Assembly (NCBI GenBank): GCA_017504165.1
Contig: JAFVRR010000012.1
Location: 62,001 to 126,000 of the forward strand
Source: Clostridia bacterium
GTDB taxonomy: Bacteria > Bacillota > Clostridia > Christensenellales > Borkfalkiaceae
DNA: 64,000 nt
Reading direction: 5' to 3'
Shown: in pieces, positions 1-64,000 of the stretch
Layout: each line of letters starts with the position of its first letter
Position numbering within the stretch: the stretch's first letter is position 1
Program-made: the position numbers and the translations under genes
Notes under the pieces: model-generated
Told to the model about the DNA's origin: nothing
The model's database searches: none
Seen by the model: the letters and a program-made list of their open reading frames with translations, nothing else

Positions 1-502
1 TCGTTTCAAACGAAGGCTTGTCTCCGCCATAAAGTTTAAAGTTATACTCTAAAATTCCTGCAAATTCCCTTTCGGTAATACCTACCTTTAAACTAGTTAA
101 CGCATTCTTAAGCGCCTTTTCCAACACTTTACAAGAATTTTTTATAAGGGCAATTTCACGATCCGTTTTAACTGAAAGTTGGCTATTGATAGTAGCCGTA
201 TCGTCATAAACTTCAACGCCGAAACTTATTAGTTTTTTATAAAAATCTACACTTGTAAAATTATCGATAATACCTACGCTAGAAATGTTATTTTCTTTAA
301 TAAATAGTTCAAGCGAATTATTATCTAACAAACGACAAATTGCATTCGCGTTATTTACTGCCGAATAGTAGTAACGCTTATCGGTATACAAGTATTTATT
401 GCCGTTATATAAAATTAAAAACCCGTCTTCACACAAAAATGAAGTATAATAAATAATTATATCGCTATCGGTGATAACGGTCATAGAATTTTTTACGTTC
501 AT
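1..502 (-). CDS. M24-family aminopeptidase (Xaa-Pro type), N-terminal part, cut by window edge
   Basis: An open frame runs from an ATG at 502 to the left edge (167 codons). Residues 1 to about 110 resemble the creatinase-type N-terminal domain. They are followed by the linker KTDREIALIKNSC and the start of a pita-bread domain (KVGITEREFAGILEYNFKLYGGDKPSFET), the classical beginning of the catalytic domain of proline-specific M24 peptidases. The metal ligands lie outside the window, so activity cannot be judged. No Shine-Dalgarno precedes the ATG at 502 or a second in-frame ATG at 484; the upstream choice is provisional. The family releases N-terminal residues ahead of proline, in the cytoplasm. 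It is transcribed divergently from the XRE gene. Confidence 0.8.
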   Translation of the reverse strand, partial: MNVKNSMTVITDSDIIIYYTSFLCEDGFLILYNGNKYLYTDKRYYYSAVNNANAICRLLDNNSLELFIKENNISSVGIIDNFTSVDFYKKLISFGVEVYDDTATINSQLSVKTDREIALIKNSCKVLEKALKNALTSLKVGITEREFAGILEYNFKLYGGDKPSFET

Positions 503-537
503 AACAAAAATACGTACAACTAGAATTATACGCTAAT

Positions 538-566
538 ATTTTACCATATATTGTGTTTCAAGTCAA
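538..566 (-). promoter_or_regulatory. Promoter of the M24 peptidase gene
   Basis: On the minus strand TTGACT (566-561) and TAAAAT (543-538) are separated by exactly 17 bases. The predicted start leaves a leader of roughly 30 bases before the ATG at 502, with no clear ribosome binding site. Confidence 0.65.
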
Positions 567-588
567 CAGTTTTAACAATTTACGACAC

Positions 589-609
589 ATATATTATCTA
601 ATAATATAT
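589..609. promoter_or_regulatory. Palindrome between divergent promoters, possible operator of the XRE regulator
   Basis: The half-sites ATATATTAT (589-597) and ATAATATAT (601-609) form a perfect 9-3-9 inverted repeat. It lies between the -35 boxes of the two divergent promoters (561-566 minus, 626-631 plus). Position and symmetry suit autoregulation by the neighbouring HTH protein. The low complexity of the sequence weakens the case. Confidence 0.4.
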
Positions 610-625
610 CTACGCGTTAAAAAGG

Positions 626-654
626 TTGAAAATTTTTTTAGTTTATAGTATAAT
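626..654 (+). promoter_or_regulatory. Promoter that predicts a leaderless mRNA
   Basis: TTGAAA (626-631) and TATAAT (649-654) have a 17-base spacer. The start codon at 661 begins six bases after the -10 box, which is where transcription would start. There is no room for a 5-prime untranslated region or ribosome binding site. Confidence 0.7.
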
Positions 655-660
655 ACTTGT

Positions 661-1266
661 ATGCTCCAAGAAGAATTTAATAAACTTGTAGGTGAAAACC
701 TAGCAAAGTATAGAAAATTTAATAATTACACCCAAATAGTTTTGGCGGAAAAAATAAATTACTCTGATAAAGCAATTTCTAAATGGGAAAAAGGCGAATG
801 TTTGCCAGACGTATTCGTTTTAAAACAAATTGCCGACCTATACGGCGTTACGGTAAACGATTTACTTACGCCAAGACACAAACCAAAACAATCTATTGGC
901 AAAACTAAAAAGGTGTTTACTCCACTACTATCTTGCTGTATCGTTTGGATAGTTGCAATTTTTATGTTTTTTATTTTAACGGCTTTCGTTAAAAACTTTG
1001 ATAAAGCGTGGCTTACTTTTATAATTGCAATACCTTGCTCGGCAATACTCACTTTAATTTTCTCTTGCATTTATAAAAACCGCGTTATTCAGTTTTTATC
1101 AATCTCCACTATTATTTGGACGGTTATTTTAACGTTCCACCTATCGTTTATAGAAATTTTTAGCGAAATAGTTATGCTTTACTATATCGGTATTCCCGTA
1201 CAAATAATGTTCTTATTGTGGTTTATTTACCGCTTTATCGTTAGAAAAAAACAAAAAAATAAATAA
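661..1266 (+). CDS. XRE-family transcriptional regulator with C-terminal membrane domain
   Basis: Residues 12 to 68 form a Cro/CI-type helix-turn-helix (LAKYRKFNNYTQIVLAEK, then ISKWEKGECLPDVFVLKQIADLYGV). The rest carries four hydrophobic segments, near residues 88-110, 115-137, 144-166 and 171-193. Membrane-bound XRE regulators of this build are common in Clostridia; their signals are mostly unknown. No other Met codon lies ahead of the HTH, so the start at 661 is secure even though it coincides with the predicted transcription start. The stop is followed after one base by the acetyltransferase ATG, so the two form an operon. A palindrome upstream (589-609) may be its operator. Confidence 0.85.
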   Translation: MLQEEFNKLVGENLAKYRKFNNYTQIVLAEKINYSDKAISKWEKGECLPDVFVLKQIADLYGVTVNDLLTPRHKPKQSIGKTKKVFTPLLSCCIVWIVAIFMFFILTAFVKNFDKAWLTFIIAIPCSAILTLIFSCIYKNRVIQFLSISTIIWTVILTFHLSFIEIFSEIVMLYYIGIPVQIMFLLWFIYRFIVRKKQKNK

Positions 1267-1267
1267 T

Positions 1268-1753
1268 ATGAATATTAAACTTTGCAAAAATACCGAAATT
1301 GATAAAATTATGTCAATTTACGATAACGCTAGAAACTTTATGCGCCAAACGGGAAATAATAATCAATGGATTAACGGATATCCCTCGCGCGAACTTATAT
1401 TAGAAGACCTTAAAGAAAATAGGTTTTACGGCGTTTACGATAACGAAGAATTAGTCGCAGTATTTACGCTAACCGTCGATAGCGACCCAACGTATAATAA
1501 AATTTATAACGGCAATTGGCTAAACGACGAACCTTACGCAGTCATTCATAGAATAGGCGTATTAAAGCGCGGTAAAGGAATAGCAAAACTCTGTTTTGAC
1601 TACGCCCTAACTAAATGCAACAATTTAAGAATAGACACTAGCGAAGAAAATTTAGTTATGCAAAATTGCTTACTTAAAAACGGCTTTTCATACTGCGGTG
1701 TCATCTATTTAGAAAGCGGTGCTCCCCGCCTAGCGTACCAAAAGAAAATTTAG
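1268..1753 (+). CDS. GNAT-family N-acetyltransferase
   Basis: At 161 residues it has the usual size of a single GNAT domain. The fold is recognisable from the substrate-side start (MNIKLCKNTEIDKIMSIYDNA), the strand GVYDNEELVAVFTL, the acetyl-CoA loop region VIHRIGVLKRGKGIAKLCFDYAL (an R/Q-x-x-G-x-G/A type loop) and the closing NCLLKNGFSYCGVIY. The substrate cannot be told from sequence; small metabolites, antibiotics or protein N-termini are all possible. Its ATG follows the XRE stop by one base without its own ribosome binding site, so translation is probably coupled. A terminator follows directly. Confidence 0.85.
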   Translation: MNIKLCKNTEIDKIMSIYDNARNFMRQTGNNNQWINGYPSRELILEDLKENRFYGVYDNEELVAVFTLTVDSDPTYNKIYNGNWLNDEPYAVIHRIGVLKRGKGIAKLCFDYALTKCNNLRIDTSEENLVMQNCLLKNGFSYCGVIYLESGAPRLAYQKKI

Positions 1754-1760
1754 CAAAATA

Positions 1761-1789
1761 AAAGGATAACGTGCTGTTATCCTTTTTTT
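1761..1789 (+). terminator. Intrinsic terminator of the XRE-GNAT operon
   Basis: The stem AAAGGATAAC (1761-1770) pairs with GTTATCCTTT (1776-1785) around a 5-base loop, followed by a T run. Confidence 0.85.
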
Positions 1790-1798
1790 ATTTTTCTA

Positions 1799-1827
1799 TT
1801 GACACTATACGTATTATACTTTATAAT
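1799..1827 (+). promoter_or_regulatory. Consensus promoter of the glycine-rich protein gene
   Basis: A perfect TTGACA (1799-1804) and a perfect TATAAT (1822-1827) lie 17 bases apart, predicting strong sigma-A transcription and a leader of about 30 bases. Confidence 0.85.
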
Positions 1828-1862
1828 TACTCTATAAATATATAACTTAAGGAATATGAAAA

Positions 1863-3698
1863 ATGACGGCAAACGATTATAAAAAATTTTTTGACAGCGC
1901 TAAAAAGAATTTTATTGCTAAAAATCCACCCGCAAACCCTAAAAAAAGTCCGTTTAGTTATCTTGACGCTATAACTGCGGAAGACGTGCTTTTTGAACCA
2001 CAATCTGCGCGCATTTATAAAGTGCGTTACGACTATAACGTTTCGGCAAGATACCATGCTTATAGTGGAAATAACGAATCTTACGGAAACACAGACAACT
2101 ATTACTCTACTACGGGCGATATTTACCATATTACCAATTCCGTGCCAGACGAAGTAAAAAAAATATACGACGTTAGTACTACTTTTTATTTTTATGCCGA
2201 ATTTGAAACTTGGAAAGCAATTGAAAACGACGCTAAGCCTAAACTAGCAACTTTTTTTAGGAATTCGGGCGCTAACTACTGCTCTAGTTCGGACGTTTAC
2301 GTTACCATTAAATCACAAAGCAAAGCCACTACCCCAGAAACTTGGAGACAAATGGATTGGTCTTATATCTACCTTAAAGACAAACGGGGAAATAAAGGCA
2401 AATGTATTGGCATAACCTACTGTAAAAACGGCACGCCGTACTATAAATTTTATAGACAAGGCAAAGGCAAAACGGTTAAAGATATTGAAAACAAAAAGAA
2501 AGCCGTTTCCAATAAAGAACCGTTTAAATTCAACTTTGGTAAAACTTTAATTAACGTGCTTGCCATCGTTCTCATTGCGTTTATCGTTCTTACTACCCTA
2601 GCAAAAGGTTGGACTAAGTTTGAAGTAACCACCTCGGCAAGTGGTTTTTCTATAAATAGAAGTTCTAATTGGAGTTATTCTATCGATGAACTTGGCATTA
2701 AACAAAAGAGCAATAATTTCTATTTAGAAGACTATTTTGTAAGCGAAGAACTTGGAGAAGAATACACGATTAAAGGTAGATTTTTCCCAATGGGCAAAGT
2801 TAAACTTGCCAAAAAATCTGAACATTACAACCAACAAGAATACAACTTTAACTTAATTGAATATCACAATAGAGTAATCACTATAACTGAAAATATGAAC
2901 TACGTTAGAATTTATTCTAACAGTGGCTCGACGGTTTGTACTTATATTCGTATTGAAAAGAGAAGTACCCCCGTTGATATCATACTTGAAAACGCAAATA
3001 TTCTTTCCGCGCCAGGCGTACCCGCTATTTGTTCGGTTGGCATTTGCGACGTTAATATTATCGCACGCGGAAACTGTTCTTTACAAGCGGGCAGACAAAC
3101 TTTTACCGTTGAAGACTTAAAGAAAATGGTAAAAACAAACATTACCGACCCGCTTATTAGATCTCACTATGAAGATTTAACTTACGTTTATAACGAAATT
3201 CAATACTGGAATAACGGCAAAGACAAAACGTTTGGCGAAATTTACGAACATTATGGATTACAACTTGCAAATTCCCTTCTATCTTTTACTGAAGGCGCTT
3301 TCAACTTTGTAGTAGGTGGCGCGTCAATGATTATTGGCGGTAGAAAAGGTGACGACGGTGCTGCAGGCTCTGACACGATTATTATTCTTGGCGGTCTTAG
3401 CGTTAAATGTGAAGGCAACTTAAGAGTAGAGGGTGGCAGAGGCGGTAACGGTCTTAACGCTAGTAATTCCCTTGCAGGTACTGCAGATGGTGGTGACGGT
3501 GGCAACGGCGGTGACGGTATATGCTGTTTATCTTTCATAACTGCCGACACTTACGGTGAAGACGTACTTACAATTGAAGGTGGCGCAGGCGGTAACGGTG
3601 GCGAACCATCTAAAGGCGGTTTTGGTCTACTTGGCTCGTCTGGTAGTAGAGGCAATCAAGGTAGAAAAGGCATACCTATTGCCCTTCCCGAAAAATAA
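1863..3698 (+). CDS. Large membrane-anchored protein with glycine-rich C-terminus, function unknown
   Basis: I do not recognise this 611-residue protein. Residues 1 to about 228 are polar and rich in Tyr, Ser and Lys, with no signal peptide. A single strong hydrophobic segment (NVLAIVLIAFIVLTTLAKG) lies at about 230-248. Beyond it is a beta-rich domain (about 255-430), then a stretch (about 485-600) dominated by GG-x-GG runs (GGRGGNG, GGDGGNGGDG, GGAGGNGGE), like structural glycine-rich repeats. Topology is probably N-in with the glycine-rich part outside, which is inference. The ATG at 1863 sits 8 bases after AGGAA. A consensus promoter and its own terminator make it a strong monocistronic unit. 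Confidence 0.8.
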   Translation: MTANDYKKFFDSAKKNFIAKNPPANPKKSPFSYLDAITAEDVLFEPQSARIYKVRYDYNVSARYHAYSGNNESYGNTDNYYSTTGDIYHITNSVPDEVKKIYDVSTTFYFYAEFETWKAIENDAKPKLATFFRNSGANYCSSSDVYVTIKSQSKATTPETWRQMDWSYIYLKDKRGNKGKCIGITYCKNGTPYYKFYRQGKGKTVKDIENKKKAVSNKEPFKFNFGKTLINVLAIVLIAFIVLTTLAKGWTKFEVTTSASGFSINRSSNWSYSIDELGIKQKSNNFYLEDYFVSEELGEEYTIKGRFFPMGKVKLAKKSEHYNQQEYNFNLIEYHNRVITITENMNYVRIYSNSGSTVCTYIRIEKRSTPVDIILENANILSAPGVPAICSVGICDVNIIARGNCSLQAGRQTFTVEDLKKMVKTNITDPLIRSHYEDLTYVYNEIQYWNNGKDKTFGEIYEHYGLQLANSLLSFTEGAFNFVVGGASMIIGGRKGDDGAAGSDTIIILGGLSVKCEGNLRVEGGRGGNGLNASNSLAGTADGGDGGNGGDGICCLSFITADTYGEDVLTIEGGAGGNGGEPSKGGFGLLGSSGSRGNQGRKGIPIALPEK

Positions 3699-3712
3699 AA
3701 TAAACAAACTAA

Positions 3713-3737
3713 AAAAGCACGCTTAAAGCGTGCTTTT
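3713..3737. terminator. Bidirectional intrinsic terminator
   Basis: AAAAGCACGC (3713-3722) pairs with GCGTGCTTTT (3728-3737). It lies between convergent genes and has A and T runs on both sides, so it can end transcripts from either direction. Confidence 0.9.
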
Positions 3738-3741
3738 ATTT

Positions 3742-4587
3742 TTAAAGTGAATAATAAATATTTTTCATAGTAACGGCGTCTTCCGCTTGAGTGCCCGCCG
3801 ATTCGCAAACGATATACGGCTCTAACTCTAATTTTTTAAGGGCAACTGCAAGTGGTAAAAATTCCGGACCATATTCGGTATCTTCAAAGGTTAAATGCTT
3901 TACTTCCCCTTTTCCGCTATACATTATTTTAGAAAAATGAGTGTGGAAATTAAGCATTTTATCACGCCCTAATTCGCTTACCATATGCGAAAGCCTATCT
4001 TCATAGTCTTTTGCAGTTTTTAAACTACCTTGTTCTCTTGCGTTGATATGCCCAAAGTCGATTGTAGGAATATAAAACGGAGCGATTTTACAAAACTCAG
4101 TTATTTCTTCAACCGTGCCTATTTGTGCCGATTTACCCATAGTTTCGGGACAAAAAATCATATCTTCAAGACCGTTTTCGCCAATTATTACCGCTAGGTT
4201 TTTAAGGCGTTCAACAGTTAGTTTAACCGCCTCTTCACGCGGTAATTTACCTTGCGTTGACGGATGGAAAATCACCCTTTTACCACCCATTCCCCTACAC
4301 ATTTTAGCGCTATCTATAACGTAACCGTACGATTTTTTAACCATTTCGTCGTCGGTGTTAGCAAAGTTGATAAAGTACGGAGCGTGCACCGTTAATTCTA
4401 CACCTTCTTTGTAAAAGGCCTCGCCTATAGAGTTTGCCTTTTGCTTAGTCATATTAACGCCACGACCGAAAGAATATTCAAAAATATTTAAGCCTTTATC
4501 TTTTACCCATTTAGCGGCGTCTTCCGTGTGCACGTAGCCTTCAAGCCTAAAACTTTCACTGTTTCCGCTAGGACCAAATTTTATCAT
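3742..4587 (-). CDS. nfo: Endonuclease IV-type TIM-barrel protein (AP endonuclease family)
   Basis: The AP endonuclease 2 / sugar-isomerase TIM-barrel motifs appear in order: LTVHAPYFIN, VIFHPSTQGK, FCPETMGK, IPTIDFGHINA, LNFHTHFSKI and ESAGTQAEDA. These supply the His, Glu and Asp ligands of the trinuclear zinc site of endonuclease IV, which cuts 5-prime of abasic sites in DNA repair. At about 280 residues the length fits. I place the start at the ATG at 4587, which overlaps the ribF stop as ATGA and follows GGGTGG. An in-frame GTG at 4596 is the alternative. It is the last gene of the infB operon. A sugar-phosphate isomerase of the same fold cannot be fully excluded. Confidence 0.75.
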   Translation of the reverse strand: MIKFGPSGNSESFRLEGYVHTEDAAKWVKDKGLNIFEYSFGRGVNMTKQKANSIGEAFYKEGVELTVHAPYFINFANTDDEMVKKSYGYVIDSAKMCRGMGGKRVIFHPSTQGKLPREEAVKLTVERLKNLAVIIGENGLEDMIFCPETMGKSAQIGTVEEITEFCKIAPFYIPTIDFGHINAREQGSLKTAKDYEDRLSHMVSELGRDKMLNFHTHFSKIMYSGKGEVKHLTFEDTEYGPEFLPLAVALKKLELEPYIVCESAGTQAEDAVTMKNIYYSL

Positions 4588-5465
4588 AGTAACCACCCTA
4601 AATCTTTAGTTAATTGCTCTTTTAATTCATCCACGCTATTAAATTTAACAATATCGCGGATTTTTTCTATAAAGTATATGGAAATCTCTTTATCGTATAA
4701 ATCGCTAGAAAAATCGTTTATATAAGTTTCAATAACGGTGTTATTCCCGTTAACCGTAGGTTGAGCGCCTACGTTAGTTAAACAAGAATAGAGTTTACCA
4801 CCTATTATAGTGCAAGTTAAATACACGCCGTCTTTAACTAAAAGTTTATTTTCTTCCGTTAAAATATTGGCGGTAGGAAAGCCTATTTTAGCGCCTAAGC
4901 CCTTACCCCTTAACACTTTTCCGCGAATGAAATAATTACTGCCAAGTAGGCTATTAGCCAAACCTATATCGCCCTTTATTAGCGCCGTTTTTATATCTTT
5001 AGAAGAAATTTTTTCTCCGCTAGCATCGGTAACTTTTTCTAAAACGGTTAAATTTGCGCCTTTTTTTGTGGCAAATTCTTTTAAATGGCAAACGTTGCCT
5101 TCCGCTTTTTTACCATAGGTAAAATCTTCGCCAACGACAATATTTTTAACGTTATAAAAATTAAAAATATCGTTTAAAAACTCATCCTTAGACTTTGCCA
5201 TAAACTTAGCGTTTAATTCTTGATAAATAACGCCGTCTACCCCTAAACTTTTTAGTTTAATAATCCTTTCAAAAAAGGTAAAAATATCGGGCGTGGCGTT
5301 TTTACCGCCAGTAAATAAAAGCAGATAAGTTTTATAACCGTTACGGCTTGCTATTTCTTTAGCGGTATTTATAATTTTCGTATGACCAATATGAATTGCG
5401 TCAAAGTAACCTAAGCAAATCGATATCGGTGTTTTGTCAATTTCTCCGTATTTTATAATTTTCAT
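4584..5465 (-). CDS. ribF: Bifunctional riboflavin kinase / FAD synthetase
   Basis: The N-terminal half carries the nucleotidyltransferase motif LGYFDAIHIGHTKII (about residues 18-32), which adenylylates FMN to FAD. The C-terminal half begins at about 185 with the flavokinase signature RGKVLRGKGLGAKIGFPTAN, which phosphorylates riboflavin to FMN. At 293 residues it is close to the family norm of about 310. It follows truB by 50 bases, as in many Firmicutes (truB-ribF), and overlaps the next gene by four bases. The only upstream ribosome-binding-like sequence is a weak AAAAGA. Confidence 0.95.
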   Translation of the reverse strand: MKIIKYGEIDKTPISICLGYFDAIHIGHTKIINTAKEIASRNGYKTYLLLFTGGKNATPDIFTFFERIIKLKSLGVDGVIYQELNAKFMAKSKDEFLNDIFNFYNVKNIVVGEDFTYGKKAEGNVCHLKEFATKKGANLTVLEKVTDASGEKISSKDIKTALIKGDIGLANSLLGSNYFIRGKVLRGKGLGAKIGFPTANILTEENKLLVKDGVYLTCTIIGGKLYSCLTNVGAQPTVNGNNTVIETYINDFSSDLYDKEISIYFIEKIRDIVKFNSVDELKEQLTKDLGWLL

Positions 5466-5515
5466 TCTAATCTTTTAGGTGTTGGCGCAAAATTAACTAA
5501 TAGTTGCAACAGCAC

Positions 5516-6367
5516 CTACCTAATATACGCTTTAATTTTTAAGATTTTATCGGAAATAATGCCTACGCCTATAAACCCGCAATCTCCGTAAACGGAATAA
5601 AAACCATCGGGTAAATCTAGCGTAAATAACCTACCGTTAATAATATCGTCCGTGCGTTTTTCGTTTAATAAAATCTTTTCTAAACTGAGTACGCTATCGG
5701 GTTTAATTAGCATTTTTTCTTCGTCGAAATTATCGGTAATTTCTTCAATGGAAAATGCGTTTTCTTTTGTGAAAATACCACTTTGAAGCCTTTCTAAAGC
5801 GGTCATCGTGCCGTAAGTATTAAGCGCGTAAGCAAGGTCGCGACAAATAGAGCGAATATAAGTTCCGCCCTTGCATTTTATTAAAAAAACGTAGGAATTT
5901 TCGCCCGATTTTTCAATAAAATCAATAGAAGTAATCGTAACCTTTTTAGGCTTTAATTCAACTTCAACACCAAGCCTAGCAAGTTCGTAACTTCTCTTTC
6001 CGTTGACGTTTTTTGCGCTATAAATTGGTGGCATTTGCATAACTTCGCCAACAAGTGAAGGCAAAACGGAAATAATATCGCTTTCAGTAGGCAATTCCCC
6101 GTTATCTTTAATAACTACGCCACCCCTATCTAAAGTGTCGGTTTCGTAGCCGAAAGTAAACTCTGCTTTATAAACCTTATCTTTATCTAAAAGGTAATCG
6201 AAAAGCCTAGTACTTTTACCAAAAGCAACGGGAAGTACGCCTGACGCAAGGGGGTCTAAAGTGCCCATATGCCCCATTTTTTCGCCTTTGAAACGCTTTT
6301 TTATTAAGTTTAACGCGTAAGCCGAACTCATTCCAGACGGCTTATATACATTTAGAAATCCGTTCAT
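5516..6367 (-). CDS. truB: tRNA pseudouridine(55) synthase
   Basis: TruB converts U55 of the tRNA T-loop to pseudouridine. Its hallmarks are the start NGFLNVYKPSGMSS and the catalytic motif MGHMGTLDPLASGVLPV, with the nucleophilic Asp near residue 39. Further motifs are RLFDYLLDKDKVYKA and the RNA-contact segment KCKGGTYIRSICRDL. At 283 residues it is the short bacterial form with a small C-terminal tail. The ATG overlaps the nrnA stop (ATGA), indicating translational coupling within the infB operon. Confidence 0.95.
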   Translation of the reverse strand: MNGFLNVYKPSGMSSAYALNLIKKRFKGEKMGHMGTLDPLASGVLPVAFGKSTRLFDYLLDKDKVYKAEFTFGYETDTLDRGGVVIKDNGELPTESDIISVLPSLVGEVMQMPPIYSAKNVNGKRSYELARLGVEVELKPKKVTITSIDFIEKSGENSYVFLIKCKGGTYIRSICRDLAYALNTYGTMTALERLQSGIFTKENAFSIEEITDNFDEEKMLIKPDSVLSLEKILLNEKRTDDIINGRLFTLDLPDGFYSVYGDCGFIGVGIISDKILKIKAYIR

Positions 6368-7320
6368 TCTAATCTTTGACTAACGTTGTATACAAGTTTA
6401 TCAATTATATCTTCTTTATAACCGTTAAGCATAGCGCCACTTGCTAAAATGTGACCACCGCCACCGTATAAAGATGCAATTTCGTTAACGTTGACTTTAC
6501 CTTTACTTCTAAGGCTAATTTTGTAACGCTTATCCCCGACTTCAAGTAGAGAAATAGCAACTTCCACGCCTATTACCGTCATAGGAAAATCAATAAAGCC
6601 TTCAGTCATATTTTCAACTGCGCCAAACTCTTCAAGGTCGCTTTTATTGATAACTAACACGCCTACTCTATCTTCTAAATAGTAAGTTGCGTTAGAAATT
6701 ACCCTAGCGTAAAGTTTAGCCCTTGCTTTAGACTGTTCTTTAAACATTTTATAAATGATATAGTTAAGGTTTGCGTCTTTACTAACAAGGTCCGACGCGT
6801 TAGCAAGAGTTTTAGCAGTAGTGTTAGAATGCGCAAAATTGCCGGTATCGGTTACAATGCCAAGCAAAAGAGAGTTTGCTATATCTTCAGTAATATCAAC
6901 GTTTAAAGCGCCTAATAATTCGTAAACGTTTTCGCAGTTTGAAGAGTTATCGAACACGTAATTATATTTAGCGTACTTCGCATTAGATACGTGATGGTCG
7001 ATATTAAAAGTATTTTTATTCTTTATAAATAAAGAATAAGCACCGCCAAACATTGAAGAAACTGAACAGTCTACCGCAATATAACCGTCGTATTCTTTAG
7101 TGATTTTATCGGGTGTAACGTAACAGCCTACCCCATCGATAAAAGAGAATTTTTCAGGTATTGGGCTATCACATACGAGATCGGCGTTAATACCTAAAGA
7201 TATAAGGGCGTTTCTAAGCGCGGTTGCCGAGCCAATCGTGTCGCCGTCAGGTCTTACGTGGCTAAATATTAACGCGGACTTAAGCCCTTTAATTTTACTT
7301 GCAATTTCAGTTATCGTCAT
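6364..7320 (-). CDS. nrnA: DHH-family phosphoesterase, NrnA type (nanoRNase / pAp phosphatase)
   Basis: The DHH domain motifs are SHVRPDGDTIGSATAL (about residue 20), VDCS and the signature NIDHHVSN. The C-terminal DHHA1 domain ends with GGGGHILASGAML, which binds substrate. In Firmicutes NrnA degrades short RNA oligonucleotides and dephosphorylates 3-prime-phosphoadenosine 5-prime-phosphate. It lies between rbfA and truB, a conserved position, overlapping rbfA by 14 bases and truB by four. At 318 residues it matches the family. Confidence 0.92.
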   Translation of the reverse strand: MTITEIASKIKGLKSALIFSHVRPDGDTIGSATALRNALISLGINADLVCDSPIPEKFSFIDGVGCYVTPDKITKEYDGYIAVDCSVSSMFGGAYSLFIKNKNTFNIDHHVSNAKYAKYNYVFDNSSNCENVYELLGALNVDITEDIANSLLLGIVTDTGNFAHSNTTAKTLANASDLVSKDANLNYIIYKMFKEQSKARAKLYARVISNATYYLEDRVGVLVINKSDLEEFGAVENMTEGFIDFPMTVIGVEVAISLLEVGDKRYKISLRSKGKVNVNEIASLYGGGGHILASGAMLNGYKEDIIDKLVYNVSQRLE

Positions 7321-7675
7321 TATCTTCTCCGTAAGTTATAGTACTTAAAATTTTATCGATTTTATTTCCGTATTCTAACGCGCCGTCTTCTAAAAACCTA
7401 AGTTCAGGCACGTATTTGATGCGCATTTTGCTAGACAATTCCCTTCTAATTTTACTAGCGTTTTCCTTAATGCCGTTAAAAGTTGCCTGCTTTTTAACCG
7501 GGTCAGTCGAGTATACGCTAACGTAAACTTTTGCGCTCTTTACGTCGGGTGCTACGTCAACTTCAGTAATACTAAACATTTCAGTAACAGTCGGAATATT
7601 AAGGTCGTTTTTAATAATTTCGTAAATAAGTTTTCTAAACTCGCTATTAAGTTTTTCCGTTCTTTTTCCTTTCAT
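7307..7675 (-). CDS. rbfA: Ribosome-binding factor A
   Basis: RbfA is a KH-like 30S maturation factor. Recognisable are the start KGKRTEKLNSEFRKLIYEII, the SITEVDVAPDVKSAKVYVSV strand-helix core and the conserved RIKYVPELRFLEDGALEYGNKI. The open frame extends to 7693, but only with a TTG and an ATG that lack a ribosome binding site. The ATG at 7675 is preceded by AAGGTG five bases upstream and gives the usual length of 122 residues. A stable hairpin (7686-7711) sits just ahead of this start. Confidence 0.92.
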   Translation of the reverse strand: MKGKRTEKLNSEFRKLIYEIIKNDLNIPTVTEMFSITEVDVAPDVKSAKVYVSVYSTDPVKKQATFNGIKENASKIRRELSSKMRIKYVPELRFLEDGALEYGNKIDKILSTITYGEDNDDN

Positions 7676-7684
7676 AGTCACCTT

Positions 7685-7712
7685 AGGCATCAAACAAAAC
7701 TGCTTGATGCCT
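7685..7712 (-). promoter_or_regulatory. Hairpin between infB and rbfA
   Basis: GGCATCAA (7686-7693) pairs with TTGATGCC (7704-7711). No T run follows on the transcribed strand, and the rbfA ribosome binding site comes directly after, so it looks like an RNA processing or translation element rather than a terminator. Confidence 0.45.
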
Positions 7713-7719
7713 TAAAATT

Positions 7720-10389
7720 TTATTTTTTAATTTCTTCAATAACGTAGCATTCAATGAAGTCCCCGATTTTAATATCGTTGAAGTTTTCAATCGACATACC
7801 ACATTCATAACCTTGTTGTACTTCTTTAACGTCGTCTTTGAAACGTTTAAGTTGCATAACGTTTCCTTCACAAATCATAATATCGTCACGGTAAATTCTA
7901 AGTTTGCCTGAACGCGCAATCTTACCTTCGGTAACGTAACAACCCGCAACAGTACCAACGTTAGAAATTTTAAAGGTTTCTCTAACTTCCGCTTTACCAA
8001 GGTAAACTTCGTTATAAGTAGGTTTAAGCATACCTTTAAGCGCTTTTTTAATATCTTCAATCGCCTCGTAAATAACCCTATAAAGTTTAACGTCAATCTT
8101 AGATTGTTCTGCAAGTGATTTTGCTTTACTATCAGGTCTTACGTTAAAGCCGATAATGATAGAGTTAGAAGAATCCGCAAGGCTTACGTCCGTTTCGGAA
8201 ATAGCGCCTACGGCAGCGTGAATAACGTTAACTTTAACTTCTTCGTTAGAAAGTTCAATAAGCGATTGTTTAACCGCTTCAACCGAACCTTGAACGTCCG
8301 CCTTAACGATAACGTTAAGGTTTTTAAGATCGCCCGAAGACACTTTAGAGAATAAGTCGTCAAGAGAAACTTTTTGTTGCTCTCTTATCATATCTTCTCT
8401 TTCCTTGTTCTTTCTTTCGCTAGCAACAAGCGCCATAAGTTTCGCTTCTTCTACCGCAAAGATAGAATCGCCCGCATTTGGCACTGCTTCTAAGCCTAAA
8501 ACGGATACTGGGATTGATGGACCTGCAGTTTTTACGTTTCTACCCTTATCGTCAATCATAGCCCTTACTTTACCTGTAATAGTACCAGCAACGAGATAAT
8601 CGCCAACTTTTAAAGTACCGCTTTGAACGAGTACCGTAGCAACAGGACCTTTACCTTTATCGAGTTTTGCTTCGACGATAACGCCTTTAGCCATACGGTC
8701 AGGATTTGCTTTTAATTCTTTAATTTCAGCAGATAAGATAATAGTTTCAAGTAATGCGTCGATACCTAAGCCCGTTTTAGCGGAAACTGGAACGAGCGCA
8801 ACGTCGCCACCCCATTCTTCTACTAAAATTTCTTGGTCGGCAAGACCTTTTTTAACCCTTTCTAAATCCGCAGTAGGTTTATCAATTTTGTTTGCAGCGA
8901 TAATTATAGTAACCCCCGCCGCTTTAGCGTGGTGGATTGCCTCAATCGTTTGTGGCATAATACCATCGTCCGCCGCAACTACGATTACTGCAATATCGGT
9001 AAGTTGAGCACCACGAGCACGCATTGCGGTAAACGCCGCGTGACCAGGAGTGTCAAGGAAGGTAATTTGTTCGCCGTTTATAGATACCGTGTAAGCGCCG
9101 ATATGTTGAGTAATACCGCCCGCCTCGCCCGCGGTAACGTTAGCGTTTCTAATTTTATCAAGAAGTGAAGTTTTACCGTGGTCAACGTGACCCATAACCG
9201 TAACGACAGGTGGACGTTTGATAAGTTTTGTTTCGTCTTCTTCCGATTCGTTAAAGCCTTCAGTCAACACGTCTTCCGCAGTTTTATCGAGTTTAAGTTC
9301 AAGTTCAATGCCAAGACCAGCCGCAATAAAGCCTGCAGTATCGTAGTCGATTGAGTCGTTAATAGTCTTTAAAATACCTTCTTTAAATAAAATTTTAGTA
9401 ATTTCAATCGCTTGAATACCGATAAGTTCGCAAAGTTCTTTAATAGGAATAATTTCCTTAGTGATAACCGCCTTTTCAATTTTAATAGTGTTTTGCTTTT
9501 CTTCTTGGCGTTTATCTTTAGCCTTACGAACTTTTCTGTAACCCGTCTTATCTTCATCAAAGTCGTCAAGCGATACTTGACCTTTAATTAAAGATTTTTT
9601 ATTGATTGCTTTTTTATCTTCATAATTATTCTTTTCGTTATTTTTCTTTTTATTATTAAGTTTAGAGTTTTCCTTTGGAATAAATACTTGTGGAGCGTCT
9701 TTTATAGCGCTAAAAGGCTTTTTATCGCCCGCTGGCTTATTGCCGTTAAACTCGCGCTTTTTGTCCCCTTCAAACGGTTTTTTATCACCCTTGTTGAAAG
9801 GTTTCTTTTCGCCTTGTTGTCTAGGTTTTTTATCGCCGTCTTTATTGATAAATTCCCTTTGCTTGTTTTGTGGAATAAATACCCTTTTACCGTCAACTAT
9901 AAAAATATTAGGGTTAGCGGTCTTTTCAATAACGGGTGTCTTAGGAGCAGTTTCCGTAGGTTTTTCTTCCACTTTTTCTTCTTGTGGTTTAACTTCTACT
10001 TTAACTTCTTCCTTTTTAGAAGTAGGTTCTTTAACCTTTTCTTCCGCTTTAACTTCAACAGTTTCAGTAGGTTTATCTTCTTCCGCCTTTTCTTCTACTT
10101 TTACCTCGGCAGTTTCTACTACTTTAACTTCTTCCGTTTTAACTTCTTTAGGAACTTCAACGGTCTCTACAACCTTAACTTCTTCTTGAACTTCAACTAC
10201 TTCTTCTTGTTTTGCCTTTTCTTCTTTTTTAACCAACGCTAAAAGGCGGGCTTTCTCAGTAATCTTTTTAGATACGCCCTTAATTATAGATTTAGTTTCG
10301 TTTAACGCGGAGATATGCGCGCCTTCTTTGTATAAATTATTTATAATTTTAATATTTTCAAAATTGTCTTTCTTTTCTTCTACACCCAT
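7720..10389 (-). CDS. infB: Translation initiation factor IF-2
   Basis: IF-2 is the GTPase that places initiator tRNA on the 30S subunit and promotes subunit joining. The G domain starts at about residue 399 ([14 protein letters not shown]), followed by [18 protein letters not shown] and [10 protein letters not shown]2N, domain II and the C-terminal tRNA-binding domain ([25 protein letters not shown]) are present. At 889 residues it is longer than Bacillus IF-2 (716). The extra length is a low-complexity N-terminus (about 55-300), first built of repeated Val-Glu-Lys-Thr blocks, then Lys/Asp/Gly-rich. The ATG overlaps the ylxQ stop (TAATG). Confidence 0.97.
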
Positions 10390-10712
10390 TATAATAATCC
10401 TCCCAGATATTCCACTAAACGCCTTTCATCGCTTTTTAATATTGCGTCACTTAAAGCCTTGTCAGTTATCGCGATTAGTTTTACGCCCGCTTTAAAAGTG
10501 ACTTTTTCAAGTTCTATTTCATTTAATATAAGTAATTTTGCATTAAGTTTATTAGAGAGCGAAACCGATTCTTTTAAAGTGTTTTCAGTTGCCGTGTGGC
10601 AAAGAATTAAAAGTTCGGCTTTTTTTAAAGTTTTAACGGCGTTAACGCCCATTTTTACTTTACGCGCTTTAATTGCAAAACCTATAAAGGTGAACGCCTT
10701 AGATTTTTCCAA
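10389..10712 (-). CDS. ylxQ: L7Ae-family RNA-binding protein YlxQ
   Basis: The conserved L7Ae/L30e/S12e fold is seen in [34 protein letters not shown] and the later [16 protein letters not shown]. YlxQ is a K-turn-type RNA-binding protein encoded between nusA and infB in Firmicutes; its exact role is unsettled. I choose a TTG start at 10712. GAGGAGG lies five bases upstream, inside the end of ylxR, and the product (107 residues) then has the family length. The open frame to 10763 would add 17 residues unlike the family. Confidence 0.85.
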
Positions 10713-10968
10713 AGAACTCCTCCTCGATAGCCTTATACACTTCTTCTGAAACTTCCATTTCAAAAGCGTGATTTAAAAGCCTTTTCTTTAAAAGTTTTTG
10801 CATACAAGCCTTATCGTCGCAAATATACGCGCCACGACCGGAAAGTTTACCCGTTCTATCAACGGCAAAAACGTTTTCTTTGTTCTTTACTATTCTAATA
10901 AGTTCCTTTTTAGGTTTTTCACTTCTGCAAGCAATGCAAGTACGCATCGGAATTTTCTTTTCCGCCAT
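10699..10968 (-). CDS. ylxR: YlxR family protein (RNase P modulator type)
   Basis: This 89-residue protein has the YlxR signature: KIPMRTCIACRSEKPKKELIRIV, then GKLSGRGAYICDDKACMQKLLKKRLL. Bacillus YlxR (RnpM) binds RNase P RNA and modulates its activity. It sits between nusA and ylxQ as in most Firmicutes and overlaps ylxQ by 14 bases. A good ribosome binding site (AGGAG) precedes the ATG. Confidence 0.93.
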   Translation of the reverse strand: MAEKKIPMRTCIACRSEKPKKELIRIVKNKENVFAVDRTGKLSGRGAYICDDKACMQKLLKKRLLNHAFEMEVSEEVYKAIEEEFFGKI

Positions 10969-10981
10969 TATAATCTCCTAA

Positions 10982-12094
10982 TTATTCGGTAATTTCATCT
11001 ATAATATCATCAAGTTCAGGGATTTCTTCAAATCCTTCTTCTAAAGCCATTTCTTCAAGGGCCTTAGACTCGCTCTTCACGTCGATTTTCCAACCTGTAA
11101 GTTTAGCGGCAAGTCTAGCGTTTTGACCGTCTTTACCAATAGCAAGTGAAAGTTTATCGTCAGGAACGACAACCCTACAAGACTTTTCGTCAATAGCAGT
11201 AACCCTTAATACTTTTGCAGGAGCAAGCGCCCTAGCAATGAATTCAAGTGGGTTTTCAGACCAAGGAATAATATCGATTTTTTCACCGCCAAGTTGTTCG
11301 ATAACGGCGTTAACACGCATACCTTTGTTACCAACGCAAGCGCCAACTGCATCGATTTGTGGGTCTTCGCTATAGATTGCGATTTTACTTCTTTGACCCG
11401 CTTCACGAGAAACGGCTTTAACTACTACGATACCTTGTTTAATTTCTGGTACTTCGTTTTCAAAAAATCTTGTAACCAAACCAACTGCAGTACGAGAAAC
11501 TAAAACTTGAGTAGTTCTACCCATGTTTCTAATCTTTTTAACGTAAACGGTAATTTTATCGTTGATTTCGTATTTTTCACCTGCAATTTGGTCTTGTGGA
11601 AGCATTACGCCTTCAAGTCCGCCACCTGCAAGTTCAACGTAAACGTTGCCGTTTTCTACGCGTCTTACTATTGCGGTATGGATTTCGTTTTCCTTATCTT
11701 CAAATTCTTGAATAGTGTTAACCCTTTCCGCTTCCCTTATCTTTTGCATAACTACTTGCTTTGCAGTTTGAGCGGCAATTCTGCCAAATTCCTTTGGAAC
11801 GAATTCCCTTTCAAAAGTATCGCCAAGTTTATAACTTTTTTTGTAAGTTTTCGCTTCTTCTAAAGTGATTTCTTTATTAGGGTCTTCAACCACTTCAACT
11901 ATCGCCTTGCAAGCGTAGAATTTAATAGTACACTTTTCTTCGTTGTATTTAATAACCACGTCGCTAGCATCACCCGCGTATTTTTTATACGCAGAAGTTA
12001 AAGCGTTTTGTAAAGTGTCTAAAAATGCTTGTCTTTCTATGCCTTTTGAAAGACAAAGTTCGTTAAGAGCGGCAAAAAAATCTTTATTTGTCAT
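10982..12094 (-). CDS. nusA: Transcription termination/antitermination protein NusA
   Basis: NusA binds RNA polymerase and modulates pausing and termination. The order is an N-terminal polymerase-binding domain (1-125), S1 domain (TAIVRRVENGNVYVELAGGG, about 135-200), KH1 (SEDPQIDAVGACVGNKGMRVNAVIEQLGGEKID) and KH2 (PDDKLSLAIGKDGQNARLAAKLTGW). At 370 residues it is the short Gram-positive form without the acidic repeats of Escherichia coli. AAGGAG precedes the ATG. The gene stands in the conserved rimP-nusA-ylxR-ylxQ-infB order. Confidence 0.97.
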   Translation of the reverse strand: MTNKDFFAALNELCLSKGIERQAFLDTLQNALTSAYKKYAGDASDVVIKYNEEKCTIKFYACKAIVEVVEDPNKEITLEEAKTYKKSYKLGDTFEREFVPKEFGRIAAQTAKQVVMQKIREAERVNTIQEFEDKENEIHTAIVRRVENGNVYVELAGGGLEGVMLPQDQIAGEKYEINDKITVYVKKIRNMGRTTQVLVSRTAVGLVTRFFENEVPEIKQGIVVVKAVSREAGQRSKIAIYSEDPQIDAVGACVGNKGMRVNAVIEQLGGEKIDIIPWSENPLEFIARALAPAKVLRVTAIDEKSCRVVVPDDKLSLAIGKDGQNARLAAKLTGWKIDVKSESKALEEMALEEGFEEIPELDDIIDEITE

Positions 12095-12125
12095 AATTTC
12101 TCCTTAAAATATAGAAATGTTTTTC

Positions 12126-12584
12126 TTAATTAAATATTATTGCTTCGTTAATTTTTGCGATTCTAGTCATTGGAATTTTAATTTCTTTTCCATTAACTTC
12201 AATCGTCACGCTACCCCCGTCGTACGCTTTTAAAACACCTTCAAAGTATTTAGCGCCGTTCATTGGAGCGTAAAGTTTTACTTCCACCATCTTATCAATC
12301 CTTTTAAGAAAGTCCCTTTCAGTTTTGAAAGGTCTGTCAAGACCGGGGCTAGAAACGTTTAAAGTGTACGGATTAGGGTACGGATCAAACACGTCAAGCG
12401 GGTCGGATATTAAATTGTGAAAGGCTTCGCAACTATCAAGGTCAACACCGCCGTCTTTATCGATATATACGGTAAGCGCGGGGTTTTTAGACATTTTGAA
12501 AGTTACTTCTACGATTTCAAGCCCCAAACTTTCCGCGTACGGCGTTAAAAAGGCTTGTATTTCTTGAGCGGGTTTTGCTTTCAT
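12126..12584 (-). CDS. rimP: Ribosome maturation factor RimP
   Basis: RimP helps assemble the 30S subunit. Family motifs are AESLGLEIVEVTFKMSKNPALTVYIDKDGGVDLDSCEAF and NVSSPGLDRPFKTERDFLKRI. I place the start at the ATG at 12584, which has AGGAGA just upstream. The upstream in-frame ATG at 12605 would add seven residues made from that ribosome binding site region. It is the first gene after the PolC-type exonuclease and probably the first of a unit with its own promoter (12666-12694). Confidence 0.92.
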   Translation of the reverse strand: MKAKPAQEIQAFLTPYAESLGLEIVEVTFKMSKNPALTVYIDKDGGVDLDSCEAFHNLISDPLDVFDPYPNPYTLNVSSPGLDRPFKTERDFLKRIDKMVEVKLYAPMNGAKYFEGVLKAYDGGSVTIEVNGKEIKIPMTRIAKINEAIIFN

Positions 12585-12612
12585 TTCTCTCCTATTTCCT
12601 TGCATAAAGAAA

Positions 12613-12638
12613 TTTGAGAGTGGCTAACCACTCTCAAA
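12613..12638 (-). terminator. Hairpin in the rimP leader (terminator or attenuator)
   Basis: TTTGAGAGTGG (12613-12623) and CCACTCTCAAA (12628-12638) form an 11-bp perfect stem with a 4-base loop. On the minus strand it is followed by ATTTCTTT. It lies after the exonuclease gene and before rimP, downstream of the predicted rimP promoter. It could end upstream transcription or attenuate the rimP-nusA operon. Confidence 0.55.
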
Positions 12639-12665
12639 CTACAAGTAAAATCTTAAAGTAATATT

Positions 12666-12694
12666 AGTTTAACATAAAATGTTAAATATATCAA
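12666..12694 (-). promoter_or_regulatory. Predicted rimP-nusA-infB promoter containing a palindrome
   Basis: On the minus strand TTGATA (12694-12689) and TAAACT (12671-12666) are 17 bases apart. A perfect 8-3-8 inverted repeat (TTTAACAT / ATGTTAAA, 12668-12686) fills the spacer and touches the -10 box, as an operator would. Confidence 0.5.
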
Positions 12695-12711
12695 GCGTTT
12701 TTAACTACTTT

Positions 12712-14250
12712 TTAAATATCTTTTAAACTTTTCTTACCCTTTAAAAGTTCTAAGAACATTTCCGCAGTCGCCATCGCGTCGGATAACGCCCTATGGTGAT
12801 TAAAAGTAATGTTAAAATGCTCGCACACGGTGTTTAATTTATGGTTTTTAAGCCCTGGCAAAATCTTTCTTGATAAATACAAGGTATCTAAAGTTTTGTT
12901 TTTCATAATATAGCCAAGTTCCTTGCCCGCGTTGTATAAAAACCTAAAGTCAAACTCTGCGTTATGCGCAACGAATACGGTGTTTTCAACAAACTTAAAA
13001 AAGTCGGGATACACTTCGCTAATTTTAGGGCTATCTTTTACAAGTTCGTCGTCAATGCCCGTAAGTTCTACAATTCTATCGGAAATATGTACTTCGGGGT
13101 TGACTAAAGTGTGATAATACTCGGTTATAACCCCGTTTTCTATCTTAACGCCCGCAATTTCCGTAATTTTATCGTAAGCAGTTTCCGTGCCCGTAGTTTC
13201 TATATCTACGACGGTAAATACGCCTTCTTGAACTTCTATAGGCAACCCTTTATCAATCGTAAAAAAGTCGCTTTGCCTTGCGCTTTCTATCTTTTTAGGG
13301 AAAATTAAACTGTAATTATCGGGCGCTTTAAGCGAAGGTTTTTCCTTTGGTTTAAAATTAGCGGGATACTCGCATAAATGCAAGCCTTTTATATTATAAC
13401 TTATCGCGCCGTTAAAACTTTCGTTCTCGCCACGCATAATAATTACGCTACCAACGTCGATTTTTTCAAGTTTTTTTAGTTTGTTTTTGTCAGCGGTGAA
13501 AAATCTTCCCGTAACTTTTGCCGTTTGATCGTCGACCGTTATAACGAAATAAGGTTTGCCGTTTTTCGTTGCCTTTTCCGTCTTTTCTACTACGACGCCC
13601 GCAAAAAATACCGTGCCTAATTTTTCCAAACCGTCTTGAATATACATTGCAGTATCGTAAACGGTATCGTCAATAAGTTTATAAACGCTTTGCATTTTAA
13701 CGTAGCGCAAAGTTGAATCTTCAAGTTCAAGGTAATTTAAACTCTCTTCTTCGTAAGTTGGCGCTTCCGTTTTTTCTTGAACGATTTTTATACTTCCGAC
13801 AAACTCGTGCGCGTAAGACCTTGAAAGGCTTTCGATAAGTTTACTCATTTCAGAAGTCCTTTCAAAATAATCGTTGATATTTTCCGTTAAATTAAGTTCA
13901 AAAACGACGCGCTTATTGACGGATATTACGTTGACCGTTTCGTCTGTTATCATATGAGAAATATGAAAAGACCTAGTTTTAATCTTTTCGATTATAACCT
14001 TTTTGGCAAGGTCTTTATCAACCACCGATTTTGCAACCGATAACGTTATATCATTAACGCCGTCAAGCCTATCTTTTAGCGTTTTTAATATGTAATTTTT
14101 ACCCTCGACTGAAACTGCAATATCGCTTATTGCATCGACGTGTAAAGAGTTTTGGTCTTGATAATAAACCGCCCCCTTTAAGCGTAAATCTCCAAGCGTT
14201 TCATCTTGCGATTTTAAAGTTTCAAATAAGACGTCACAAGCGTTTTTCAA
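12712..14250 (-). CDS. PolC-type N-terminal domain plus DEDDh 3-prime exonuclease, no polymerase domain
   Basis: The gene stands where Firmicutes carry polC (ispG-polC-rimP). Residues 1-190 resemble PolC domains I/II and about 195-310 form the OB fold (LGTVFFAGVVVEKTEKATKNGKPYFVITV). From about 345 a complete DEDDh exonuclease follows: FTVVDIETTGTETAYDKI, VAHNAEFDFRFL, NHKLNTVCEHF, HHRALSDAMATAEMF. It then ends at 512 residues, against about 1440 in PolC. The PHP segment that normally surrounds the exonuclease and the whole polymerase core are absent. Only 106 bases separate its stop from rimP, so the polymerase part is deleted, not frameshifted. It is probably a proofreading or repair exonuclease. 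The start is a TTG overlapping the ispG end by 17 bases. Confidence 0.85.
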   Translation of the reverse strand: MKNACDVLFETLKSQDETLGDLRLKGAVYYQDQNSLHVDAISDIAVSVEGKNYILKTLKDRLDGVNDITLSVAKSVVDKDLAKKVIIEKIKTRSFHISHMITDETVNVISVNKRVVFELNLTENINDYFERTSEMSKLIESLSRSYAHEFVGSIKIVQEKTEAPTYEEESLNYLELEDSTLRYVKMQSVYKLIDDTVYDTAMYIQDGLEKLGTVFFAGVVVEKTEKATKNGKPYFVITVDDQTAKVTGRFFTADKNKLKKLEKIDVGSVIIMRGENESFNGAISYNIKGLHLCEYPANFKPKEKPSLKAPDNYSLIFPKKIESARQSDFFTIDKGLPIEVQEGVFTVVDIETTGTETAYDKITEIAGVKIENGVITEYYHTLVNPEVHISDRIVELTGIDDELVKDSPKISEVYPDFFKFVENTVFVAHNAEFDFRFLYNAGKELGYIMKNKTLDTLYLSRKILPGLKNHKLNTVCEHFNITFNHHRALSDAMATAEMFLELLKGKKSLKDI

Positions 14251-15280
14251 TTTCTTTAATTTCCTTAATAAATTCTTCTTCTGCTAAGTTAAAAGGCACT
14301 TTTTTATAAACTTCGCCCTTTTTAAATATTACGCAAAAATCCTTACTGCCCGCAATTCCAAGATCGCAGTCTTTCGCTTCGCCTGGTCCGTTGACAACAC
14401 ACCCCATAACGGCGATTTTTATAGGTTTTTTAATATCTTTCGTCAAGTATTCAACCCTTTCGGCAAGCCCGATAGAATCATACTCCGTCCTACCGCAAGT
14501 TGGGCAAGACACAACTTCTACGTAGTCCTTTTCAAGTCCTACCCCGCGGAGTATTTTTTTAGCGACGATAGGCTCTTTAATAGGGTCTGCAGTTAAACTA
14601 ACGCGTATTGTATCGCCTATGCCTTTTAAAAGTAACGAGCCGATACCTATACTACTTTTTACGATACCGTTTTCGTACGTTCCCGCCTCGGTTACGCCTA
14701 CGTGAAGAGGATAACTAGTTTTAGTAGACAAATATTCATACGCTTTTACCGTCAAGTTAACGTCGCTAGCCTTTGTTGAAATAACTATATTTTCAACGCC
14801 GTATTTTTCAAGAGCGTAAACGTTTTTTAAAGCGCTTTCCACAAGCGAAATTTCATTTTTGCCGTATTTAGCCAAAAATTCCTTTTCAATACTTCCCGTA
14901 TTAGAACCAACCCTTACCGGAATATTGTATTCCTTTAAACAGTCCGCCACCTTTTTAATATTCTCTTCACTGCCGATATTTCCAGGGTTTATTCTAACTT
15001 TATCAACGCCGTTTTCAATAGATTTTATAGCCAAGCGATAGTCGAAATGAATATCTGCAACAAGTGGAACTTGCACCCTACTTTTTATACTTTTTAAGGC
15101 TATAGCGTCCTTTTCATCTTTTACGGCAAGCCTAACGATATCGCAACCGTTATCCGCTAAAAGATTGATTTGCGAAACCACTTCGTCTATTTTTTCAGTT
15201 TTGATATTAGTCATAGACTGTACGGCAACCCTTTCACCACCACCGATAAAAAGATTGCCTATTTTTACCTTTTTCGTCAA
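14234..15280 (-). CDS. ispG: 4-hydroxy-3-methylbut-2-enyl diphosphate synthase
   Basis: IspG (GcpE) makes HMBPP from MEcPP in the non-mevalonate isoprenoid pathway, using a [4Fe-4S] cluster. The TIM-barrel half starts IGGGERVAVQSMTNIKTEK. The cluster half contains VSCPTCGRTEYD and AVMGCVVNGPGEAKDCDLGIAG, which supply the cysteine ligands. At 348 residues it is the usual bacterial size. Its ATG overlaps the coaX stop (ATGA) and its end overlaps the exonuclease gene, so it lies inside a tight operon. Confidence 0.96.
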   Translation of the reverse strand: MTKKVKIGNLFIGGGERVAVQSMTNIKTEKIDEVVSQINLLADNGCDIVRLAVKDEKDAIALKSIKSRVQVPLVADIHFDYRLAIKSIENGVDKVRINPGNIGSEENIKKVADCLKEYNIPVRVGSNTGSIEKEFLAKYGKNEISLVESALKNVYALEKYGVENIVISTKASDVNLTVKAYEYLSTKTSYPLHVGVTEAGTYENGIVKSSIGIGSLLLKGIGDTIRVSLTADPIKEPIVAKKILRGVGLEKDYVEVVSCPTCGRTEYDSIGLAERVEYLTKDIKKPIKIAVMGCVVNGPGEAKDCDLGIAGSKDFCVIFKKGEVYKKVPFNLAEEEFIKEIKEIEKRL

Positions 15281-16065
15281 GACTTTATACCACCTTTATT
15301 CATTTCGTAAATAATTCTTAAACCTTCAAGTGTAAGCATTCTATCAATTTTAGAAATGCAAGAAACTTCCTTAGAGATAATTTCACCCATACCGCCCGTT
15401 GCGATAACCGTAATATTATCTACTTTAAGGTCTTCTTTAATCTTTTTAATAATATTTTCAACAAGCCCCGCAAAGCCGAAAATTATACCCGCTTGCATAC
15501 ACGCAACGGTGTTTTTAGCAATAGCGCTCTTAGGCGCTTCAAGTTCAATCATAGGAAGTTGAGCGGTGTTGGAAACTAAGCCTTCTAGCGAAGTTTTAAT
15601 ACCCGGCGCAATAACAACGCCGAGTAGTTCGCCGTTTCCTGAAATTATATCAAACGTCGTAGCCGTACCGAAATCAATTACGACCATAGGACCGCCGTTA
15701 CCATAGCGTTTATACGCGCTAACGCTATTGACGATAATATCCGCGCCTACTTCTTTAGGATTGTCGGCTTTAATATTTAAACCCGTCTTTATCCCCGCGC
15801 CAATCATAAAAGGCGAAATATTAAAGAAATATTCGCACATATGGCTTATCGTATAGTTAAGCGAAGGTATAACGGACGACATTATTATACCGTCTATATC
15901 TTCCCTATTTATGTTAGAACTTTGAAGTAAGTTCATTAAAGTTGCGCCGTATTCGTCGGCAGTTCTAGTATGCCTAGAAGAAACCCTATAAGACGCTTTA
16001 AGTTCTTTGCCGTCAAACACGGCGTATTTTATGTTGGTATTGCCAACGTCAACACATAAAAGCAT
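15277..16065 (-). CDS. coaX: Type III pantothenate kinase
   Basis: CoaX phosphorylates pantothenate, the first step of CoA synthesis. It belongs to the ASKHA fold: phosphate loop LCVDVGNTNIKYAVFDG at the N-terminus, VVIDFGTATTFDIISG in the middle and VIATGGMGEIIS near the end. At 262 residues the length fits. The immediate upstream gene is an ECF S component, which suggests pantothenate uptake and use are linked. There are four bases between the two genes. Confidence 0.95.
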   Translation of the reverse strand: MLLCVDVGNTNIKYAVFDGKELKASYRVSSRHTRTADEYGATLMNLLQSSNINREDIDGIIMSSVIPSLNYTISHMCEYFFNISPFMIGAGIKTGLNIKADNPKEVGADIIVNSVSAYKRYGNGGPMVVIDFGTATTFDIISGNGELLGVVIAPGIKTSLEGLVSNTAQLPMIELEAPKSAIAKNTVACMQAGIIFGFAGLVENIIKKIKEDLKVDNITVIATGGMGEIISKEVSCISKIDRMLTLEGLRIIYEMNKGGIKS

Positions 16066-16069
16066 AGAT

Positions 16070-16654
16070 TTATCCTTTTTTAACGATTTTTATAATTCTT
16101 GTAATTGCAGGCGCGCATACTAGGTTTATTGCAAGTTCTATAAAGAAGTTGAAAGTAACTAGCCCTACTAAAATAAACACTAGTAAATTTTGACCACTTG
16201 CCATACCGTGAACGGAATCAAACATAAATAAACAACCGATTATAAAAAGTAAAGTGTTTACGATAGGAACGATTGCCGAGGCAACGAAAACCGCAACTAC
16301 GGGTTGCTTTTTATTGATAATTTTATAAAGTAGACCGCCAAGATAACCTGCAACCGTACTTTTAATAATGCAAGTTAAAGTAGTAACTACGGGGTCGTTA
16401 GCCCAAATCGTAACGTAAAACGGATTACCGCCCATTATAACTTGAATTAAAACTATAACGCCACAAGCAAAGCCTAAAATAGCCCCTGCTACGCTACCGA
16501 ATAAAATACCGCCTAGCACTATCGGAATAAGCGTAAAGTTTAAAGTAACGGGCCCAACGTTAATTGAGCCGAGCACTGCTTGTAACACGATGACAAGCGC
16601 AAGCAATACTGCTATACCCGTAATTTGCTTTGCGGTAAAGTAATTTTTTTCCAT
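16070..16654 (-). CDS. ECF transporter S component, probably for pantothenate
   Basis: The protein has about 194 residues and five or six hydrophobic segments. Its layout is typical of ECF S components (ITGIAVLLALVIVLQAVLG, then TLNFTLIPIVLGGILFGSVAGAILGFACGVIVL). Such proteins bind a vitamin and work with a shared EcfT-EcfA module, not present here. The pantothenate assignment rests only on its adjacency to coaX. The start is the ATG at 16654, preceded by GGAGG. The longer frame to 16666 begins with a TTG inside that ribosome binding site. Confidence 0.75.
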   Translation of the reverse strand: MEKNYFTAKQITGIAVLLALVIVLQAVLGSINVGPVTLNFTLIPIVLGGILFGSVAGAILGFACGVIVLIQVIMGGNPFYVTIWANDPVVTTLTCIIKSTVAGYLGGLLYKIINKKQPVVAVFVASAIVPIVNTLLFIIGCLFMFDSVHGMASGQNLLVFILVGLVTFNFFIELAINLVCAPAITRIIKIVKKG

Positions 16655-16669
16655 AATAACCTCCAATCG

Positions 16670-16684
16670 AATCCCTTAAGGGTA
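16670..16684. repeat. Short palindrome in the S-component leader
   Basis: CCCTTAAGGG lies at the centre of a short symmetric sequence directly upstream of the ribosome binding site. It could be a weak hairpin or a protein site; nothing more can be said. Confidence 0.25.
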
Positions 16685-16852
16685 TCCGTAAGAAAAATAA
16701 AATATAATAAATATCAAGCCCAAATAGGTGCCTGTAATATTATTTTAATATATTTAATTATAAAAATCAACTAATGATTCACATTTTTTTTGATTTTTGA
16801 GTAAGATATTAGTGATAGCGATATCAAAAAACTTTTTAAGGAGAAAAAATAT

Positions 16853-17068
16853 ATGATGAACTGTTTCGGTTTCAATAACGACAATTGCTGTCTTTACATA
16901 CTTATTATCTTATTAGTACTTTGCCTTTGCGGTAACGGATGCTTAAACGGCATTATCGATAAACTTTGTGGTTGCAGTTGGATTTTACCAATCGTATTAC
17001 TACTTTTATGTTGCAACAACAAAGGTCCGCAAAAACCTTTTAGCATCGGCGGTTGCGGTTGCAAATAA
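16853..17068 (+). CDS. Small cysteine-rich membrane protein, unknown
   Basis: This 71-residue product contains about a dozen cysteines, many paired or spaced as CxC or CxxxC (NCCLY, LCLCGNGC, LCGCS, LLCCNN, GGCGCK). It has two hydrophobic segments near residues 13-25 and 43-53. AAGGAG lies nine bases before the ATG at 16853, and a strong terminator follows, so it is a real gene. I do not recognise the family. The cysteines suggest metal binding or disulfide chemistry, and the ArsR-type gene next to it makes metal binding the better guess (inference). Confidence 0.75.
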   Translation: MMNCFGFNNDNCCLYILIILLVLCLCGNGCLNGIIDKLCGCSWILPIVLLLLCCNNKGPQKPFSIGGCGCK

Positions 17069-17079
17069 TAACTAAAGAT

Positions 17080-17103
17080 AAAACGGCGCATTAGCGCCGT
17101 TTT
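17080..17103. terminator. Bidirectional intrinsic terminator
   Basis: AAAACGGCGC (17080-17089) pairs with GCGCCGTTTT (17094-17103) around ATTA. It separates the convergent Cys-rich gene and arsR-type gene. Confidence 0.9.
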
Positions 17104-17115
17104 AATATTTTAACT

Positions 17116-17460
17116 TTAGTACCCTAAAAACTCTACACCCTTTAATAAAACGTCGTTAATAAGTTCGTTTTTAAGGGAATAAAATACTATTTTGCCCTGT
17201 CTTTTGTATCTTACCGCGCCCAAGTCTTTAAGTAGTCTTAACTGATGCGAAACGGTTGTTTGATTAAGGTTGAGCATAACCGAAATATCCGTAACGCACA
17301 TTTCAGAAATTGCAAGCGCCGATAAAATTCTTAGCCTTGTAATATCGGCAAAAACGTTAAAAAATCCAACTAATTCAGATAGTATATCATCAGACGGAAC
17401 GTAATCACAAATTAGCCCCTGTGTCCTTTTGTCAAGTAGTAAAACGCTTTGATTATCCAT
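17116..17460 (-). CDS. ArsR/SmtB-family transcriptional regulator
   Basis: The winged-helix core is clear: LVGFFNVFADITRLRILSAL, then EMCVTDISVMLNLNQTTVSHQLRLLKDLGAVRYKRQGKIVFYSL. The E-M-C-V-T-D sequence at helix 3 corresponds to the ELCVCD metal site of CadC/ArsR proteins with one cysteine retained. A second Cys (LICDYVP) lies in the N-terminal arm, as in CadC-type sensors. A metal or metalloid ligand is therefore plausible but not certain. At 114 residues the size is standard. A palindrome just upstream (17486-17499) fits autoregulation. Confidence 0.88.
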   Translation of the reverse strand: MDNQSVLLLDKRTQGLICDYVPSDDILSELVGFFNVFADITRLRILSALAISEMCVTDISVMLNLNQTTVSHQLRLLKDLGAVRYKRQGKIVFYSLKNELINDVLLKGVEFLGY

Positions 17461-17485
17461 AAAATCACCGCCTTTAAAACTTACT

Positions 17486-17499
17486 TAAGGTTTACCTTA
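17486..17499. promoter_or_regulatory. Palindromic operator candidate upstream of the ArsR-type gene
   Basis: TAAGGT-TT-ACCTTA is a perfect 6-2-6 inverted repeat 26 bases before the start codon. ArsR-type repressors commonly bind such a site near their own promoter. Confidence 0.5.
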
Positions 17500-17591
17500 C
17501 GATAATATCTTAATAAACGCAGGAAAATATGTCAACTTATTCATTTTTAATAATTTGTCGCATATTGTAATATAAGAAAAGTTATTGTAAA

Positions 17592-17620
17592 AAGGCTAAA
17601 CTTTAATAAAATATAGCCTT
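17592..17620 (+). promoter_or_regulatory. Inverted repeat upstream of the 50-residue ORF
   Basis: AAGGCTA (17592-17598) and TAGCCTT (17614-17620) are perfect inverted arms around 15 bases that include a TAAAAT -10 candidate. The site could be an operator or a leader hairpin just ahead of the TAGGAG ribosome binding site. Confidence 0.35.
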
Positions 17621-17632
17621 GGTAGGAGATAT

Positions 17633-17785
17633 ATGAATTTTTTAAGTAGCACTTCAATTGCCTTAATAGGACTTTTGTTCCTATTAACACTTAACCAAAC
17701 GATAAATACGACGCAACTATTACTACTACTTGCGCTTTTATCGACAACGGCGTGTCTTTGCCATAACGATACTTCAACAATTTAA
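17633..17785 (+). CDS. 50-residue membrane peptide, unknown
   Basis: The frame starts with an ATG seven bases after TAGGAG and ends at TAA 17783-17785, two bases before a terminator. Residues 9-19 and 28-37 are hydrophobic (IALIGLLFLLTL and QLLLLLALL). The C-terminus ends CLCHNDTSTI, with a CxCH cluster. I do not recognise it. The ribosome binding site, the tight terminator and the divergent arrangement with the ArsR-type gene support a real small gene, perhaps controlled by that regulator. Confidence 0.6.
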   Translation: MNFLSSTSIALIGLLFLLTLNQTINTTQLLLLLALLSTTACLCHNDTSTI

Positions 17786-17787
17786 AA

Positions 17788-17815
17788 AAATTCGTGCGGT
17801 TGCACGAATTTTTTT
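17788..17815. terminator. Bidirectional intrinsic terminator
   Basis: AAATTCGTGC (17788-17797) pairs with GCACGAATTT (17802-17811), with a T run on the plus strand and A-rich sequence on the other side. It also serves the mlpA operon on the minus strand. Confidence 0.88.
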
Positions 17816-17878
17816 ATTATGATATTTAGTAAATTTAAAGTCGTTATTTAACGGGATAATTGCAAAGTAAGTATCTCG

Positions 17879-19117
17879 TTAAATTTTAAGTGGTTTTACA
17901 TTTTTGCCCACTACTGCCGTTGACATATCGTATTTATTAAGTTCTTTCGCCATTTCTTCAATATCTTTTTTAGTAACGCTTTCAAGAGCGCTAATTCTCT
18001 CGTTAAAGTCGTAAAGTTTACCGGTCATCAAATAATATTTAGAAAAAAGTTGAACTTTGCTCGACGGTTTTTCAAGAGAAAATATCGTAGAAGATTTTAA
18101 CGAGTTTCTCACCTTTATATATTCCGCATCTGTTATTCCGTTTTTAACTAAATCGTCAATCGTTTCCATAACGGCGTTAAAGCCAACGTCCACTTTTCCG
18201 CTATTGAGCCCTGCGCAAATACTAATAACACCCGCATCTTTATATCTACTAGCGTAAGAATACACGGAATAGGCAAGCCCTAATTCTTCCCTAACCTTTC
18301 TAAAAAGCCTACTAGACATTCCACCGCCTAGAATATTTACCATCATTTCGCTTTTAATTCTATTACTGTCAACGTAAGATAACGATGGGAAATTTAAGCA
18401 AAAATGAACTTGCTCTATGTCTTTATCTTTAGATAAAAATTGCTTTTTATTAACGATATTATGCTTAGGAGTTTTTGCTTTTCTACCAACCCTAATTACA
18501 GGTAAAACGTACTTTTCGATAAGGTTTTCGCACTCTTTAACGGTAACGTTGCCCGCAAAAGTTACAACGATATTTTCCGCAACGTAATAGTCGTTTAAAT
18601 AGTCTAAAATATCATTTTTAGTAAAAGACGCAACGTTTTCGCTACTGCCTAAAATAGTTCTACCATAGCCGTCGTTGCCAAAGTATGCAAGCGCGGATAA
18701 ATCGGCGCAAACGTCGTCGGGCGAGTCTTCACTCATATTGATTTCTTCAATAATAACGTCCTTTTCCTTTTTCGCCTCGTTATCGTCGTAAACGGAAGTA
18801 AAAACCATTTCGCTCATAAGCGAAAATACTCTTTCCAAACTATCTTTGATAGTTTGAGCGTAGTAGCAAGTTGACTCCATCGACGTATAGGCGTTAAAAT
18901 TAGCGCCGTTAGTATCCATTATTTCAGAAATATCGTAAAAAGTGTACTTTTCAGTACCCTTAAAATTCATATGTTCAATATAGTGCGAAATGCCGTTATT
19001 TTTATCAGTTTCATTAATAGCGCCCGTGCCTACCATTATTGCAAACGAGCAAGATAGCGCGCCACCTTCGCTTACTATTAAAGTTAATCCGTTATCGTAT
19101 TTTTTAATCGTGTCCAT
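17879..19117 (-). CDS. mlpA: M16-family zinc peptidase (MlpA/YmxG type)
   Basis: The inverted zinc motif HxxEH occurs as ISHYIEHMNFKGTEKY near residue 47, and the downstream Glu ligand lies in EEINMSEDSPDD. The C-terminal half keeps LGGGMSSRLFRKVREELGLAYSVYS, a family hallmark. At 412 residues it is the single-chain, two-repeat form found in Bacillus beside ylxY. Substrates are usually short peptides or processing intermediates. It closes the rho-mtnN operon and ends before a bidirectional terminator. Confidence 0.92.
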   Translation of the reverse strand: MDTIKKYDNGLTLIVSEGGALSCSFAIMVGTGAINETDKNNGISHYIEHMNFKGTEKYTFYDISEIMDTNGANFNAYTSMESTCYYAQTIKDSLERVFSLMSEMVFTSVYDDNEAKKEKDVIIEEINMSEDSPDDVCADLSALAYFGNDGYGRTILGSSENVASFTKNDILDYLNDYYVAENIVVTFAGNVTVKECENLIEKYVLPVIRVGRKAKTPKHNIVNKKQFLSKDKDIEQVHFCLNFPSLSYVDSNRIKSEMMVNILGGGMSSRLFRKVREELGLAYSVYSYASRYKDAGVISICAGLNSGKVDVGFNAVMETIDDLVKNGITDAEYIKVRNSLKSSTIFSLEKPSSKVQLFSKYYLMTGKLYDFNERISALESVTKKDIEEMAKELNKYDMSTAVVGKNVKPLKI

Positions 19118-19138
19118 AATTATATTCTTTTTATTTTT

Positions 19139-19852
19139 TTAAATTTTATTATTTAAACAGTCTGAAACCGTTACTAAAGTATACCCCTTTTCATTGATAA
19201 TATCAATAATTTTACCAAGAGCATTTAAAGCATGAGTTTTGGGGTGCATTAAAATAAAATCACCGCTTTTTATATTTTTAGTTGCCCTACTTATTATTAA
19301 ATTTTCATCACTATCACGCCAGTCTATAGTATCTTTAGACCACATTATCGTCTTGTAATTTAAACCTTTAGAAACTTTAAGCGTAGTTTTAGAAAAAGAG
19401 CCGGACGGCGGTGCGAAAAGTTCCATTTTATACCCCGTCATAGAATATACTATTTTATGGCAACTATCAATCTCTAAACAATTTTCTTTTTCGCTAAGTT
19501 TTTTATGGTCTTTATGAAAATAACCGTGGTTTCCAAGTTCGTGACCTTGCGATATAATTTTAAGTAAAGTGCTTTTATTATCGTCTGCCCAACAACCGCC
19601 AACGAAAAAGGTTGCCTTTGCCTTTTTGCTTTCAAGTACGTCTAGCATTTTTTCAACGACTTCGGTATTTTCGTAAACGTTTATCATAATAGCAACAAGA
19701 TTATTATCTCTACTGCCGTTATATATTGCGTTATAACTATCGCTATTAGATATCGCAATACTTTTCGCGGGCAAAAAGCCAACTAATCCAATAATTATTA
19801 GTACTAAACAAATAATAAAGTTTGATAATATTTTTACTTTTTTATAATTCAA
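19139..19852 (-). CDS. ylxY: Polysaccharide deacetylase-family protein, YlxY type
   Basis: An N-terminal membrane anchor (ILSNFIICLVLIIIGLVGFL) is followed by a NodB-homology domain: KAKATFFVGGCWADDN, then HELGNHGYFHKDHKKLS, APPSGSFSKTTL, IMWSKDTIDWRD and GDFILMHPK. The first NodB motif, normally TFDDG with catalytic Asp residues, reads IMINVYENT here. YlxY proteins generally deviate at this motif, so classical deacetylase activity is doubtful. A TTG at 19852 is preferred because AGAGGTG lies six bases upstream; a GTG at 19861 is possible. The ylxY-mlpA pair matches Bacillus. Confidence 0.85.
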   Translation of the reverse strand: MNYKKVKILSNFIICLVLIIIGLVGFLPAKSIAISNSDSYNAIYNGSRDNNLVAIMINVYENTEVVEKMLDVLESKKAKATFFVGGCWADDNKSTLLKIISQGHELGNHGYFHKDHKKLSEKENCLEIDSCHKIVYSMTGYKMELFAPPSGSFSKTTLKVSKGLNYKTIMWSKDTIDWRDSDENLIISRATKNIKSGDFILMHPKTHALNALGKIIDIINEKGYTLVTVSDCLNNKI

Positions 19853-19907
19853 AATTAACACCTCTTAAATAATATTATATTATTTAGAAGTGCTAAAAAT
19901 GAAAGTT

Positions 19908-20429
19908 TTATTTTACCGTAATTTTATTTTTTGTTAAAAGTGAAATTAAATTTGCGCGGTTACCTTCTACGAAATCGTCGTTATAAATAAAGTACATATC
20001 TCCGTTTGTAAAATAAATGCCAATACCTTCTTTATTTAATTTGGCGTAGTCAATATGCTTATACATTAAAGTATCTATTTGAGTTGCCCCATCTCTAGTA
20101 ACGCTAATTTCCGCGCGTTTTTCCTTAAACTCGTAAATAATTTCAACAGGGCCGTTTTGAACGCCCATATCTTCCACCGCTTTTTTAACGGAATTTTTAT
20201 TAGTTTTAATGCCTGCTACAATTGGATAAACTGCAAACGCCGTTGCCGCAATACCAACTATTAAAGAAAACCAATTGTAATCGTCTAAGAAAAAGGAAAC
20301 AATATTGACAATACCCATAATAAGTAAAATTATCGACAATATAAGCGAATGCCAAATAGTTTTCTTTTGCATTGCCTTTGCCATATTTTCAATCTTTTCT
20401 CTATCGTAATAACTTCTTGCCTTAATCAT
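19908..20429 (-). CDS. Two-helix membrane protein with YcxB-like C-terminal domain
   Basis: Two hydrophobic segments lie near residues 28-48 and 55-73. The C-terminal half (PVEIIYEFKEKRAEISVTRDGATQIDTLMYKHIDYAKLNKEGIGIYF) resembles the YcxB-like PH-fold domain: a polar strand, an interrupted helix, then an ending where SLLTK replaces the usual LRK-type end. Function of that family is unknown. It has AAAGGAT before its ATG and lies four bases after mtnN in the rho operon. Confidence 0.6.
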   Translation of the reverse strand: MIKARSYYDREKIENMAKAMQKKTIWHSLILSIILLIMGIVNIVSFFLDDYNWFSLIVGIAATAFAVYPIVAGIKTNKNSVKKAVEDMGVQNGPVEIIYEFKEKRAEISVTRDGATQIDTLMYKHIDYAKLNKEGIGIYFTNGDMYFIYNDDFVEGNRANLISLLTKNKITVK

Positions 20430-20433
20430 AATT

Positions 20434-21126
20434 TTAAATCCTTTCTATAATGTTTTTCAAAGTATCAAGATATGCTTCGCTAGCCTTGTTTACCCTACGG
20501 GTAAATTCTTCCGCTCCGCCCTTGCCGTCAGACACCGCTTTAATAATAAGAGCGGGTACGTTTGCCGTAAGCGAAGTTAATAAAACCGCCGCGCATTCCA
20601 TATCGCAAACGTCTGCATTAAACTCTTTAACAAGGTTTTCTTTAATAACTTCATCGGCAACGAACTTGTCCGCCGACGCACAAATAGCAGGTTTAATTTC
20701 GCTATTTAATGAAAGTACAAAATCAACCAAACTTTCGTTAGTTTTAATAACTACGTCGTAATTAGGATATTGCCCAACTTTCGTGCCGTCAATTTTAGAA
20801 AGGTCGAAATCGTAGTGCACAACACCGCTTACGACAACCGTTTCGTAAACGGAAATATCCTCTTTTAAACTACCGCAAACGCCAAAGTTCAAAATTAAAT
20901 CGCACTTAAATAAACTAATTAAAATCTCCGTGGCGGCGGAAGCGTAAATTTCGCCTATTCCACTTTTAATAAGGTAGATTTTTTTGCCGTTAATTCTACA
21001 TTTAAAAACGGTATATCCACCAACGCTAATTTCTTTAATCCCCTTGCCAAACTTTTCAAAAAAAGGTTTAACTTCCTTTTCCATTGCAACTACCATACCG
21101 ATAGTTTTAAATTTTTTCTTAAGCAT
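20434..21126 (-). CDS. mtnN: 5-prime-methylthioadenosine / S-adenosylhomocysteine nucleosidase
   Basis: The enzyme cleaves MTA and SAH to adenine and the thioribose, supporting methyl-cycle recycling. Motifs of the nucleoside phosphorylase fold are IGMVVAMEKEVKPFFEK, LILNFGVCGSL, the substrate-binding NADVCDMECAAVLL and KAVSDGKGGAEEF with the catalytic Asp. At 230 residues it has family length. AAAGGGG precedes the ATG, and it follows rho by 12 bases. Confidence 0.9.
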   Translation of the reverse strand: MLKKKFKTIGMVVAMEKEVKPFFEKFGKGIKEISVGGYTVFKCRINGKKIYLIKSGIGEIYASAATEILISLFKCDLILNFGVCGSLKEDISVYETVVVSGVVHYDFDLSKIDGTKVGQYPNYDVVIKTNESLVDFVLSLNSEIKPAICASADKFVADEVIKENLVKEFNADVCDMECAAVLLTSLTANVPALIIKAVSDGKGGAEEFTRRVNKASEAYLDTLKNIIERI

Positions 21127-21138
21127 AATAAAACCCCT

Positions 21139-22542
21139 TTAATCAGTTAAAAGTTTACACCAAGCAGGCGCTTTTTCAGTAAATTCTTCGTTAGTTTTAG
21201 TGCGCTTTAACATATCAATAAGATTTTGAAGAGCGTTAGGGTCTTTATCTAAATACCTTCTAACCGCATAACTAGCGTCAAGTTCTTTTTCCGTAAGTAA
21301 AAGATCATCTCTTCTAGTGCCCGATTTATAAAGGTCGATAGCAGGGAAAATTCTCCTTTCCGACATTTGGCGGGATAAAATTATTTCCATATTACCAGTA
21401 CCCTTAAATTCTTCGTATATAACATCGTCCATTTTAGAGCCCGTTTCAATTAGCGCCGTTGATAAAATAGTTAAACTACCGCCGTTTTCTATATTTCTCG
21501 CCGCTCCGAAGAACTTTTTAGGCGCTTGAAGAGCAAGCGGATCGATACCGCCCGACAACGTTTTACCGCTAGACGGTACTAATGCGTTATACGCCCTCGT
21601 AAGTTTAGTTATAGAATCAAGTAAAATTACAACGTCTTCACCCGATTCTACAAGCCTTTTCGCTCTATTTAAAACTAGTTCCGCCGCCCTGACGTGATGG
21701 TCGGGCGTTTCGTCGAAAGTGGAGTAAATTACTTCGCTATTAACCGAGCGTTTAAAGTCTGTTACTTCTTCAGGTCTCTCGTCGATAAGTAGAATTATAA
21801 GTTTAATATCTTTGTGTTTTTCTTCAATAGAGTTCGCTATCTTTTTAAGTAAAGTAGTCTTACCCGCTTTAGGTGGAGCAACGATTAATCCCCTTTGACC
21901 TTTACCTATTGGAGAAAGAAGATCAATCGCCCTAATCGATATATCTCCGTTGCCTTCTATTTCAAGTGAAATTTTCTCGTCGGGATAGCAAGGCGTCAAA
22001 TCGTCGAAATAAGGCCTTTTAAAGTTAACGTCATAATCCTTTCCGTTAAGTTTTAATAAAGTTTTAAGAGATGGCGAACTGTTATCGTGTTGTCTTTCAG
22101 CGTAACCCTCAACAAAGTCGCCACGTCTTAAACGGTAATATTTTATTGCGTTTTTAGATACGTAAATATCAGTCGCCAAGTTGGCTTCGTAATTTTCACC
22201 GCGCAAGAAAGCATACCCTTGTTCGTGAAATTCCATTACGCCAGATACTAAAGTATCTGAAGAAATTCTAAGCACGGGATTAGGGTTTTCTTCTTCATCT
22301 TCGTTAACTTGAATATCGCAAGTAGGCTCTTTCGTGTAATTATTCTCGCTTTTAGCGTTCTTTTCCTTTCTAGATTTTCTACCTAAATTATTTTTATCAG
22401 GTTTGATTTTACCCATTTGTAGTAGCAGAATATTTTCTATTAAAGGCTGTTTCTTTAAAGTTCTAGGCGTACCGCCTAAAGAGCGCATTATGTCGCGCAA
22501 TTCTTCTACACCACGACTATTTAAGTATTCTCTAATATACAT
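21139..22542 (-). CDS. rho: Transcription termination factor Rho
   Basis: Rho is the hexameric RNA helicase that ends transcription. The N-terminal helical domain is followed by a short charged linker (about 50-85), then the RNA-binding cold-shock domain ([18 protein letters not shown]). The ATPase follows: [20 protein letters not shown] near 225, the catalytic [15 protein letters not shown] and [15 protein letters not shown]. All key motifs are intact in 467 residues. Its ATG follows GGAGGG and abuts the stop of the upstream hydrolase gene. Confidence 0.97.
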
Positions 22543-23142
22543 TTAACCCTCCGTTTTCGGCGTTAACACTAAAACGCCTAAATCATTATTATAATTATAT
22601 GGCACGTCCACCTTTTTATAACCGCTAAACAAACTTAAAAAATATTTCTCGTCTGATATATCTACGGTGGAATTTTTTATTTTGTAATGCATTGGCACTA
22701 TAGTTTTTGGCGAAATTTTGTCAACGTAATACTTTGCCGTTTTACTATCTATAGTGTACTTTCCACCTATTGGAATAAGCAAAATATGGGCGCCCTTTAA
22801 CGCGCTAATAATACCCGCGTTATCACTTTCGCCGTAGTCGCCCATAAAGGCGATTTTATACCCGTCTAAAGTAAACAGTAAAATATTATTTTCTCCGCGA
22901 AGCGCGCCTTTACTATCGTCGTGATAACTTTTAATAATTTTAAAATATTCATTTTCTTTAACTTCTTTTGCTCCCTCAACTATCGCGTAGTTGTTATGGT
23001 CGTAATGATTATGCGAGCAAAAGACGTAATCGGCTTTAATTTTAGGGATTTTTAAACCTATATCGCCGTAAGGGTCTAAACAAATAGAATAGCCTTTCCC
23101 TTTAAACAAAAAACAAGAATGCCCGTAGTATATAATTTCCAT
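22543..23142 (-). CDS. Metallo-beta-lactamase-fold metal-dependent hydrolase
   Basis: The protein (199 residues) has the metal motif VFCSHNHYDHNNY (HxHxDH type) and later AFMGDYGESDNAG and TIVPMHYKIKNS, which provide the remaining ligands. It resembles the UPF0173/YtkL type of small cytosolic MBL proteins, whose substrates are poorly known. It lies between a DUF1934 gene and rho with three and zero bases spacing, so it is cotranscribed with rho. No strong ribosome binding site is visible; coupling is likely. Confidence 0.85.
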   Translation of the reverse strand: MEIIYYGHSCFLFKGKGYSICLDPYGDIGLKIPKIKADYVFCSHNHYDHNNYAIVEGAKEVKENEYFKIIKSYHDDSKGALRGENNILLFTLDGYKIAFMGDYGESDNAGIISALKGAHILLIPIGGKYTIDSKTAKYYVDKISPKTIVPMHYKIKNSTVDISDEKYFLSLFSGYKKVDVPYNYNNDLGVLVLTPKTEG

Positions 23143-23145
23143 AAA

Positions 23146-23550
23146 CTAAAACTTTGCCGTCAAGTAAATTTTAGTCGACGACTTTTCCCCTCCTGAAATT
23201 AGTAAATAATGAGCGTACACTTCAATTTGGTTATTTTTAATAGTAAACTTAACTTCTTTAGTATCGCACAAATAATCTACCGAAAATGCCCCATAATTTA
23301 AAGATAAAGGTGTCTTTTCTCCCTTTTTTAGTTCTAGCGTATACGAATACGCCCCCTTTTTTACTATACGCAAAGAGTTATCGGTTAAAAGGGAAAAGGC
23401 GGTTTGCACCCCTTCTCCTTCGTAAATTTCATCGTAAGAAATTCTTGTTAAATTATTAGATTGTTGTAAAATTCCTTGGTAGTTTTGATTTTGGCAACTG
23501 CCGTTTGAAATGATTTTAATGAAAATTTCAGTTTGAATATTTTTAAACAT
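23146..23550 (-). CDS. DUF1934 (YwiB-like) beta-barrel protein
   Basis: At 134 residues, with alternating hydrophobic strands (ISYDEIYEGEGVQTAFSLLTDNSLRIVKKGAYSYTLELKKGEKTPLSLNYG), it fits the DUF1934/YwiB calycin-like family, whose role is unknown. It is the first gene of the rho operon. The ATG at 23550 lies seven bases after a TATAAT box, so the mRNA is predicted to be leaderless, and no Shine-Dalgarno can fit. Confidence 0.7.
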   Translation of the reverse strand: MFKNIQTEIFIKIISNGSCQNQNYQGILQQSNNLTRISYDEIYEGEGVQTAFSLLTDNSLRIVKKGAYSYTLELKKGEKTPLSLNYGAFSVDYLCDTKEVKFTIKNNQIEVYAHYLLISGGEKSSTKIYLTAKF

Positions 23551-23557
23551 TAAAGTA

Positions 23558-23586
23558 ATTATATATAATTATTTTAAAAAAGTCAA
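23558..23586 (-). promoter_or_regulatory. Promoter of the DUF1934-rho operon, leaderless
   Basis: TTGACT (23586-23581) and TATAAT (23563-23558) are 17 bases apart on the minus strand. Seven bases separate the -10 box from the ATG at 23550, which places transcription start at the start codon. Confidence 0.7.
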
Positions 23587-23589
23587 TAT

Positions 23590-25119
23590 TTATAAGTATT
23601 TTTCTACTATTTTTAACGCAACGCGCTTTCCGTCCGCGCCAGCGCTAGTTATTCCGCCCGCATATCCGCAACCTTCTCCGCAAGGATATAAGTTACTAAC
23701 CGACACACTAGCAAGATCTTCGCCCCTAGTAATTCTAACAGGCGAAGAAGTCCTAGTCTCAACGGCGGTAAGCACTCCACCGTTATCGTCAAAACCCTTT
23801 AACCTTTTACCCATATCGATAATGCCGTATCTAAGAGCGTTTTCTATATCTTTAGGAAGTAGCCCTACTAAATTAGATTTTTTAACGCCAATTTCATAAG
23901 AAGGGATAACTTTTTCAAAACCTAAAGTACTTTCCCCTTTTATAAAATCTTTAATTAGTTGTACGGGGGCAGAATAATCTCCACCACCTAAAATAAAGGC
24001 GTTTTTCTCTAAAGTGCGTTGAAATTCAACACCGCCGAGCGCCCCTTTATAAAAGTCGCTAGTCTTTGCTTGAACGATTACTGCCGAGTTAGAGTTTACG
24101 GCGTTTCTAGCGTAATTACTCATACCGTTAACGACGACGGTATCTCTCTCCGACGACGACGGCATTACGTAACCGCCTGGGCACATACAAAAGGTAAACA
24201 CGCCCCTATTATTATACGATGAAGTAAGTTTATAATCGGCAGTCGGCATATAAGGTAACTTTGCGTATTTTTCGCCGTATTGCGCTAAATTTATATCCGC
24301 AGTTAAATGCTCTATTCTAAACCCAACGGCAAAGTCTTTAGGTTCTATAAATATATTCTTACTCTCTATAAGAGAGTAAACGTCCCTTGCGCTATGCCCT
24401 ACCGCTAAAACCACGTCGTCGAATACTTCAGTTTGACCGTTGTAGGTAACGCTTGTTATTTTGCCGTTTTTTACACAAAAATCGGTAAGGCGCGTAGAGA
24501 ATAAAACCTCTCCGCCAAGCCTTATAATTTCTTCCCTAATATTTTTAACAACCGCCTTTAAATTATCGCTACCAATATGCGGTTTATTTAAATATTCTAT
24601 CTCTTTAGGCGCACCGAATTTAACAAAGTCTAAAATAACTTCTTTAGATAAACCGCCACCTATTTGAGTGTTTAACTTTCCGTCCGAAAAAGCGCCTGCG
24701 CCACCTTCGCCGAATTGTATATTGCTATTTTCGTCAAGTACTTTATTTTTAATAAAATCATCAACCGATTTTACTCTTTCTTCAACTTTTTTACCCCTTT
24801 CGATTAAAGTAACCGATAAACCGTACCTTAAAAGTTCTAAAGCGCAAAATAAACCTGCAGGACCTGCGCCAACAACTAAAATTCTACCCTTACTAGATAC
24901 CTTTTTATACTCTTTTTTAGGTAAAGTATAAGGCTTGTCGTCAAGTTCTACTGAAACGCTATAAAAAATATTAGACTTGTCCCTTGCGTCTAAAGATTTT
25001 TTAACGATTTTAAAATATTTAATTTTAGAAGGTTTAAGCCCCGCCTTTTTACACGCCAAGTTTAATATATCTTCGCTAGAGCCGTCAACCTTAACCTTTA
25101 TATTAGATATTCTTTTCAT
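23590..25119 (-). CDS. FAD-dependent oxidoreductase, COG2509 type
   Basis: An N-terminal domain (about 1-80) precedes the dinucleotide-binding motif ILVVGAGPAGLFCALELLRYGLSVTLIERG. The second half has FDDVVLAVGHSARDVYSL, FAVGFRIEHL and the FAD-closing YPCGEGCGYAGGITSAGADGKRVAL. This is the large family of uncharacterised FAD-dependent dehydrogenases. The open frame continues to 25197, but I choose the ATG at 25119, one base after the stop of the upstream flavoprotein, giving about 509 residues. The substrate is unknown. Confidence 0.85.
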   Translation of the reverse strand: MKRISNIKVKVDGSSEDILNLACKKAGLKPSKIKYFKIVKKSLDARDKSNIFYSVSVELDDKPYTLPKKEYKKVSSKGRILVVGAGPAGLFCALELLRYGLSVTLIERGKKVEERVKSVDDFIKNKVLDENSNIQFGEGGAGAFSDGKLNTQIGGGLSKEVILDFVKFGAPKEIEYLNKPHIGSDNLKAVVKNIREEIIRLGGEVLFSTRLTDFCVKNGKITSVTYNGQTEVFDDVVLAVGHSARDVYSLIESKNIFIEPKDFAVGFRIEHLTADINLAQYGEKYAKLPYMPTADYKLTSSYNNRGVFTFCMCPGGYVMPSSSERDTVVVNGMSNYARNAVNSNSAVIVQAKTSDFYKGALGGVEFQRTLEKNAFILGGGDYSAPVQLIKDFIKGESTLGFEKVIPSYEIGVKKSNLVGLLPKDIENALRYGIIDMGKRLKGFDDNGGVLTAVETRTSSPVRITRGEDLASVSVSNLYPCGEGCGYAGGITSAGADGKRVALKIVEKYL

Positions 25120-25120
25120 A

Positions 25121-26338
25121 TTATTTAATACTTTTTGATACCGCCATTGCCGAAGAGAACGCCCATTGTAAATTGTATCCGCCACAATCCCCGTCAACGT
25201 CCATTACTTCACCCGCAAAATATAGACCTTTAACAATTTTACTTTCTAAAGTTACGTTATCTATTTTAGAAACGTCAATTCCGCCCTTAGTTACTTGCGA
25301 ATTGTCAAAGCCCGTGTTCCCAACGACTTCTAAAGTGTAATTTTTTATCGTTTTTACAATTTTTTCAACGAAAACTTCTCTTACTTTATTAGACAAATCA
25401 AAACCGCTATTTCTAAGCACCGCCGAGGCAATTTTATTGTTGATTATTCCAGATAAAAAGTTTTCTAAATTAAGGTAACTACAATTATTTTTCTTTTCAT
25501 TTAAAAACCTTATTAATTCTTCAGTAGATAATGAAGGCGCTAAATCTAGACTAATTTCACACTTTTTGTCAACCGCATAAGAAGAAAGGTAAAAAATTGC
25601 GTTACCGCTAACGCCGTAATCGGTAAACAACACCTCGCCGTCGCGCTCTTTGATAACTTTACCGTCCACAACGACTTTAGCGTTCGCCTTTAATTTTAAC
25701 CCCTTCATTCCCTTAATTTTAGCCTTATCCGTTTTAAGTTGCACAAGCGATGGGTAAAGTTTAGTAATTTTATGACCGAAAGAAGTTACTAAATCGTAAG
25801 ACGAACCGTCCGTTCCTAAATGAGACGCAGATTTTCCACCGACGGAAACTATAACGTTTTCTCCTTTTAAAACTTGACCGTTAGATAGGTAAACGGAAAA
25901 CAAGTCGTCTTTAGTAATCTTTTCAACTTTACTATCTAAAAAGGTAGCAACGTTTAAACTTTCAATCTTAAATCGCAACGCGTCAAGCACGCTTGAAGCC
26001 TGTTTAGAAAGCGGGTAAATTTTATCTTCTTCAACGGTGGTTAAAACGCCTAACTCATTAAAGAATTTAATTAAACTTTTAGCGCCGTAATTTTCTATGG
26101 CGTAGGAATAAAACTCACCGTTTAAAGAGTGGTAGTTTTCGCTTGAAATATTAGCGTTAGAAAGGTTGCATTGACCGTTGCCGGTAGAGAGTATTTTTTT
26201 ACCTACTCTACTAAGTTTTTCAACAAGGGCAATATTCTCCCCTTTAAAAGCCTTGCCAAGTTCAATCGAAGCCACCATTCCCGATGCCCCCGCGCCTATA
26301 ATTATCGCTTTATAAACCTTAAAATTTTCCCTAATCAT
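25121..26338 (-). CDS. NAD(P)/FAD-dependent oxidoreductase, YhiN/HI0933 family
   Basis: It shows the FAD motif AIIIGAGASGMVASIELGKAF, the family signature VGKKILSTGNGQCNLSN (about 45-62), NVIVSVGGKSASHLGTDGSSYDL and the ending KGLYFAGEVMDVDGDCGGYNLQWAFSSAMAV. At 405 residues it has family length. Members occur widely; a bile-acid reductase (BaiN) belongs here, but most substrates are unknown. AAGGGAG precedes the ATG. It forms a two-gene operon with the following flavoprotein. Confidence 0.88.
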   Translation of the reverse strand: MIRENFKVYKAIIIGAGASGMVASIELGKAFKGENIALVEKLSRVGKKILSTGNGQCNLSNANISSENYHSLNGEFYSYAIENYGAKSLIKFFNELGVLTTVEEDKIYPLSKQASSVLDALRFKIESLNVATFLDSKVEKITKDDLFSVYLSNGQVLKGENVIVSVGGKSASHLGTDGSSYDLVTSFGHKITKLYPSLVQLKTDKAKIKGMKGLKLKANAKVVVDGKVIKERDGEVLFTDYGVSGNAIFYLSSYAVDKKCEISLDLAPSLSTEELIRFLNEKKNNCSYLNLENFLSGIINNKIASAVLRNSGFDLSNKVREVFVEKIVKTIKNYTLEVVGNTGFDNSQVTKGGIDVSKIDNVTLESKIVKGLYFAGEVMDVDGDCGGYNLQWAFSSAMAVSKSIK

Positions 26339-26400
26339 TCCTAATGACTCCCTTATTGATTAATTTTATCATTTTTCTTCATTTTTTGCAAGTTTTATAG

Positions 26401-26429
26401 TTGACTATTTTTATATTTCATAATAAAAT
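26401..26429 (+). promoter_or_regulatory. Promoter of the YegP-like gene
   Basis: TTGACT (26401-26406) and TAAAAT (26424-26429) have a 17-base spacer. A leader of about 20 bases carries the AAAGGA ribosome binding site. Confidence 0.7.
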
Positions 26430-26458
26430 ATAGATATAAAACAATAAAAGGAACTACC

Positions 26459-27247
26459 ATGGCAATAATAGTTGAATTTTTTAAAAAACTTTATCAAGAC
26501 CATTTAATAACGACGGTGATCTTTATTTTAATTTTTTGCGTGCTTATCGTTTGTGGTATCGTTTTATCACAAATCGCAAAAGCAAAAAAAGAGCGTAAAA
26601 TGTTCAAAGAGAATGCCGAAAACGCTATAAACTCACTAACTCCTGAAGAAATAGACAATATTTCACATAACGTTGCAGACAAAAAAGTTTTTTACGAACT
26701 TATGTCTAATCCTACGGGCGACGGTAAAATTAAAGAAGAACCCAGTGACAAAACGGCAGTAGAAAATCAACCGCAAACCACCCCTATAGCAACGGATACT
26801 TCCACGCAAGATAAGAAGGTAGAAAACGACGAAACGCAAAAGGTTAAAAAGCCTACTTCAGAAAAAATTTCAACTGCCCAAAAATCTTCAAAAACTAAAA
26901 CTACAAGAGAATATTCGGGCAAATGGAAAATTAAAAAATTAGACGGCAAATATTTTGCGGAACTAATCGCGTCAAACGGCGGTTTACTTTTAAAAACGGA
27001 ACAATATACCACCCTTGCTAGCCTAAAAAACGGCATAGAAACTTTAAAGAAAAATATAGACTTTGGAAACATTGTTATCACCTTTGACAACAACGGTTTC
27101 TATCGTTTTAAAATTTATACTCCAACTAATAGATTAATTTGCATTAGTGAAAGTTATTCTAGCAAGGCAAAATGTGAAAACGGAATACTTTCCGTTAAAC
27201 GCTTTTCTAAATCGGATACAATTATTATTGAAGATAGTATAAACTAA
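26459..27247 (+). CDS. Membrane-anchored protein with two YegP-like (DUF1508) repeats
   Basis: Residues 14-40 form one hydrophobic segment (LITTVIFILIFCVLIVCGIVLSQIA). A charged, Thr/Glu/Lys-rich linker (about 85-150) follows. Two YegP-type repeats make up the C-terminus: GKYFAELIASNGGLLLKTEQYTTLASLKNGIETLKKN and GFYRFKIYTPTNRLICISESYSSKAKCENGILSVKRF. Stand-alone YegP proteins are about 60-110 residues long and soluble; an anchored form with a linker is unusual. The function of DUF1508 is not established. It is monocistronic. Confidence 0.8.
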   Translation: MAIIVEFFKKLYQDHLITTVIFILIFCVLIVCGIVLSQIAKAKKERKMFKENAENAINSLTPEEIDNISHNVADKKVFYELMSNPTGDGKIKEEPSDKTAVENQPQTTPIATDTSTQDKKVENDETQKVKKPTSEKISTAQKSSKTKTTREYSGKWKIKKLDGKYFAELIASNGGLLLKTEQYTTLASLKNGIETLKKNIDFGNIVITFDNNGFYRFKIYTPTNRLICISESYSSKAKCENGILSVKRFSKSDTIIIEDSIN

Positions 27248-27260
27248 ATAAAACCACGTA

Positions 27261-27288
27261 AAAAATCCGCCGAATTCGGCGGATTTTT
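27261..27288. terminator. Bidirectional intrinsic terminator
   Basis: AAAAATCCGCCGAA pairs with TTCGGCGGATTTTT in a perfect 28-base palindrome between the convergent YegP-like gene and nadE. Confidence 0.9.
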
Positions 27289-27289
27289 A

Positions 27290-29392
27290 TTATACTTCAA
27301 TTTCTTCTAATTCTTTAAGCCATACCGTTTTACAAGCGTCGCTAGGCATCATTAAATCTCCCCTAGGAGAAAAGCCTACGCTACCGATTTTAACGCCGTC
27401 AGGCACGCAAGAACGCTTGAATTGTTGATTGAAAAACCTATTGTAAAAGTTCTTAAGCCATTTATATAAGGTTTCGCTAGCAAACTCGCTAGAAAATACA
27501 GTTTTAGCAATATAAAATACTTTTTTAGGACTATAACCACGCCTTAAAATATAATAGATATAAAAGTCGTGAAGTAAATACGGCCCTACGATATCTTCCG
27601 TTTTTTGCGCAATGTCTCCGTCTTTAGGCGGTAAAAGTTCAGGCGAAACAGGCGTATCTAAAATATCTTTTAAGGTATCTTTTAATAATTTTCCACTTTT
27701 GCTTGCTTCGTAATCGACAAGATATCTTATAAGAGTTTTAGGAATAGCGCTATTTACCGAATACATACTCATATGGTCGCCGTTATACGTTGCCCAACCA
27801 AGCGCCATTTCAGACAAGTCGCCCGTACCAACGACTAAACCGCCAGTTTTATTCGCAACGTCCATTAAAACTTGCGTCCTTTCACGCGCTTGCGAATTTT
27901 CGTAAGTCGTATCCGTTAAATTTTCATCGTGACCTATGTCTTTAAAATGTTGAGAAACCGCAAGTTTAATATTAATTTCTTTTAAAGTAACGCCAAGCGC
28001 TTCCGCGAGCATAGTAGCGTTGTTTTTTGTTCTTTTACTAGTGCCAAAACAAGGCATAGTAATTGCTAAAATATCCTTTAAATCTCTATTTTCACTCTTC
28101 ATTGCCCTAACCGCAACTAAAAGAGCAAGAGTACTATCAAGCCCACCTGAAAGACCTATAACCACAGTTTTAGCATTAACGTGATTAATTCTCTTTTGTA
28201 GTGCCGATGCTTGCATTTTTAAAATTAGTTCAAACCTAGACGCATCGTAAGATGGCACGAAAGGCATTTTATCAAATTTTCTATCAAGTGCGCCATTATT
28301 TAAACTAGTAGAAAACTCTACCATTTGATAATTCTTTCTAGATACGCCATTTTGATACGCCTTTTTACTTCTTTCATAAGACAAAAAGTCAACGTCCACG
28401 TCCGAAACTATAATAGAATTATTAAAAAGTTCACTCTCGTTTAAAATAGTGCCGTTTTCTAATATTAAACTATGCCCTGAATAAACTAAATCGGTAGTAG
28501 ACTCGCCAAATCCCGCGTTTGCGTAAACGTAAGCCAAATTATTAAGAGATGAGTTTACTTTTAAAACGTTTCTTCTAAACTCCGCCCTTTCTACCGTTTC
28601 GTTATCACAAGATAAATTTACCACGATAAACGCGCCGTTTTGAGCGTGGTTATTTGACGGCGGATTACTACTAAATACTTCACTGCCAATTTCAACGGCT
28701 ACGGTAAAATTATCGCTATTTAAAGATTTAAATAATAAATCTTTTCCAAATGGATAAACGCCGTCTAATACGTTTATTTCTTCAACAAAAACTTCACTAG
28801 AAAAATATCTTTTATCGGTGTAATTCAACTCTGTTTTAGGAACAAAACCCAAAATTTCACCTTTAGAAATCGCTACGGCAACGTCATAAATTCTGCCCGC
28901 GTTTTTAATAGGCATACCGATAAATATAAGCATTTCTCTATTTAAAGAATACTTAGTTATTTCATTTAAAGCGGAAAGCGACGCGTTAAGAAGAGCATCT
29001 TGATAAAACAAATCTCCACAAGTAGCGCCAGTCAAACTAAGTTCAGGGAAAACTAAAAGTTTAACGCTTTTATCGCTAGCATCGTCAATACCCTTTTTAA
29101 TTTGGCTAAGGTTATAAAAAACGTCCGCCACCTTAACTTCGGGAGAACAAGTTGCTACTTTAATAAAACCCAAATTATCATTTTTATTCAAAGTGCTATT
29201 AGTTGACACTTCTCCTTTTAGAGCCCTTTCAATCTTATTTAAAGTTTCCGTTTTAATACTACTAGTCTTAAATGACAATATCTTATTTAAAGTGCCGAGA
29301 GCAATTCCACTTTTGCTAGAAAGTTCAGCATTCGTCATTTTTAATAGTTTTTTCTCTTTTTTTATATTTTCAATTAATTTTACAGTATCCAT
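27290..29392 (-). CDS. nadE: Glutamine-dependent NAD synthetase with N-terminal XRE-type HTH domain
   Basis: Residues 1-60 form a Cro/CI-type HTH (LLKMTNAELSSKSGIALGTLNKIL, then KTETLNKIERALKG). From about 74 the usual enzyme begins (LGFIKVATCSPEVKVADVFYN). The glutaminase half carries Glu in LVFPELSLTG, Lys in VPKTELNYTDKRYF and Cys in VNLSCDNETVERAEF. The synthetase half has VIGLSGGLDSTLALL. All catalytic residues are present, so deamido-NAD conversion to NAD with glutamine is expected. The 700 residues are about 60 more than usual. AAGGAGA lies six bases before the ATG at 29392, so the HTH is translated as part of the enzyme. A palindrome overlaps its promoter. Confidence 0.93.
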   Translation of the reverse strand: MDTVKLIENIKKEKKLLKMTNAELSSKSGIALGTLNKILSFKTSSIKTETLNKIERALKGEVSTNSTLNKNDNLGFIKVATCSPEVKVADVFYNLSQIKKGIDDASDKSVKLLVFPELSLTGATCGDLFYQDALLNASLSALNEITKYSLNREMLIFIGMPIKNAGRIYDVAVAISKGEILGFVPKTELNYTDKRYFSSEVFVEEINVLDGVYPFGKDLLFKSLNSDNFTVAVEIGSEVFSSNPPSNNHAQNGAFIVVNLSCDNETVERAEFRRNVLKVNSSLNNLAYVYANAGFGESTTDLVYSGHSLILENGTILNESELFNNSIIVSDVDVDFLSYERSKKAYQNGVSRKNYQMVEFSTSLNNGALDRKFDKMPFVPSYDASRFELILKMQASALQKRINHVNAKTVVIGLSGGLDSTLALLVAVRAMKSENRDLKDILAITMPCFGTSKRTKNNATMLAEALGVTLKEINIKLAVSQHFKDIGHDENLTDTTYENSQARERTQVLMDVANKTGGLVVGTGDLSEMALGWATYNGDHMSMYSVNSAIPKTLIRYLVDYEASKSGKLLKDTLKDILDTPVSPELLPPKDGDIAQKTEDIVGPYLLHDFYIYYILRRGYSPKKVFYIAKTVFSSEFASETLYKWLKNFYNRFFNQQFKRSCVPDGVKIGSVGFSPRGDLMMPSDACKTVWLKELEEIEV

Positions 29393-29410
29393 AAACTCTC
29401 CTTCGTTTAA

Positions 29411-29439
29411 ATTTTACCACTTTTGGTTAAATTTGTAAA
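29411..29439 (-). promoter_or_regulatory. nadE promoter with overlapping imperfect palindrome
   Basis: TTTACA (29439-29434) and TAAAAT (29416-29411) are 17 bases apart on the minus strand. The arms TTTACCA (29413-29419) and TGGTTAAA (29424-29431) form an imperfect inverted repeat over the spacer and -10 box, a possible target for the HTH part of NadE. Confidence 0.5.
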
Positions 29440-29482
29440 GCGTTTTATAATTTTTGGTAAATAATTATTTTTAATTTAGTTG

Positions 29483-29511
29483 TTGCAATTTATCTCGACT
29501 TTTGGTATAAT
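29483..29511 (+). promoter_or_regulatory. Promoter of the NSS transporter gene
   Basis: TTGCAA (29483-29488) and TATAAT (29506-29511) are 17 bases apart. A leader of about 35 bases with AAGGAGA follows. Confidence 0.75.
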
Positions 29512-29554
29512 ATATATAATGTTTTTTACTTAAGTTTAATATAAGGAGATTTTT

Positions 29555-31108
29555 ATGGAAAACGTTAAAAAGAAAAACGGATTTGCCAGCGGTATAGGTT
29601 TCATTCTCGCAGCGGCAGGTTCAGCAGTAGGTCTTGGTAACCTTTGGGGTTTCCCTTTCAAAACTAGCGCTAACGGTGGCGCTGCATTCGTATTCGTATA
29701 TATCGCGTGCGTATTATTTATCGGCGCAATTACTATGATTGCCGAAATTTATATTGGTAAAAGAGCGGCAGCCAATACAGTTGCATCCTTTAGAAACGTC
29801 AATAAAAATTACGGTTGGGTTGGTTTAGTAGTAATGTTTATACCTTTCCTTATCACTTGCTACTATTCAGTTCTTGGCGGTTACACTTTAAAATACGCAA
29901 TGAACTCTTTCCAAGGTAACGGTGGCATTTTAGGTACTTTCTCCGTTAACGTTGGCGAAGTTATTTTATATACCGCTTTATTTTTAGCAATCTCTCTTTT
30001 GATTGTTATGGGCGGTGTTAAGGGCGGTATTGAAAGTGCATCTAAAGTGCTTATGCCAATACTTTTCTTAATTCTTGTATTTATAGTAATTTTCTGTCTT
30101 TGCTTAGGCGAAGGCGTTTCTGCAGGCTTAAACAAATACTTAAACCCAGACTTTTACGCATTCTTCCACGATGCTAACGGCAATTTAAGTTTCAACGGTT
30201 TACTTGCCGCTATGGGACAAGCATTCTTCTCACTTTCACTTGGTATGGGCGCTATGGTTTGCTACGGCTCTTATACGGGTAAAGAAATTAAAGTTGGCAA
30301 GTCGGTTGCAATGATTTGTATTTTCGACACTTGCGTTGCATTACTTGCAGGTCTTGCAATGTTCCCTGCTATCGGCGCGTTACTTCCAGAACAATTAAAC
30401 TCTAGCGGTGGCGTTGGTCTTATGTTCGCGGTATTACCACTTGTATTTGATAAAATGGGCGCAATTGGTCAAATTATTTCCTTCTTATTCTTTGCAATGG
30501 TAGCAATTGCCGCTATCACTTCAGTTATTTCTCTCGTTGAAGTTGTAACACAACTTATCGTTCAAAAAACAAAACTTACAAGAAAGAAATCAGCACTTAT
30601 CGTTATCGCTCTTGCATTTGCTATTTCAGTGCCGGTAGGCATGTCTTTAGGTAAAGTTGCCATTTTAGAAACTAATGGTATTAATCTTTTTGGTTTTGAC
30701 CTTTTAACTTTCCTTGACGAGGCTACTAACGCCGTACTTATGCCACTTGGCGCGTTTGCAGCGTGCTTTGCAATCGGTTGGTTATTCGGTAAAAAGAATT
30801 CCGTTAAAGACTGGTTCTCGCCTAAAACCTTACTTAACAACCTTAAAGAAGACGGTTTAGACCTTGGCAAATTCGGCATGATATTTGCAGTTATGGTTAA
30901 ATACGTAACACCAGTACTTGTTCTTTTCCTTGATATTGCAGGTATTATCACAAACGTAACTAAAAATCCAAATTACTGGTTTATCGTAGGATTTGCTCTT
31001 TTACTCGTTGGCGCTTGTACCGCATTCTACTTTGCTTTCTTAAGAAAAGGGGATTTAGGCAACAACGAACTTGAACTTTTAAAAGAACAACAACTTGAAA
31101 ACAAATAA
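29555..31108 (+). CDS. Sodium-dependent amino acid transporter, NSS family
   Basis: The first transmembrane helix carries the family signature GFILAAAGSAVGLGNLWGFPFKTSANGGAAFVF, which contributes to the sodium and substrate sites of LeuT-type transporters. About eleven to twelve hydrophobic segments follow in 517 residues, including CYYSVLGGYTLKY. It imports an amino acid or related compound with sodium. Bacterial members include tryptophan, tyrosine and leucine or alanine carriers; the substrate here cannot be fixed. A consensus promoter, AAGGAGA and its own terminator make it monocistronic. Confidence 0.93.
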   Translation: MENVKKKNGFASGIGFILAAAGSAVGLGNLWGFPFKTSANGGAAFVFVYIACVLFIGAITMIAEIYIGKRAAANTVASFRNVNKNYGWVGLVVMFIPFLITCYYSVLGGYTLKYAMNSFQGNGGILGTFSVNVGEVILYTALFLAISLLIVMGGVKGGIESASKVLMPILFLILVFIVIFCLCLGEGVSAGLNKYLNPDFYAFFHDANGNLSFNGLLAAMGQAFFSLSLGMGAMVCYGSYTGKEIKVGKSVAMICIFDTCVALLAGLAMFPAIGALLPEQLNSSGGVGLMFAVLPLVFDKMGAIGQIISFLFFAMVAIAAITSVISLVEVVTQLIVQKTKLTRKKSALIVIALAFAISVPVGMSLGKVAILETNGINLFGFDLLTFLDEATNAVLMPLGAFAACFAIGWLFGKKNSVKDWFSPKTLLNNLKEDGLDLGKFGMIFAVMVKYVTPVLVLFLDIAGIITNVTKNPNYWFIVGFALLLVGACTAFYFAFLRKGDLGNNELELLKEQQLENK

Positions 31109-31115
31109 TAATTTT

Positions 31116-31147
31116 AGCCGTATCGCAAATGCGATACGGCTTTATTT
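31116..31147 (+). terminator. Intrinsic terminator of the NSS transporter gene
   Basis: AGCCGTATCGC (31116-31126) pairs with GCGATACGGCT (31131-31141) around AAAT, followed by TTATTTTT. Confidence 0.9.
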
Positions 31148-31159
31148 TTAAGTAAACGG

Positions 31160-31191
31160 CAAATTAAAAGCGACGGAATTAACCGTCGCTT
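31160..31191 (-). terminator. Intrinsic terminator of the minus-strand tiny-ORF transcript
   Basis: On the minus strand AAGCGACGG (31191-31183) pairs with CCGTCGCTT (31176-31168), followed by TTTTAATTT. On the plus strand the T run is missing. This shows that a minus-strand transcript ends here, facing the NSS gene. Confidence 0.75.
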
Positions 31192-31282
31192 ACCTATTTA
31201 AAATATATTAAGTTGGACTGCGCTTTATACTTTCAACTAAAATAACCTTGCACTTTTGTGCCTAAATGAAAGAGTTTTGCGT

Positions 31283-31306
31283 TTAGTAATAGATAAAGTA
31301 GTTCAT
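31283..31306 (-). CDS. Tiny ORF 2, seven-residue aromatic-rich peptide
   Basis: An ATG at 31306 lies about six bases after AAGGAGA and opens the peptide MNYFIYY before TAA. Four of seven residues are Tyr or Phe. Such a composition is typical of attenuation leader peptides, but no gene follows on this strand before the terminator at 31191-31160. Confidence 0.4.
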   Translation of the reverse strand: MNYFIYY

Positions 31307-31322
31307 TGGAGTTCTCCTTAAT

Positions 31323-31370
31323 TTAACCTTTTTTCACCGTAAAATTTCTAACTAAAGATTTTGCAATCAT
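31323..31370 (-). CDS. Tiny ORF 1, 15-residue basic peptide
   Basis: The ATG at 31370 follows AAAGGAGG by 11 bases and encodes MIAKSLVRNFTVKKG. The peptide is basic with alternating hydrophobic residues. It is the first reading frame after a perfect consensus promoter. It could be a leader peptide, a secreted or membrane-active peptide, or simply the translated part of a small RNA. Confidence 0.4.
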   Translation of the reverse strand: MIAKSLVRNFTVKKG

Positions 31371-31443
31371 ACCTATAATTACCTCCTTTAATCAGATTGT
31401 AAGTTTTACTAGTACATTGGTTGTTCCCCCTTTTTGTACTTTT

Positions 31444-31472
31444 ATTATAAAATAGAATAGCCCTATTGTCAA
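31444..31472 (-). promoter_or_regulatory. Perfect consensus promoter of the tiny-ORF transcript
   Basis: TTGACA (31472-31467) and TATAAT (31449-31444) are 17 bases apart on the minus strand. The predicted transcript of about 270 bases ends at the terminator near 31165 and contains only two very short reading frames. The rest of the gap 31142-31650 holds this unit and the response-regulator promoter. Confidence 0.85.
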
Positions 31473-31517
31473 TACGTTTTTGAAAAATTTTACCCAACTT
31501 TATTTTCAAAAAACCTA

Positions 31518-31546
31518 TTTACAATGGGAAAATTTTATGGTATAAT
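31518..31546 (+). promoter_or_regulatory. Upstream promoter of the two-component system
   Basis: TTTACA (31518-31523) and TATAAT (31541-31546) are 17 bases apart. Directly downstream TGGCGG / CCGCTA (31555-31571) with a T run could form a very promoter-proximal terminator. Confidence 0.65.
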
Positions 31547-31601
31547 ATAAGAGTTGGCGGGATTACCGCTATTTTTTTTACCCTTTTATTTTGCCTATAA
31601 A

Positions 31602-31631
31602 TTTAAGTTTAAGTTAATGTTTAAGTTATAA
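31602..31631 (+). promoter_or_regulatory. Direct repeats ahead of the response regulator gene
   Basis: TTTAAG occurs at 31602, 31608 and 31620, and a TTATAAT box follows at 31626. OmpR-type regulators bind head-to-tail repeats upstream of promoters, so this may be an autoregulatory site and a second promoter. Confidence 0.45.
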
Positions 31632-31650
31632 TATATTTGTAGGAGTTATT

Positions 31651-32331
31651 ATGAAATTACTTTTAGTTGAAGATGAAAAGGCATTATCGAAAGCGCTTGT
31701 CGCAATACTTAAACACAACAATTATTCAGTCGATGCCGTTTATAACGGCTTAGACGCGCTAGACTACCTTGACACCGGTCTTTACGACGGCGCGATAATC
31801 GATATAATGATGCCCGTAATGGACGGTCTTACCCTACTTAAAACGATGCGTCAAAAAGGAATTAACATTCCCGTTATTATGCTTACCGCAAAATCCGAAG
31901 TAGAAGACAAGGTTTTAGGTTTAGATTTAGGAGCAGACGATTACTTAACTAAACCTTTCGACACTAAAGAATTGCTTGCTAGAATTAGGGCGATGATTAG
32001 AAGAAAAGAATCACACGTTGACGATATTATTTCTTTTAACGACGTTAAGTTAAACCGCTCGCTTTTTGAACTTTCTTATAACGATAATAAAGTAACTCTT
32101 AACAACAAAGAATACCAAATGCTAGAACTTCTTATGCTCTCGCCTGGCGTAGTTATCTCAATTGACAAGTTTATGGAAAAAATTTGGGGATACGATAGCG
32201 AAACGGAAATTAGCGTCGTTTGGGTTTACGTTTCTTATATTAGAAAAAAACTTAAACAAATTAACGCTCCAATAAATATTAGTTCTAATAGAAATTTAGG
32301 ATACTTTTTGGTAAAAACTAATGAAAAATAG
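31651..32331 (+). CDS. OmpR/PhoB-family response regulator
   Basis: The receiver domain (1-120) has the acidic DE pair near the start (VEDEKA), the phosphoacceptor Asp in GAIIDIMMPVMDGL near residue 51, and the switch Thr/Lys (MLTAKSE, YLTKPF). The C-terminal winged helix (about 130-224) contains NNKEYQMLELLMLSPGVVIS and VVWVYVSYIRKKLKQ. Its kinase partner follows with an 11-base overlap. The ribosome binding site is TAGGAG. The regulon is unknown. Confidence 0.95.
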   Translation: MKLLLVEDEKALSKALVAILKHNNYSVDAVYNGLDALDYLDTGLYDGAIIDIMMPVMDGLTLLKTMRQKGINIPVIMLTAKSEVEDKVLGLDLGADDYLTKPFDTKELLARIRAMIRRKESHVDDIISFNDVKLNRSLFELSYNDNKVTLNNKEYQMLELLMLSPGVVISIDKFMEKIWGYDSETEISVVWVYVSYIRKKLKQINAPINISSNRNLGYFLVKTNEK

Positions 32332-33532
32332 ATTTAGAAAGAATTTTATAATAATAGCGTTTGCAGTACTAACCTGCGTGTTTATCGTGTTTTTTGGAAT
32401 AGTTAATATAGTAACTTATTACTCTATTAGCAACCGCGCAGAAGAAGTCGTTGACCTTATTTTAGATAACGACGGTATTTTACCGCCAATTATAAATAAT
32501 AATGAAGATTTTACGCCGGAATTTCAATACGAAACGAGATATTTTTCTATATATATAAGCAAAAACCATTCCGTTGCAATAAACGTTGACAAAATTTCAT
32601 CAGTTAATAAAGAAACGGCAAATAGAATGGTTCACGAACTTATTATGGCGGAAAAAACCGAAGGTTACGTATCCAACTTTAAGTTTAAATCAAAACAAAT
32701 CGACGACGGCGTTCTATACGTATTTTTAGACTGCTCACGCCAAATTATGACGTACAACTCTATTTTTATTTCAAGTGTAGTTATATCTATAACTTGCCTT
32801 GTAATAATATTTATAACGCTTATTTTACTATCGCAAAAGGTAGTTAAACCGTTCGTAGAAAATTATAACAAACAAAAACAATTTATAACTAACGCTAGCC
32901 ACGAACTAAAAACTCCACTTGCTATAATTAAAGCAACAACCGAAGTTTTAGAAATTGAAAACGGCAAAAACGAGTGGACGGAAAGTATACAAGAACAAAC
33001 TTCAAAACTAAGCAATTTAACCGAAAAACTAGTCTTTTTAGCTAGAATGGATGAAAACCAAGATAAAACCGTTTTTAAAGAATTTGATTACTCTGAAACG
33101 GTAAAAGAAGTCGCTCTCCCATACGATGCGGTGGCAACCACAAAAAACATTAAATACTCTTTAGACGTAGAGCCCGACATTTCAATCGTAGGCGACGTTT
33201 CGCTACTTGGTCAACTAGCATCAATCCTACTTGATAACGCCTTTAAATACGTTACTAAAGACGGCTACGTTGACGTTAAACTTACTAAAACCAAAAAAGA
33301 CGTAATATTGTCAGTTAAAAATAGCGCGGAAAATATAGACCCTAAGCAACTCAAAAAACTTTTTGAAAGATTTTACAGGAGCGACGACTCTAGAAACTCT
33401 TCAACGGGTGGGTTTGGCATAGGTTTATCTATTGCAAACTCGATAGTAAACGCGCACAAAGGTAAAATTAACGCAAAGAGCCAAGACGGAAATAGCATAG
33501 AATTTATAGCGGTTTTACCAATTAAAAACTAA
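32321..33532 (+). CDS. Sensor histidine kinase
   Basis: Two transmembrane segments (about 9-32 and 148-168) enclose an outer sensor region of about 115 residues with no recognised fold. The dimerisation helix carries the phosphoacceptor His in NASHELKTPLAIIKATTE. The ATPase part shows the N box (LLDNAFKYVTKDG), DSRNSSTGGFGIGLSIANSIV (G boxes) and a standard end. It lacks a visible HAMP of full length. It works with the regulator encoded just upstream. Confidence 0.93.
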   Translation: MKNRFRKNFIIIAFAVLTCVFIVFFGIVNIVTYYSISNRAEEVVDLILDNDGILPPIINNNEDFTPEFQYETRYFSIYISKNHSVAINVDKISSVNKETANRMVHELIMAEKTEGYVSNFKFKSKQIDDGVLYVFLDCSRQIMTYNSIFISSVVISITCLVIIFITLILLSQKVVKPFVENYNKQKQFITNASHELKTPLAIIKATTEVLEIENGKNEWTESIQEQTSKLSNLTEKLVFLARMDENQDKTVFKEFDYSETVKEVALPYDAVATTKNIKYSLDVEPDISIVGDVSLLGQLASILLDNAFKYVTKDGYVDVKLTKTKKDVILSVKNSAENIDPKQLKKLFERFYRSDDSRNSSTGGFGIGLSIANSIVNAHKGKINAKSQDGNSIEFIAVLPIKN

Positions 33533-33561
33533 TTAGCACACACTACTTCTTCTTTCCCAAA

Positions 33562-33597
33562 TAGTAACCCCGAGGGTATATTGCCTTCGGGGTTACT
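33562..33597. terminator. Hairpin at the end of the two-component operon
   Basis: AGTAACCCCGA (33562-33572) pairs with TCGGGGTTACT (33587-33597), extended by GG/CC with one bulge. It lies between the converging kinase gene and trpB. Confidence 0.7.
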
Positions 33598-33603
33598 TAA
33601 TTT

Positions 33604-33634
33604 TAAAAGGCTTGCGATTTCGCAGGCCTTTTTA
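33604..33634. terminator. Intrinsic terminator between the kinase gene and trpB
   Basis: AAAAGG-CT-TGCGA pairs with TCGCA-GG-CCTTTT (33605-33631), followed by T-rich sequence on both strands. It can end trpB transcripts on the minus strand and kinase transcripts on the plus strand. Confidence 0.8.
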
Positions 33635-34876
33635 TTATTTAGAATACTTTTCAACGTATTTTTCGCCACAACCGTAGTTTTCGTAAACGTAGTCGATATC
33701 TTTATCGCCACGACCAGATAAACAAGCGAGAATTGAGCCCGACTTATGCTCTTTAGCGTATTTAATCGCGTAAGCAACGGCGTGCGCGCTTTCAATTGCA
33801 GGGATAATACCTTCATATCTAGAAAGCAAGAAAAACGCCTCCATAGCCTCTTCATCAGAAACGGCAACGTAGTTTACCCTACCTTTATCGCGTAAAAATG
33901 CATGTTCAGGGCCAACGCCAGGATAGTCAAGACCACTTGCAACCGAGTAAACAGGGAGCGGTTCGCCCTTTTCGTCTTGCAATACGTAAGTATTAAAGCC
34001 GTGAATTCTACCTTTAGTGCCGTATTTCATAGTAGCGGCGTGATCACCCACTTTATCACCCCTACCAAGCGGTTCAACACCGTAAATTTCAACAGGGTCT
34101 GCTAAAAACGGAGTAAACATACCAAGCGAGTTAGAACCACCGCCAACGCAAGCGGTAACTGCGTCAGGCATAATGCCCGTCATATCTAAAAATTGTTCTC
34201 TAGCCTCTATACCGATAACCGATTGGAAATCTCTTACCATTTTTGGGAATGGGTGTGGACCGAGCGCCGAACCGATACAATAAATAGCGTCTTTATATTC
34301 GTTAAGGTATGCCTCAAAAGCGGCGTCACACGCCTCTTTTAAAGTTTTTAAACCGCGTGATACCGGAATAACGTTTGCGCCAAGCATTTTCATTCTAATA
34401 ACGTTAGGATGTTGCTTAGCAATGTCAACTTCGCCCATATACACGTCGCACTCTAAACCGAAATATGCAGCGGCAGTAGCAATAGCAACGCCGTGTTGAC
34501 CCGCACCCGTTTCGGCAATAAGTTTCTTTTTACCCATAAACTTAGCAAGTAAGCCTTCGCCCATACAGTGATTGAGTTTATGCGCGCCAGTATGGTTTAA
34601 ATCTTCTCTTTTTAGGTAAATTTGACAATGCCCGAAAAGTCTAGATAACCTTTCGCAATGGTACACTGGGGTTGGTCTGCCTTGAAATTCCTTTCTAATT
34701 CTTCTAAGTTCGTTGATAAATTGAGCAGAGTGGCAAATCGCCTCGTAAGCATCGTCGGCATCCTTAAATGCAGGAATTAACTTTTCGTCGATAAAAGAAC
34801 CGCCGTATTCACCGAAAAACCCATCGGCACTTGGGTATTCTTTTAAATAGTTTTCAAAATCTTTATATTTATTCAT
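33635..34876 (-). CDS. trpB: Tryptophan synthase beta subunit, orphan
   Basis: TrpB joins indole and serine to tryptophan with PLP. The PLP Lys lies in [15 protein letters not shown], the phosphate loop is [13 protein letters not shown], and the C-terminus has [11 protein letters not shown]. At 413 residues it is a standard TrpB1-type length. No trpA or other trp gene is adjacent; the neighbour on the same strand is an MFS transporter. It may salvage external indole, or the other trp genes may lie elsewhere in the genome. AGGAGA precedes the ATG. Confidence 0.93.
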
Positions 34877-34894
34877 AGGTATTCTCCTAATATT

Positions 34895-36148
34895 TTACTT
34901 ATTTATACTCTCGGTAAGCGCTTGATATTTTTCCCACTTAATTGCAGGATAAATAGAAATAACAATCGCAATAACGGTAACAATAAGCCAAGTTAACGTA
35001 ATTGCCACCCAACCTAAAGTCTCTGACATAACGCCGTAACTATAACTTGCAACAACTATACCAAACGCCGCTAAAGCGTTATGGATACCCGTATACGTAC
35101 CACTATATCCAAATTTAGCAAACGTATAAGAAATTTTCATTGAGAGAACGTTTTTAAGTTTTAAAATCGTTGAGTGTAAGCATAACATTATAACAATTAA
35201 AACTACTGAAATTTTCCCAACAAATTGCAAGAAAATTAATGGTATTAAAGATATCGCGTAAATTACAATAATGCCGTAAATCGGATGCTTTATTTTAAAT
35301 ATTAACGGTTTTAAAAGCAATAACGCCACTAATCTAACTACGAATATAAGTATCGATAAGAAGTTGGAAAAGCCCGAAGAAATACCTTCGTAACTTTCCA
35401 TAACCATAGTAGGTATCCAAACTTGAGCGCCGTTTAAAAGCATAGCGTCGGTAAGCGCTAAAATTATAATACTAATCATACCAAACGCAAATAATATATA
35501 AATAAACGAATAATTATGCGCTCTTTCCTTTTTAGTGTTTTCAACTTTGACTTCTACTTCCTCTTTAGGAACGTTAGCAACTGCCGAAACGTAAAGCCAA
35601 ACACCTAAAGTCAACACGATAGATAACGTGCTACTCATAAACATTGCCGACCAACCGAAATACTCTAAAACGGTAGCGGCAAATAAATAACTTAAAATAC
35701 CGGCAAATTGGTCGGCATAATTTACTACGATTGTCGCGTTGTTTCTATCTTTAGGTAAGACGTCCGTCGCAATAATTTTACAAATACCCGGCCATATACC
35801 AAATTGACCTATACCGCAAATACTCCAAGTAATTAATACGATAAGGTAATCGGTAGTAAAAGCGAGCACGATATTTCCTAAAAGCGCGCAAATTAAGCCG
35901 ATTGTAATCATTTTATACGGGGAAAATTTATCTACTAAATACCCGCCGAAAAGTTGCCCAATACCATAAAGCAAATAGAACATAGACGCAATAGTTCCTG
36001 CATTTGCTTTAGAAAAAATGCCACGGCTAACGATATACGCTACCGATGCGGTATAATTGGTTTTTATAAACATAGTAAATAAATACACAAGCGCAAGCGC
36101 TAAATAAATATATTTACTACTTTTTTCTCTACTTTCAAGTTTAATCAT
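34895..36148 (-). CDS. Major facilitator superfamily transporter
   Basis: The protein has 417 residues with about twelve hydrophobic segments. The loop after the second helix reads GGYLVDKFSPYKMITIG, a form of the MFS motif A, and WSICGIGQFGIWPGICKII resembles organophosphate/hexose-phosphate (OPA-like) carriers. The substrate is unknown. It lies 18 bases upstream of trpB on the same strand, so the two are probably cotranscribed; an indole-, serine- or tryptophan-related cargo is possible but unproven. AGGTGA precedes the ATG. Confidence 0.85.
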   Translation of the reverse strand: MIKLESREKSSKYIYLALALVYLFTMFIKTNYTASVAYIVSRGIFSKANAGTIASMFYLLYGIGQLFGGYLVDKFSPYKMITIGLICALLGNIVLAFTTDYLIVLITWSICGIGQFGIWPGICKIIATDVLPKDRNNATIVVNYADQFAGILSYLFAATVLEYFGWSAMFMSSTLSIVLTLGVWLYVSAVANVPKEEVEVKVENTKKERAHNYSFIYILFAFGMISIIILALTDAMLLNGAQVWIPTMVMESYEGISSGFSNFLSILIFVVRLVALLLLKPLIFKIKHPIYGIIVIYAISLIPLIFLQFVGKISVVLIVIMLCLHSTILKLKNVLSMKISYTFAKFGYSGTYTGIHNALAAFGIVVASYSYGVMSETLGWVAITLTWLIVTVIAIVISIYPAIKWEKYQALTESINK

Positions 36149-36252
36149 AGCTCACCTAAAAAGTATAATAATAAAATTAATTATAACACTACTTTAAAAA
36201 TAATACAATTATTTTAAATGGTAAAAGCAATAATTTTTATTAGTATAATAAA

Positions 36253-36279
36253 AAACGCGTAGCAATTTGCTACGCGTTT
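36253..36279. terminator. Intrinsic terminator of the CvpA-like gene
   Basis: AAACGCGTAGCAA and TTGCTACGCGTTT form a perfect inverted repeat with T-rich flank on the minus strand. Confidence 0.88.
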
Positions 36280-36286
36280 AATTAAT

Positions 36287-37489
36287 TTATGGTTGTGGAA
36301 TTACACCGCCGTAAAGATTGAATAATTCTTTAAGTCTTTGAACTTGTTCAGGGTCTTCAAGTTTTTCGATAGATTCGGTAAGTTTTTCAGCAACGTCGTC
36401 TGGTAAATTAATATCCATATCAGCAGCCTCTACGATAGGAAGAACAAGTTTACTATCGGCAAAAGTTTCAACTAAAGTGTCAAGTTGTTCGTCTTCAATA
36501 GTATCAAAACTTTCCGCCTCAACAATATCTAACACAGTTTCAACGAGTACCGCCTCGTTTTCAAAGTTAATATCTTTAACTGAAAGGTTAGATAAATCGA
36601 TATCTATAGGGAATTCTTCACCCCCGCCAATCATATCAACCGCAGAGTGAATAAGTTCGTCAACCGTATCTAAAACTTCTTCAGAAGACTCGTTTTTAAT
36701 TTGCTCTAAATCTCTTAAAATAGTAGTAACGTCTTCAACGCTATCAGGAGTAAGACCTTCTTCAAAGTTAACTTCTGGAAGTTTAGTTACCGCTTCGGCA
36801 ATTTTAATTACCGTAATAACGGAATCAACTTGACCGGTTAAAGTATAAGTTCTACCATCGTCTTCATCGGCATATTGAGCAACGTGTTTAAATAAACCGC
36901 CGTCGTAATTAGTTAAAATATTACAAATGGCAGAATCTTGATATTCGTCAAAACCAATAGCGTCAAGAGTAATTACTTTCTCGCCGTTAACTTCTACGTT
37001 AGAAAGTTTATTAACTTCTAAAAGAACGCCGTTTATCGGTACGCAAACAAGGAATGCTATAATAAAGCCTTGAACTATACCGATAACACCGCCAAGTAAT
37101 CTCCTTTTCTTTTTAGGACGAATAAAGAATTTACCTATAAAGAAAATAATACGGCTAACAAAATATAAAGCCACAAATCCCACAATGAAAGAAACTATAC
37201 CAACCAAAATTTCAATAAGTGGTACAAGTTTACTTACAAGCCCTTCCATTTCAGGGTTTTGCGCAAGAGTATTAGTTATTAACTCTTTAACAGTTTGACC
37301 TTGAATTTCATAGTGCATAATAAAACTAGTAATTGTGCCTTCAAACACGAATACTAATCCAAAACACAAAAGTACTAAAATCAAACTAAAAATTCCCCTA
37401 GACATACCCCTGATAATTCCCGCAAGGAAACACACCGCTATAGACAATATAAATACGCCTAAAAATATTGTTGAAATTGAAATTCCCAT
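36287..37489 (-). CDS. CvpA-like membrane protein with long acidic C-terminus
   Basis: Residues 1-155 carry four hydrophobic segments and the CvpA-type core (IIRGMSRGIFSLILVLLCFGLVFVFEG, then GGVIGIVQGFIIAFLVCVPI). CvpA proteins are normally about 170-200 residues. Here about 220 further residues follow, rich in Asp and Glu with heptad-like Leu spacing (DVTTILRDLEQIKNE, DTLVETFADSKLVLP). That tail has no fold I recognise. The start is the ATG at 37489 with AAGGAGA upstream; the frame to 37510 adds seven residues. A TTGACT/TAAAAT promoter precedes it. Confidence 0.75.
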   Translation of the reverse strand: MGISISTIFLGVFILSIAVCFLAGIIRGMSRGIFSLILVLLCFGLVFVFEGTITSFIMHYEIQGQTVKELITNTLAQNPEMEGLVSKLVPLIEILVGIVSFIVGFVALYFVSRIIFFIGKFFIRPKKKRRLLGGVIGIVQGFIIAFLVCVPINGVLLEVNKLSNVEVNGEKVITLDAIGFDEYQDSAICNILTNYDGGLFKHVAQYADEDDGRTYTLTGQVDSVITVIKIAEAVTKLPEVNFEEGLTPDSVEDVTTILRDLEQIKNESSEEVLDTVDELIHSAVDMIGGGEEFPIDIDLSNLSVKDINFENEAVLVETVLDIVEAESFDTIEDEQLDTLVETFADSKLVLPIVEAADMDINLPDDVAEKLTESIEKLEDPEQVQRLKELFNLYGGVIPQP

Positions 37490-37571
37490 ATTAATTCTCC
37501 TTAGATACAACCTAAAGGCTATACCTATACATATTTTACCATACTACTATATATAAAGTCAAGGCAAAATT

Positions 37572-38267
37572 TTATAACTTTATAACAGATAAGTTATCTT
37601 CAGAGTTTTCTATCTTATAAGCGTTGCCACCGCTTGTTAAAGCGCAGTCGTAAACCCCGTCTGTAAAGACTATTGCAGAATCGTCTTCTAACGCAAAAAT
37701 AGGCTTATCTTGTACGTTTTTAGCGCTTTTATCAAACTCTTCTTTTCTAATACTATAATGAGGACAACAAGTACCTTCTAAAAGACCTAAGCCATTATAA
37801 AAAGAATATTCCCCTTCTTTACCCGTTACTAAAAAACTGTCGGTATACATATTTTTAAACCAACATATCGCACCTGCGGAAAGACCGCAAATTATAACGC
37901 CCCTATTGTAAGCGTCTATAATTTTTTCGGTAATGCCCTTTTCCTTCCACTTTTCTAGCATATAAATAGTATCGCCACCGCCTACGTAAATTAGGTCCGC
38001 TTTTGAAAATTTTTCTTCAATTTTCTCTAAAGGAGTATCTACGTTGACAAGGAGTAAACAGTCCGCCTTAATATCAAAATTAGAAGTGTAAGTCTTTCTA
38101 AAACTGTTAAAAGCGGGCATACAATCGTGTGATGCCGTGCCGATAAAAAGCCCGTAAGCGCGCTTTTCACCCGCGCGCACCTTTGCCAAATTTGCAATAT
38201 ACTCGTCAATTTTAAGGGTGGATTTTTCCTTTAAACTACCACCGCCGATACATATAATTTTCTTCAT
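37572..38267 (-). CDS. Peptidase E-like serine hydrolase (S51 family)
   Basis: The class I glutamine amidotransferase-like fold is seen in ADLIYVGGGDTIYMLEKWKE and the nucleophile elbow VIICGLSAGAICWF, with Ser as in S51 dipeptidase E. His in GTCCPHYSIRKEEF completes the likely catalytic set. Family members cleave Asp-Xaa dipeptides or related substrates. At 231 residues the size fits. The ATG at 38267 lies six bases after a TATAAT box, so the transcript is predicted to be leaderless. Confidence 0.85.
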   Translation of the reverse strand: MKKIICIGGGSLKEKSTLKIDEYIANLAKVRAGEKRAYGLFIGTASHDCMPAFNSFRKTYTSNFDIKADCLLLVNVDTPLEKIEEKFSKADLIYVGGGDTIYMLEKWKEKGITEKIIDAYNRGVIICGLSAGAICWFKNMYTDSFLVTGKEGEYSFYNGLGLLEGTCCPHYSIRKEEFDKSAKNVQDKPIFALEDDSAIVFTDGVYDCALTSGGNAYKIENSEDNLSVIKL

Positions 38268-38273
38268 AAAAAA

Positions 38274-38302
38274 ATTATAGCACTTCTTTAAAATTAAATC
38301 AA
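38274..38302 (-). promoter_or_regulatory. Promoter of the peptidase E-like gene, leaderless
   Basis: TTGATT (38302-38297) and TATAAT (38279-38274) are 17 bases apart on the minus strand. Only six T residues separate the -10 box from the ATG. Confidence 0.65.
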
Positions 38303-38397
38303 ATTAATTTAAACGAATTTATTGTATTTGTTTAGCGGACAATATCTCTTGTTTGTACATAAAATTTACTAAATTTTTAATTTTGTTAAAAAATTAT

Positions 38398-38427
38398 TTG
38401 ACTTTTTTTATATATGTAATATATACT
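38398..38427 (+). promoter_or_regulatory. gdhA promoter
   Basis: TTGACT (38398-38403) and TATACT (38422-38427) have an 18-base spacer; AGGAGA follows ahead of the ATG at 38453. Confidence 0.6.
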
Positions 38428-38440
38428 TTAAAAATATTAA

Positions 38441-39799
<1,359 letters not shown>

Positions 39800-39815
39800 T
39801 TAGTAACAAACAGTT

Positions 39816-39846
39816 AAAAATTCCCTTAAAATAAGGGAATTTTTCT
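39816..39846 (+). terminator. Intrinsic terminator of gdhA
   Basis: AAAAATTCCCTT (39816-39827) pairs with AAGGGAATTTTT (39833-39844), continuing into a T run. Confidence 0.9.
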
Positions 39847-39882
39847 TTTGCAAAAAAATTACTAATTATTTTTTAAAGTCGC

Positions 39883-39910
39883 TTGACATTAGTTATTTAT
39901 GTTGTAAAAT
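39883..39910 (+). promoter_or_regulatory. Promoter of the ABC exporter gene with downstream inverted repeat
   Basis: TTGACA (39883-39888) and TAAAAT (39905-39910) have a 16-base spacer. Just downstream GAAACT (39919-39924) and AGTTTC (39936-39941) form inverted arms around 11 bases, a possible repressor site. Confidence 0.6.
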
Positions 39911-39952
39911 AGAACTAGGAAACTAAATAAAAACAAGTTTCAAGGTGATATT

Positions 39953-41782
39953 ATGAAAAATAAAGATGACAATTTATTAAAGCAAGATTACCTTACGGAT
40001 TACGAGCCTATATTTAGCGAATCCAAAAACAAAAAGAACCAAAGCGATAAAGTGGTATTAAAAATTCTTTTTAAAAAGAAGTTTTTAATCTTTTTATCCG
40101 TTATACTTTGTTTACTTAAACACCTACCGCCACTATTACTACCATTAATAACGGCGGAAATTATCGATACGGTTGACGCAAACAACCCGCAAAGTTTATA
40201 CGTTATTATAAACTACGCAATAATTTCAATTATCGTTATTGCATCTAACTTACCTATGACCGTACTTTGCAATAAAATTAACGATAGGCTCTTAAGAACG
40301 TCTAGCGCAAATTTAAAAGCAACGGTAGTTAGAAAATTACAGCGTTTGTCTTTAACTTCTTATAAAGATATAGAAACGGGAAAATTACAGTCAAAATTTT
40401 TAACGGATACAGAATCCGCAGAGCAATATTTTAGAATTTTACTAGTAGGCATAATTCCTTCTATAATATTTATAGTTATAAATACGTGTATTACCCTATA
40501 CCGCTCTTGGATAGTATTGTTATTTATAATTGCAATGCTACCGTTAAACATTTTCTTGGTAGGCTTTTTTAGAAAACCATTAAGGGCGCTTTACCGCAGT
40601 TTTAGAAAACAAAAAGAGACGACTTCAACAAAACTTACCCAAATGCTTGATATGCTTGAAGTTACTAAAGCGCACGGGCTTGAAGAAGTTGAAATTAACA
40701 ACGTTCAACGCGAAATATTAAACTTGACTAAAAACGGACTTAAAATAGATAAAACTAACTCTTATTTCGGCTCGCTTAGTTGGATTATTTCTCAAGTTTT
40801 ATCATTTGCTTGTTTAATTTTTACGTCAATTATGACTTTGCTTGGTTTTCCTGGTTTTACGCTTGGCTCTATTATGCTTTACCAATCGCTATACTCTTCT
40901 ATCACAACGCACATTCAACAACTTATAAACTACGCTCCGCAAATATCTTCGGGCAAAGAGTCAATTCACTCTATTTGCGAAATTATGAATAACGACGATA
41001 TAGAAGACAATCACGGCAAAAAAGGTCTTAAAAAAGTTAACGGCTACTACCAATTTAAAAACGTTTATTATAAATACCCTAACAGCCAAGACTACGCTAT
41101 TAAAAACTTTAATTTATCCGTTAAAAAGGGCGAATGTATTGCCTTTGTAGGAAGTTCGGGCTCGGGTAAAAGTACCATTATGAATATGATTATCGGCTTT
41201 TTAAAACCTACTGACGGCGTACTTAAAATTGACGATAAATCAGTAACCGAACTAGACTTATCAGACTACCGCCACAGTTTATCCGTAGTTCCGCAAGCGA
41301 GCATTCTCTTTGAAGGCAGTATCCGTGACAATATTACTTACGGTCTACCACGCTATACCGAGGAAGATTTACAAAGGGTTGTAAAACAAGCGAATATAGA
41401 GGAATTTTTAAAAGATATCCCCGAAGGGCTTAACTTTAATATCGGCGAACACGGAAATAAACTTTCAGGCGGACAAAAACAGCGTATCACTATTGCCCGC
41501 GCCCTTATTAGAAAACCTAGCGTACTTATTTTAGACGAGGCAACGTCGGCGCTTGACAACATTAGCGAATATCAAGTACAACAAGCGATAAATAACGTTA
41601 TTAAAGATAAAACAACCTTTATCGTTGCGCATAGATTATCAACTATTAGAAACGCCGATAGAATTGTCGTTATGGACGGTGGCGAAATTGTAGAAACGGG
41701 AACTTTCGAAGAACTTATGGCTTTAAAAGGCAAGTTCTACGAACTTAAAAACTTAAGCGATTTAACCAATAAATCGGCATAA
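39953..41782 (+). CDS. ABC exporter half-transporter (permease-ATPase fusion)
   Basis: A type-IV ABC exporter core has five to six transmembrane helices (about 40-330) and a nucleotide-binding domain at the C-terminus. The latter has Walker A FVGSSGSGKST, Q loop VVPQASILFEGSI, signature KLSGGQKQRI, Walker B SVLILDEATSALD and the H-loop VAHRLST. At 609 residues it is a normal half-exporter, acting as a homodimer or with an unlinked partner. Cargo (drug, lipid or peptide) is unknown. AAGGTGAT precedes the ATG; a strong terminator follows. Confidence 0.93.
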   Translation: MKNKDDNLLKQDYLTDYEPIFSESKNKKNQSDKVVLKILFKKKFLIFLSVILCLLKHLPPLLLPLITAEIIDTVDANNPQSLYVIINYAIISIIVIASNLPMTVLCNKINDRLLRTSSANLKATVVRKLQRLSLTSYKDIETGKLQSKFLTDTESAEQYFRILLVGIIPSIIFIVINTCITLYRSWIVLLFIIAMLPLNIFLVGFFRKPLRALYRSFRKQKETTSTKLTQMLDMLEVTKAHGLEEVEINNVQREILNLTKNGLKIDKTNSYFGSLSWIISQVLSFACLIFTSIMTLLGFPGFTLGSIMLYQSLYSSITTHIQQLINYAPQISSGKESIHSICEIMNNDDIEDNHGKKGLKKVNGYYQFKNVYYKYPNSQDYAIKNFNLSVKKGECIAFVGSSGSGKSTIMNMIIGFLKPTDGVLKIDDKSVTELDLSDYRHSLSVVPQASILFEGSIRDNITYGLPRYTEEDLQRVVKQANIEEFLKDIPEGLNFNIGEHGNKLSGGQKQRITIARALIRKPSVLILDEATSALDNISEYQVQQAINNVIKDKTTFIVAHRLSTIRNADRIVVMDGGEIVETGTFEELMALKGKFYELKNLSDLTNKSA

Positions 41783-41795
41783 AACTTTATAATAA

Positions 41796-41829
41796 AACCC
41801 CCACTTCGCACGAAGTGGGGGTTATTTTT
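41796..41829. terminator. Bidirectional intrinsic terminator
   Basis: AACCCCCACTTCG (41796-41808) pairs with CGAAGTGGGGGTT (41811-41823), with T-rich flank, between the converging ABC exporter and pyrophosphate-type phosphofructokinase genes. Confidence 0.92.
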
Positions 41830-41855
41830 GTATTGAGTTTTAAATCGCAGTAGGC

Positions 41856-43112
41856 TTATTTCTTACCTGCTTGAACTTTTTTAAGTTTAGCAAATCTTGG
41901 AAGACCATCTTCAAGTGGCGCTTTAGATTCGCCTTGGATAAGTGGTAATGCGTATTTAACAAATTCGTCTGATACGTAAGTACCATCGTTAATAATCCAA
42001 TCAAGTGGAACTGTTTTTTCAGTGTTTGCAGCAAGTTTAAGGTTAACTAAACTATATTTGCATTTGTAGTTGCCGTTTTTATCAACGTCACGTTTGTAAA
42101 CTACCATTTTATCAGAAGTACCACGGCAAGCGGCTTTAACTGCTTCACGACCTGCTCTAAACGTTTCTTCAACGTCTACTTTAGAAGCGAGGTGAGCGCC
42201 ACATCTTTGCATTAAACTAAGTTCAACGCCTCTTGTCTTAAAGCCTGTTTCGTTTTTGATAAGGTTAGCAAGTTGAGCGCCAACACCACCTAATTGAGCG
42301 TGACCAAAACTATCACGAGCGCCCGTTTCACCTAAAACTTCACAAATAAGTTTGCCGTTTTCATCGTGAATACCTTCAGAAACGACTGCAATACACTTAT
42401 TGTTGTTCTTAGCGCAAACTGCTTTAACGTCAGCAACGAATTTTTCAATGCTAAATGGAATTTCTGGAAGGTAAATAAGGTCAGCGCCTAATCCCTTATG
42501 ACCTGCAAGCGCTGCAGATGCAGTAAGCCAACCAGCGTTTCTACCCATTGCTTCGATTACGCATACCATTGGGGTATCGTAAACTTTAGCGTCAAGGTTA
42601 ACTTCCATAATAGTAGTTGCAATATATTTAGCGGCAGATGCAAAGCCTGGGCAGTGGTCAGTACCAAATAAATCGTTATCGATTGTTTTTGGTACGCCGA
42701 TTACGTTGCAATCCCAACCGGATTTTTTAATGTATTTAGAAATTTTGTTACAAGTATCCATACTGTCGTTACCGCCGTTGTAGAAGAAGTAACGAATGTT
42801 GTATTTTTTAAATACTTCAACAATTCTCTTATAATCTGTATCGTCTTTCTTTGCGTCTTTAAGTTTGTATCTAACAGAACCAAGCGCAGAAGATGGAGTA
42901 TTCTTTAAAAGTAATAATTCTTTTTCATCTTCTTTAGAAATGTCGTAAAAGTCTTCTTCAAGTACACCTTTAATACCGTGCGCCGCACCGTAAACTGCAG
43001 TAATTTTATCTTGCTTTAACGCTTCGATAAATACACCTGCGGCACTTGCGTTGATAACGGAAGTTGGACCGCCTGATTGAGCGAACATACATGCGCCTAC
43101 TAAATTTTTCAT
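41856..43112 (-). CDS. pfp: Pyrophosphate-type 6-phosphofructokinase
   Basis: PFK-fold motifs are FAQSGGPTSVINASAAG, YNGGNDSMDTCNKI and GVPKTIDNDLFGTDHCPGF. The Lys in PKTIDND, where ATP enzymes have Gly, and the residue pair after GG in GGNDS are the known markers of pyrophosphate use; the Asn in place of the first Asp of GGDDS is a variant. At 418 residues it has the size of PPi-PFKs of the clostridial group. It acts reversibly between fructose 6-phosphate and the 1,6-bisphosphate. It lies 55 bases after the ATP-type pfkA. Confidence 0.85.
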   Translation of the reverse strand: MKNLVGACMFAQSGGPTSVINASAAGVFIEALKQDKITAVYGAAHGIKGVLEEDFYDISKEDEKELLLLKNTPSSALGSVRYKLKDAKKDDTDYKRIVEVFKKYNIRYFFYNGGNDSMDTCNKISKYIKKSGWDCNVIGVPKTIDNDLFGTDHCPGFASAAKYIATTIMEVNLDAKVYDTPMVCVIEAMGRNAGWLTASAALAGHKGLGADLIYLPEIPFSIEKFVADVKAVCAKNNNKCIAVVSEGIHDENGKLICEVLGETGARDSFGHAQLGGVGAQLANLIKNETGFKTRGVELSLMQRCGAHLASKVDVEETFRAGREAVKAACRGTSDKMVVYKRDVDKNGNYKCKYSLVNLKLAANTEKTVPLDWIINDGTYVSDEFVKYALPLIQGESKAPLEDGLPRFAKLKKVQAGKK

Positions 43113-43167
43113 AATGAGTATCTCCTTAAAAATAATTGTTAAGTTTTTATAATATTAGGCTATTGCC

Positions 43168-44136
43168 TTATTTGTGAAGTGAAAGAATATGAGCAACTTC
43201 GTATAAATTTTCATCAATGCCGTGTGGCATAGATAAAGCCTCGGTTATATCCATATCGATAATTTGGTTATTTTTAATACCAATTGCCCTATTAGTTTTA
43301 CCTGCAAGCAATAAATCAACCGCCCTAACCGCCATTTTGGCAGCAAGAACACGGTCAAACATCGAAGGAGCTCCACCCCTTTGAATGTGACCTAAAGTCG
43401 TTGTTTTAACGGAAATTCCTGCAATTTCTTTAATTTTAGAGCAGATTTCTTCCCTATCGCCCGCGCCTTCGGCAAGTACTATCATATTAGAAGTTTTACC
43501 GCGTTTAATGCTTTGTTTCATAGACCTAGCAATCTCTTCAAGGTCGTATGGAACTTCTGGAATAATACAGTATTCCGCACCGCCTGCTACTGCAGAGTAA
43601 AGTGCTATATCGCCCGCTTTTCTACCCATAACTTCAAGCATTGACGCCCTATCGTGAGAAGACATTGTATCACGAAGGTTGTTCATAGCGCTCATAACCG
43701 TATTAACCGCCGTATCAAAACCTAAAGTATAGTCGGTATAAGCAAGGTCGTTATCAATAGTGCCTGGAATAGCAACTACGTTAATACCACCGATATCAGA
43801 TAAATCTTTAGCGCCCCTAAAAGAACCGTCGCCACCGATAACGATAACGCTATCAATGCCGTAAGCCTTTAAAGTATCCGCTGCTTGTAAGATATATTCC
43901 TTTTCTTTAAATTCGGGGCATCTTGCAGTTTTAAGTACAGTACCGCCACGATGAATAATATCTGAAACGGAACGAGTGTTTAATCTTTCCAAACGGTTGT
44001 TAAGTAGACCGACGTAACCGCGCTCTACACCGTACATTTCTATATCGTTATGAATGGCGTACCTTACGCAAGCCCTTAAGCAAGCGTTCATACCTGGAGC
44101 ATCGCCACCACTTGTTAAAATTGCAACTCTTCTCAT
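43168..44136 (-). CDS. pfkA: ATP-dependent 6-phosphofructokinase
   Basis: Classical bacterial PfkA: ILTSGGDAPGMNACLRACV, VIGGDGSFRGAKDLS (the Gly typical of ATP use), IPGTIDNDLAYTDYTLGFDTA, EVMGRKAGDIALYSAVAGG and TTLGHIQRGGAPSMFDR. At 322 residues the size is exact for the family. It follows dnaE by about 100 bases, as in Clostridium, but has its own -10 box and a palindrome in the promoter region. Confidence 0.95.
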   Translation of the reverse strand: MRRVAILTSGGDAPGMNACLRACVRYAIHNDIEMYGVERGYVGLLNNRLERLNTRSVSDIIHRGGTVLKTARCPEFKEKEYILQAADTLKAYGIDSVIVIGGDGSFRGAKDLSDIGGINVVAIPGTIDNDLAYTDYTLGFDTAVNTVMSAMNNLRDTMSSHDRASMLEVMGRKAGDIALYSAVAGGAEYCIIPEVPYDLEEIARSMKQSIKRGKTSNMIVLAEGAGDREEICSKIKEIAGISVKTTTLGHIQRGGAPSMFDRVLAAKMAVRAVDLLLAGKTNRAIGIKNNQIIDMDITEALSMPHGIDENLYEVAHILSLHK

Positions 44137-44152
44137 AATTTCTCCTAGCCAA

Positions 44153-44176
44153 ATAATTACTAACCTAGTAATTATA
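44153..44176 (-). promoter_or_regulatory. pfkA promoter palindrome over the -10 box
   Basis: ATAATTACTA (44153-44162) and TAGTAATTAT (44166-44175) form a perfect 10-3-10 inverted repeat. The minus-strand -10 box TATAAT (44176-44171) overlaps one arm. A glycolytic repressor could bind here; no such gene is in the window. Confidence 0.55.
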
Positions 44177-44238
44177 GCACACTTTTATTTTAAAGTATCG
44201 CTTTTTTATATTATTTTTAAAAATTTTTGCAAATATTT

Positions 44239-47200
44239 TTAAGATTCTATATAAGAAATCTCACTTTCGTCTAATATTGATAGTAATTCGCTCATAAGCC
44301 CCCTACAATTTCTAATTTTGAAGTTGAGCCTTAACTTTTTACCACCCTTTATAACGTATACGAATACGTCGCCCGGGTATCCCGATAGAATATCGAACAA
44401 ATCGTCGAAAGTATCTAAATTATCACCCTTAATTACAAGGTAGCATTTCTTTTCTTCAACTACTTCGTAATTTTCTTCTTTATCTTTAATAGGCGTACAT
44501 TTATCAATAGAAACACTAACGCCGTGCCCGTCGCGAATTTGAATTCTACCGCTAATTTTAACAACCGCGTCTTCTTCAATTTCGTTTCTTAACTTTTCGT
44601 AAACTTTAGGGAACATTACACATTCTATCACGCCGTACATATCTTCTACGGTAAGCGACGCCATAAATTGCCCCGATTTTGTGGCAATTTTTTTAATCGC
44701 CGTTATAATACCGCCAAATTCTACGTATTCGCCCTCTTTTACGTCGGTATAGGTAATATCTCCGTTTTCGTCTTCTTCCGTACTTAAAAGTTTCAAAGTG
44801 CTAAACTTAAAGTCTTTAAAGTCGTTTTCATAGTCTGATAGTGGGTGACCAGAAACGTATACGCCGATAACGCTCTTTTCGTACGAAAGTTTAGTTTTCG
44901 TATCGTATTCTTTTAAGTTAGGATATTTTACTTCAATTGTCTTAGGTATATCAAAATCATCCCAAAAAGTGCCTTGAATTCCGTTGTCTTTGCAAAGTGC
45001 TTGCGCTTTATCTAAAACTTCTTCATAAACTGCAATAAGTCTTGACCTAAACACGTTAAAGCAATCGAAAGCGCCCGCGAAAATAAGGTTTTCAACAAGC
45101 CTTTTATTCGTGTATTTAGCAGTACGCAATGCAAAGTCTTCAAGCGATAAGAACTTGCCGTTCTTTTCACGCTCTGAAATAATTTCGTCAATAACCGCTA
45201 TACCTACACCCTTAACTGCCGCTAAGCCAAACCTAATTTTACCGTCTTTAACCGAAAAGCCCGTTTTACTTTCGTTAATATCTGGTGGAAGTACGGGAAT
45301 TTTTTCTTCTTTTGCGTAAGAAACGTAGTTGGTTATTTCTTCAATTTTAGTTATACGGTTATTGAGTACCGCAGTTAAAAATTCAGGTCTATAATAAGTT
45401 TTTAAGTATGCCGTTTGATAGGTTACAAGAGAATATGCCGCCGCGTGCGATTTATTAAAGGCGTATTTAGCAAAGTCTTTCATTTCATTCCAAACCGCCC
45501 TTGCAACGTCTTCAGGTACACCCCTTTTAACGCAACCGTCAATACCTTTTATAACTTTGCCGTTTTGGTCCACGCTTTCAGGTTTACCGAAGATAAAGGT
45601 CTTTTCTTCCTTTATCATTTCTTCAACCTTCTTTTTACCCATCATACGCCTTACCATATCCGCTTGACCAAGGGTATAACCCGCCAAATCTTGAACTATT
45701 CTCATAACTTGTTCTTGGTAAACGATACAGCCGTAAGTTTGCTTTAAAATAGGCTCTAAAAGTGGGTGAGCAAAGGTAACTTTTTCAGGGTTGTGCTTAT
45801 TTTCTATAAACCTAGGAATAGAATCCATAGGACCAGGACGATAAAGCGACACCGCTGCCACGATATCTTCTAAACAGTTTGGTTTTAACTTAGATAAGAA
45901 GTCTTTAAAACCACTTGATTCTATTTGGAAAATAGCGGTAGTGTTACCGGAAGAAATAAGGTCGTAAACCCCTTTATCGTCGTAGCCGTTTCTATCAAAA
46001 ACGACGTCGACGCCATGGTTTTCTTTAACGTATTCGATACAAAGTTTAATATCGGATAAGTTTCGTAAACCTAAAAAGTCCATTTTTAAAAAGCCAAGGT
46101 GCTCAAGTTCCGTGCCCACGTATTGCGAAGTGATATCGTCGCCGTTTCTAGAAAGTGGCATATGCCTATCAAGGATATCCGCGCCGATAATTACACCGCA
46201 CGCGTGCGTACTTGCTTGACGTGGCATATCTTCAAGTTTCATAGCAATATCGACAACACGCCTAATATCGCTACTTTCCGCGTATAATTCTACAAGTTCA
46301 GGAACGGAAAAGTCCGTTTTCCCGTCTTTAATTTCCTTTTCATTCGGTTCGTAAAAGCCGAATACTTTTTCTAATATGTTTGGCCTACCAATATCGACAG
46401 TAACCCCTTTTTTAACGACTTTATTAGGGATTGATTTGGTAATTTTATCACATTCCGAGTATGGAATATCAAGCGCCCTACCAACGTCTTTTATGGCGTT
46501 TTTAGCCGCCATAGTACCAAAGGTAATAATTTTAGCAACGCTATCTTCGCCGTATTTTTGGCGTACGTACTCTATAACTTCGGGTCTACGCGAATCTTCA
46601 AAGTCAATATCAAAGTCGGGCGCGGAAACACGCTCTGAATTTAAAAATCTTTCAAAGTAAAGGTCGTATTTAAGTGGGTCAATATCCGTAATATTGATAA
46701 GATACGCAACGATAGAGCCCGCGCCACTACCACGGCCAGGGCCTACCGAAATACCCATTTTTCTCGCAGCGTTAATATAGTCCCAAACGATTAAATAGTA
46801 TTCGATAAAGCCTTGCTTTTCAATAACTGAAAGTTCCATTTCAATACGGTCACGAATTTCTTTAGTTTCTTCGCCGTATTTAAGTTTAATACCTTCGTTA
46901 ATTAAATCCCTAATATATTCAATAGGCGTTTGCCCCGTTTCGGGAATATAATGCGGGAACATATAATTGCCGTAAACGAACTCAAAATTACATTTTTCGG
47001 CAATTTCAAGAGTATTTTTTAACGCATCTAAATCATCGGGGAAGGCTTTTGCCATTTCGTCGTACGATTTTAAGTAAAACTCATCGCACGGCATTTTCAT
47101 ACGATTAAGGTCGGTTACCTTTTTACCCGTTTGCACGCACATTAAAACGTCGTGTGGTTCGGCATCGTCTTTATTTACGTAGTGTACGTCGTTAGTAGCA

Positions 47201-47817
47201 ACTAGTTTAACTTTGTATTTTTTAGCGTAAACTTTAAGTTGCGCGTTGACGTATTCTTGCTCTTCAAGACCGTGGTTTTGTATTTCAAAATAAAAATCTT
47301 CTTTAAAAGTATCGATAAAAAACTCGATTAACTCTTCCGCCTTTTTAAAGTCGTGGCGAAGAATTGCTTGCGGAATATCGCCACCGATACAAGCGGATAA
47401 ACAAACCAACCCCTCGCTATGCTCTTTTACCGTTTTAAGGTCTACCCTTGGTTTGTAATAAAAACCGTCACGAAAGGCAATAGCGTTAAGTAAACACAAG
47501 TTTTTATAGCCCGTTTCATCTTTAGCAAGAAGAACTAAATGTCGTCTATCGTTATAGCCGTCAACGTCGTCAGTTTTAATTTTACCTTTTACCCTTAAAT
47601 CGTCGCAAACGTAAAATTCCGTACCGAAAATAGGCTTAATACCCACCTTTTTACAAGTATCGAAAAACTGTACCGCGCCGTACATATTGCCGTGGTCAGT
47701 CATAGCGATTGCAGGCATATTTAAACTTTTAGCCTTTTTAACAACGCTTGATATTTTAGCCATACCGTCAAGTATTGAATATTCGGTATGCAAATGTAAA
47801 TGAACAAATTCTTCCAT
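44239..47817 (-). CDS. dnaE: DNA polymerase III alpha subunit, DnaE type
   Basis: The PHP domain keeps its metal-site residues (VHLHLHTEYSILDGM, TDHGNMYG, GTEFYVCDD, LSACIGGD, TNDVHYVN). The polymerase core has GPGRGSGAGSIVAYL and the catalytic SAPDFDIDFED. It is followed by PASTHACGV, the little finger, the HhH region (AVKGVGIAVIDEI) and an OB domain (VEFGGIITAIKKIATKSGQFMASLTVED). At 1192 residues it has DnaE1/DnaE3 length with all parts present. It lies between hemW and pfkA. With no polymerase in the polC-position gene, this may be the main replicase, which is inference. Confidence 0.95.
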   Translation of the reverse strand: MEEFVHLHLHTEYSILDGMAKISSVVKKAKSLNMPAIAMTDHGNMYGAVQFFDTCKKVGIKPIFGTEFYVCDDLRVKGKIKTDDVDGYNDRRHLVLLAKDETGYKNLCLLNAIAFRDGFYYKPRVDLKTVKEHSEGLVCLSACIGGDIPQAILRHDFKKAEELIEFFIDTFKEDFYFEIQNHGLEEQEYVNAQLKVYAKKYKVKLVATNDVHYVNKDDAEPHDVLMCVQTGKKVTDLNRMKMPCDEFYLKSYDEMAKAFPDDLDALKNTLEIAEKCNFEFVYGNYMFPHYIPETGQTPIEYIRDLINEGIKLKYGEETKEIRDRIEMELSVIEKQGFIEYYLIVWDYINAARKMGISVGPGRGSGAGSIVAYLINITDIDPLKYDLYFERFLNSERVSAPDFDIDFEDSRRPEVIEYVRQKYGEDSVAKIITFGTMAAKNAIKDVGRALDIPYSECDKITKSIPNKVVKKGVTVDIGRPNILEKVFGFYEPNEKEIKDGKTDFSVPELVELYAESSDIRRVVDIAMKLEDMPRQASTHACGVIIGADILDRHMPLSRNGDDITSQYVGTELEHLGFLKMDFLGLRNLSDIKLCIEYVKENHGVDVVFDRNGYDDKGVYDLISSGNTTAIFQIESSGFKDFLSKLKPNCLEDIVAAVSLYRPGPMDSIPRFIENKHNPEKVTFAHPLLEPILKQTYGCIVYQEQVMRIVQDLAGYTLGQADMVRRMMGKKKVEEMIKEEKTFIFGKPESVDQNGKVIKGIDGCVKRGVPEDVARAVWNEMKDFAKYAFNKSHAAAYSLVTYQTAYLKTYYRPEFLTAVLNNRITKIEEITNYVSYAKEEKIPVLPPDINESKTGFSVKDGKIRFGLAAVKGVGIAVIDEIISEREKNGKFLSLEDFALRTAKYTNKRLVENLIFAGAFDCFNVFRSRLIAVYEEVLDKAQALCKDNGIQGTFWDDFDIPKTIEVKYPNLKEYDTKTKLSYEKSVIGVYVSGHPLSDYENDFKDFKFSTLKLLSTEEDENGDITYTDVKEGEYVEFGGIITAIKKIATKSGQFMASLTVEDMYGVIECVMFPKVYEKLRNEIEEDAVVKISGRIQIRDGHGVSVSIDKCTPIKDKEENYEVVEEKKCYLVIKGDNLDTFDDLFDILSGYPGDVFVYVIKGGKKLRLNFKIRNCRGLMSELLSILDESEISYIES

Positions 47818-47826
47818 AAAAACCTT

Positions 47827-48942
47827 TTAAAAATCTATAAAATCTACAAGGATTGTATTTTGAACGTAAAGATACTCGTCTTTAATCTTAACGCCTTTAT
47901 CATCTATTTCTAAATAAGATAAATTATTTTTAATCGCGCTTTCAAAATCCTTTTTAAAATCGCTGTTAAAAATTTTTTTATACTCGCTAAACTCAATGCC
48001 GAATTTAGTCCTTAAATTAAGCATTGCGTATTCCCCTTTAGCGTCCTTTTCTTCAACTTCTTCCGAAAACACTTCGGCGGTAAAACCAGAGAGTATTGCT
48101 TTGACGTAATCGTCGATACTTTCGGTGTTTGTAAACCTACGGTTATTAATAAACGACGACGCGCCTATGCCTACGCCTAGGTATTCACCGCGTTTCCAAT
48201 AATTCAAGTTATGGCGTGAATAATACCCCTCTTTACAAAAGTTAGATACTTCGTATCTATCAAAGCCGTATTCTTTTAATAATTTAACGGTATCGTCGTA
48301 AATATCGGCAACTTCATCTTCAGAAAGCAGTTCTCCGTTTAAATATTTAGTAAACATCGGCGTGCCTTCTTCCGCCTTTAACGCGTAGCAAGAAATATGT
48401 TTAACGTTACTAAATTTAACTACTTCTTTAATGGTTTTTTCAACGTCTTCATACTCTTCATTAGGAAGACCTAGCATAACGTCAACCGAAGTATTGTAAT
48501 CTTTAAGCAATTCCATTGCCTTTTTAAAGTCGTTAAAGTTATGTATTCTATTAACCACCCTTAAAGTTTCGTCGTTTGCCGATTGTAACCCTACGCTAAA
48601 CCTGTTAATCCCTGCATTTTTATATACTTTAAGTTTGTTTTCGTCAATAGTCCCAGGATTAACTTCTAAAGTAATTTCGGCATTTTTATCAACGTCAAAA
48701 ATAGTATAAATGAGTTTTAAAGCGCCGTAGATATACTTAGGCTCTACAAAACTTGGCGTACCGCCACCAAAGTATACGGTATTTATTTTTTTACCTTTTA
48801 GTAGATGCGCCTTTCCTTTAATTTCTTTATAAAGGCAAGCAAAATACACTTCCGCTTTACCTATTTCTTTAGGAAAAGAGGCAAAATCACAATAGGTACA
48901 TTTACTTTTACAAAATGGTATATGAATATAAATTCCCGCCAT
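47827..48942 (-). CDS. hemW: Radical SAM heme chaperone HemW-type protein
   Basis: The N-terminus carries IYIHIPFCKSKCTYCDFASF, the CxxxCxxC cluster motif of radical SAM enzymes. VYFGGGTPSFVEPKYI, EVNPGTIDENKLK and RFSVGLQSANDETLRVVNRIH follow, typical of HemW/HemN-like proteins. HemW is now regarded as a heme chaperone rather than a coproporphyrinogen oxidase. I choose the ATG at 48942, which has AAGGAG four bases upstream; the longer frame to 48969 adds nine residues. The lepA-hemW order is conserved in Firmicutes. Confidence 0.9.
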   Translation of the reverse strand: MAGIYIHIPFCKSKCTYCDFASFPKEIGKAEVYFACLYKEIKGKAHLLKGKKINTVYFGGGTPSFVEPKYIYGALKLIYTIFDVDKNAEITLEVNPGTIDENKLKVYKNAGINRFSVGLQSANDETLRVVNRIHNFNDFKKAMELLKDYNTSVDVMLGLPNEEYEDVEKTIKEVVKFSNVKHISCYALKAEEGTPMFTKYLNGELLSEDEVADIYDDTVKLLKEYGFDRYEVSNFCKEGYYSRHNLNYWKRGEYLGVGIGASSFINNRRFTNTESIDDYVKAILSGFTAEVFSEEVEEKDAKGEYAMLNLRTKFGIEFSEYKKIFNSDFKKDFESAIKNNLSYLEIDDKGVKIKDEYLYVQNTILVDFIDF

Positions 48943-48977
48943 AAAACTCCTTACTAGGCTATAACGCATAGCCTATT

Positions 48978-50792
48978 TTAATTATCGCTGTCAATCTTAA
49001 GAATAGAAGTGAACGCCTCGGACGGAATTTCTACCGTACCAAGTTTTCTCATCTTCTTCTTACCTTCTTTTTGTTTTTCTAAAAGTTTCTTCTTTCTAGT
49101 TATATCACCGCCGTAGCATTTTGCTAAAACGTCTTTCCTAAGCGCTTTAACAGTTTCCCTAGCGATGATTTTACCACCTACCGCCGCTTGAATAGGAATT
49201 TCAAACATTTGGCGTGGAATAACTTCTTTAAGCCTTTCCGCCATAGCCCTACCCCTTGCGTACGCCTTGTCTTTATGAACTATTACGGATAACGCGTCGC
49301 AAATATCGCCGTTGAGCATAATGTCAAGTTTAACAAGGTCAGACTTTTTATATGATGAAAGTTCATAGTCAAATGACGCATAACCCCTAGTTCTAGACTT
49401 TAAACCGTCAAAGAAATCGAAAACGACTTCGTTAAGTGGCAGGTAATAGTCAAGTTTAACGCGCCTATCATCGATATATACCATATTTTCAAAGGTACAT
49501 CTTTTTTCTTGGCACAATTCCATAATAGCGCCGACGTATTCTGGCGGAGAATAGATATTCGCCTTAATAACAGGCTCTTCAAAATAATCTATTTCTACAA
49601 CGGGTGGAAGTTTAGTTGGATTTTCAATAGTTAAAACCGTACCGTCAGTTTTATGAACGATATACGATACCGACGGAGCGGTAGTTATAATATCAAGACC
49701 AAATTCCCTTTCAAGCCTTTCTTCGATAATTTCCATATGAAGAAGACCTAAAAAGCCACACCTAAAGCCAAAACCTAAAGCGGTAGAGTTATCAGGCTCA
49801 AAAGTCAAAGCGGCGTCGTTGAGTTTGAGTTTTAAAAGCGCCTCTTTAAGATCGTTAAACTTAGATCCGTCAAGCGGATAAATACCGCTAAACACTACGG
49901 GGAGCGCCTTTTTATAGCCGGGCAACGGCTCGCTTGCAGGGTTGTCTACGTCGTATACGGTATCGCCTACTTCTATATCGGAAATAGACTTGATTGATGC
50001 GGCAATATACCCAACTTCGCCAGACGTTAAAGTGTCTTTTGCGCGAAGATCGGGGTCAAACGTACCAACTTCTACAACGTCAAAGGTCTTGTCCGACATA
50101 AAGGTTTTAATTTTAGTGCCCGCTTTTACAGTTCCTTCTACAATTCTAACGAAGAGTATTACCCCTTTAAAGTTATCGTAATAACTATCGAATATAAGCG
50201 CTTTAAGCGGAGCGTCGTCATCGCCCATAGGCGCAGGAATCTCTTCTACTATTTTTTCTAAAACGTCTTCAATATTAAGACCAACTTTAGCGGAAATTTT
50301 AGGGGCGTTAGTCCCGTCAAGCCCAATGACGTCTTCAATCTCTTTAGCAACGGCGTCAGGGTCGGCGGAAGGAAGGTCGATTTTATTGATAACGGGCATA
50401 ATCTCAAGGTCGTTATCAAGCGCCAAATACACGTTGGCAAGCGTTTGCGCTTGTATGCCTTGCGATGCGTCAACTATTAAAATTGCGCCCTCGCACGCCT
50501 TTAAACTACGCGAAACTTCGTAAGTAAAGTCAACGTGACCGGGGGTGTCGATTAAGTTAAAAATATAATCTTTGCCGTCTTTTGCTTTATAAGACATTCT
50601 AACGGGCGTAAGTTTAATGGTTATACCCCTTTCACGCTCTAAATCCATAGAATCAAGTAGTTGGTTTTCCATATCCCTTTCGGCAACTTGCCCCGTCTTT
50701 TCAATAATTCTATCCGCAAGCGTAGATTTGCCGTGGTCAATGTGCGCAATTATACAAAAGTTTCTTATATTTTCTTTTTTAGTTACTGCCAT
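48978..50792 (-). CDS. lepA: Elongation factor 4 (LepA)
   Basis: LepA is a ribosomal GTPase linked to back-translocation and 30S biogenesis. G motifs are [44 protein letters not shown] and ISAKVG. The C-terminal LepA-specific domain reads [56 protein letters not shown]. At 604 residues all domains are complete. AAGGGAA precedes the ATG. A 7-2-7 palindrome (50828-50843) lies upstream. Confidence 0.97.
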
Positions 50793-50827
50793 AAATTCCC
50801 TTGCCTATTTTTTATACCAAATAATAC

Positions 50828-50843
50828 GTACTAATTTTAGTAC
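50828..50843. promoter_or_regulatory. Palindrome upstream of lepA
   Basis: GTACTAA-TT-TTAGTAC is a perfect 7-2-7 inverted repeat 36 bases before the lepA start. It could be an operator or a leader hairpin. The rest of the gap 50793-50998 is AT-rich and holds the gdpD promoter. Confidence 0.35.
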
Positions 50844-50960
50844 CCATTCATTATTTAAAAAATTTTTAAAACTATTTTTATAAAATTTAATTATACCTAA
50901 CACTACGCCAGTATAATAATTAAGTATATTATATATTAAAAACTAAAATATATCAAGTAC

Positions 50961-50989
50961 TTGCGATTAATTTAAATAAATGATATACT
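50961..50989 (+). promoter_or_regulatory. Promoter of the glycerophosphodiesterase gene, near-leaderless
   Basis: TTGCGA (50961-50966) and TATACT (50984-50989) have a 17-base spacer. The ATG at 50999 begins nine bases after the -10 box, leaving a leader of only about three bases and no ribosome binding site. Confidence 0.6.
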
Positions 50990-50998
50990 ATTATTATT

Positions 50999-51733
50999 AT
51001 GAAAAAATTTAGCGAATGGATTTACAATACACCTATTGCCCACCGCGGGCTTCATAACGAGTTTTTTCCCGAAAACACTGAAGGCGCTTTTTTAAACGCT
51101 ATCTCTCACGGCTACGCCATTGAAACGGACGTTCAAATGACAAAAGACGGTGTTTTGGTTATCCACCACGACGACGATTTGAAAAGAAGTTTAAATATAG
51201 AAAAAAATATAAGAGATTTAAATTATTGCGAATTTAAAGACCTTTGCCCCTTCAACGGCGAATACAAATTCCAAACCTTTAAAGAATTTTTAACTATGGT
51301 TGACGGGCAAGTGCCTATTATGCTTGAAATTAAAAATCAAAAAAATAGTGGCATTGAAGAAAAAATATTAAAAGACCTTGAAGATTATAAAGGCGAAATA
51401 GCAATGCAAAGTTTTAATCCGCTTATCATAAAAACTATTTCTAAACTTACCGATAAATACCCTTTAGGCTTACTTTGTACTTTAGAAAAAAATTTAACGA
51501 ATTCTAAATTTGTAGACTATTTACTTCACCATATTACCTTTAGGTTTTTTATTAAGTTGGAGTTTTTATCAATAAGGGTTAACGACCTTGAAAAACACCG
51601 CAAACGCTCAAAACGGCATAGGGTTATCACTTGGACGATAAACAGCGAAGAAAAACTTAAAATTGCCGAAAAATACGCAGAAAATATTATTTTTGAAACC
51701 CCTTTACAAGACCTTAAAAACTTTGAAAAATAA
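50999..51733 (+). CDS. Glycerophosphodiester phosphodiesterase family protein
   Basis: The GDPD TIM barrel is clear: PIAHRGLHNEFFPENTEGAFLNAISHGYAIETDVQMTKDGVLVIHHDDDLKR holds both catalytic histidines and the metal-binding Glu and Asp. PIMLEIKNQKNSG, IAMQSFNPLIIK and VITWTINSEEKL follow. At 244 residues it is the short cytoplasmic form without a signal peptide. It releases glycerol 3-phosphate from deacylated phospholipids. The ATG is almost at the predicted transcription start. Confidence 0.92.
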   Translation: MKKFSEWIYNTPIAHRGLHNEFFPENTEGAFLNAISHGYAIETDVQMTKDGVLVIHHDDDLKRSLNIEKNIRDLNYCEFKDLCPFNGEYKFQTFKEFLTMVDGQVPIMLEIKNQKNSGIEEKILKDLEDYKGEIAMQSFNPLIIKTISKLTDKYPLGLLCTLEKNLTNSKFVDYLLHHITFRFFIKLEFLSIRVNDLEKHRKRSKRHRVITWTINSEEKLKIAEKYAENIIFETPLQDLKNFEK

Positions 51734-51760
51734 TATAAAAAACATAACCTTTTAACGTAA

Positions 51761-51792
51761 AAAAGTTACCGAAAATTCGGTAACTTTTCTTT
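51761..51792. terminator. Bidirectional intrinsic terminator
   Basis: AAAAGTTACCGAA (51761-51773) pairs with TTCGGTAACTTTT (51776-51788), between the glycerophosphodiesterase gene and the converging gene at 51856. Confidence 0.88.
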
Positions 51793-51855
51793 TGTTTTTT
51801 AACGTGATTAATTAATGTGTTTTTTTAATAACAAAACACAAAAGGTTTTTATTTA

Positions 51856-52419
51856 TTAATTATTATCCTCTATTTTTATGTGTGGCAAATAAACGTTTAA
51901 CAATTCTTCTAATCCTGGTCGATTTTCAATGAAAAGAAAATCATGATTTTTAAAATATTCATTCCATTTAGGTGCTTGTTCAATTTCTTTTTCAGTACAA
52001 CATATTGCTATAGCATTTAATGAGTGATAATATGCCACTGGCCTACCACCCCCACCTGGGACTGGAACACCTAATGAAACTTTTTTTATTTTTTTTATTT
52101 GTTTATTATCTATTATATACAGCAACTTGGAAGCACTTGACAATACTTGCATCTCATTTTCACTAATTAAAACTTTTTTAAGAAGTTTTTTTCGCATAGA
52201 AATCGTTAGAAGTATTCCTATCAAAGAAAAATAAAGAAAAAGTATTAATCCTAAGATAAACATATCAAGCTTATCAAGTTTATCATTATAAATACCAAGT
52301 AATAATATAATTGGAAATAGAATCACAAAGTTTGCCGTAAATAATATTAAACCCGAATATTTAGCCATATTGCGCATTTCTTTATCTATAAAAATATCTA
52401 ATTTTATGCCCGATTTCAT
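51856..52419 (-). CDS. Two-helix membrane protein, unknown, atypical codon use
   Basis: Two hydrophobic segments lie at about 22-42 and 51-72. A C-terminal cytosolic domain (about 80-187) includes VSLGVPVPGGGGRPVAYYHSLNAIAIC and ends in a short acidic tail. I do not recognise the family; the arrangement resembles small membrane proteins with PH-like domains. AAAGGA precedes the ATG. Codon choice differs from nearly all neighbours, with frequent GGA, TTG, CGA, GAG and AAT, which suggests recent acquisition together with the next gene. Confidence 0.7.
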   Translation of the reverse strand: MKSGIKLDIFIDKEMRNMAKYSGLILFTANFVILFPIILLLGIYNDKLDKLDMFILGLILFLYFSLIGILLTISMRKKLLKKVLISENEMQVLSSASKLLYIIDNKQIKKIKKVSLGVPVPGGGGRPVAYYHSLNAIAICCTEKEIEQAPKWNEYFKNHDFLFIENRPGLEELLNVYLPHIKIEDNN

Positions 52420-52484
52420 ATCTAGTCCTTTTATAATCCCTTACAGTATAGTAAATATAAAACGCTTACGTTTAATTTAATAAT

Positions 52485-52961
52485 TTACTTTTGTATCCTT
52501 ATTTTTTTATCTTCTGGAACAAACTCTTTTATCTTTTCTAACTTATTATCATCAACAGCAATATAAATCGTTTGCGGATGCAATCGACAATAATCAATTC
52601 GGTGTTTCTTTAAATCTTTTTTCGAGAAAAATAGCCATGACGTACCAAACGCCGTTTCTATTATTTTAATATCTTGAACATCTTTCCATAAGTATTTTTT
52701 TAGCAAAATACCACACCAATGCTTTTTTATTCCAATATCACTAAAAGTAATCTTTGGACTATACGCAATGAATACCCATAAAAACAACACACTTGGTGGA
52801 ATAATAGGAAATAGCAATAACGAAAATGATACCTTTTCAAGTTCTTCTTCTCCATTTACTAGATAAATAAGAAATATTGAACCAATACTAAGAAGTAGAA
52901 GAAATAAACATACTAACACTACAGGTAAACAAACATAATACTTTACTATTTTACTTTTCAT
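52485..52961 (-). CDS. Two-helix membrane protein with PH-like C-terminal domain, unknown
   Basis: After the ATG at 52961 two hydrophobic segments follow (VCLPVVLVCLFLLLLSIGSIFLIYLV and FSLLLFPIIPPSVLFLWVFIAYS). Then comes a beta-rich domain with ITFSDIGIKKHWCGILLKKYLWKDVQDIKII, the pattern of bacterial PH-like domains. AGGTG precedes this ATG; the frame open to 53033 would add 24 atypical residues. Layout and codon use match the gene at 51856, so the two may be related paralogs or one acquired unit. The function is unknown. Confidence 0.65.
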   Translation of the reverse strand: MKSKIVKYYVCLPVVLVCLFLLLLSIGSIFLIYLVNGEEELEKVSFSLLLFPIIPPSVLFLWVFIAYSPKITFSDIGIKKHWCGILLKKYLWKDVQDIKIIETAFGTSWLFFSKKDLKKHRIDYCRLHPQTIYIAVDDNKLEKIKEFVPEDKKIRIQK

Positions 52962-53100
52962 TTTACACCTATCACCCTTAATGCGTATTTTTATTAATTT
53001 TATATTACCATACCTAGAATACCAAATCAACACTTTTTGCGATTTTATCTAAGTAAATAAAGTCGAATCGTATTAAACGGTTATCCTATTTTAAATATAA

Positions 53101-53140
53101 ATAACCGCCCTTAATTACGCAATGTAAAAAGGACGATTAT
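53101..53140 (-). terminator. Probable terminator of the yfbR-like operon
   Basis: On the minus strand a 12-bp stem with two G-U pairs (53140-53129 with 53112-53101) is followed by TTATTTATATTT-like sequence. Confidence 0.55.
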
Positions 53141-53143
53141 TAT

Positions 53144-53722
53144 TTATTCTAATTCATCAAGAGTTAATTCGTATTTAGGAAGTACGTTTTTAATAAAGTA
53201 TTTCACTTCTTCCCTATCGCAATTTTGTAGGTCTTTAAAAATCGTTTCTTTTGCCTTTACAAATTCAGAATTTCCCCATTTAACTTCTTCTACGCATTTG
53301 ATATAAGCGGAAATTTTATCGGCGCATTTCATAATTTTATATTCTTCGCTATCTTCATCGGGGAGTACGTATTTTTCGTATTCTGCCCTAATTTCTAACG
53401 GCAAAGTATCTAAAAGTTTATTTGAGGCACCCTTTTCAATATCTTTATAAGCAATGTTAATTTCCTTATTAAAGTATTTTATTGGCGTAGGTAAATCACC
53501 TGTTATAACTTCGCTTGTTTCGTGATATTGAGAGTATAAAACAACCTTTAAAATATCCACGTTACCGTTATAATACACGTTTTTAATGGTAGCCAAAGCG
53601 TGAGCAACCACCGAAACTTGTTCGGTATGCTCCATTATATTTTCTTCAACGTTAGAGCGCATTAAAGACCAACGTTTTATATGCTTCATTCTATTTAAAT
53701 ATGCAAAAAAGTCGTAATTCAT
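53144..53722 (-). CDS. HD-domain 5-prime-deoxynucleotidase, YfbR type
   Basis: The HD-fold metal motifs are MEHTEQVSVVAHALA, LYSQYHETSEVITGDLPTPIKY and MKCADKISAYIKCVEE. The context RWSLMRSNVEENIMEHT is the YfbR start signature. Such enzymes remove phosphate from deoxynucleoside 5-prime-monophosphates. At 192 residues the length matches. AAAGGA precedes the ATG. It follows the M20 hydrolase by nine bases and is probably cotranscribed with it, without an obvious metabolic link. Confidence 0.88.
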   Translation of the reverse strand: MNYDFFAYLNRMKHIKRWSLMRSNVEENIMEHTEQVSVVAHALATIKNVYYNGNVDILKVVLYSQYHETSEVITGDLPTPIKYFNKEINIAYKDIEKGASNKLLDTLPLEIRAEYEKYVLPDEDSEEYKIMKCADKISAYIKCVEEVKWGNSEFVKAKETIFKDLQNCDREEVKYFIKNVLPKYELTLDELE

Positions 53723-53731
53723 AAATTCCTT

Positions 53732-55063
53732 TTAGTCGAGCGTAATTTCAACTTTAGTTTCATCGTATTTTATTCTATCGCCCGACTTGTTTATATTATC
53801 AACGTATTTAAGATATTCTTCTTTAGACGCAAATAGCGGTTTATAATTTTTTATAATTTCTTTAGCCTTTTCCGCTCCGTTTTCTAAAAGTTTTGTAAGG
53901 AAGGCAACTTGCATTTTTGCCGATTTTACGCATGCTTTTTCAGGGTCGGCAATTTTAAAGTCCATACCGTGGCTAGTTCCCGAAACACCACCGCAATAAG
54001 GATGAATTGTAGGCATAATCAAACTTAAATCGCCCATATCGGTACTACCCGTGCCGTAACTGTCTAAAAGTTTAAATTCTTCTTCTGGGATAATTTCGCT
54101 TGACGCTTCTTTTACAAGTTTTCTCATATCTTCGTTATTTACAAGCGGAGCATAACCAGGTTTATCAATAATTTCTATTTGAACGCCTATTGACAACGCC
54201 GAACCGATAAGCGCTTGGTTTATTCTTTTATTTGCCTTTAAAATAGCATCGTAAGTAAGACCCCTAACGTAAGTTTCAATAGTTACAAGTTCGGGAATAG
54301 CGTTAACAACGTCACCACCGTGAGTAATAATTGAGTGGAATCTAATTCTATCTTGCTCCATAAAGGTTTCACGAAGAGCGTTAACGGCAGACAAGCCTTG
54401 AGTTGCGGCGTATAAAGCGTTTTTACCATTCCAAGGCGAACCGCCCGCATGTGATGCTTTTCCTTTATAATGAACGGTTTTAGCAATACAACCTACCGCC
54501 CCGTGCGACACGGCGAAAATCGTAGCAGTATGCACCATAAACGCTATATCAACACCGTCAAAATATCCGCGGTGTAAAAATTCCGTTTTTCCGCCTAAAT
54601 ATTTAATAATGCCTTTCTTTTGAAGTTCAGACCTAAAGCCTATTTCAATCATCTCTTCCGCAGGTACTGCGCAAAGCCTAATTTTACCCGATAATTTAGA
54701 TAAAACCTTTTCATCTTTAAGCGCGCCCGCAATACCTAAAAGGGCTGCGCATTGAGCATTGTGACCACAAGCGTGAACGTAGTTGGTTTTTTCATCACGT
54801 TCAGGATGGTTTGCGCAAATTAAAGAGTCTAATTCACCTAAAATTAAAACTTCAGGACCAGGTCTACCCGTATCGATAACAGTATAAAAACCTGGGATAT
54901 TCCCCGCTTTAATTAGGCTATAGCCTAGTTTTTCAAACTGTTCTTCCATATATTTAGAAGTTTTAATTTCTTTATAACCCGTTTCAGGATTATTCCAAAT
55001 ATACCTTTCGGCGCTAAGCATTAAATCTCTGTATTTTTCAACAGCGCTAATTATATCTTTCAT
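53732..55063 (-). CDS. M20-family amidohydrolase (AbgB-like)
   Basis: M20D peptidase/amidohydrolase motifs are ERYIWNNPETGYKE, VLILGELDSLICANHPE, YVHACGHNAQCAALLGIA (metal His) and LCAVPAEEMIE (metal Glu). YKGKASHAGGSPWNGKNAL opens the dimerisation domain and TSHGMDFKIADP comes near the end. The closest named relatives cleave N-acyl amino acids or p-aminobenzoyl-glutamate. At 443 residues the size fits. No signal peptide is seen. It follows the ceramidase-family gene by 14 bases. Confidence 0.88.
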   Translation of the reverse strand: MKDIISAVEKYRDLMLSAERYIWNNPETGYKEIKTSKYMEEQFEKLGYSLIKAGNIPGFYTVIDTGRPGPEVLILGELDSLICANHPERDEKTNYVHACGHNAQCAALLGIAGALKDEKVLSKLSGKIRLCAVPAEEMIEIGFRSELQKKGIIKYLGGKTEFLHRGYFDGVDIAFMVHTATIFAVSHGAVGCIAKTVHYKGKASHAGGSPWNGKNALYAATQGLSAVNALRETFMEQDRIRFHSIITHGGDVVNAIPELVTIETYVRGLTYDAILKANKRINQALIGSALSIGVQIEIIDKPGYAPLVNNEDMRKLVKEASSEIIPEEEFKLLDSYGTGSTDMGDLSLIMPTIHPYCGGVSGTSHGMDFKIADPEKACVKSAKMQVAFLTKLLENGAEKAKEIIKNYKPLFASKEEYLKYVDNINKSGDRIKYDETKVEITLD

Positions 55064-55077
55064 ACTTTACCTATATT

Positions 55078-56412
55078 TTAAAGTGTTTTAAGTAAGTCTA
55101 ACATACCGTTTACAACGATATCGTCGCCACCTGGCGCAAGTTGAGAACCACGCGCTTCATATCCGCCTTCACTATACGATTTAGTAGTAGGAATATAACC
55201 GCCTTGGGTGTTAGTTAAACAACATAAAACCGTTTCTTTAAACGGAGAGCCTTCGCAAATACGCGTGCCGATTTCAGTAAACGGCTCACCACCGATACCT
55301 GCAAATACAAGGTCGCCAATTTTAACCGCACTTAAATAGAAAGGTACGGAAGTTGGTCCGTTTTCAAGTTTAATAATACGCGACGCCTCGGCAACAACGG
55401 TAGTAAGTTCCATTTCTTTATAAGGAAGTTCGTGCGCCCTACCGCTTGTGTAAAGGTCGTAAATCTTTCTCATTTCAGGAATTCTATCGTTTTCTTGGTG
55501 GGTTGGTAAATCTACCCTAGAAAAAGCGTAACTGATTTTGTCGCAGTTAATTTCTTCAGTAATAGAACAAATAGAAAGCACCGCGCCCGCGATAATTCTA
55601 CCCATATGTTCAGCGTGCTTAATGCTTCTTGGAACGCCGTCAAAATCAATGGTAGAAATTGCGCTTTCGCCCTTTGATGGTTTTACGTTAACGTGGTTTA
55701 CGTCCCCTTGCGCGCCGAGTAAGAAAATACATTTTGTATTTGGTACTGCTTTTTCGATAATATCGCAAACGAAACCCATATAGTCGGCGCTTATGTATTC
55801 CCCACCGACAGAGTCTGGGTGAGTGCCGAAGTTTACCATAAAGATATCGTAAGAGCCTTCTCTTGTAATTTTAATAAGTTTAACAGTTTCGTTAGGTTCT
55901 GCTAAAGGATAGTCGATATTAGGATTATTAACGCCAGGGTTAGTTGCAACCGAACCGTCTTTCATTCTATAACGACGAACGAAAGAAATATTTTTTGCCT
56001 CCCCTTTCGCAACGCCAAATTTACTTTCTTCTAAATCGTTTAAAGCGTAAACAGCAGCGTCCCTAACGCTTGTAATTAAAAAAGTATCGTACGCTTCGCT
56101 ACTTCTGTCGTCAGACGCAAAGTCTTTACCAACAACGGGGCCCGTGTGCGTATGTGAACAGTTGATAAAGATTGCATTTTTTTCAATGCCCGTTGCCTTG
56201 TTAATTTCTTCCTTCATCTCATCATAATACTTTTGAGCAAGCAAACAAAGGTCAAGCGCAATTACAACGGATTTTTTCTCGCCATCGTCAAAGGCAACCG
56301 CCCTTGCATATAAATTATCTAAAATACCTTTAACGTAGCGGTGCTCATAGTAGCCTACGATTGGCGCTCCATAAGGTGGGTTAATACAAATTTTACTGTA
56401 GCCTGTTTTCAT
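55078..56412 (-). CDS. Neutral/alkaline ceramidase-family protein, cytoplasmic
   Basis: The start MKTGYSKICINPPYGAPIVGYYEHRYVKGILDNLYARAVAFDDGEK and the motif FINCSHTHTGPVVG are the ceramidase-family N-terminal pattern with a zinc-binding HxH. MVNFGTHPDSVGG and FLLGAQGDVNHVN follow. At 444 residues the C-terminal immunoglobulin-like domain of secreted ceramidases is missing and there is no signal peptide, so a small-amide substrate inside the cell is more likely than ceramide. It shares an operon with an M20 amidohydrolase. AAAGGAG precedes the ATG. Confidence 0.82.
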   Translation of the reverse strand: MKTGYSKICINPPYGAPIVGYYEHRYVKGILDNLYARAVAFDDGEKKSVVIALDLCLLAQKYYDEMKEEINKATGIEKNAIFINCSHTHTGPVVGKDFASDDRSSEAYDTFLITSVRDAAVYALNDLEESKFGVAKGEAKNISFVRRYRMKDGSVATNPGVNNPNIDYPLAEPNETVKLIKITREGSYDIFMVNFGTHPDSVGGEYISADYMGFVCDIIEKAVPNTKCIFLLGAQGDVNHVNVKPSKGESAISTIDFDGVPRSIKHAEHMGRIIAGAVLSICSITEEINCDKISYAFSRVDLPTHQENDRIPEMRKIYDLYTSGRAHELPYKEMELTTVVAEASRIIKLENGPTSVPFYLSAVKIGDLVFAGIGGEPFTEIGTRICEGSPFKETVLCCLTNTQGGYIPTTKSYSEGGYEARGSQLAPGGDDIVVNGMLDLLKTL

Positions 56413-56462
56413 AAAAGTCTCCTTTATATAAAAAATTTTTTAATTTTAATTTATGTAAATAA

Positions 56463-56491
56463 ATTATACCACGCCTATAAAATTTTATCAA
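56463..56491 (-). promoter_or_regulatory. Promoter of the ceramidase-family / M20 operon
   Basis: TTGATA (56491-56486) and TATAAT (56468-56463) are 17 bases apart on the minus strand, about 45 bases before the leader reaches the ATG. Confidence 0.7.
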
Positions 56492-56511
56492 TAATAATTT
56501 TAAAAAAACGC

Positions 56512-56540
56512 TTGACAATTTACAATTCAAATTTTATAAT
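56512..56540 (+). promoter_or_regulatory. Perfect consensus promoter of thiT
   Basis: TTGACA (56512-56517) and TATAAT (56535-56540) are 17 bases apart, about seven bases before the riboswitch begins. Confidence 0.85.
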
Positions 56541-56546
56541 GAAGAA

Positions 56547-56622
56547 AAATAACGGGGTGCTGAAAGGCTGAGATTATACCCATTGAACCTAACAAGGTAA
56601 TGCTTGACGGGGACTAGTGTAA
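56547..56622 (+). promoter_or_regulatory. TPP riboswitch (THI element)
   Basis: The aptamer shows GGGGTGC (56554-56560), the pyrimidine-sensing CTGAGAT (56568-56574), TACCC, TTGAACCT (56583-56590), AAGGTAATGC and the closing GGGGACTAG. The gene behind it is a thiamine ECF S component, as expected. Thiamine diphosphate binding should switch the downstream terminator on. Confidence 0.95.
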
Positions 56623-56636
56623 ATCTTTTTTTCGCG

Positions 56637-56661
56637 CGCCTAATTTAGGCGTTATTTTTTT
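56637..56661 (+). terminator. Terminator of the riboswitch expression platform
   Basis: CGCCTAA (56637-56643) and TTAGGCG (56645-56651) form a stem followed by TTATTTTTTTT. It lies directly after the TPP aptamer, so transcriptional attenuation is likely. Confidence 0.75.
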
Positions 56662-56697
56662 GCCAAGCAAAAGGAGTAAGTCTTGGCAAGGAGGTTT
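56660..56697 (+). promoter_or_regulatory. Second hairpin around the thiT ribosome binding sites
   Basis: TTGCCAAG (56660-56667) pairs with CTTGGCAA (56682-56689). An AAAGGAG sits in the loop and AGGAGG follows the stem, so the fold may affect translation start. Confidence 0.5.
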
Positions 56698-57381
56698 ATG
56701 TTTTACAATTTTTTATCAATTTTTACGGTAATTGACGACGACGCGTCGTCAGGATTTATGTGGGTGTCGTACATATCACTATTCGTGCTTATTGCGATTA
56801 TGGTACTTTTATCTATCTTTAAAAAGAACCTTACCACTAAAACGCTTGCGTTTGCAGGGCTTACCATTGCAACGTCGTTTACCCTATCCTTTTTAAAGGT
56901 TTCGCCCGTTACTTACGGCGGAAGTATAACGCTTGCTAGTATGTTGCCAATTTGTATTTTTGCATACGCTTTCGGCTTAGGTCCAGCGTTACTCGTTGGG
57001 CTTGTTTACGGATTTTTACAATTTATTCAAAACCCGTATATCTTCTCTTACGCAACTTTCTTACTCGACTTTTTACTCGCATTCTCGTCAATTGCGATGA
57101 TGCCGATAATAAAAGCGATATTTAAAGACAAAAAGTACACGCCTGTTATTGCTATTTGCTTTGTATTTTTAGTTAGATTTATCTTCCACTTTATGTCGGG
57201 ATTAATCTACTTTGACAACGGCGGTATTTGGGCAAATTTACCACAAGATAACGCCTTTATTTACTCGTTTTTATATCAAATAACCTATTTACTTCCAGAT
57301 TTACTTGTAAACTTAGCGGTACTTATACCACTAATTGCAACTAATAAATTTAAATACTTAATTAGTTTTATGGAAAAATAA
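56698..57381 (+). CDS. thiT: Thiamine ECF transporter S component
   Basis: The protein has about 227 residues and six hydrophobic segments. FLKVSPVTYGGSITLASMLPICIFAYAFGLGPALLVGLVYGFLQFI is the ThiT-type region that binds thiamine, and the TPP riboswitch upstream confirms the substrate class. The shared EcfT-EcfA module is not in the window. Two starts are possible: ATG 56698 with AGGAGG only a few bases upstream, or TTG 56683 with AAAGGAG at ideal spacing. I give the ATG, with reserve. Confidence 0.93.
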   Translation: MFYNFLSIFTVIDDDASSGFMWVSYISLFVLIAIMVLLSIFKKNLTTKTLAFAGLTIATSFTLSFLKVSPVTYGGSITLASMLPICIFAYAFGLGPALLVGLVYGFLQFIQNPYIFSYATFLLDFLLAFSSIAMMPIIKAIFKDKKYTPVIAICFVFLVRFIFHFMSGLIYFDNGGIWANLPQDNAFIYSFLYQITYLLPDLLVNLAVLIPLIATNKFKYLISFMEK

Positions 57382-57388
57382 TAAAATA

Positions 57389-57417
57389 AAGCCTTGGCGG
57401 AACGCCAAGGCTTTTGA
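57389..57417 (+). terminator. Intrinsic terminator of thiT
   Basis: AAGCCTTGGCG (57389-57399) pairs with CGCCAAGGCTT (57403-57413), with T residues following. Confidence 0.85.
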
Positions 57418-57451
57418 TTATTTAAATTTAAATAAAGCACTTATTTAAAGG

Positions 57452-57493
57452 CATAGTAACAAGTTAGACAAGGCTCGCGAAGGGTTGATAACA
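57452..57493. repeat. Imperfect intergenic repeat, copy A (short)
   Basis: Shares CAAGGCTCGCGAAGGGTT with copy C and the AACaAGTTAG-type start with copy B, but lacks the hairpin core. A 9-5-9 inverted repeat (57427-57449) containing AAAGCAC, also found before copy B, lies just upstream. Confidence 0.6.
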
Positions 57494-57514
57494 CAAATTT
57501 ATAAAACATTTAAA

Positions 57515-57628
57515 AAGCACTAGAAACGAGTTAGGCAAGGCTCTTGGAATTTTGCGGACACGATAGACCTTATTGGTCATTGGGGTCGCAAAAGAACAAA
57601 GAAACAAAGCATAACGACGTTTATAGGG
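57515..57628. repeat. Imperfect intergenic repeat, copy B
   Basis: About 114 bases beginning AAAAGCACTAGAAACGAG and containing GGCAAGGCTC. A hairpin core follows (TTTTGCG outer arm with GCAAAA; GACC/GGTC inner arm), and the tail is GACGTTTATAGGGCTA. No reading frame is visible. Confidence 0.6.
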
Positions 57629-57638
57629 CTAAAAAATA

Positions 57639-57668
57639 AAAGCATTGGACTAACCAATGCTTTTTATT
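57639..57668. terminator. Bidirectional terminator, probably of rplS
   Basis: AAAAGCATTGG pairs with CCAATGCTTTT around ACTAA, with T runs on both strands. On the minus strand it lies after rplS and repeat copy C. Confidence 0.88.
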
Positions 57669-57686
57669 TTTGATTTTTATTAATAG

Positions 57687-57800
57687 GATAGAAGCAAGAA
57701 TTTCAAGGCTCGCGAAGGGTTTTGGATGAGATTAACCTTGCTCGGTTATCGAAGTCAAAACACTAAGCAGTAAACGCAGAAATTCGATGCTTATAGACTA
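57687..57800. repeat. Imperfect intergenic repeat, copy C
   Basis: About 110 bases with CAAGGCTCGCGAAGGGTT. The hairpin core has TTTTG and CAAAA outer arms and AACC/GGTT inner arms, and the tail GATGCTTATAGACTA resembles copy B. It ends at the rplS stop codon and would be cotranscribed with rplS. Confidence 0.6.
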
Positions 57801-58142
57801 TTAAAGGATTTCTTTAACCTTAGCAGCCTTACCAGTTAAACCACGTAAGTAATAAAGTTTAGCACGACGAACAGCGCCTTTCTTAACAACTTTAACTTCA
57901 GTTACCTTTGGTGAGTGAAGTGGGAAAGTTCTTTCAACGCCTACACCGAAACTAATTCTTCTAACTGTAAAAGTTTCGCTAATACCGCCACCGCGTTTAG
58001 CAATAACGATACCTTCGTATGCTTGGATTCTTTCTCTAGTTCCTTCAATAACCTTAAATGATACCTTTACAGTATCGCCGACGTTGAATTTTGGAACTTC
58101 AGTTTTAACGTTTTCTTGATTGATTTGTTCAATTATATTCAT
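57801..58142 (-). CDS. rplS: Large ribosomal subunit protein bL19
   Basis: Family features are [106 protein letters not shown], essentially the full L19 pattern in 113 residues. It lies at the 50S-30S interface. Usually it follows trmD directly; here seven genes and its own promoter and leader separate it from trmD. GGAGG precedes the ATG. Confidence 0.98.
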
Positions 58143-58159
58143 GACTTATACCTCCATAA

Positions 58160-58200
58160 TTACGCGGTGTTCATTATCAAAAGTAAGAGGACCACCCGAA
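58160..58200 (-). promoter_or_regulatory. Probable L19 leader (autoregulatory mRNA element)
   Basis: The leader contains GGTGGTC (58196-58190, minus) facing GAACACC (58172-58166), followed by GCG and the ribosome binding site. A short stem with a GAACACCGCG-type 3-prime arm ahead of GGAGG is the pattern I recall for L19 leaders of Firmicutes. The match is from memory only. Confidence 0.5.
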
Positions 58201-58210
58201 GTCTTGTAAT

Positions 58211-58239
58211 ATTTTACCATAGTTTTATACTATTGGCAA
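58211..58239 (-). promoter_or_regulatory. rplS promoter
   Basis: TTGCCA (58239-58234) and TAAAAT (58216-58211) are 17 bases apart on the minus strand, giving a leader of about 65 bases. Confidence 0.7.
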
Positions 58240-58245
58240 GCGTTT

Positions 58246-59397
58246 TTAGTCCTTTTTAGTAAACTTTTTATCAGTTTTTTCAGGTTTTTCGCCCAAAACT
58301 GAAAAATAATTACATTCTAACTTGCCGTTATATATTTTGCGTTTTTTATTAGCCTTTTTTCTAAAAAGCCTTTCAAAATCGGTAACCGACGTCAACGTAT
58401 ACGCCGACCAATTGTTAAGTTTACTATAAACTTCGCCGTAATCACGATATAGCGAAACTATAGTTTTTCTATCAAGTAGCCTTTCGCCGTATGGCGGATT
58501 TGTAATAATTACACCGTCTTTTAGTCTAGATGAAAATTCGCGCATATCGGCGCGTTGAAAATGTATCGCGTCAAGTACCCCTGCCTTTTCGGCGTGTTTT
58601 CTAGCAAGGCGAATTTGAGATTCTTCTATATCAAAAGCGTAAATTTTAAGTTCGGTTTCGTTATCTATTGAATTTATTGCATTCTTCTTCATATCTTCCC
58701 AAAAGGAAAGGTCGAACTTTTTATAACGAAGAAAGTCAAAATCACGGTAAAGTCCCGGCGCTATATTTTTAGCAATAAGCGCACCTTCAATTGGAATTGT
58801 ACCCGACCCGCAAAACAAATCGGCAAGCGGTCTAGATTTATTCCACACGGAAAGAAGTATTAAAGCGGCGGCAACGTTTTCTTTAAGCGGAGCGTCGCCG
58901 ATAAGTTCCTTTCTATACCCCCTTTTATTCAAACTTTCGCCAGACGTATCAAGGGATATTATACAGTAATCACGCCTTAAAATAAACTCTATTTTATACC
59001 TTTCGCCACTTTCGGTTAATTCAGTATCGTACTTACTAATAAGCCTTTTACATATAGCCTTTTTTATAATTGACGCGCACGCTTGAACGGAAGTTAGTTT
59101 AGACTCTATCGAAGAACCGTAAACTTCAATTTTGCCCTTTTTATCTATATAATTTTCAAAATCTATTAGCGAAACACCGTCGAAAAGTTCGTCAAAAGTT
59201 TGCGCTTTAAAAGAGCCTAGTTTAATAAACACCCTAGACGCCGTTCTTAAATGCAAATTAAATAAGGCGACCGTTTTTAAGTCGCCAGAAACTTCAACTC
59301 TTCCGTTTATAGCGGTAGAGTCTAAGCCCGTTAATTTGTAAATTTCTCTTTTAACTACGCCCTCAAGCCCTGAAGGTGCAGAAACTGTTATTTGCAT
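58246..59397 (-). CDS. THUMP-domain SAM-dependent rRNA guanine methyltransferase (RlmL/YpsC type)
   Basis: An N-terminal THUMP domain (about 1-155; QITVSAPSGLEGVVKREIYKL, HLRTASRVFIKLGSF) is followed by a Rossmann methyltransferase: RPLADLFCGSGTIPIEGALIAKNIAPG, AFDIEESQIRLARKHAEKAG and the catalytic VIITNPPYGERLL. The family methylates N2 of guanine in 23S rRNA. At 383 residues it is the size of Bacillus YpsC. It starts one base into the yraN stop region and belongs to the rbgA-rnhB operon. Confidence 0.92.
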   Translation of the reverse strand: MQITVSAPSGLEGVVKREIYKLTGLDSTAINGRVEVSGDLKTVALFNLHLRTASRVFIKLGSFKAQTFDELFDGVSLIDFENYIDKKGKIEVYGSSIESKLTSVQACASIIKKAICKRLISKYDTELTESGERYKIEFILRRDYCIISLDTSGESLNKRGYRKELIGDAPLKENVAAALILLSVWNKSRPLADLFCGSGTIPIEGALIAKNIAPGLYRDFDFLRYKKFDLSFWEDMKKNAINSIDNETELKIYAFDIEESQIRLARKHAEKAGVLDAIHFQRADMREFSSRLKDGVIITNPPYGERLLDRKTIVSLYRDYGEVYSKLNNWSAYTLTSVTDFERLFRKKANKKRKIYNGKLECNYFSVLGEKPEKTDKKFTKKD

Positions 59398-59759
59398 TAA
59401 AAAGCCTCGCTTATAAGGTTAATTTCTTCGCCTAAAACTTCCGCTACGGTGAACGAAACGGCAATATCTTCAATCCCTTTAGAATTTATATAAAAGTTGG
59501 CTATATCGCGATATTTCGACTGTTTTTTATAGTCAACCGCTTCGGCGGGAGTACCGAAAACCGTTGTTGAACGGGTTTTTACTTCAACAAAAACTATTTC
59601 GCCCGTTTTAGATTTTACAATAATATCTGCCTCGCCAAAAGGACATCTGTAATTTTTCTCTAATACCTTAAACCCTAATTTTTTTAGATGATTAGAAACT
59701 AAATCTTCTCCTTTTCTACCAAGAAGTTTTTTATAAAAGTCTTTCTGTGAATTTCGCAT
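59397..59759 (-). CDS. YraN family endonuclease-like protein (UPF0102)
   Basis: Family signature: GRKGEDLVSNHLKKLGFKVLEKNYRCPFGEADIIVKSKTGEIVFVEVKTRSTTVFGTPAEAV, with the nuclease-type Glu, Asp and E-x-K residues. At 120 residues it is complete. Function is uncertain; it resembles Holliday-junction and restriction-type nucleases. AAGGAG lies eight bases before the ATG at 59759, so an unusually long 61-base overlap with the rnhB end appears real. rnhB-yraN adjacency is common. Confidence 0.9.
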   Translation of the reverse strand: MRNSQKDFYKKLLGRKGEDLVSNHLKKLGFKVLEKNYRCPFGEADIIVKSKTGEIVFVEVKTRSTTVFGTPAEAVDYKKQSKYRDIANFYINSKGIEDIAVSFTVAEVLGEEINLISEAF

Positions 59760-60319
59760 GGACCAAACTCCTTAATTGCGGTAATATGTTCTTTAGTGCC
59801 GTAGCCACTATTTCTTTCAAAGCCGTATTGAGGATAAATTTTAGAATACTCTTCCATAATTTTATCCCTTGTAACTTTTGCAACGATGGACGCTGCGCCG
59901 ATTAAATAACTTTTTGCGTCCCCTTTTATTATAGACACCGTTTTATACGGAATATCAAGTTTAACGGCGTCAATTATTACTGCATCGGGCTTAACGGATA
60001 ACTTTTCAACGCAATTAGCCATACATTTTTTTGTAGCGTTTAAAATGTTAATTCTATCAATCTCGTCATGCTCGATACGGCATACGGAATAGGAAATTGC
60101 CTTTTTAATAATCTCTTCGTAGATTTTTTCGCGTTTTTTCTTTGATAGTTTTTTACTGTCGTCTACACCCTCTATTATATCGTCAAGCGGTAAAATAACC
60201 GCAGCGCAAACTACAGGACCACAAAGCGGACCGCGACCAACTTCGTCTATTCCCGCTATATAATTACAACCTTCGTTTAACAAAAGTCGTTCGTTTTCAA
60301 GTTTACTAATCGTTTCCAT
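59699..60319 (-). CDS. rnhB: Ribonuclease HII
   Basis: RNase HII removes ribonucleotides and RNA from RNA-DNA hybrids. The catalytic acids are in YIAGIDEVGRGPLCGPVVCAAV (Asp, Glu), VIIDAVKLDIPY and AASIVAKVTRDKIMEEY. NSGYGTKEHITAIKEFGPCEIHRKTF is the C-terminal pattern. At 206 residues it is of standard length, beginning METISKLENERLLL. The start overlaps the rbgA end by 14 bases. Confidence 0.96.
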   Translation of the reverse strand: METISKLENERLLLNEGCNYIAGIDEVGRGPLCGPVVCAAVILPLDDIIEGVDDSKKLSKKKREKIYEEIIKKAISYSVCRIEHDEIDRINILNATKKCMANCVEKLSVKPDAVIIDAVKLDIPYKTVSIIKGDAKSYLIGAASIVAKVTRDKIMEEYSKIYPQYGFERNSGYGTKEHITAIKEFGPCEIHRKTFIKNFLVEKEKI

Positions 60320-61151
60320 TGTCTATAAATAATATCTTACCTAGTTTTCCTTTGCGTAAATCGGTAAATAAAAGTTTACTTACCCTATCGTAATCAATCT
60401 CTCCACCCTTTTTAAGCGCACCGCGTTTTGCGCCTATTTCTTCAAGTATTTCTAGCGGAGTTTTATCTAAAACGTCAATGTTATAAGTGGTTTTTATAGC
60501 GTTTTCGTAATTTACAGTAAGGTATTTTATAAGTTCTATTGCAAGTTCGTTAAAGTCTAAAATATCGTCGTTAATACTGCCGATATACGCCAAAAATTTA
60601 GCGTTTTCTTGACTGTCGAAACTTGGCGGAGTAGTGCCCGGGGTGTCTAAAAGTTCTAAGTCTTTAACCTTTACCCATTGTTTATCTTTAGTGACGCCCG
60701 CTTTATCCCCCGTCCTTGCCTTTTTACCGCCTGTAAGTAGGTTTATAACCGTAGATTTACCCGTGTTTGGAATTCCTACAACCATAGCCCTTAACGGCTT
60801 TTTAACGCCCTTTTGCTTATACCTATCTAAAACGGGTTTTAACATATCGAAAATGGCGTTATAGATACTTTTTAAACTCTTTTCGTTAACGCCAACTGAA
60901 GTTATTACCCTTTTATTTTGGCTTTCAAAAATCTTAATAACTTTTTTAAGGTCGGCTTGGTCAACAAGGTCGGATTTATTAAGCAGATAAAGTACCGGCT
61001 TATTAGAAAAAACCTTTTCTAGCCTTTTATTCATGCATGCGAAAGGAGCTCTGCTGTCTAGTACGAAAATAATACCGTCAACGAGCTTAACTTCTTCTTC
61101 CATCATTCTAATTGCCCTAGTCATATGACCGGGAAACCATTGTAAATGCAT
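60306..61151 (-). CDS. rbgA: Ribosome biogenesis GTPase A
   Basis: RbgA (YlqF) is a circularly permuted GTPase required for late 50S assembly. The G motifs appear in permuted order: FVLDSRAPFA, LLNKSDLVD (G4), then VVGIPNTGKSTVINLL (G1) and LLDTPGTTPPSFD (G3). The start MHLQWFPGHMTRAIRMMEE is diagnostic. At 281 residues it is complete. It follows trmD by 17 bases; in Bacillus rplS lies between these two genes. Confidence 0.96.
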   Translation of the reverse strand: MHLQWFPGHMTRAIRMMEEEVKLVDGIIFVLDSRAPFACMNKRLEKVFSNKPVLYLLNKSDLVDQADLKKVIKIFESQNKRVITSVGVNEKSLKSIYNAIFDMLKPVLDRYKQKGVKKPLRAMVVGIPNTGKSTVINLLTGGKKARTGDKAGVTKDKQWVKVKDLELLDTPGTTPPSFDSQENAKFLAYIGSINDDILDFNELAIELIKYLTVNYENAIKTTYNIDVLDKTPLEILEEIGAKRGALKKGGEIDYDRVSKLLFTDLRKGKLGKILFIDNGND

Positions 61152-61168
61152 AAAATTTTCCTTTGTTT

Positions 61169-61846
61169 TTATTTGCTTTCTTTATCTAATAGGTCGGGGC
61201 GTTTTTCCTTAGTTATTCTAACCGATTCGTTATATCGCCATTTATCAACTTCGGCGTGGTTACCCGAAACAAGCACGCTTGGAACTTTCATTCCTTCAAA
61301 TTCTTGTGGGCGAGTGTATTGCGGATACTCAAGTAACCCGCTAGAGAAAGATTCTTCCATAAGCGACTCTGAACTAATAACACCGTCTACGTACCTAGCA
61401 AGACAGTCGGTTATAACCATTGCGGGAAGTTCCCCGCCCGTCAATACGAAATCGCCGATAGAAATTTCTTCATCGATATACTTATCAATTACCCTTTGGT
61501 CAACCCCTTCGTAATGACCGCATAAAATAACGATATGCTCCGCCTCAATTAAATCTTTTACCCTTTTTTGAGTAAAAGTGCTACCTTTAGGGGAAGTGAA
61601 AATTCTCTTTGCTTTATGGTCAGGGTCAACTGCTTTAATCGCGTCGGCAATAGGTTGCGGAGTCATAACCATTCCCGCGCCACCACCAAAAGGATAATCG
61701 TCGCAATTCTTGTGCTTATTTTTTGAGTAATCGCGAATATTATAGACGTTGATTTCAATTTTGCCCGACTCTTTCGCCCTACCGATAATACTCTCTTCAA
61801 GTGGGGTAAACATTTCGGGGAAAAGGGTTAAAATATCAACTTTCAT
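61169..61846 (-). CDS. trmD: tRNA (guanine-N1)-methyltransferase
   Basis: TrmD methylates G37 of tRNA and belongs to the SPOUT knot fold. Motifs are VDILTLFPEMFTPLEESIIGRAKESG, YPFGGGAGMVMTPQPI, ILCGHYEGVDQRVID, ISIGDFVLTGGELPAMVITDCLARYVDGVI and GLLEYPQYTRPQEFEG. At 225 residues it is slightly shorter than the usual 240 but complete. It overlaps rimM by 11 bases. Because it lies in the S16-RimM-TrmD operon, expression is tied to ribosome synthesis. Confidence 0.97.
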   Translation of the reverse strand: MKVDILTLFPEMFTPLEESIIGRAKESGKIEINVYNIRDYSKNKHKNCDDYPFGGGAGMVMTPQPIADAIKAVDPDHKAKRIFTSPKGSTFTQKRVKDLIEAEHIVILCGHYEGVDQRVIDKYIDEEISIGDFVLTGGELPAMVITDCLARYVDGVISSESLMEESFSSGLLEYPQYTRPQEFEGMKVPSVLVSGNHAEVDKWRYNESVRITKEKRPDLLDKESK

Positions 61847-62342
61847 AGTAAATTATATCCTTTAATTTTTCGCCGTCAACGGTAATAGTTTTAGCGTCTA
61901 AATCAACGACGGGACTTAGCGCCTTTAAGAATGGAAAATAAGCCGTTTTACCGCTTGTTAAAGTAATTTTAAACATATCGACGTTTGATTGCAAAACGTC
62001 TGTTATTTCGCCAAATTCGGCGCCGTAAACGATAACCTTTAACCCCTTTAAATCAGAGATAAAATAAGAGTTTTTACCCTTCTTAATATCTTTTTTTAGA
62101 GCGTAAAAAATCTTACCGCGCATAAGTTCGGCATCGTTTCTAGTTATAACGCCGTCAAGCAAAATGAACGCAAAACCACCGAAAGCGTCTTTAATATTTT
62201 TAACTAAATATTCCTTACCGCTTTCGTCGTAAATGGTCTTTAATTTATTAACGCTTAAAATACTATCGGCTAAAATGCGCGCTTTAAGTTCGCCCTTAAT
62301 ACCTTGCGGTTTAACGACTTCAAATACTTCAAGTTTTTCCAT
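61836..62342 (-). CDS. rimM: 16S rRNA processing protein RimM
   Basis: RimM helps mature the 30S head and binds S19. The start is FEVVKPQGIKGELKARILAD, typical of RimM, followed by SVNKLKTIYD and AFGGFAFILLDGVITRNDAELMRGKIFY. The C-terminal PRC-barrel half reads SDLKGLKVIVYGAEFGEITDVLQSNVDMFKITL. At 168 residues it has family length. It stands in the khpA-rimM-trmD order. Confidence 0.94.
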   Translation of the reverse strand: MEKLEVFEVVKPQGIKGELKARILADSILSVNKLKTIYDESGKEYLVKNIKDAFGGFAFILLDGVITRNDAELMRGKIFYALKKDIKKGKNSYFISDLKGLKVIVYGAEFGEITDVLQSNVDMFKITLTSGKTAYFPFLKALSPVVDLDAKTITVDGEKLKDIIYYES

Positions 62343-62363
62343 AAAATATTAGAGAGAAATCTA

Positions 62364-62606
62364 TTAAATTTCTCCCTTTCCTTTAATTTCAATATTATAT
62401 TTTTTGCCTTCTTTCGCGCTTGCTGAACGAACGATTGTTCTAAGCGCCTTTGCTATCTTGCCTTGACGGCCGATAACTTTACCCATATCGCTTTCGTTAA
62501 GAACGACGGTTATATCAATAACGTCGCCCTTTTCGTCAACGAGATATTCAATTTCATCTTGCTTTTCAGCAAATTGACTAACTATATACTTAATTAAATC
62601 AAGCAT
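62364..62606 (-). CDS. khpA: KH-domain RNA-binding protein KhpA
   Basis: This 80-residue protein is a single KH domain with the GxxG loop in MGKVIGRQGKIAKALRTIVRSAS. KhpA (YlqC) partners KhpB in Gram-positives and affects small RNA action and cell division. It lies between rpsP and rimM, its conserved place. AGGTGA precedes the ATG. Confidence 0.94.
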   Translation of the reverse strand: MLDLIKYIVSQFAEKQDEIEYLVDEKGDVIDITVVLNESDMGKVIGRQGKIAKALRTIVRSASAKEGKKYNIEIKGKGEI

Positions 62607-62624
62607 AATTCACCTATTTATAAA

Positions 62625-62921
62625 TTATTTGCTTTTCTTTTTAGGGTTAGTTTTTGATGGAGAAAGCTTTTTAGATTGTTCGATAACGCCTGCTTTAACG
62701 AGTAAGTTCTTTACAGTTTCAGTAGGTTGAACACCGTTAGCAATCCATTTTTTTGCTTTTTCTACGTCGATAACAACTTCAGCAGGGTTAGTGTTTGGAT
62801 TGTAGTGACCAATTTTTTCAATATAAGCACCGTCTCTTGCTACTCTTGCATCTACAACAACGATTCTGTATAATGCGTTACCCTTGTCGCCAAGTCTTGT
62901 TAATCTCATTTTAACTGCCAT
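62625..62921 (-). CDS. rpsP: Small ribosomal subunit protein bS16
   Basis: The pattern MAVKMRLTRLGDKGNALYRIVVVDARVARDGAYIEKIGHYNPNTNP is that of S16. Residues from 85 on form a basic tail (KLSPSKTNPKKKSK), giving 98 residues in total. GGAGG precedes the ATG. It follows ffh by about 70 bases. Confidence 0.98.
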   Translation of the reverse strand: MAVKMRLTRLGDKGNALYRIVVVDARVARDGAYIEKIGHYNPNTNPAEVVIDVEKAKKWIANGVQPTETVKNLLVKAGVIEQSKKLSPSKTNPKKKSK

Positions 62922-62993
62922 TTTTATATCCTCCGTAATTTGCGCGTTTTGCGCTAAAATTTATTTATTTTTTTAGGCTATTGCCTTTATTTC

Positions 62994-64000
62994 TTACATA
63001 AACGGCATTCTCATTTTGCCGTTTCTTAAATTCTTCATAAGCATTTTTACTTGTTCATACTGCTTTAGAAGTTGGTTTATTTCTTGAACGGAAGTACCGC
63101 TACCCAAAGCAATTCTATTCTTTCTAGAAAAGTTTAAAATGGATGGGTCTTTTCTTTCTTTTTTAGTCATTGATAGGATTATTGCTTTAATTCTTTCAAT
63201 CTTCCTTTCGTCAATATCGTCGGGATTGATTTTCATTTTACCCCTATTTAGCCCCGGCATCATGCCGACTAAATCGCCGATATTGCCCATTTTTTTAATC
63301 ATATTAAACTGCTCTAAATAATCGTCAAGCGTAAAGGTGTTTTCACGCATGCGCTTTTCAAGCCTTTTAACGTCTTCTTCCGTAACCGCCTCTTGCGCTT
63401 TTTCGATAAGCGACATCACGTCGCCCATACCCAAAATACGCTTTGCCATACGGTCGGGATAGAAAGGCTCTAAATCGCCAAGTTTTTCACCTACGCTTGC
63501 AAACTTAATAGGTTTACCTGTAACCGCTTTAACCGATAAGCACGCACCGCCCCTAGTATCGCCGTCAAGTTTAGTTAAAACTACGCCCGTTATTGGAAGT
63601 TGCTCGTCAAACGATTTTGCCACGTTGACCGCGTCTTGACCGGTCATAGAGTCTACCGTAAGTAAAATTTCGTCTACCCTAACGTTTTCAGTTATTGAAA
63701 CTAATTCTTGCATTAGTTCGCTATCGATATGAAGTCTACCCGCAGTATCGATAATAACGGTGTCAAAACCGAACTTTTTAGCGTGTTCTATTGCATTTTT
63801 GCTTATTTCTACTGGGTTTTTCTTACCCTCTTCATAAACGTCTACACCTGCGTTTTTAGCAACTACTTTAAGTTGTTCAATCGCTGCGGGACGATAAATA
63901 TCGCACGCTACAAGTAACGGTTTTTTGTTTTGTTTTTTAAGATGAAGTGCAAGTTTACCAGACAAAGTAGTTTTACCAGCGCCTTGCAAACCGCACATCA
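62994..64000 (-). CDS. ffh: Signal recognition particle protein Ffh, C-terminal part, cut by window edge
   Basis: The window contains the last ~335 residues. The frame runs out of the right edge at the phosphate loop (MCGLQGAGKTTLSGKLALHLKK), so the N domain is missing. G-domain motifs are VACDIYRPAAIEQL, VIIDTAGRLHID and LTKLDGDTRGGACL. The M domain carries MGNIGDLVGMMPG, SMTKKERKDPSILNFSRKNRIALGSGTSVQEINQLLKQYEQ and a methionine-rich end. Ffh binds 4.5S RNA and signal peptides. It opens the ffh-rpsP-rimM-trmD unit. Confidence 0.97.
   Translation of the reverse strand, partial: MCGLQGAGKTTLSGKLALHLKKQNKKPLLVACDIYRPAAIEQLKVVAKNAGVDVYEEGKKNPVEISKNAIEHAKKFGFDTVIIDTAGRLHIDSELMQELVSITENVRVDEILLTVDSMTGQDAVNVAKSFDEQLPITGVVLTKLDGDTRGGACLSVKAVTGKPIKFASVGEKLGDLEPFYPDRMAKRILGMGDVMSLIEKAQEAVTEEDVKRLEKRMRENTFTLDDYLEQFNMIKKMGNIGDLVGMMPGLNRGKMKINPDDIDERKIERIKAIILSMTKKERKDPSILNFSRKNRIALGSGTSVQEINQLLKQYEQVKMLMKNLRNGKMRMPFM

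Follow-up and report, generated by a model that had tools for sequence, protein, structure and literature searches.

Why would a bacterium keep, in the place of polC, a gene that encodes the exonuclease of this replicative polymerase and none of its polymerase? The question arises from a 64,000-nucleotide stretch of a Clostridia bacterium genome (hereafter, the window), for which an earlier note, made from sequence alone, proposed that DnaE had become the main replicase and that a remnant of PolC serves as a separate proofreading subunit. Such a subunit is also the best reading that we can offer for the window protein, with its contact with DnaE and its role in the cell predicted from sequence.

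Results

The gene (12712..14250, minus strand) starts with TTG and encodes a protein of 512 amino acids. Specifically, a PolC-type N-terminal domain (residues 1-160; 13771..14250, minus strand), recognized with hhalign against the N-terminal domains of full-length PolC, is followed by an OB fold (residues 216-287; 13390..13605, minus strand; PF01336, E 1e-6), a clamp-binding-like pentapeptide, QSDFF, in the OB-to-exonuclease linker (residues 326-330; 13261..13275, minus strand), and a DEDDh exonuclease domain (residues 345-504; 12739..13218, minus strand; PF00929, E 2e-38, and Foldseek), beyond which the protein extends for only about 10 residues. The OB fold (216-287) and RNase_T (347-499) were the sole Pfam matches, with no match to the PHP and polymerase models PF07733, PF17657, and PF02811. 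The four catalytic acids and the histidine that the earlier note had read in the exonuclease are all there (D349, E351, D434, H486, and D491), and the AlphaFold2 model of the protein has a mean pLDDT of 90, falling to 68 around the clamp-like motif, in keeping with a flexible stretch. Upstream, the start codon lies 17 bases within the 3' end of ispG (14234..15280, minus strand), giving a 17-base overlap; downstream, the ORF coordinates bear out the 106 bases previously reported between the stop codon and rimP (12126..12605, minus strand), which is followed by nusA (10982-12094) and infB (7720-10389).

This slot, ispG-X-rimP-nusA-infB, is common to the remnants and to the full-length PolC of their order-mates. 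In NCBIfam, the window protein matches PolC best, over the exonuclease stretch (NF001688, positions 418-587, E 7e-52), at a score of 176 against a PolC cut-off of 873. The part preceding the exonuclease aligned with the PolC N-terminal domain and OB fold over 286 colinear columns (hhalign probability 99.7, E 2e-25), and the N-terminal domain aligned with PolC on its own as well (98.1, E 1e-13; reversed control, 0.1). The best PDB match of the model in Foldseek was E. faecium PolC (9qpc); the nuclease fold also resembles DinG and ExoX in the structure search, and the whole-protein search, dominated by the exonuclease, assigned no PDB fold to the N-terminal domain. In the exonuclease tree, the remnants adjoin the exonucleases of PolC, with weak deep support. 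Synteny and N-terminal homology rule out a convergent OB-exonuclease protein unrelated to PolC. Alignment with PolC families, a check proposed at the outset, found all three parts homologous to PolC and, together with the position at the polC locus, confirms at the sequence level what the earlier note had claimed, that the gene is a PolC descendant, here without the PHP domain and the polymerase. The claim that the PHP insert and the polymerase core are gone holds insofar as both are absent, but it is the exonuclease that is inserted within the PHP domain of PolC, and the loss therefore comprises both PHP halves and the polymerase. Aligned with full PolC, the remnants end just after the exonuclease and also lack the first PHP half.

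Within the window genome (1.84 Mb, 94.7% complete), the single C-family polymerase core is the DnaE of the window (44239..47817, minus strand), which is complete and carries the full PHP site HHDHEHCDH, as first described. A search of this genome for a full-length PolC elsewhere, or for a second polymerase core, found neither, and full PolC was absent in all 36 of the same-family relatives searched. With DnaE as the sole C-family replicase and PolC missing from genome and clade alike, the proposal that DnaE is the main replicase stands. The polymerase-core model gave a single DnaE-type replicase in each of the 28 genomes without PolC, out of 36 (one adds a marginal second match), and two C-family polymerases in each of the 8 with PolC. 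One genome with a nuclease-dead remnant (L289, G104:C105) has a second, divergent C-family polymerase match in an open frame of 802 amino acids.

Across the order, PolC was present in 122 and absent in 273 of 395 genomes of at least 90% completeness, and, among the matches listed, this split tracks families. A DnaE tree of 38 genomes places those without PolC on one side of one branch (support 100), requiring one change. Further, a search of 293 genomes drawn from the class met the separate N-terminal-OB-exonuclease form in this order alone; outside it, the top matches were to full PolC. A syntenic remnant also occurs in a record of Candidatus Coproplasma stercoripullorum (L106), a genus placed in GTDB Christensenellales, Borkfalkiaceae (PMC8035907); the order with mixed PolC presence is probably Christensenellales, and the window probably comes from it as well. 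From these distributions, the loss of PolC is ancient and probably happened once, at the root of a large group of gut Clostridia. Remnants were recovered in the contig scan by an alignment query, while a single-protein query matched nothing. The genomes of family f26, represented by L246 (G061), measure 0.8-1.4 Mb at an estimated completeness of 96-100%, suggesting reduced lineages.

The linker between OB fold and exonuclease, the site at which the first PHP half was deleted, carries a motif of the form Q-x-x-hydrophobic-F/L, represented by QSDFF in the window and by QTDMF, QADLF, QASLF, and QMNLF in other remnants. In an alignment of 37 sequences, 28 place it at the same column, against 2 at the runner-up column; of the 69 nuclease-intact remnants, 59 have it at one column, for which shuffled linkers average 2.8. 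Several genera from the window's own family carry V or E instead of the Gln. The clamp-binding consensus is QxxLF, of which PolC has a copy at its C terminus (PMC12309361), and the C termini of full PolC carry QxSLF-type motifs. Having lost that C-terminal motif, the remnant thus seems to have gained a putative clamp-binding motif anew, in the linker, through which it may bind the clamp. That the motif substitutes for one missing from DnaE is ruled out clade-wide, most DnaE having a QxSLF-type motif of their own. The window DnaE has a degenerate version, QGTFW (44962-44976), where DnaE of the same genus have QISLF or QISMF.

The PHP site HHDHEHCDH was intact in all 48 DnaE examined, from lineages with intact and with nuclease-dead remnants alike, so a second proofreader would be dispensable. 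Among the window DnaE and L184-L210, the Lys-Pro that contacts epsilon in E. coli is present in the window, and genomes with PolC conserve its Pro; in the clade, many DnaE have KY, KA, QA, or KS instead, so binding of the E. coli epsilon type is doubtful. The window genome also encodes, outside the window, a second DEDDh exonuclease of 300 amino acids (L093, G000:C18, 1004-1906, plus strand), with a C-terminal FtsK-gamma-like winged helix that falls under the Pfam cut-off. Its exonuclease branches within the remnants from other genera in the exonuclease tree, so the protein may be a copied-out remnant domain.

The closest pairs of remnants differ by a dN of about 0.14 and a dS of 1.6-1.8 (NG86), a ratio that is approximate because dS is high. 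With dN so far under dS, the remnant is, as judged from these comparisons, under purifying selection, in agreement with the first reading of a product kept by selection. Fourfold-site AT skew across ispG-rimP-nusA-infB, taken irrespective of orientation to the fork, averages -0.18 in genomes with PolC and -0.29 in those without, with too wide a spread to set the two groups apart.

Discussion

Our results suggest that the remnant of polC is quite probably a clamp-tethered subunit of the replisome that proofreads for DnaE1 in trans. In the scenario we favor, one ancestral deletion would have removed both PHP halves and the entire polymerase core. The N-terminal domain, for which contact with the clamp loader is proposed in PolC (PMC3919608), would tether what was left to the fork, together with the OB fold and the gained pentapeptide. 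The DEDDh nuclease would then excise DnaE1 misincorporations in trans, much as in Bacillus subtilis, where the nuclease of PolC is reported to proofread DnaE in trans within a stable complex (PMC5627055). If the clostridial ancestor edited DnaE1 through PolC in this way, what remained after deletion of the polymerase would still function in editing, and the linker motif would restore its grip on the clamp.

The argument of the earlier note, that the catalytic residues are present and the gene was hence kept for proofreading, is incomplete, as three lineages keep the gene without them. Catalytic residues were all retained in 69 of the 84 remnant sequences examined and lost in family f16, in most of family f19, and in genus g84 of family f29, where at most the first Asp is left. 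These nuclease-dead proteins, of 485-551 amino acids, still occupy the polC locus, and, with the exonuclease part left out, their tree requires three state changes, with intact relatives lying within f19 and f29. Their dead nuclease domains are conserved about as well as the rest of the protein (70% versus 65% and 58% versus 47%), the predicted structure of one copy still matches the exonucleases of PolC and DnaQ, and four genomes with a dead remnant contain no RNase_T exonuclease at all. In such lineages, proofreading can be carried by the PHP site of DnaE. Given that the nuclease died in three lineages and the protein was kept, a further structural role is indicated; specifically, the sequences suggest that a function other than editing also retains the gene, most simply the scaffolding of DnaE1, either at the clamp loader or on single strands.

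Taken to its limit, this reasoning would make the remnant a structural adaptor that, by way of its N-terminal domain and OB fold, connects DnaE1 with the clamp, with the clamp loader, or with single-stranded DNA, and whose exonuclease is secondary and dispensable. The three losses at a retained locus, the conserved dead domain with its fold, and the four genomes that have a dead remnant and no RNase_T exonuclease all speak for this alternative, yet most of the remnants examined retain the full catalytic set, and the dead copies have mostly lost the terminal Phe of the clamp-like motif, so that clamp contact seems to accompany nuclease activity. We therefore hold an adaptor of this sort to be unlikely, although it is the strongest competitor to in-trans proofreading. 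The dead but retained remnants, considered with the intact PHP site of DnaE, indicate that proofreading is probably the usual role of the remnant and not the sole reason for its retention. Several genomes of f29 and f19 (L271, L272, L273, L277, and similar), with intact or dead remnants, also encode a separate remnant-like exonuclease of about 200 amino acids, possibly a duplication or a replacement of the editing function.

Alternatively, the remnant could have left the fork to act as a general exonuclease in recombination and repair, in the manner of DEDDh enzymes of the DinG or ExoX type. The resemblance of its nuclease to those folds fits this explanation, as do the repair types to which the other DEDDh proteins in these genomes belong. 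However, a repair enzyme accounts poorly for the retained N-terminal domain and OB fold of PolC, the clamp-like motif, and the position in a core operon. Further, remnants persist in near-complete genomes of only 0.8-1.3 Mb, two of which, when checked, had no other RNase_T exonuclease; the remnant is the sole exonuclease of that type in 5 of 28 genomes (G043, G053, G059, G061, and G110), including the complete 0.9-Mb genome G061. We thus consider this alternative improbable. Still harder to sustain is the view that a stand-alone N-terminal-OB-exonuclease protein predated PolC. Deep branches in the remnant tree might be taken as primitive, but the restriction of the separate form to this order among the 293 genomes searched across the class, and the grouping of the PolC-less genomes as one set among PolC-bearing relatives, make this a very slight prospect. 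Finally, despite the large deletion relative to PolC, a decaying pseudogene or assembly artefact is refuted by the comparative data, and carries next to no weight, given that dozens of independent genomes and accessions, from about 15 families, share one architecture and that dN is far lower than dS.

Thus, proofreading in trans by a tethered PolC remnant remains the reading that we prefer, and it fits a broader history that we consider reasonably likely, in which a replicative polymerase, an enzyme among the most highly conserved in the cell, would have become a non-polymerase subunit of the replisome in one event at the root of a clade spanning many families, gained a clamp motif, and, in at least three descendants, turned into a dead structural pseudo-exonuclease beside DnaE1. 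By descent, the remnant shares with PolC its locus, N-terminal domain, OB fold, and DEDDh exonuclease, and it differs in lacking the PHP domain, the polymerase, and the C-terminal clamp motif, with a clamp-like motif between OB fold and exonuclease instead. As a separate DEDDh exonuclease with a clamp-type motif beside a single DnaE1, it resembles DnaQ (epsilon) of E. coli Pol III, from which it differs in its independent derivation from PolC, its N-terminal domain and OB fold, a motif that precedes rather than follows the exonuclease, and the lack of a C-terminal DnaE-binding tail. The mycobacterial non-canonical DnaQ (PMC12926913) is likewise a DEDDh exonuclease beside a DnaE1 with an intact PHP site. 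Its domain layout, however, is unlike that of the remnant. Nor is it known to derive from PolC.

Deviations from the standard PolC architecture have been noted in Clostridia before, in that some clostridial PolC lack the exonuclease insert (PMC3919608); these are the mirror image of the remnant, with the polymerase kept and the exonuclease lost. The same survey lists Clostridia with DnaE1 alone and raises the question of whether normal replication requires PolC when DnaE1 is complete, and PMC12926913 gives three polymerase combinations. Our searches of the open-access literature found no description of a PolC remnant of this kind.

Clostridia have two large replicases, PolC and DnaE1, and this clade constitutes a natural experiment on them, in which the polymerase of one was dropped and its front end kept. 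This suggests that PolC can give up DNA synthesis more readily than the functions it has at the fork apart from polymerization. In this clade, proofreading in trans could be tested directly, as could the function of the N-terminal domain of PolC, which is poorly understood, and the three nuclease-dead lineages would make structural and catalytic roles separable. Because the target is absent, its members are predicted to be insensitive to inhibitors of the PolC polymerase, such as ibezapolstat.
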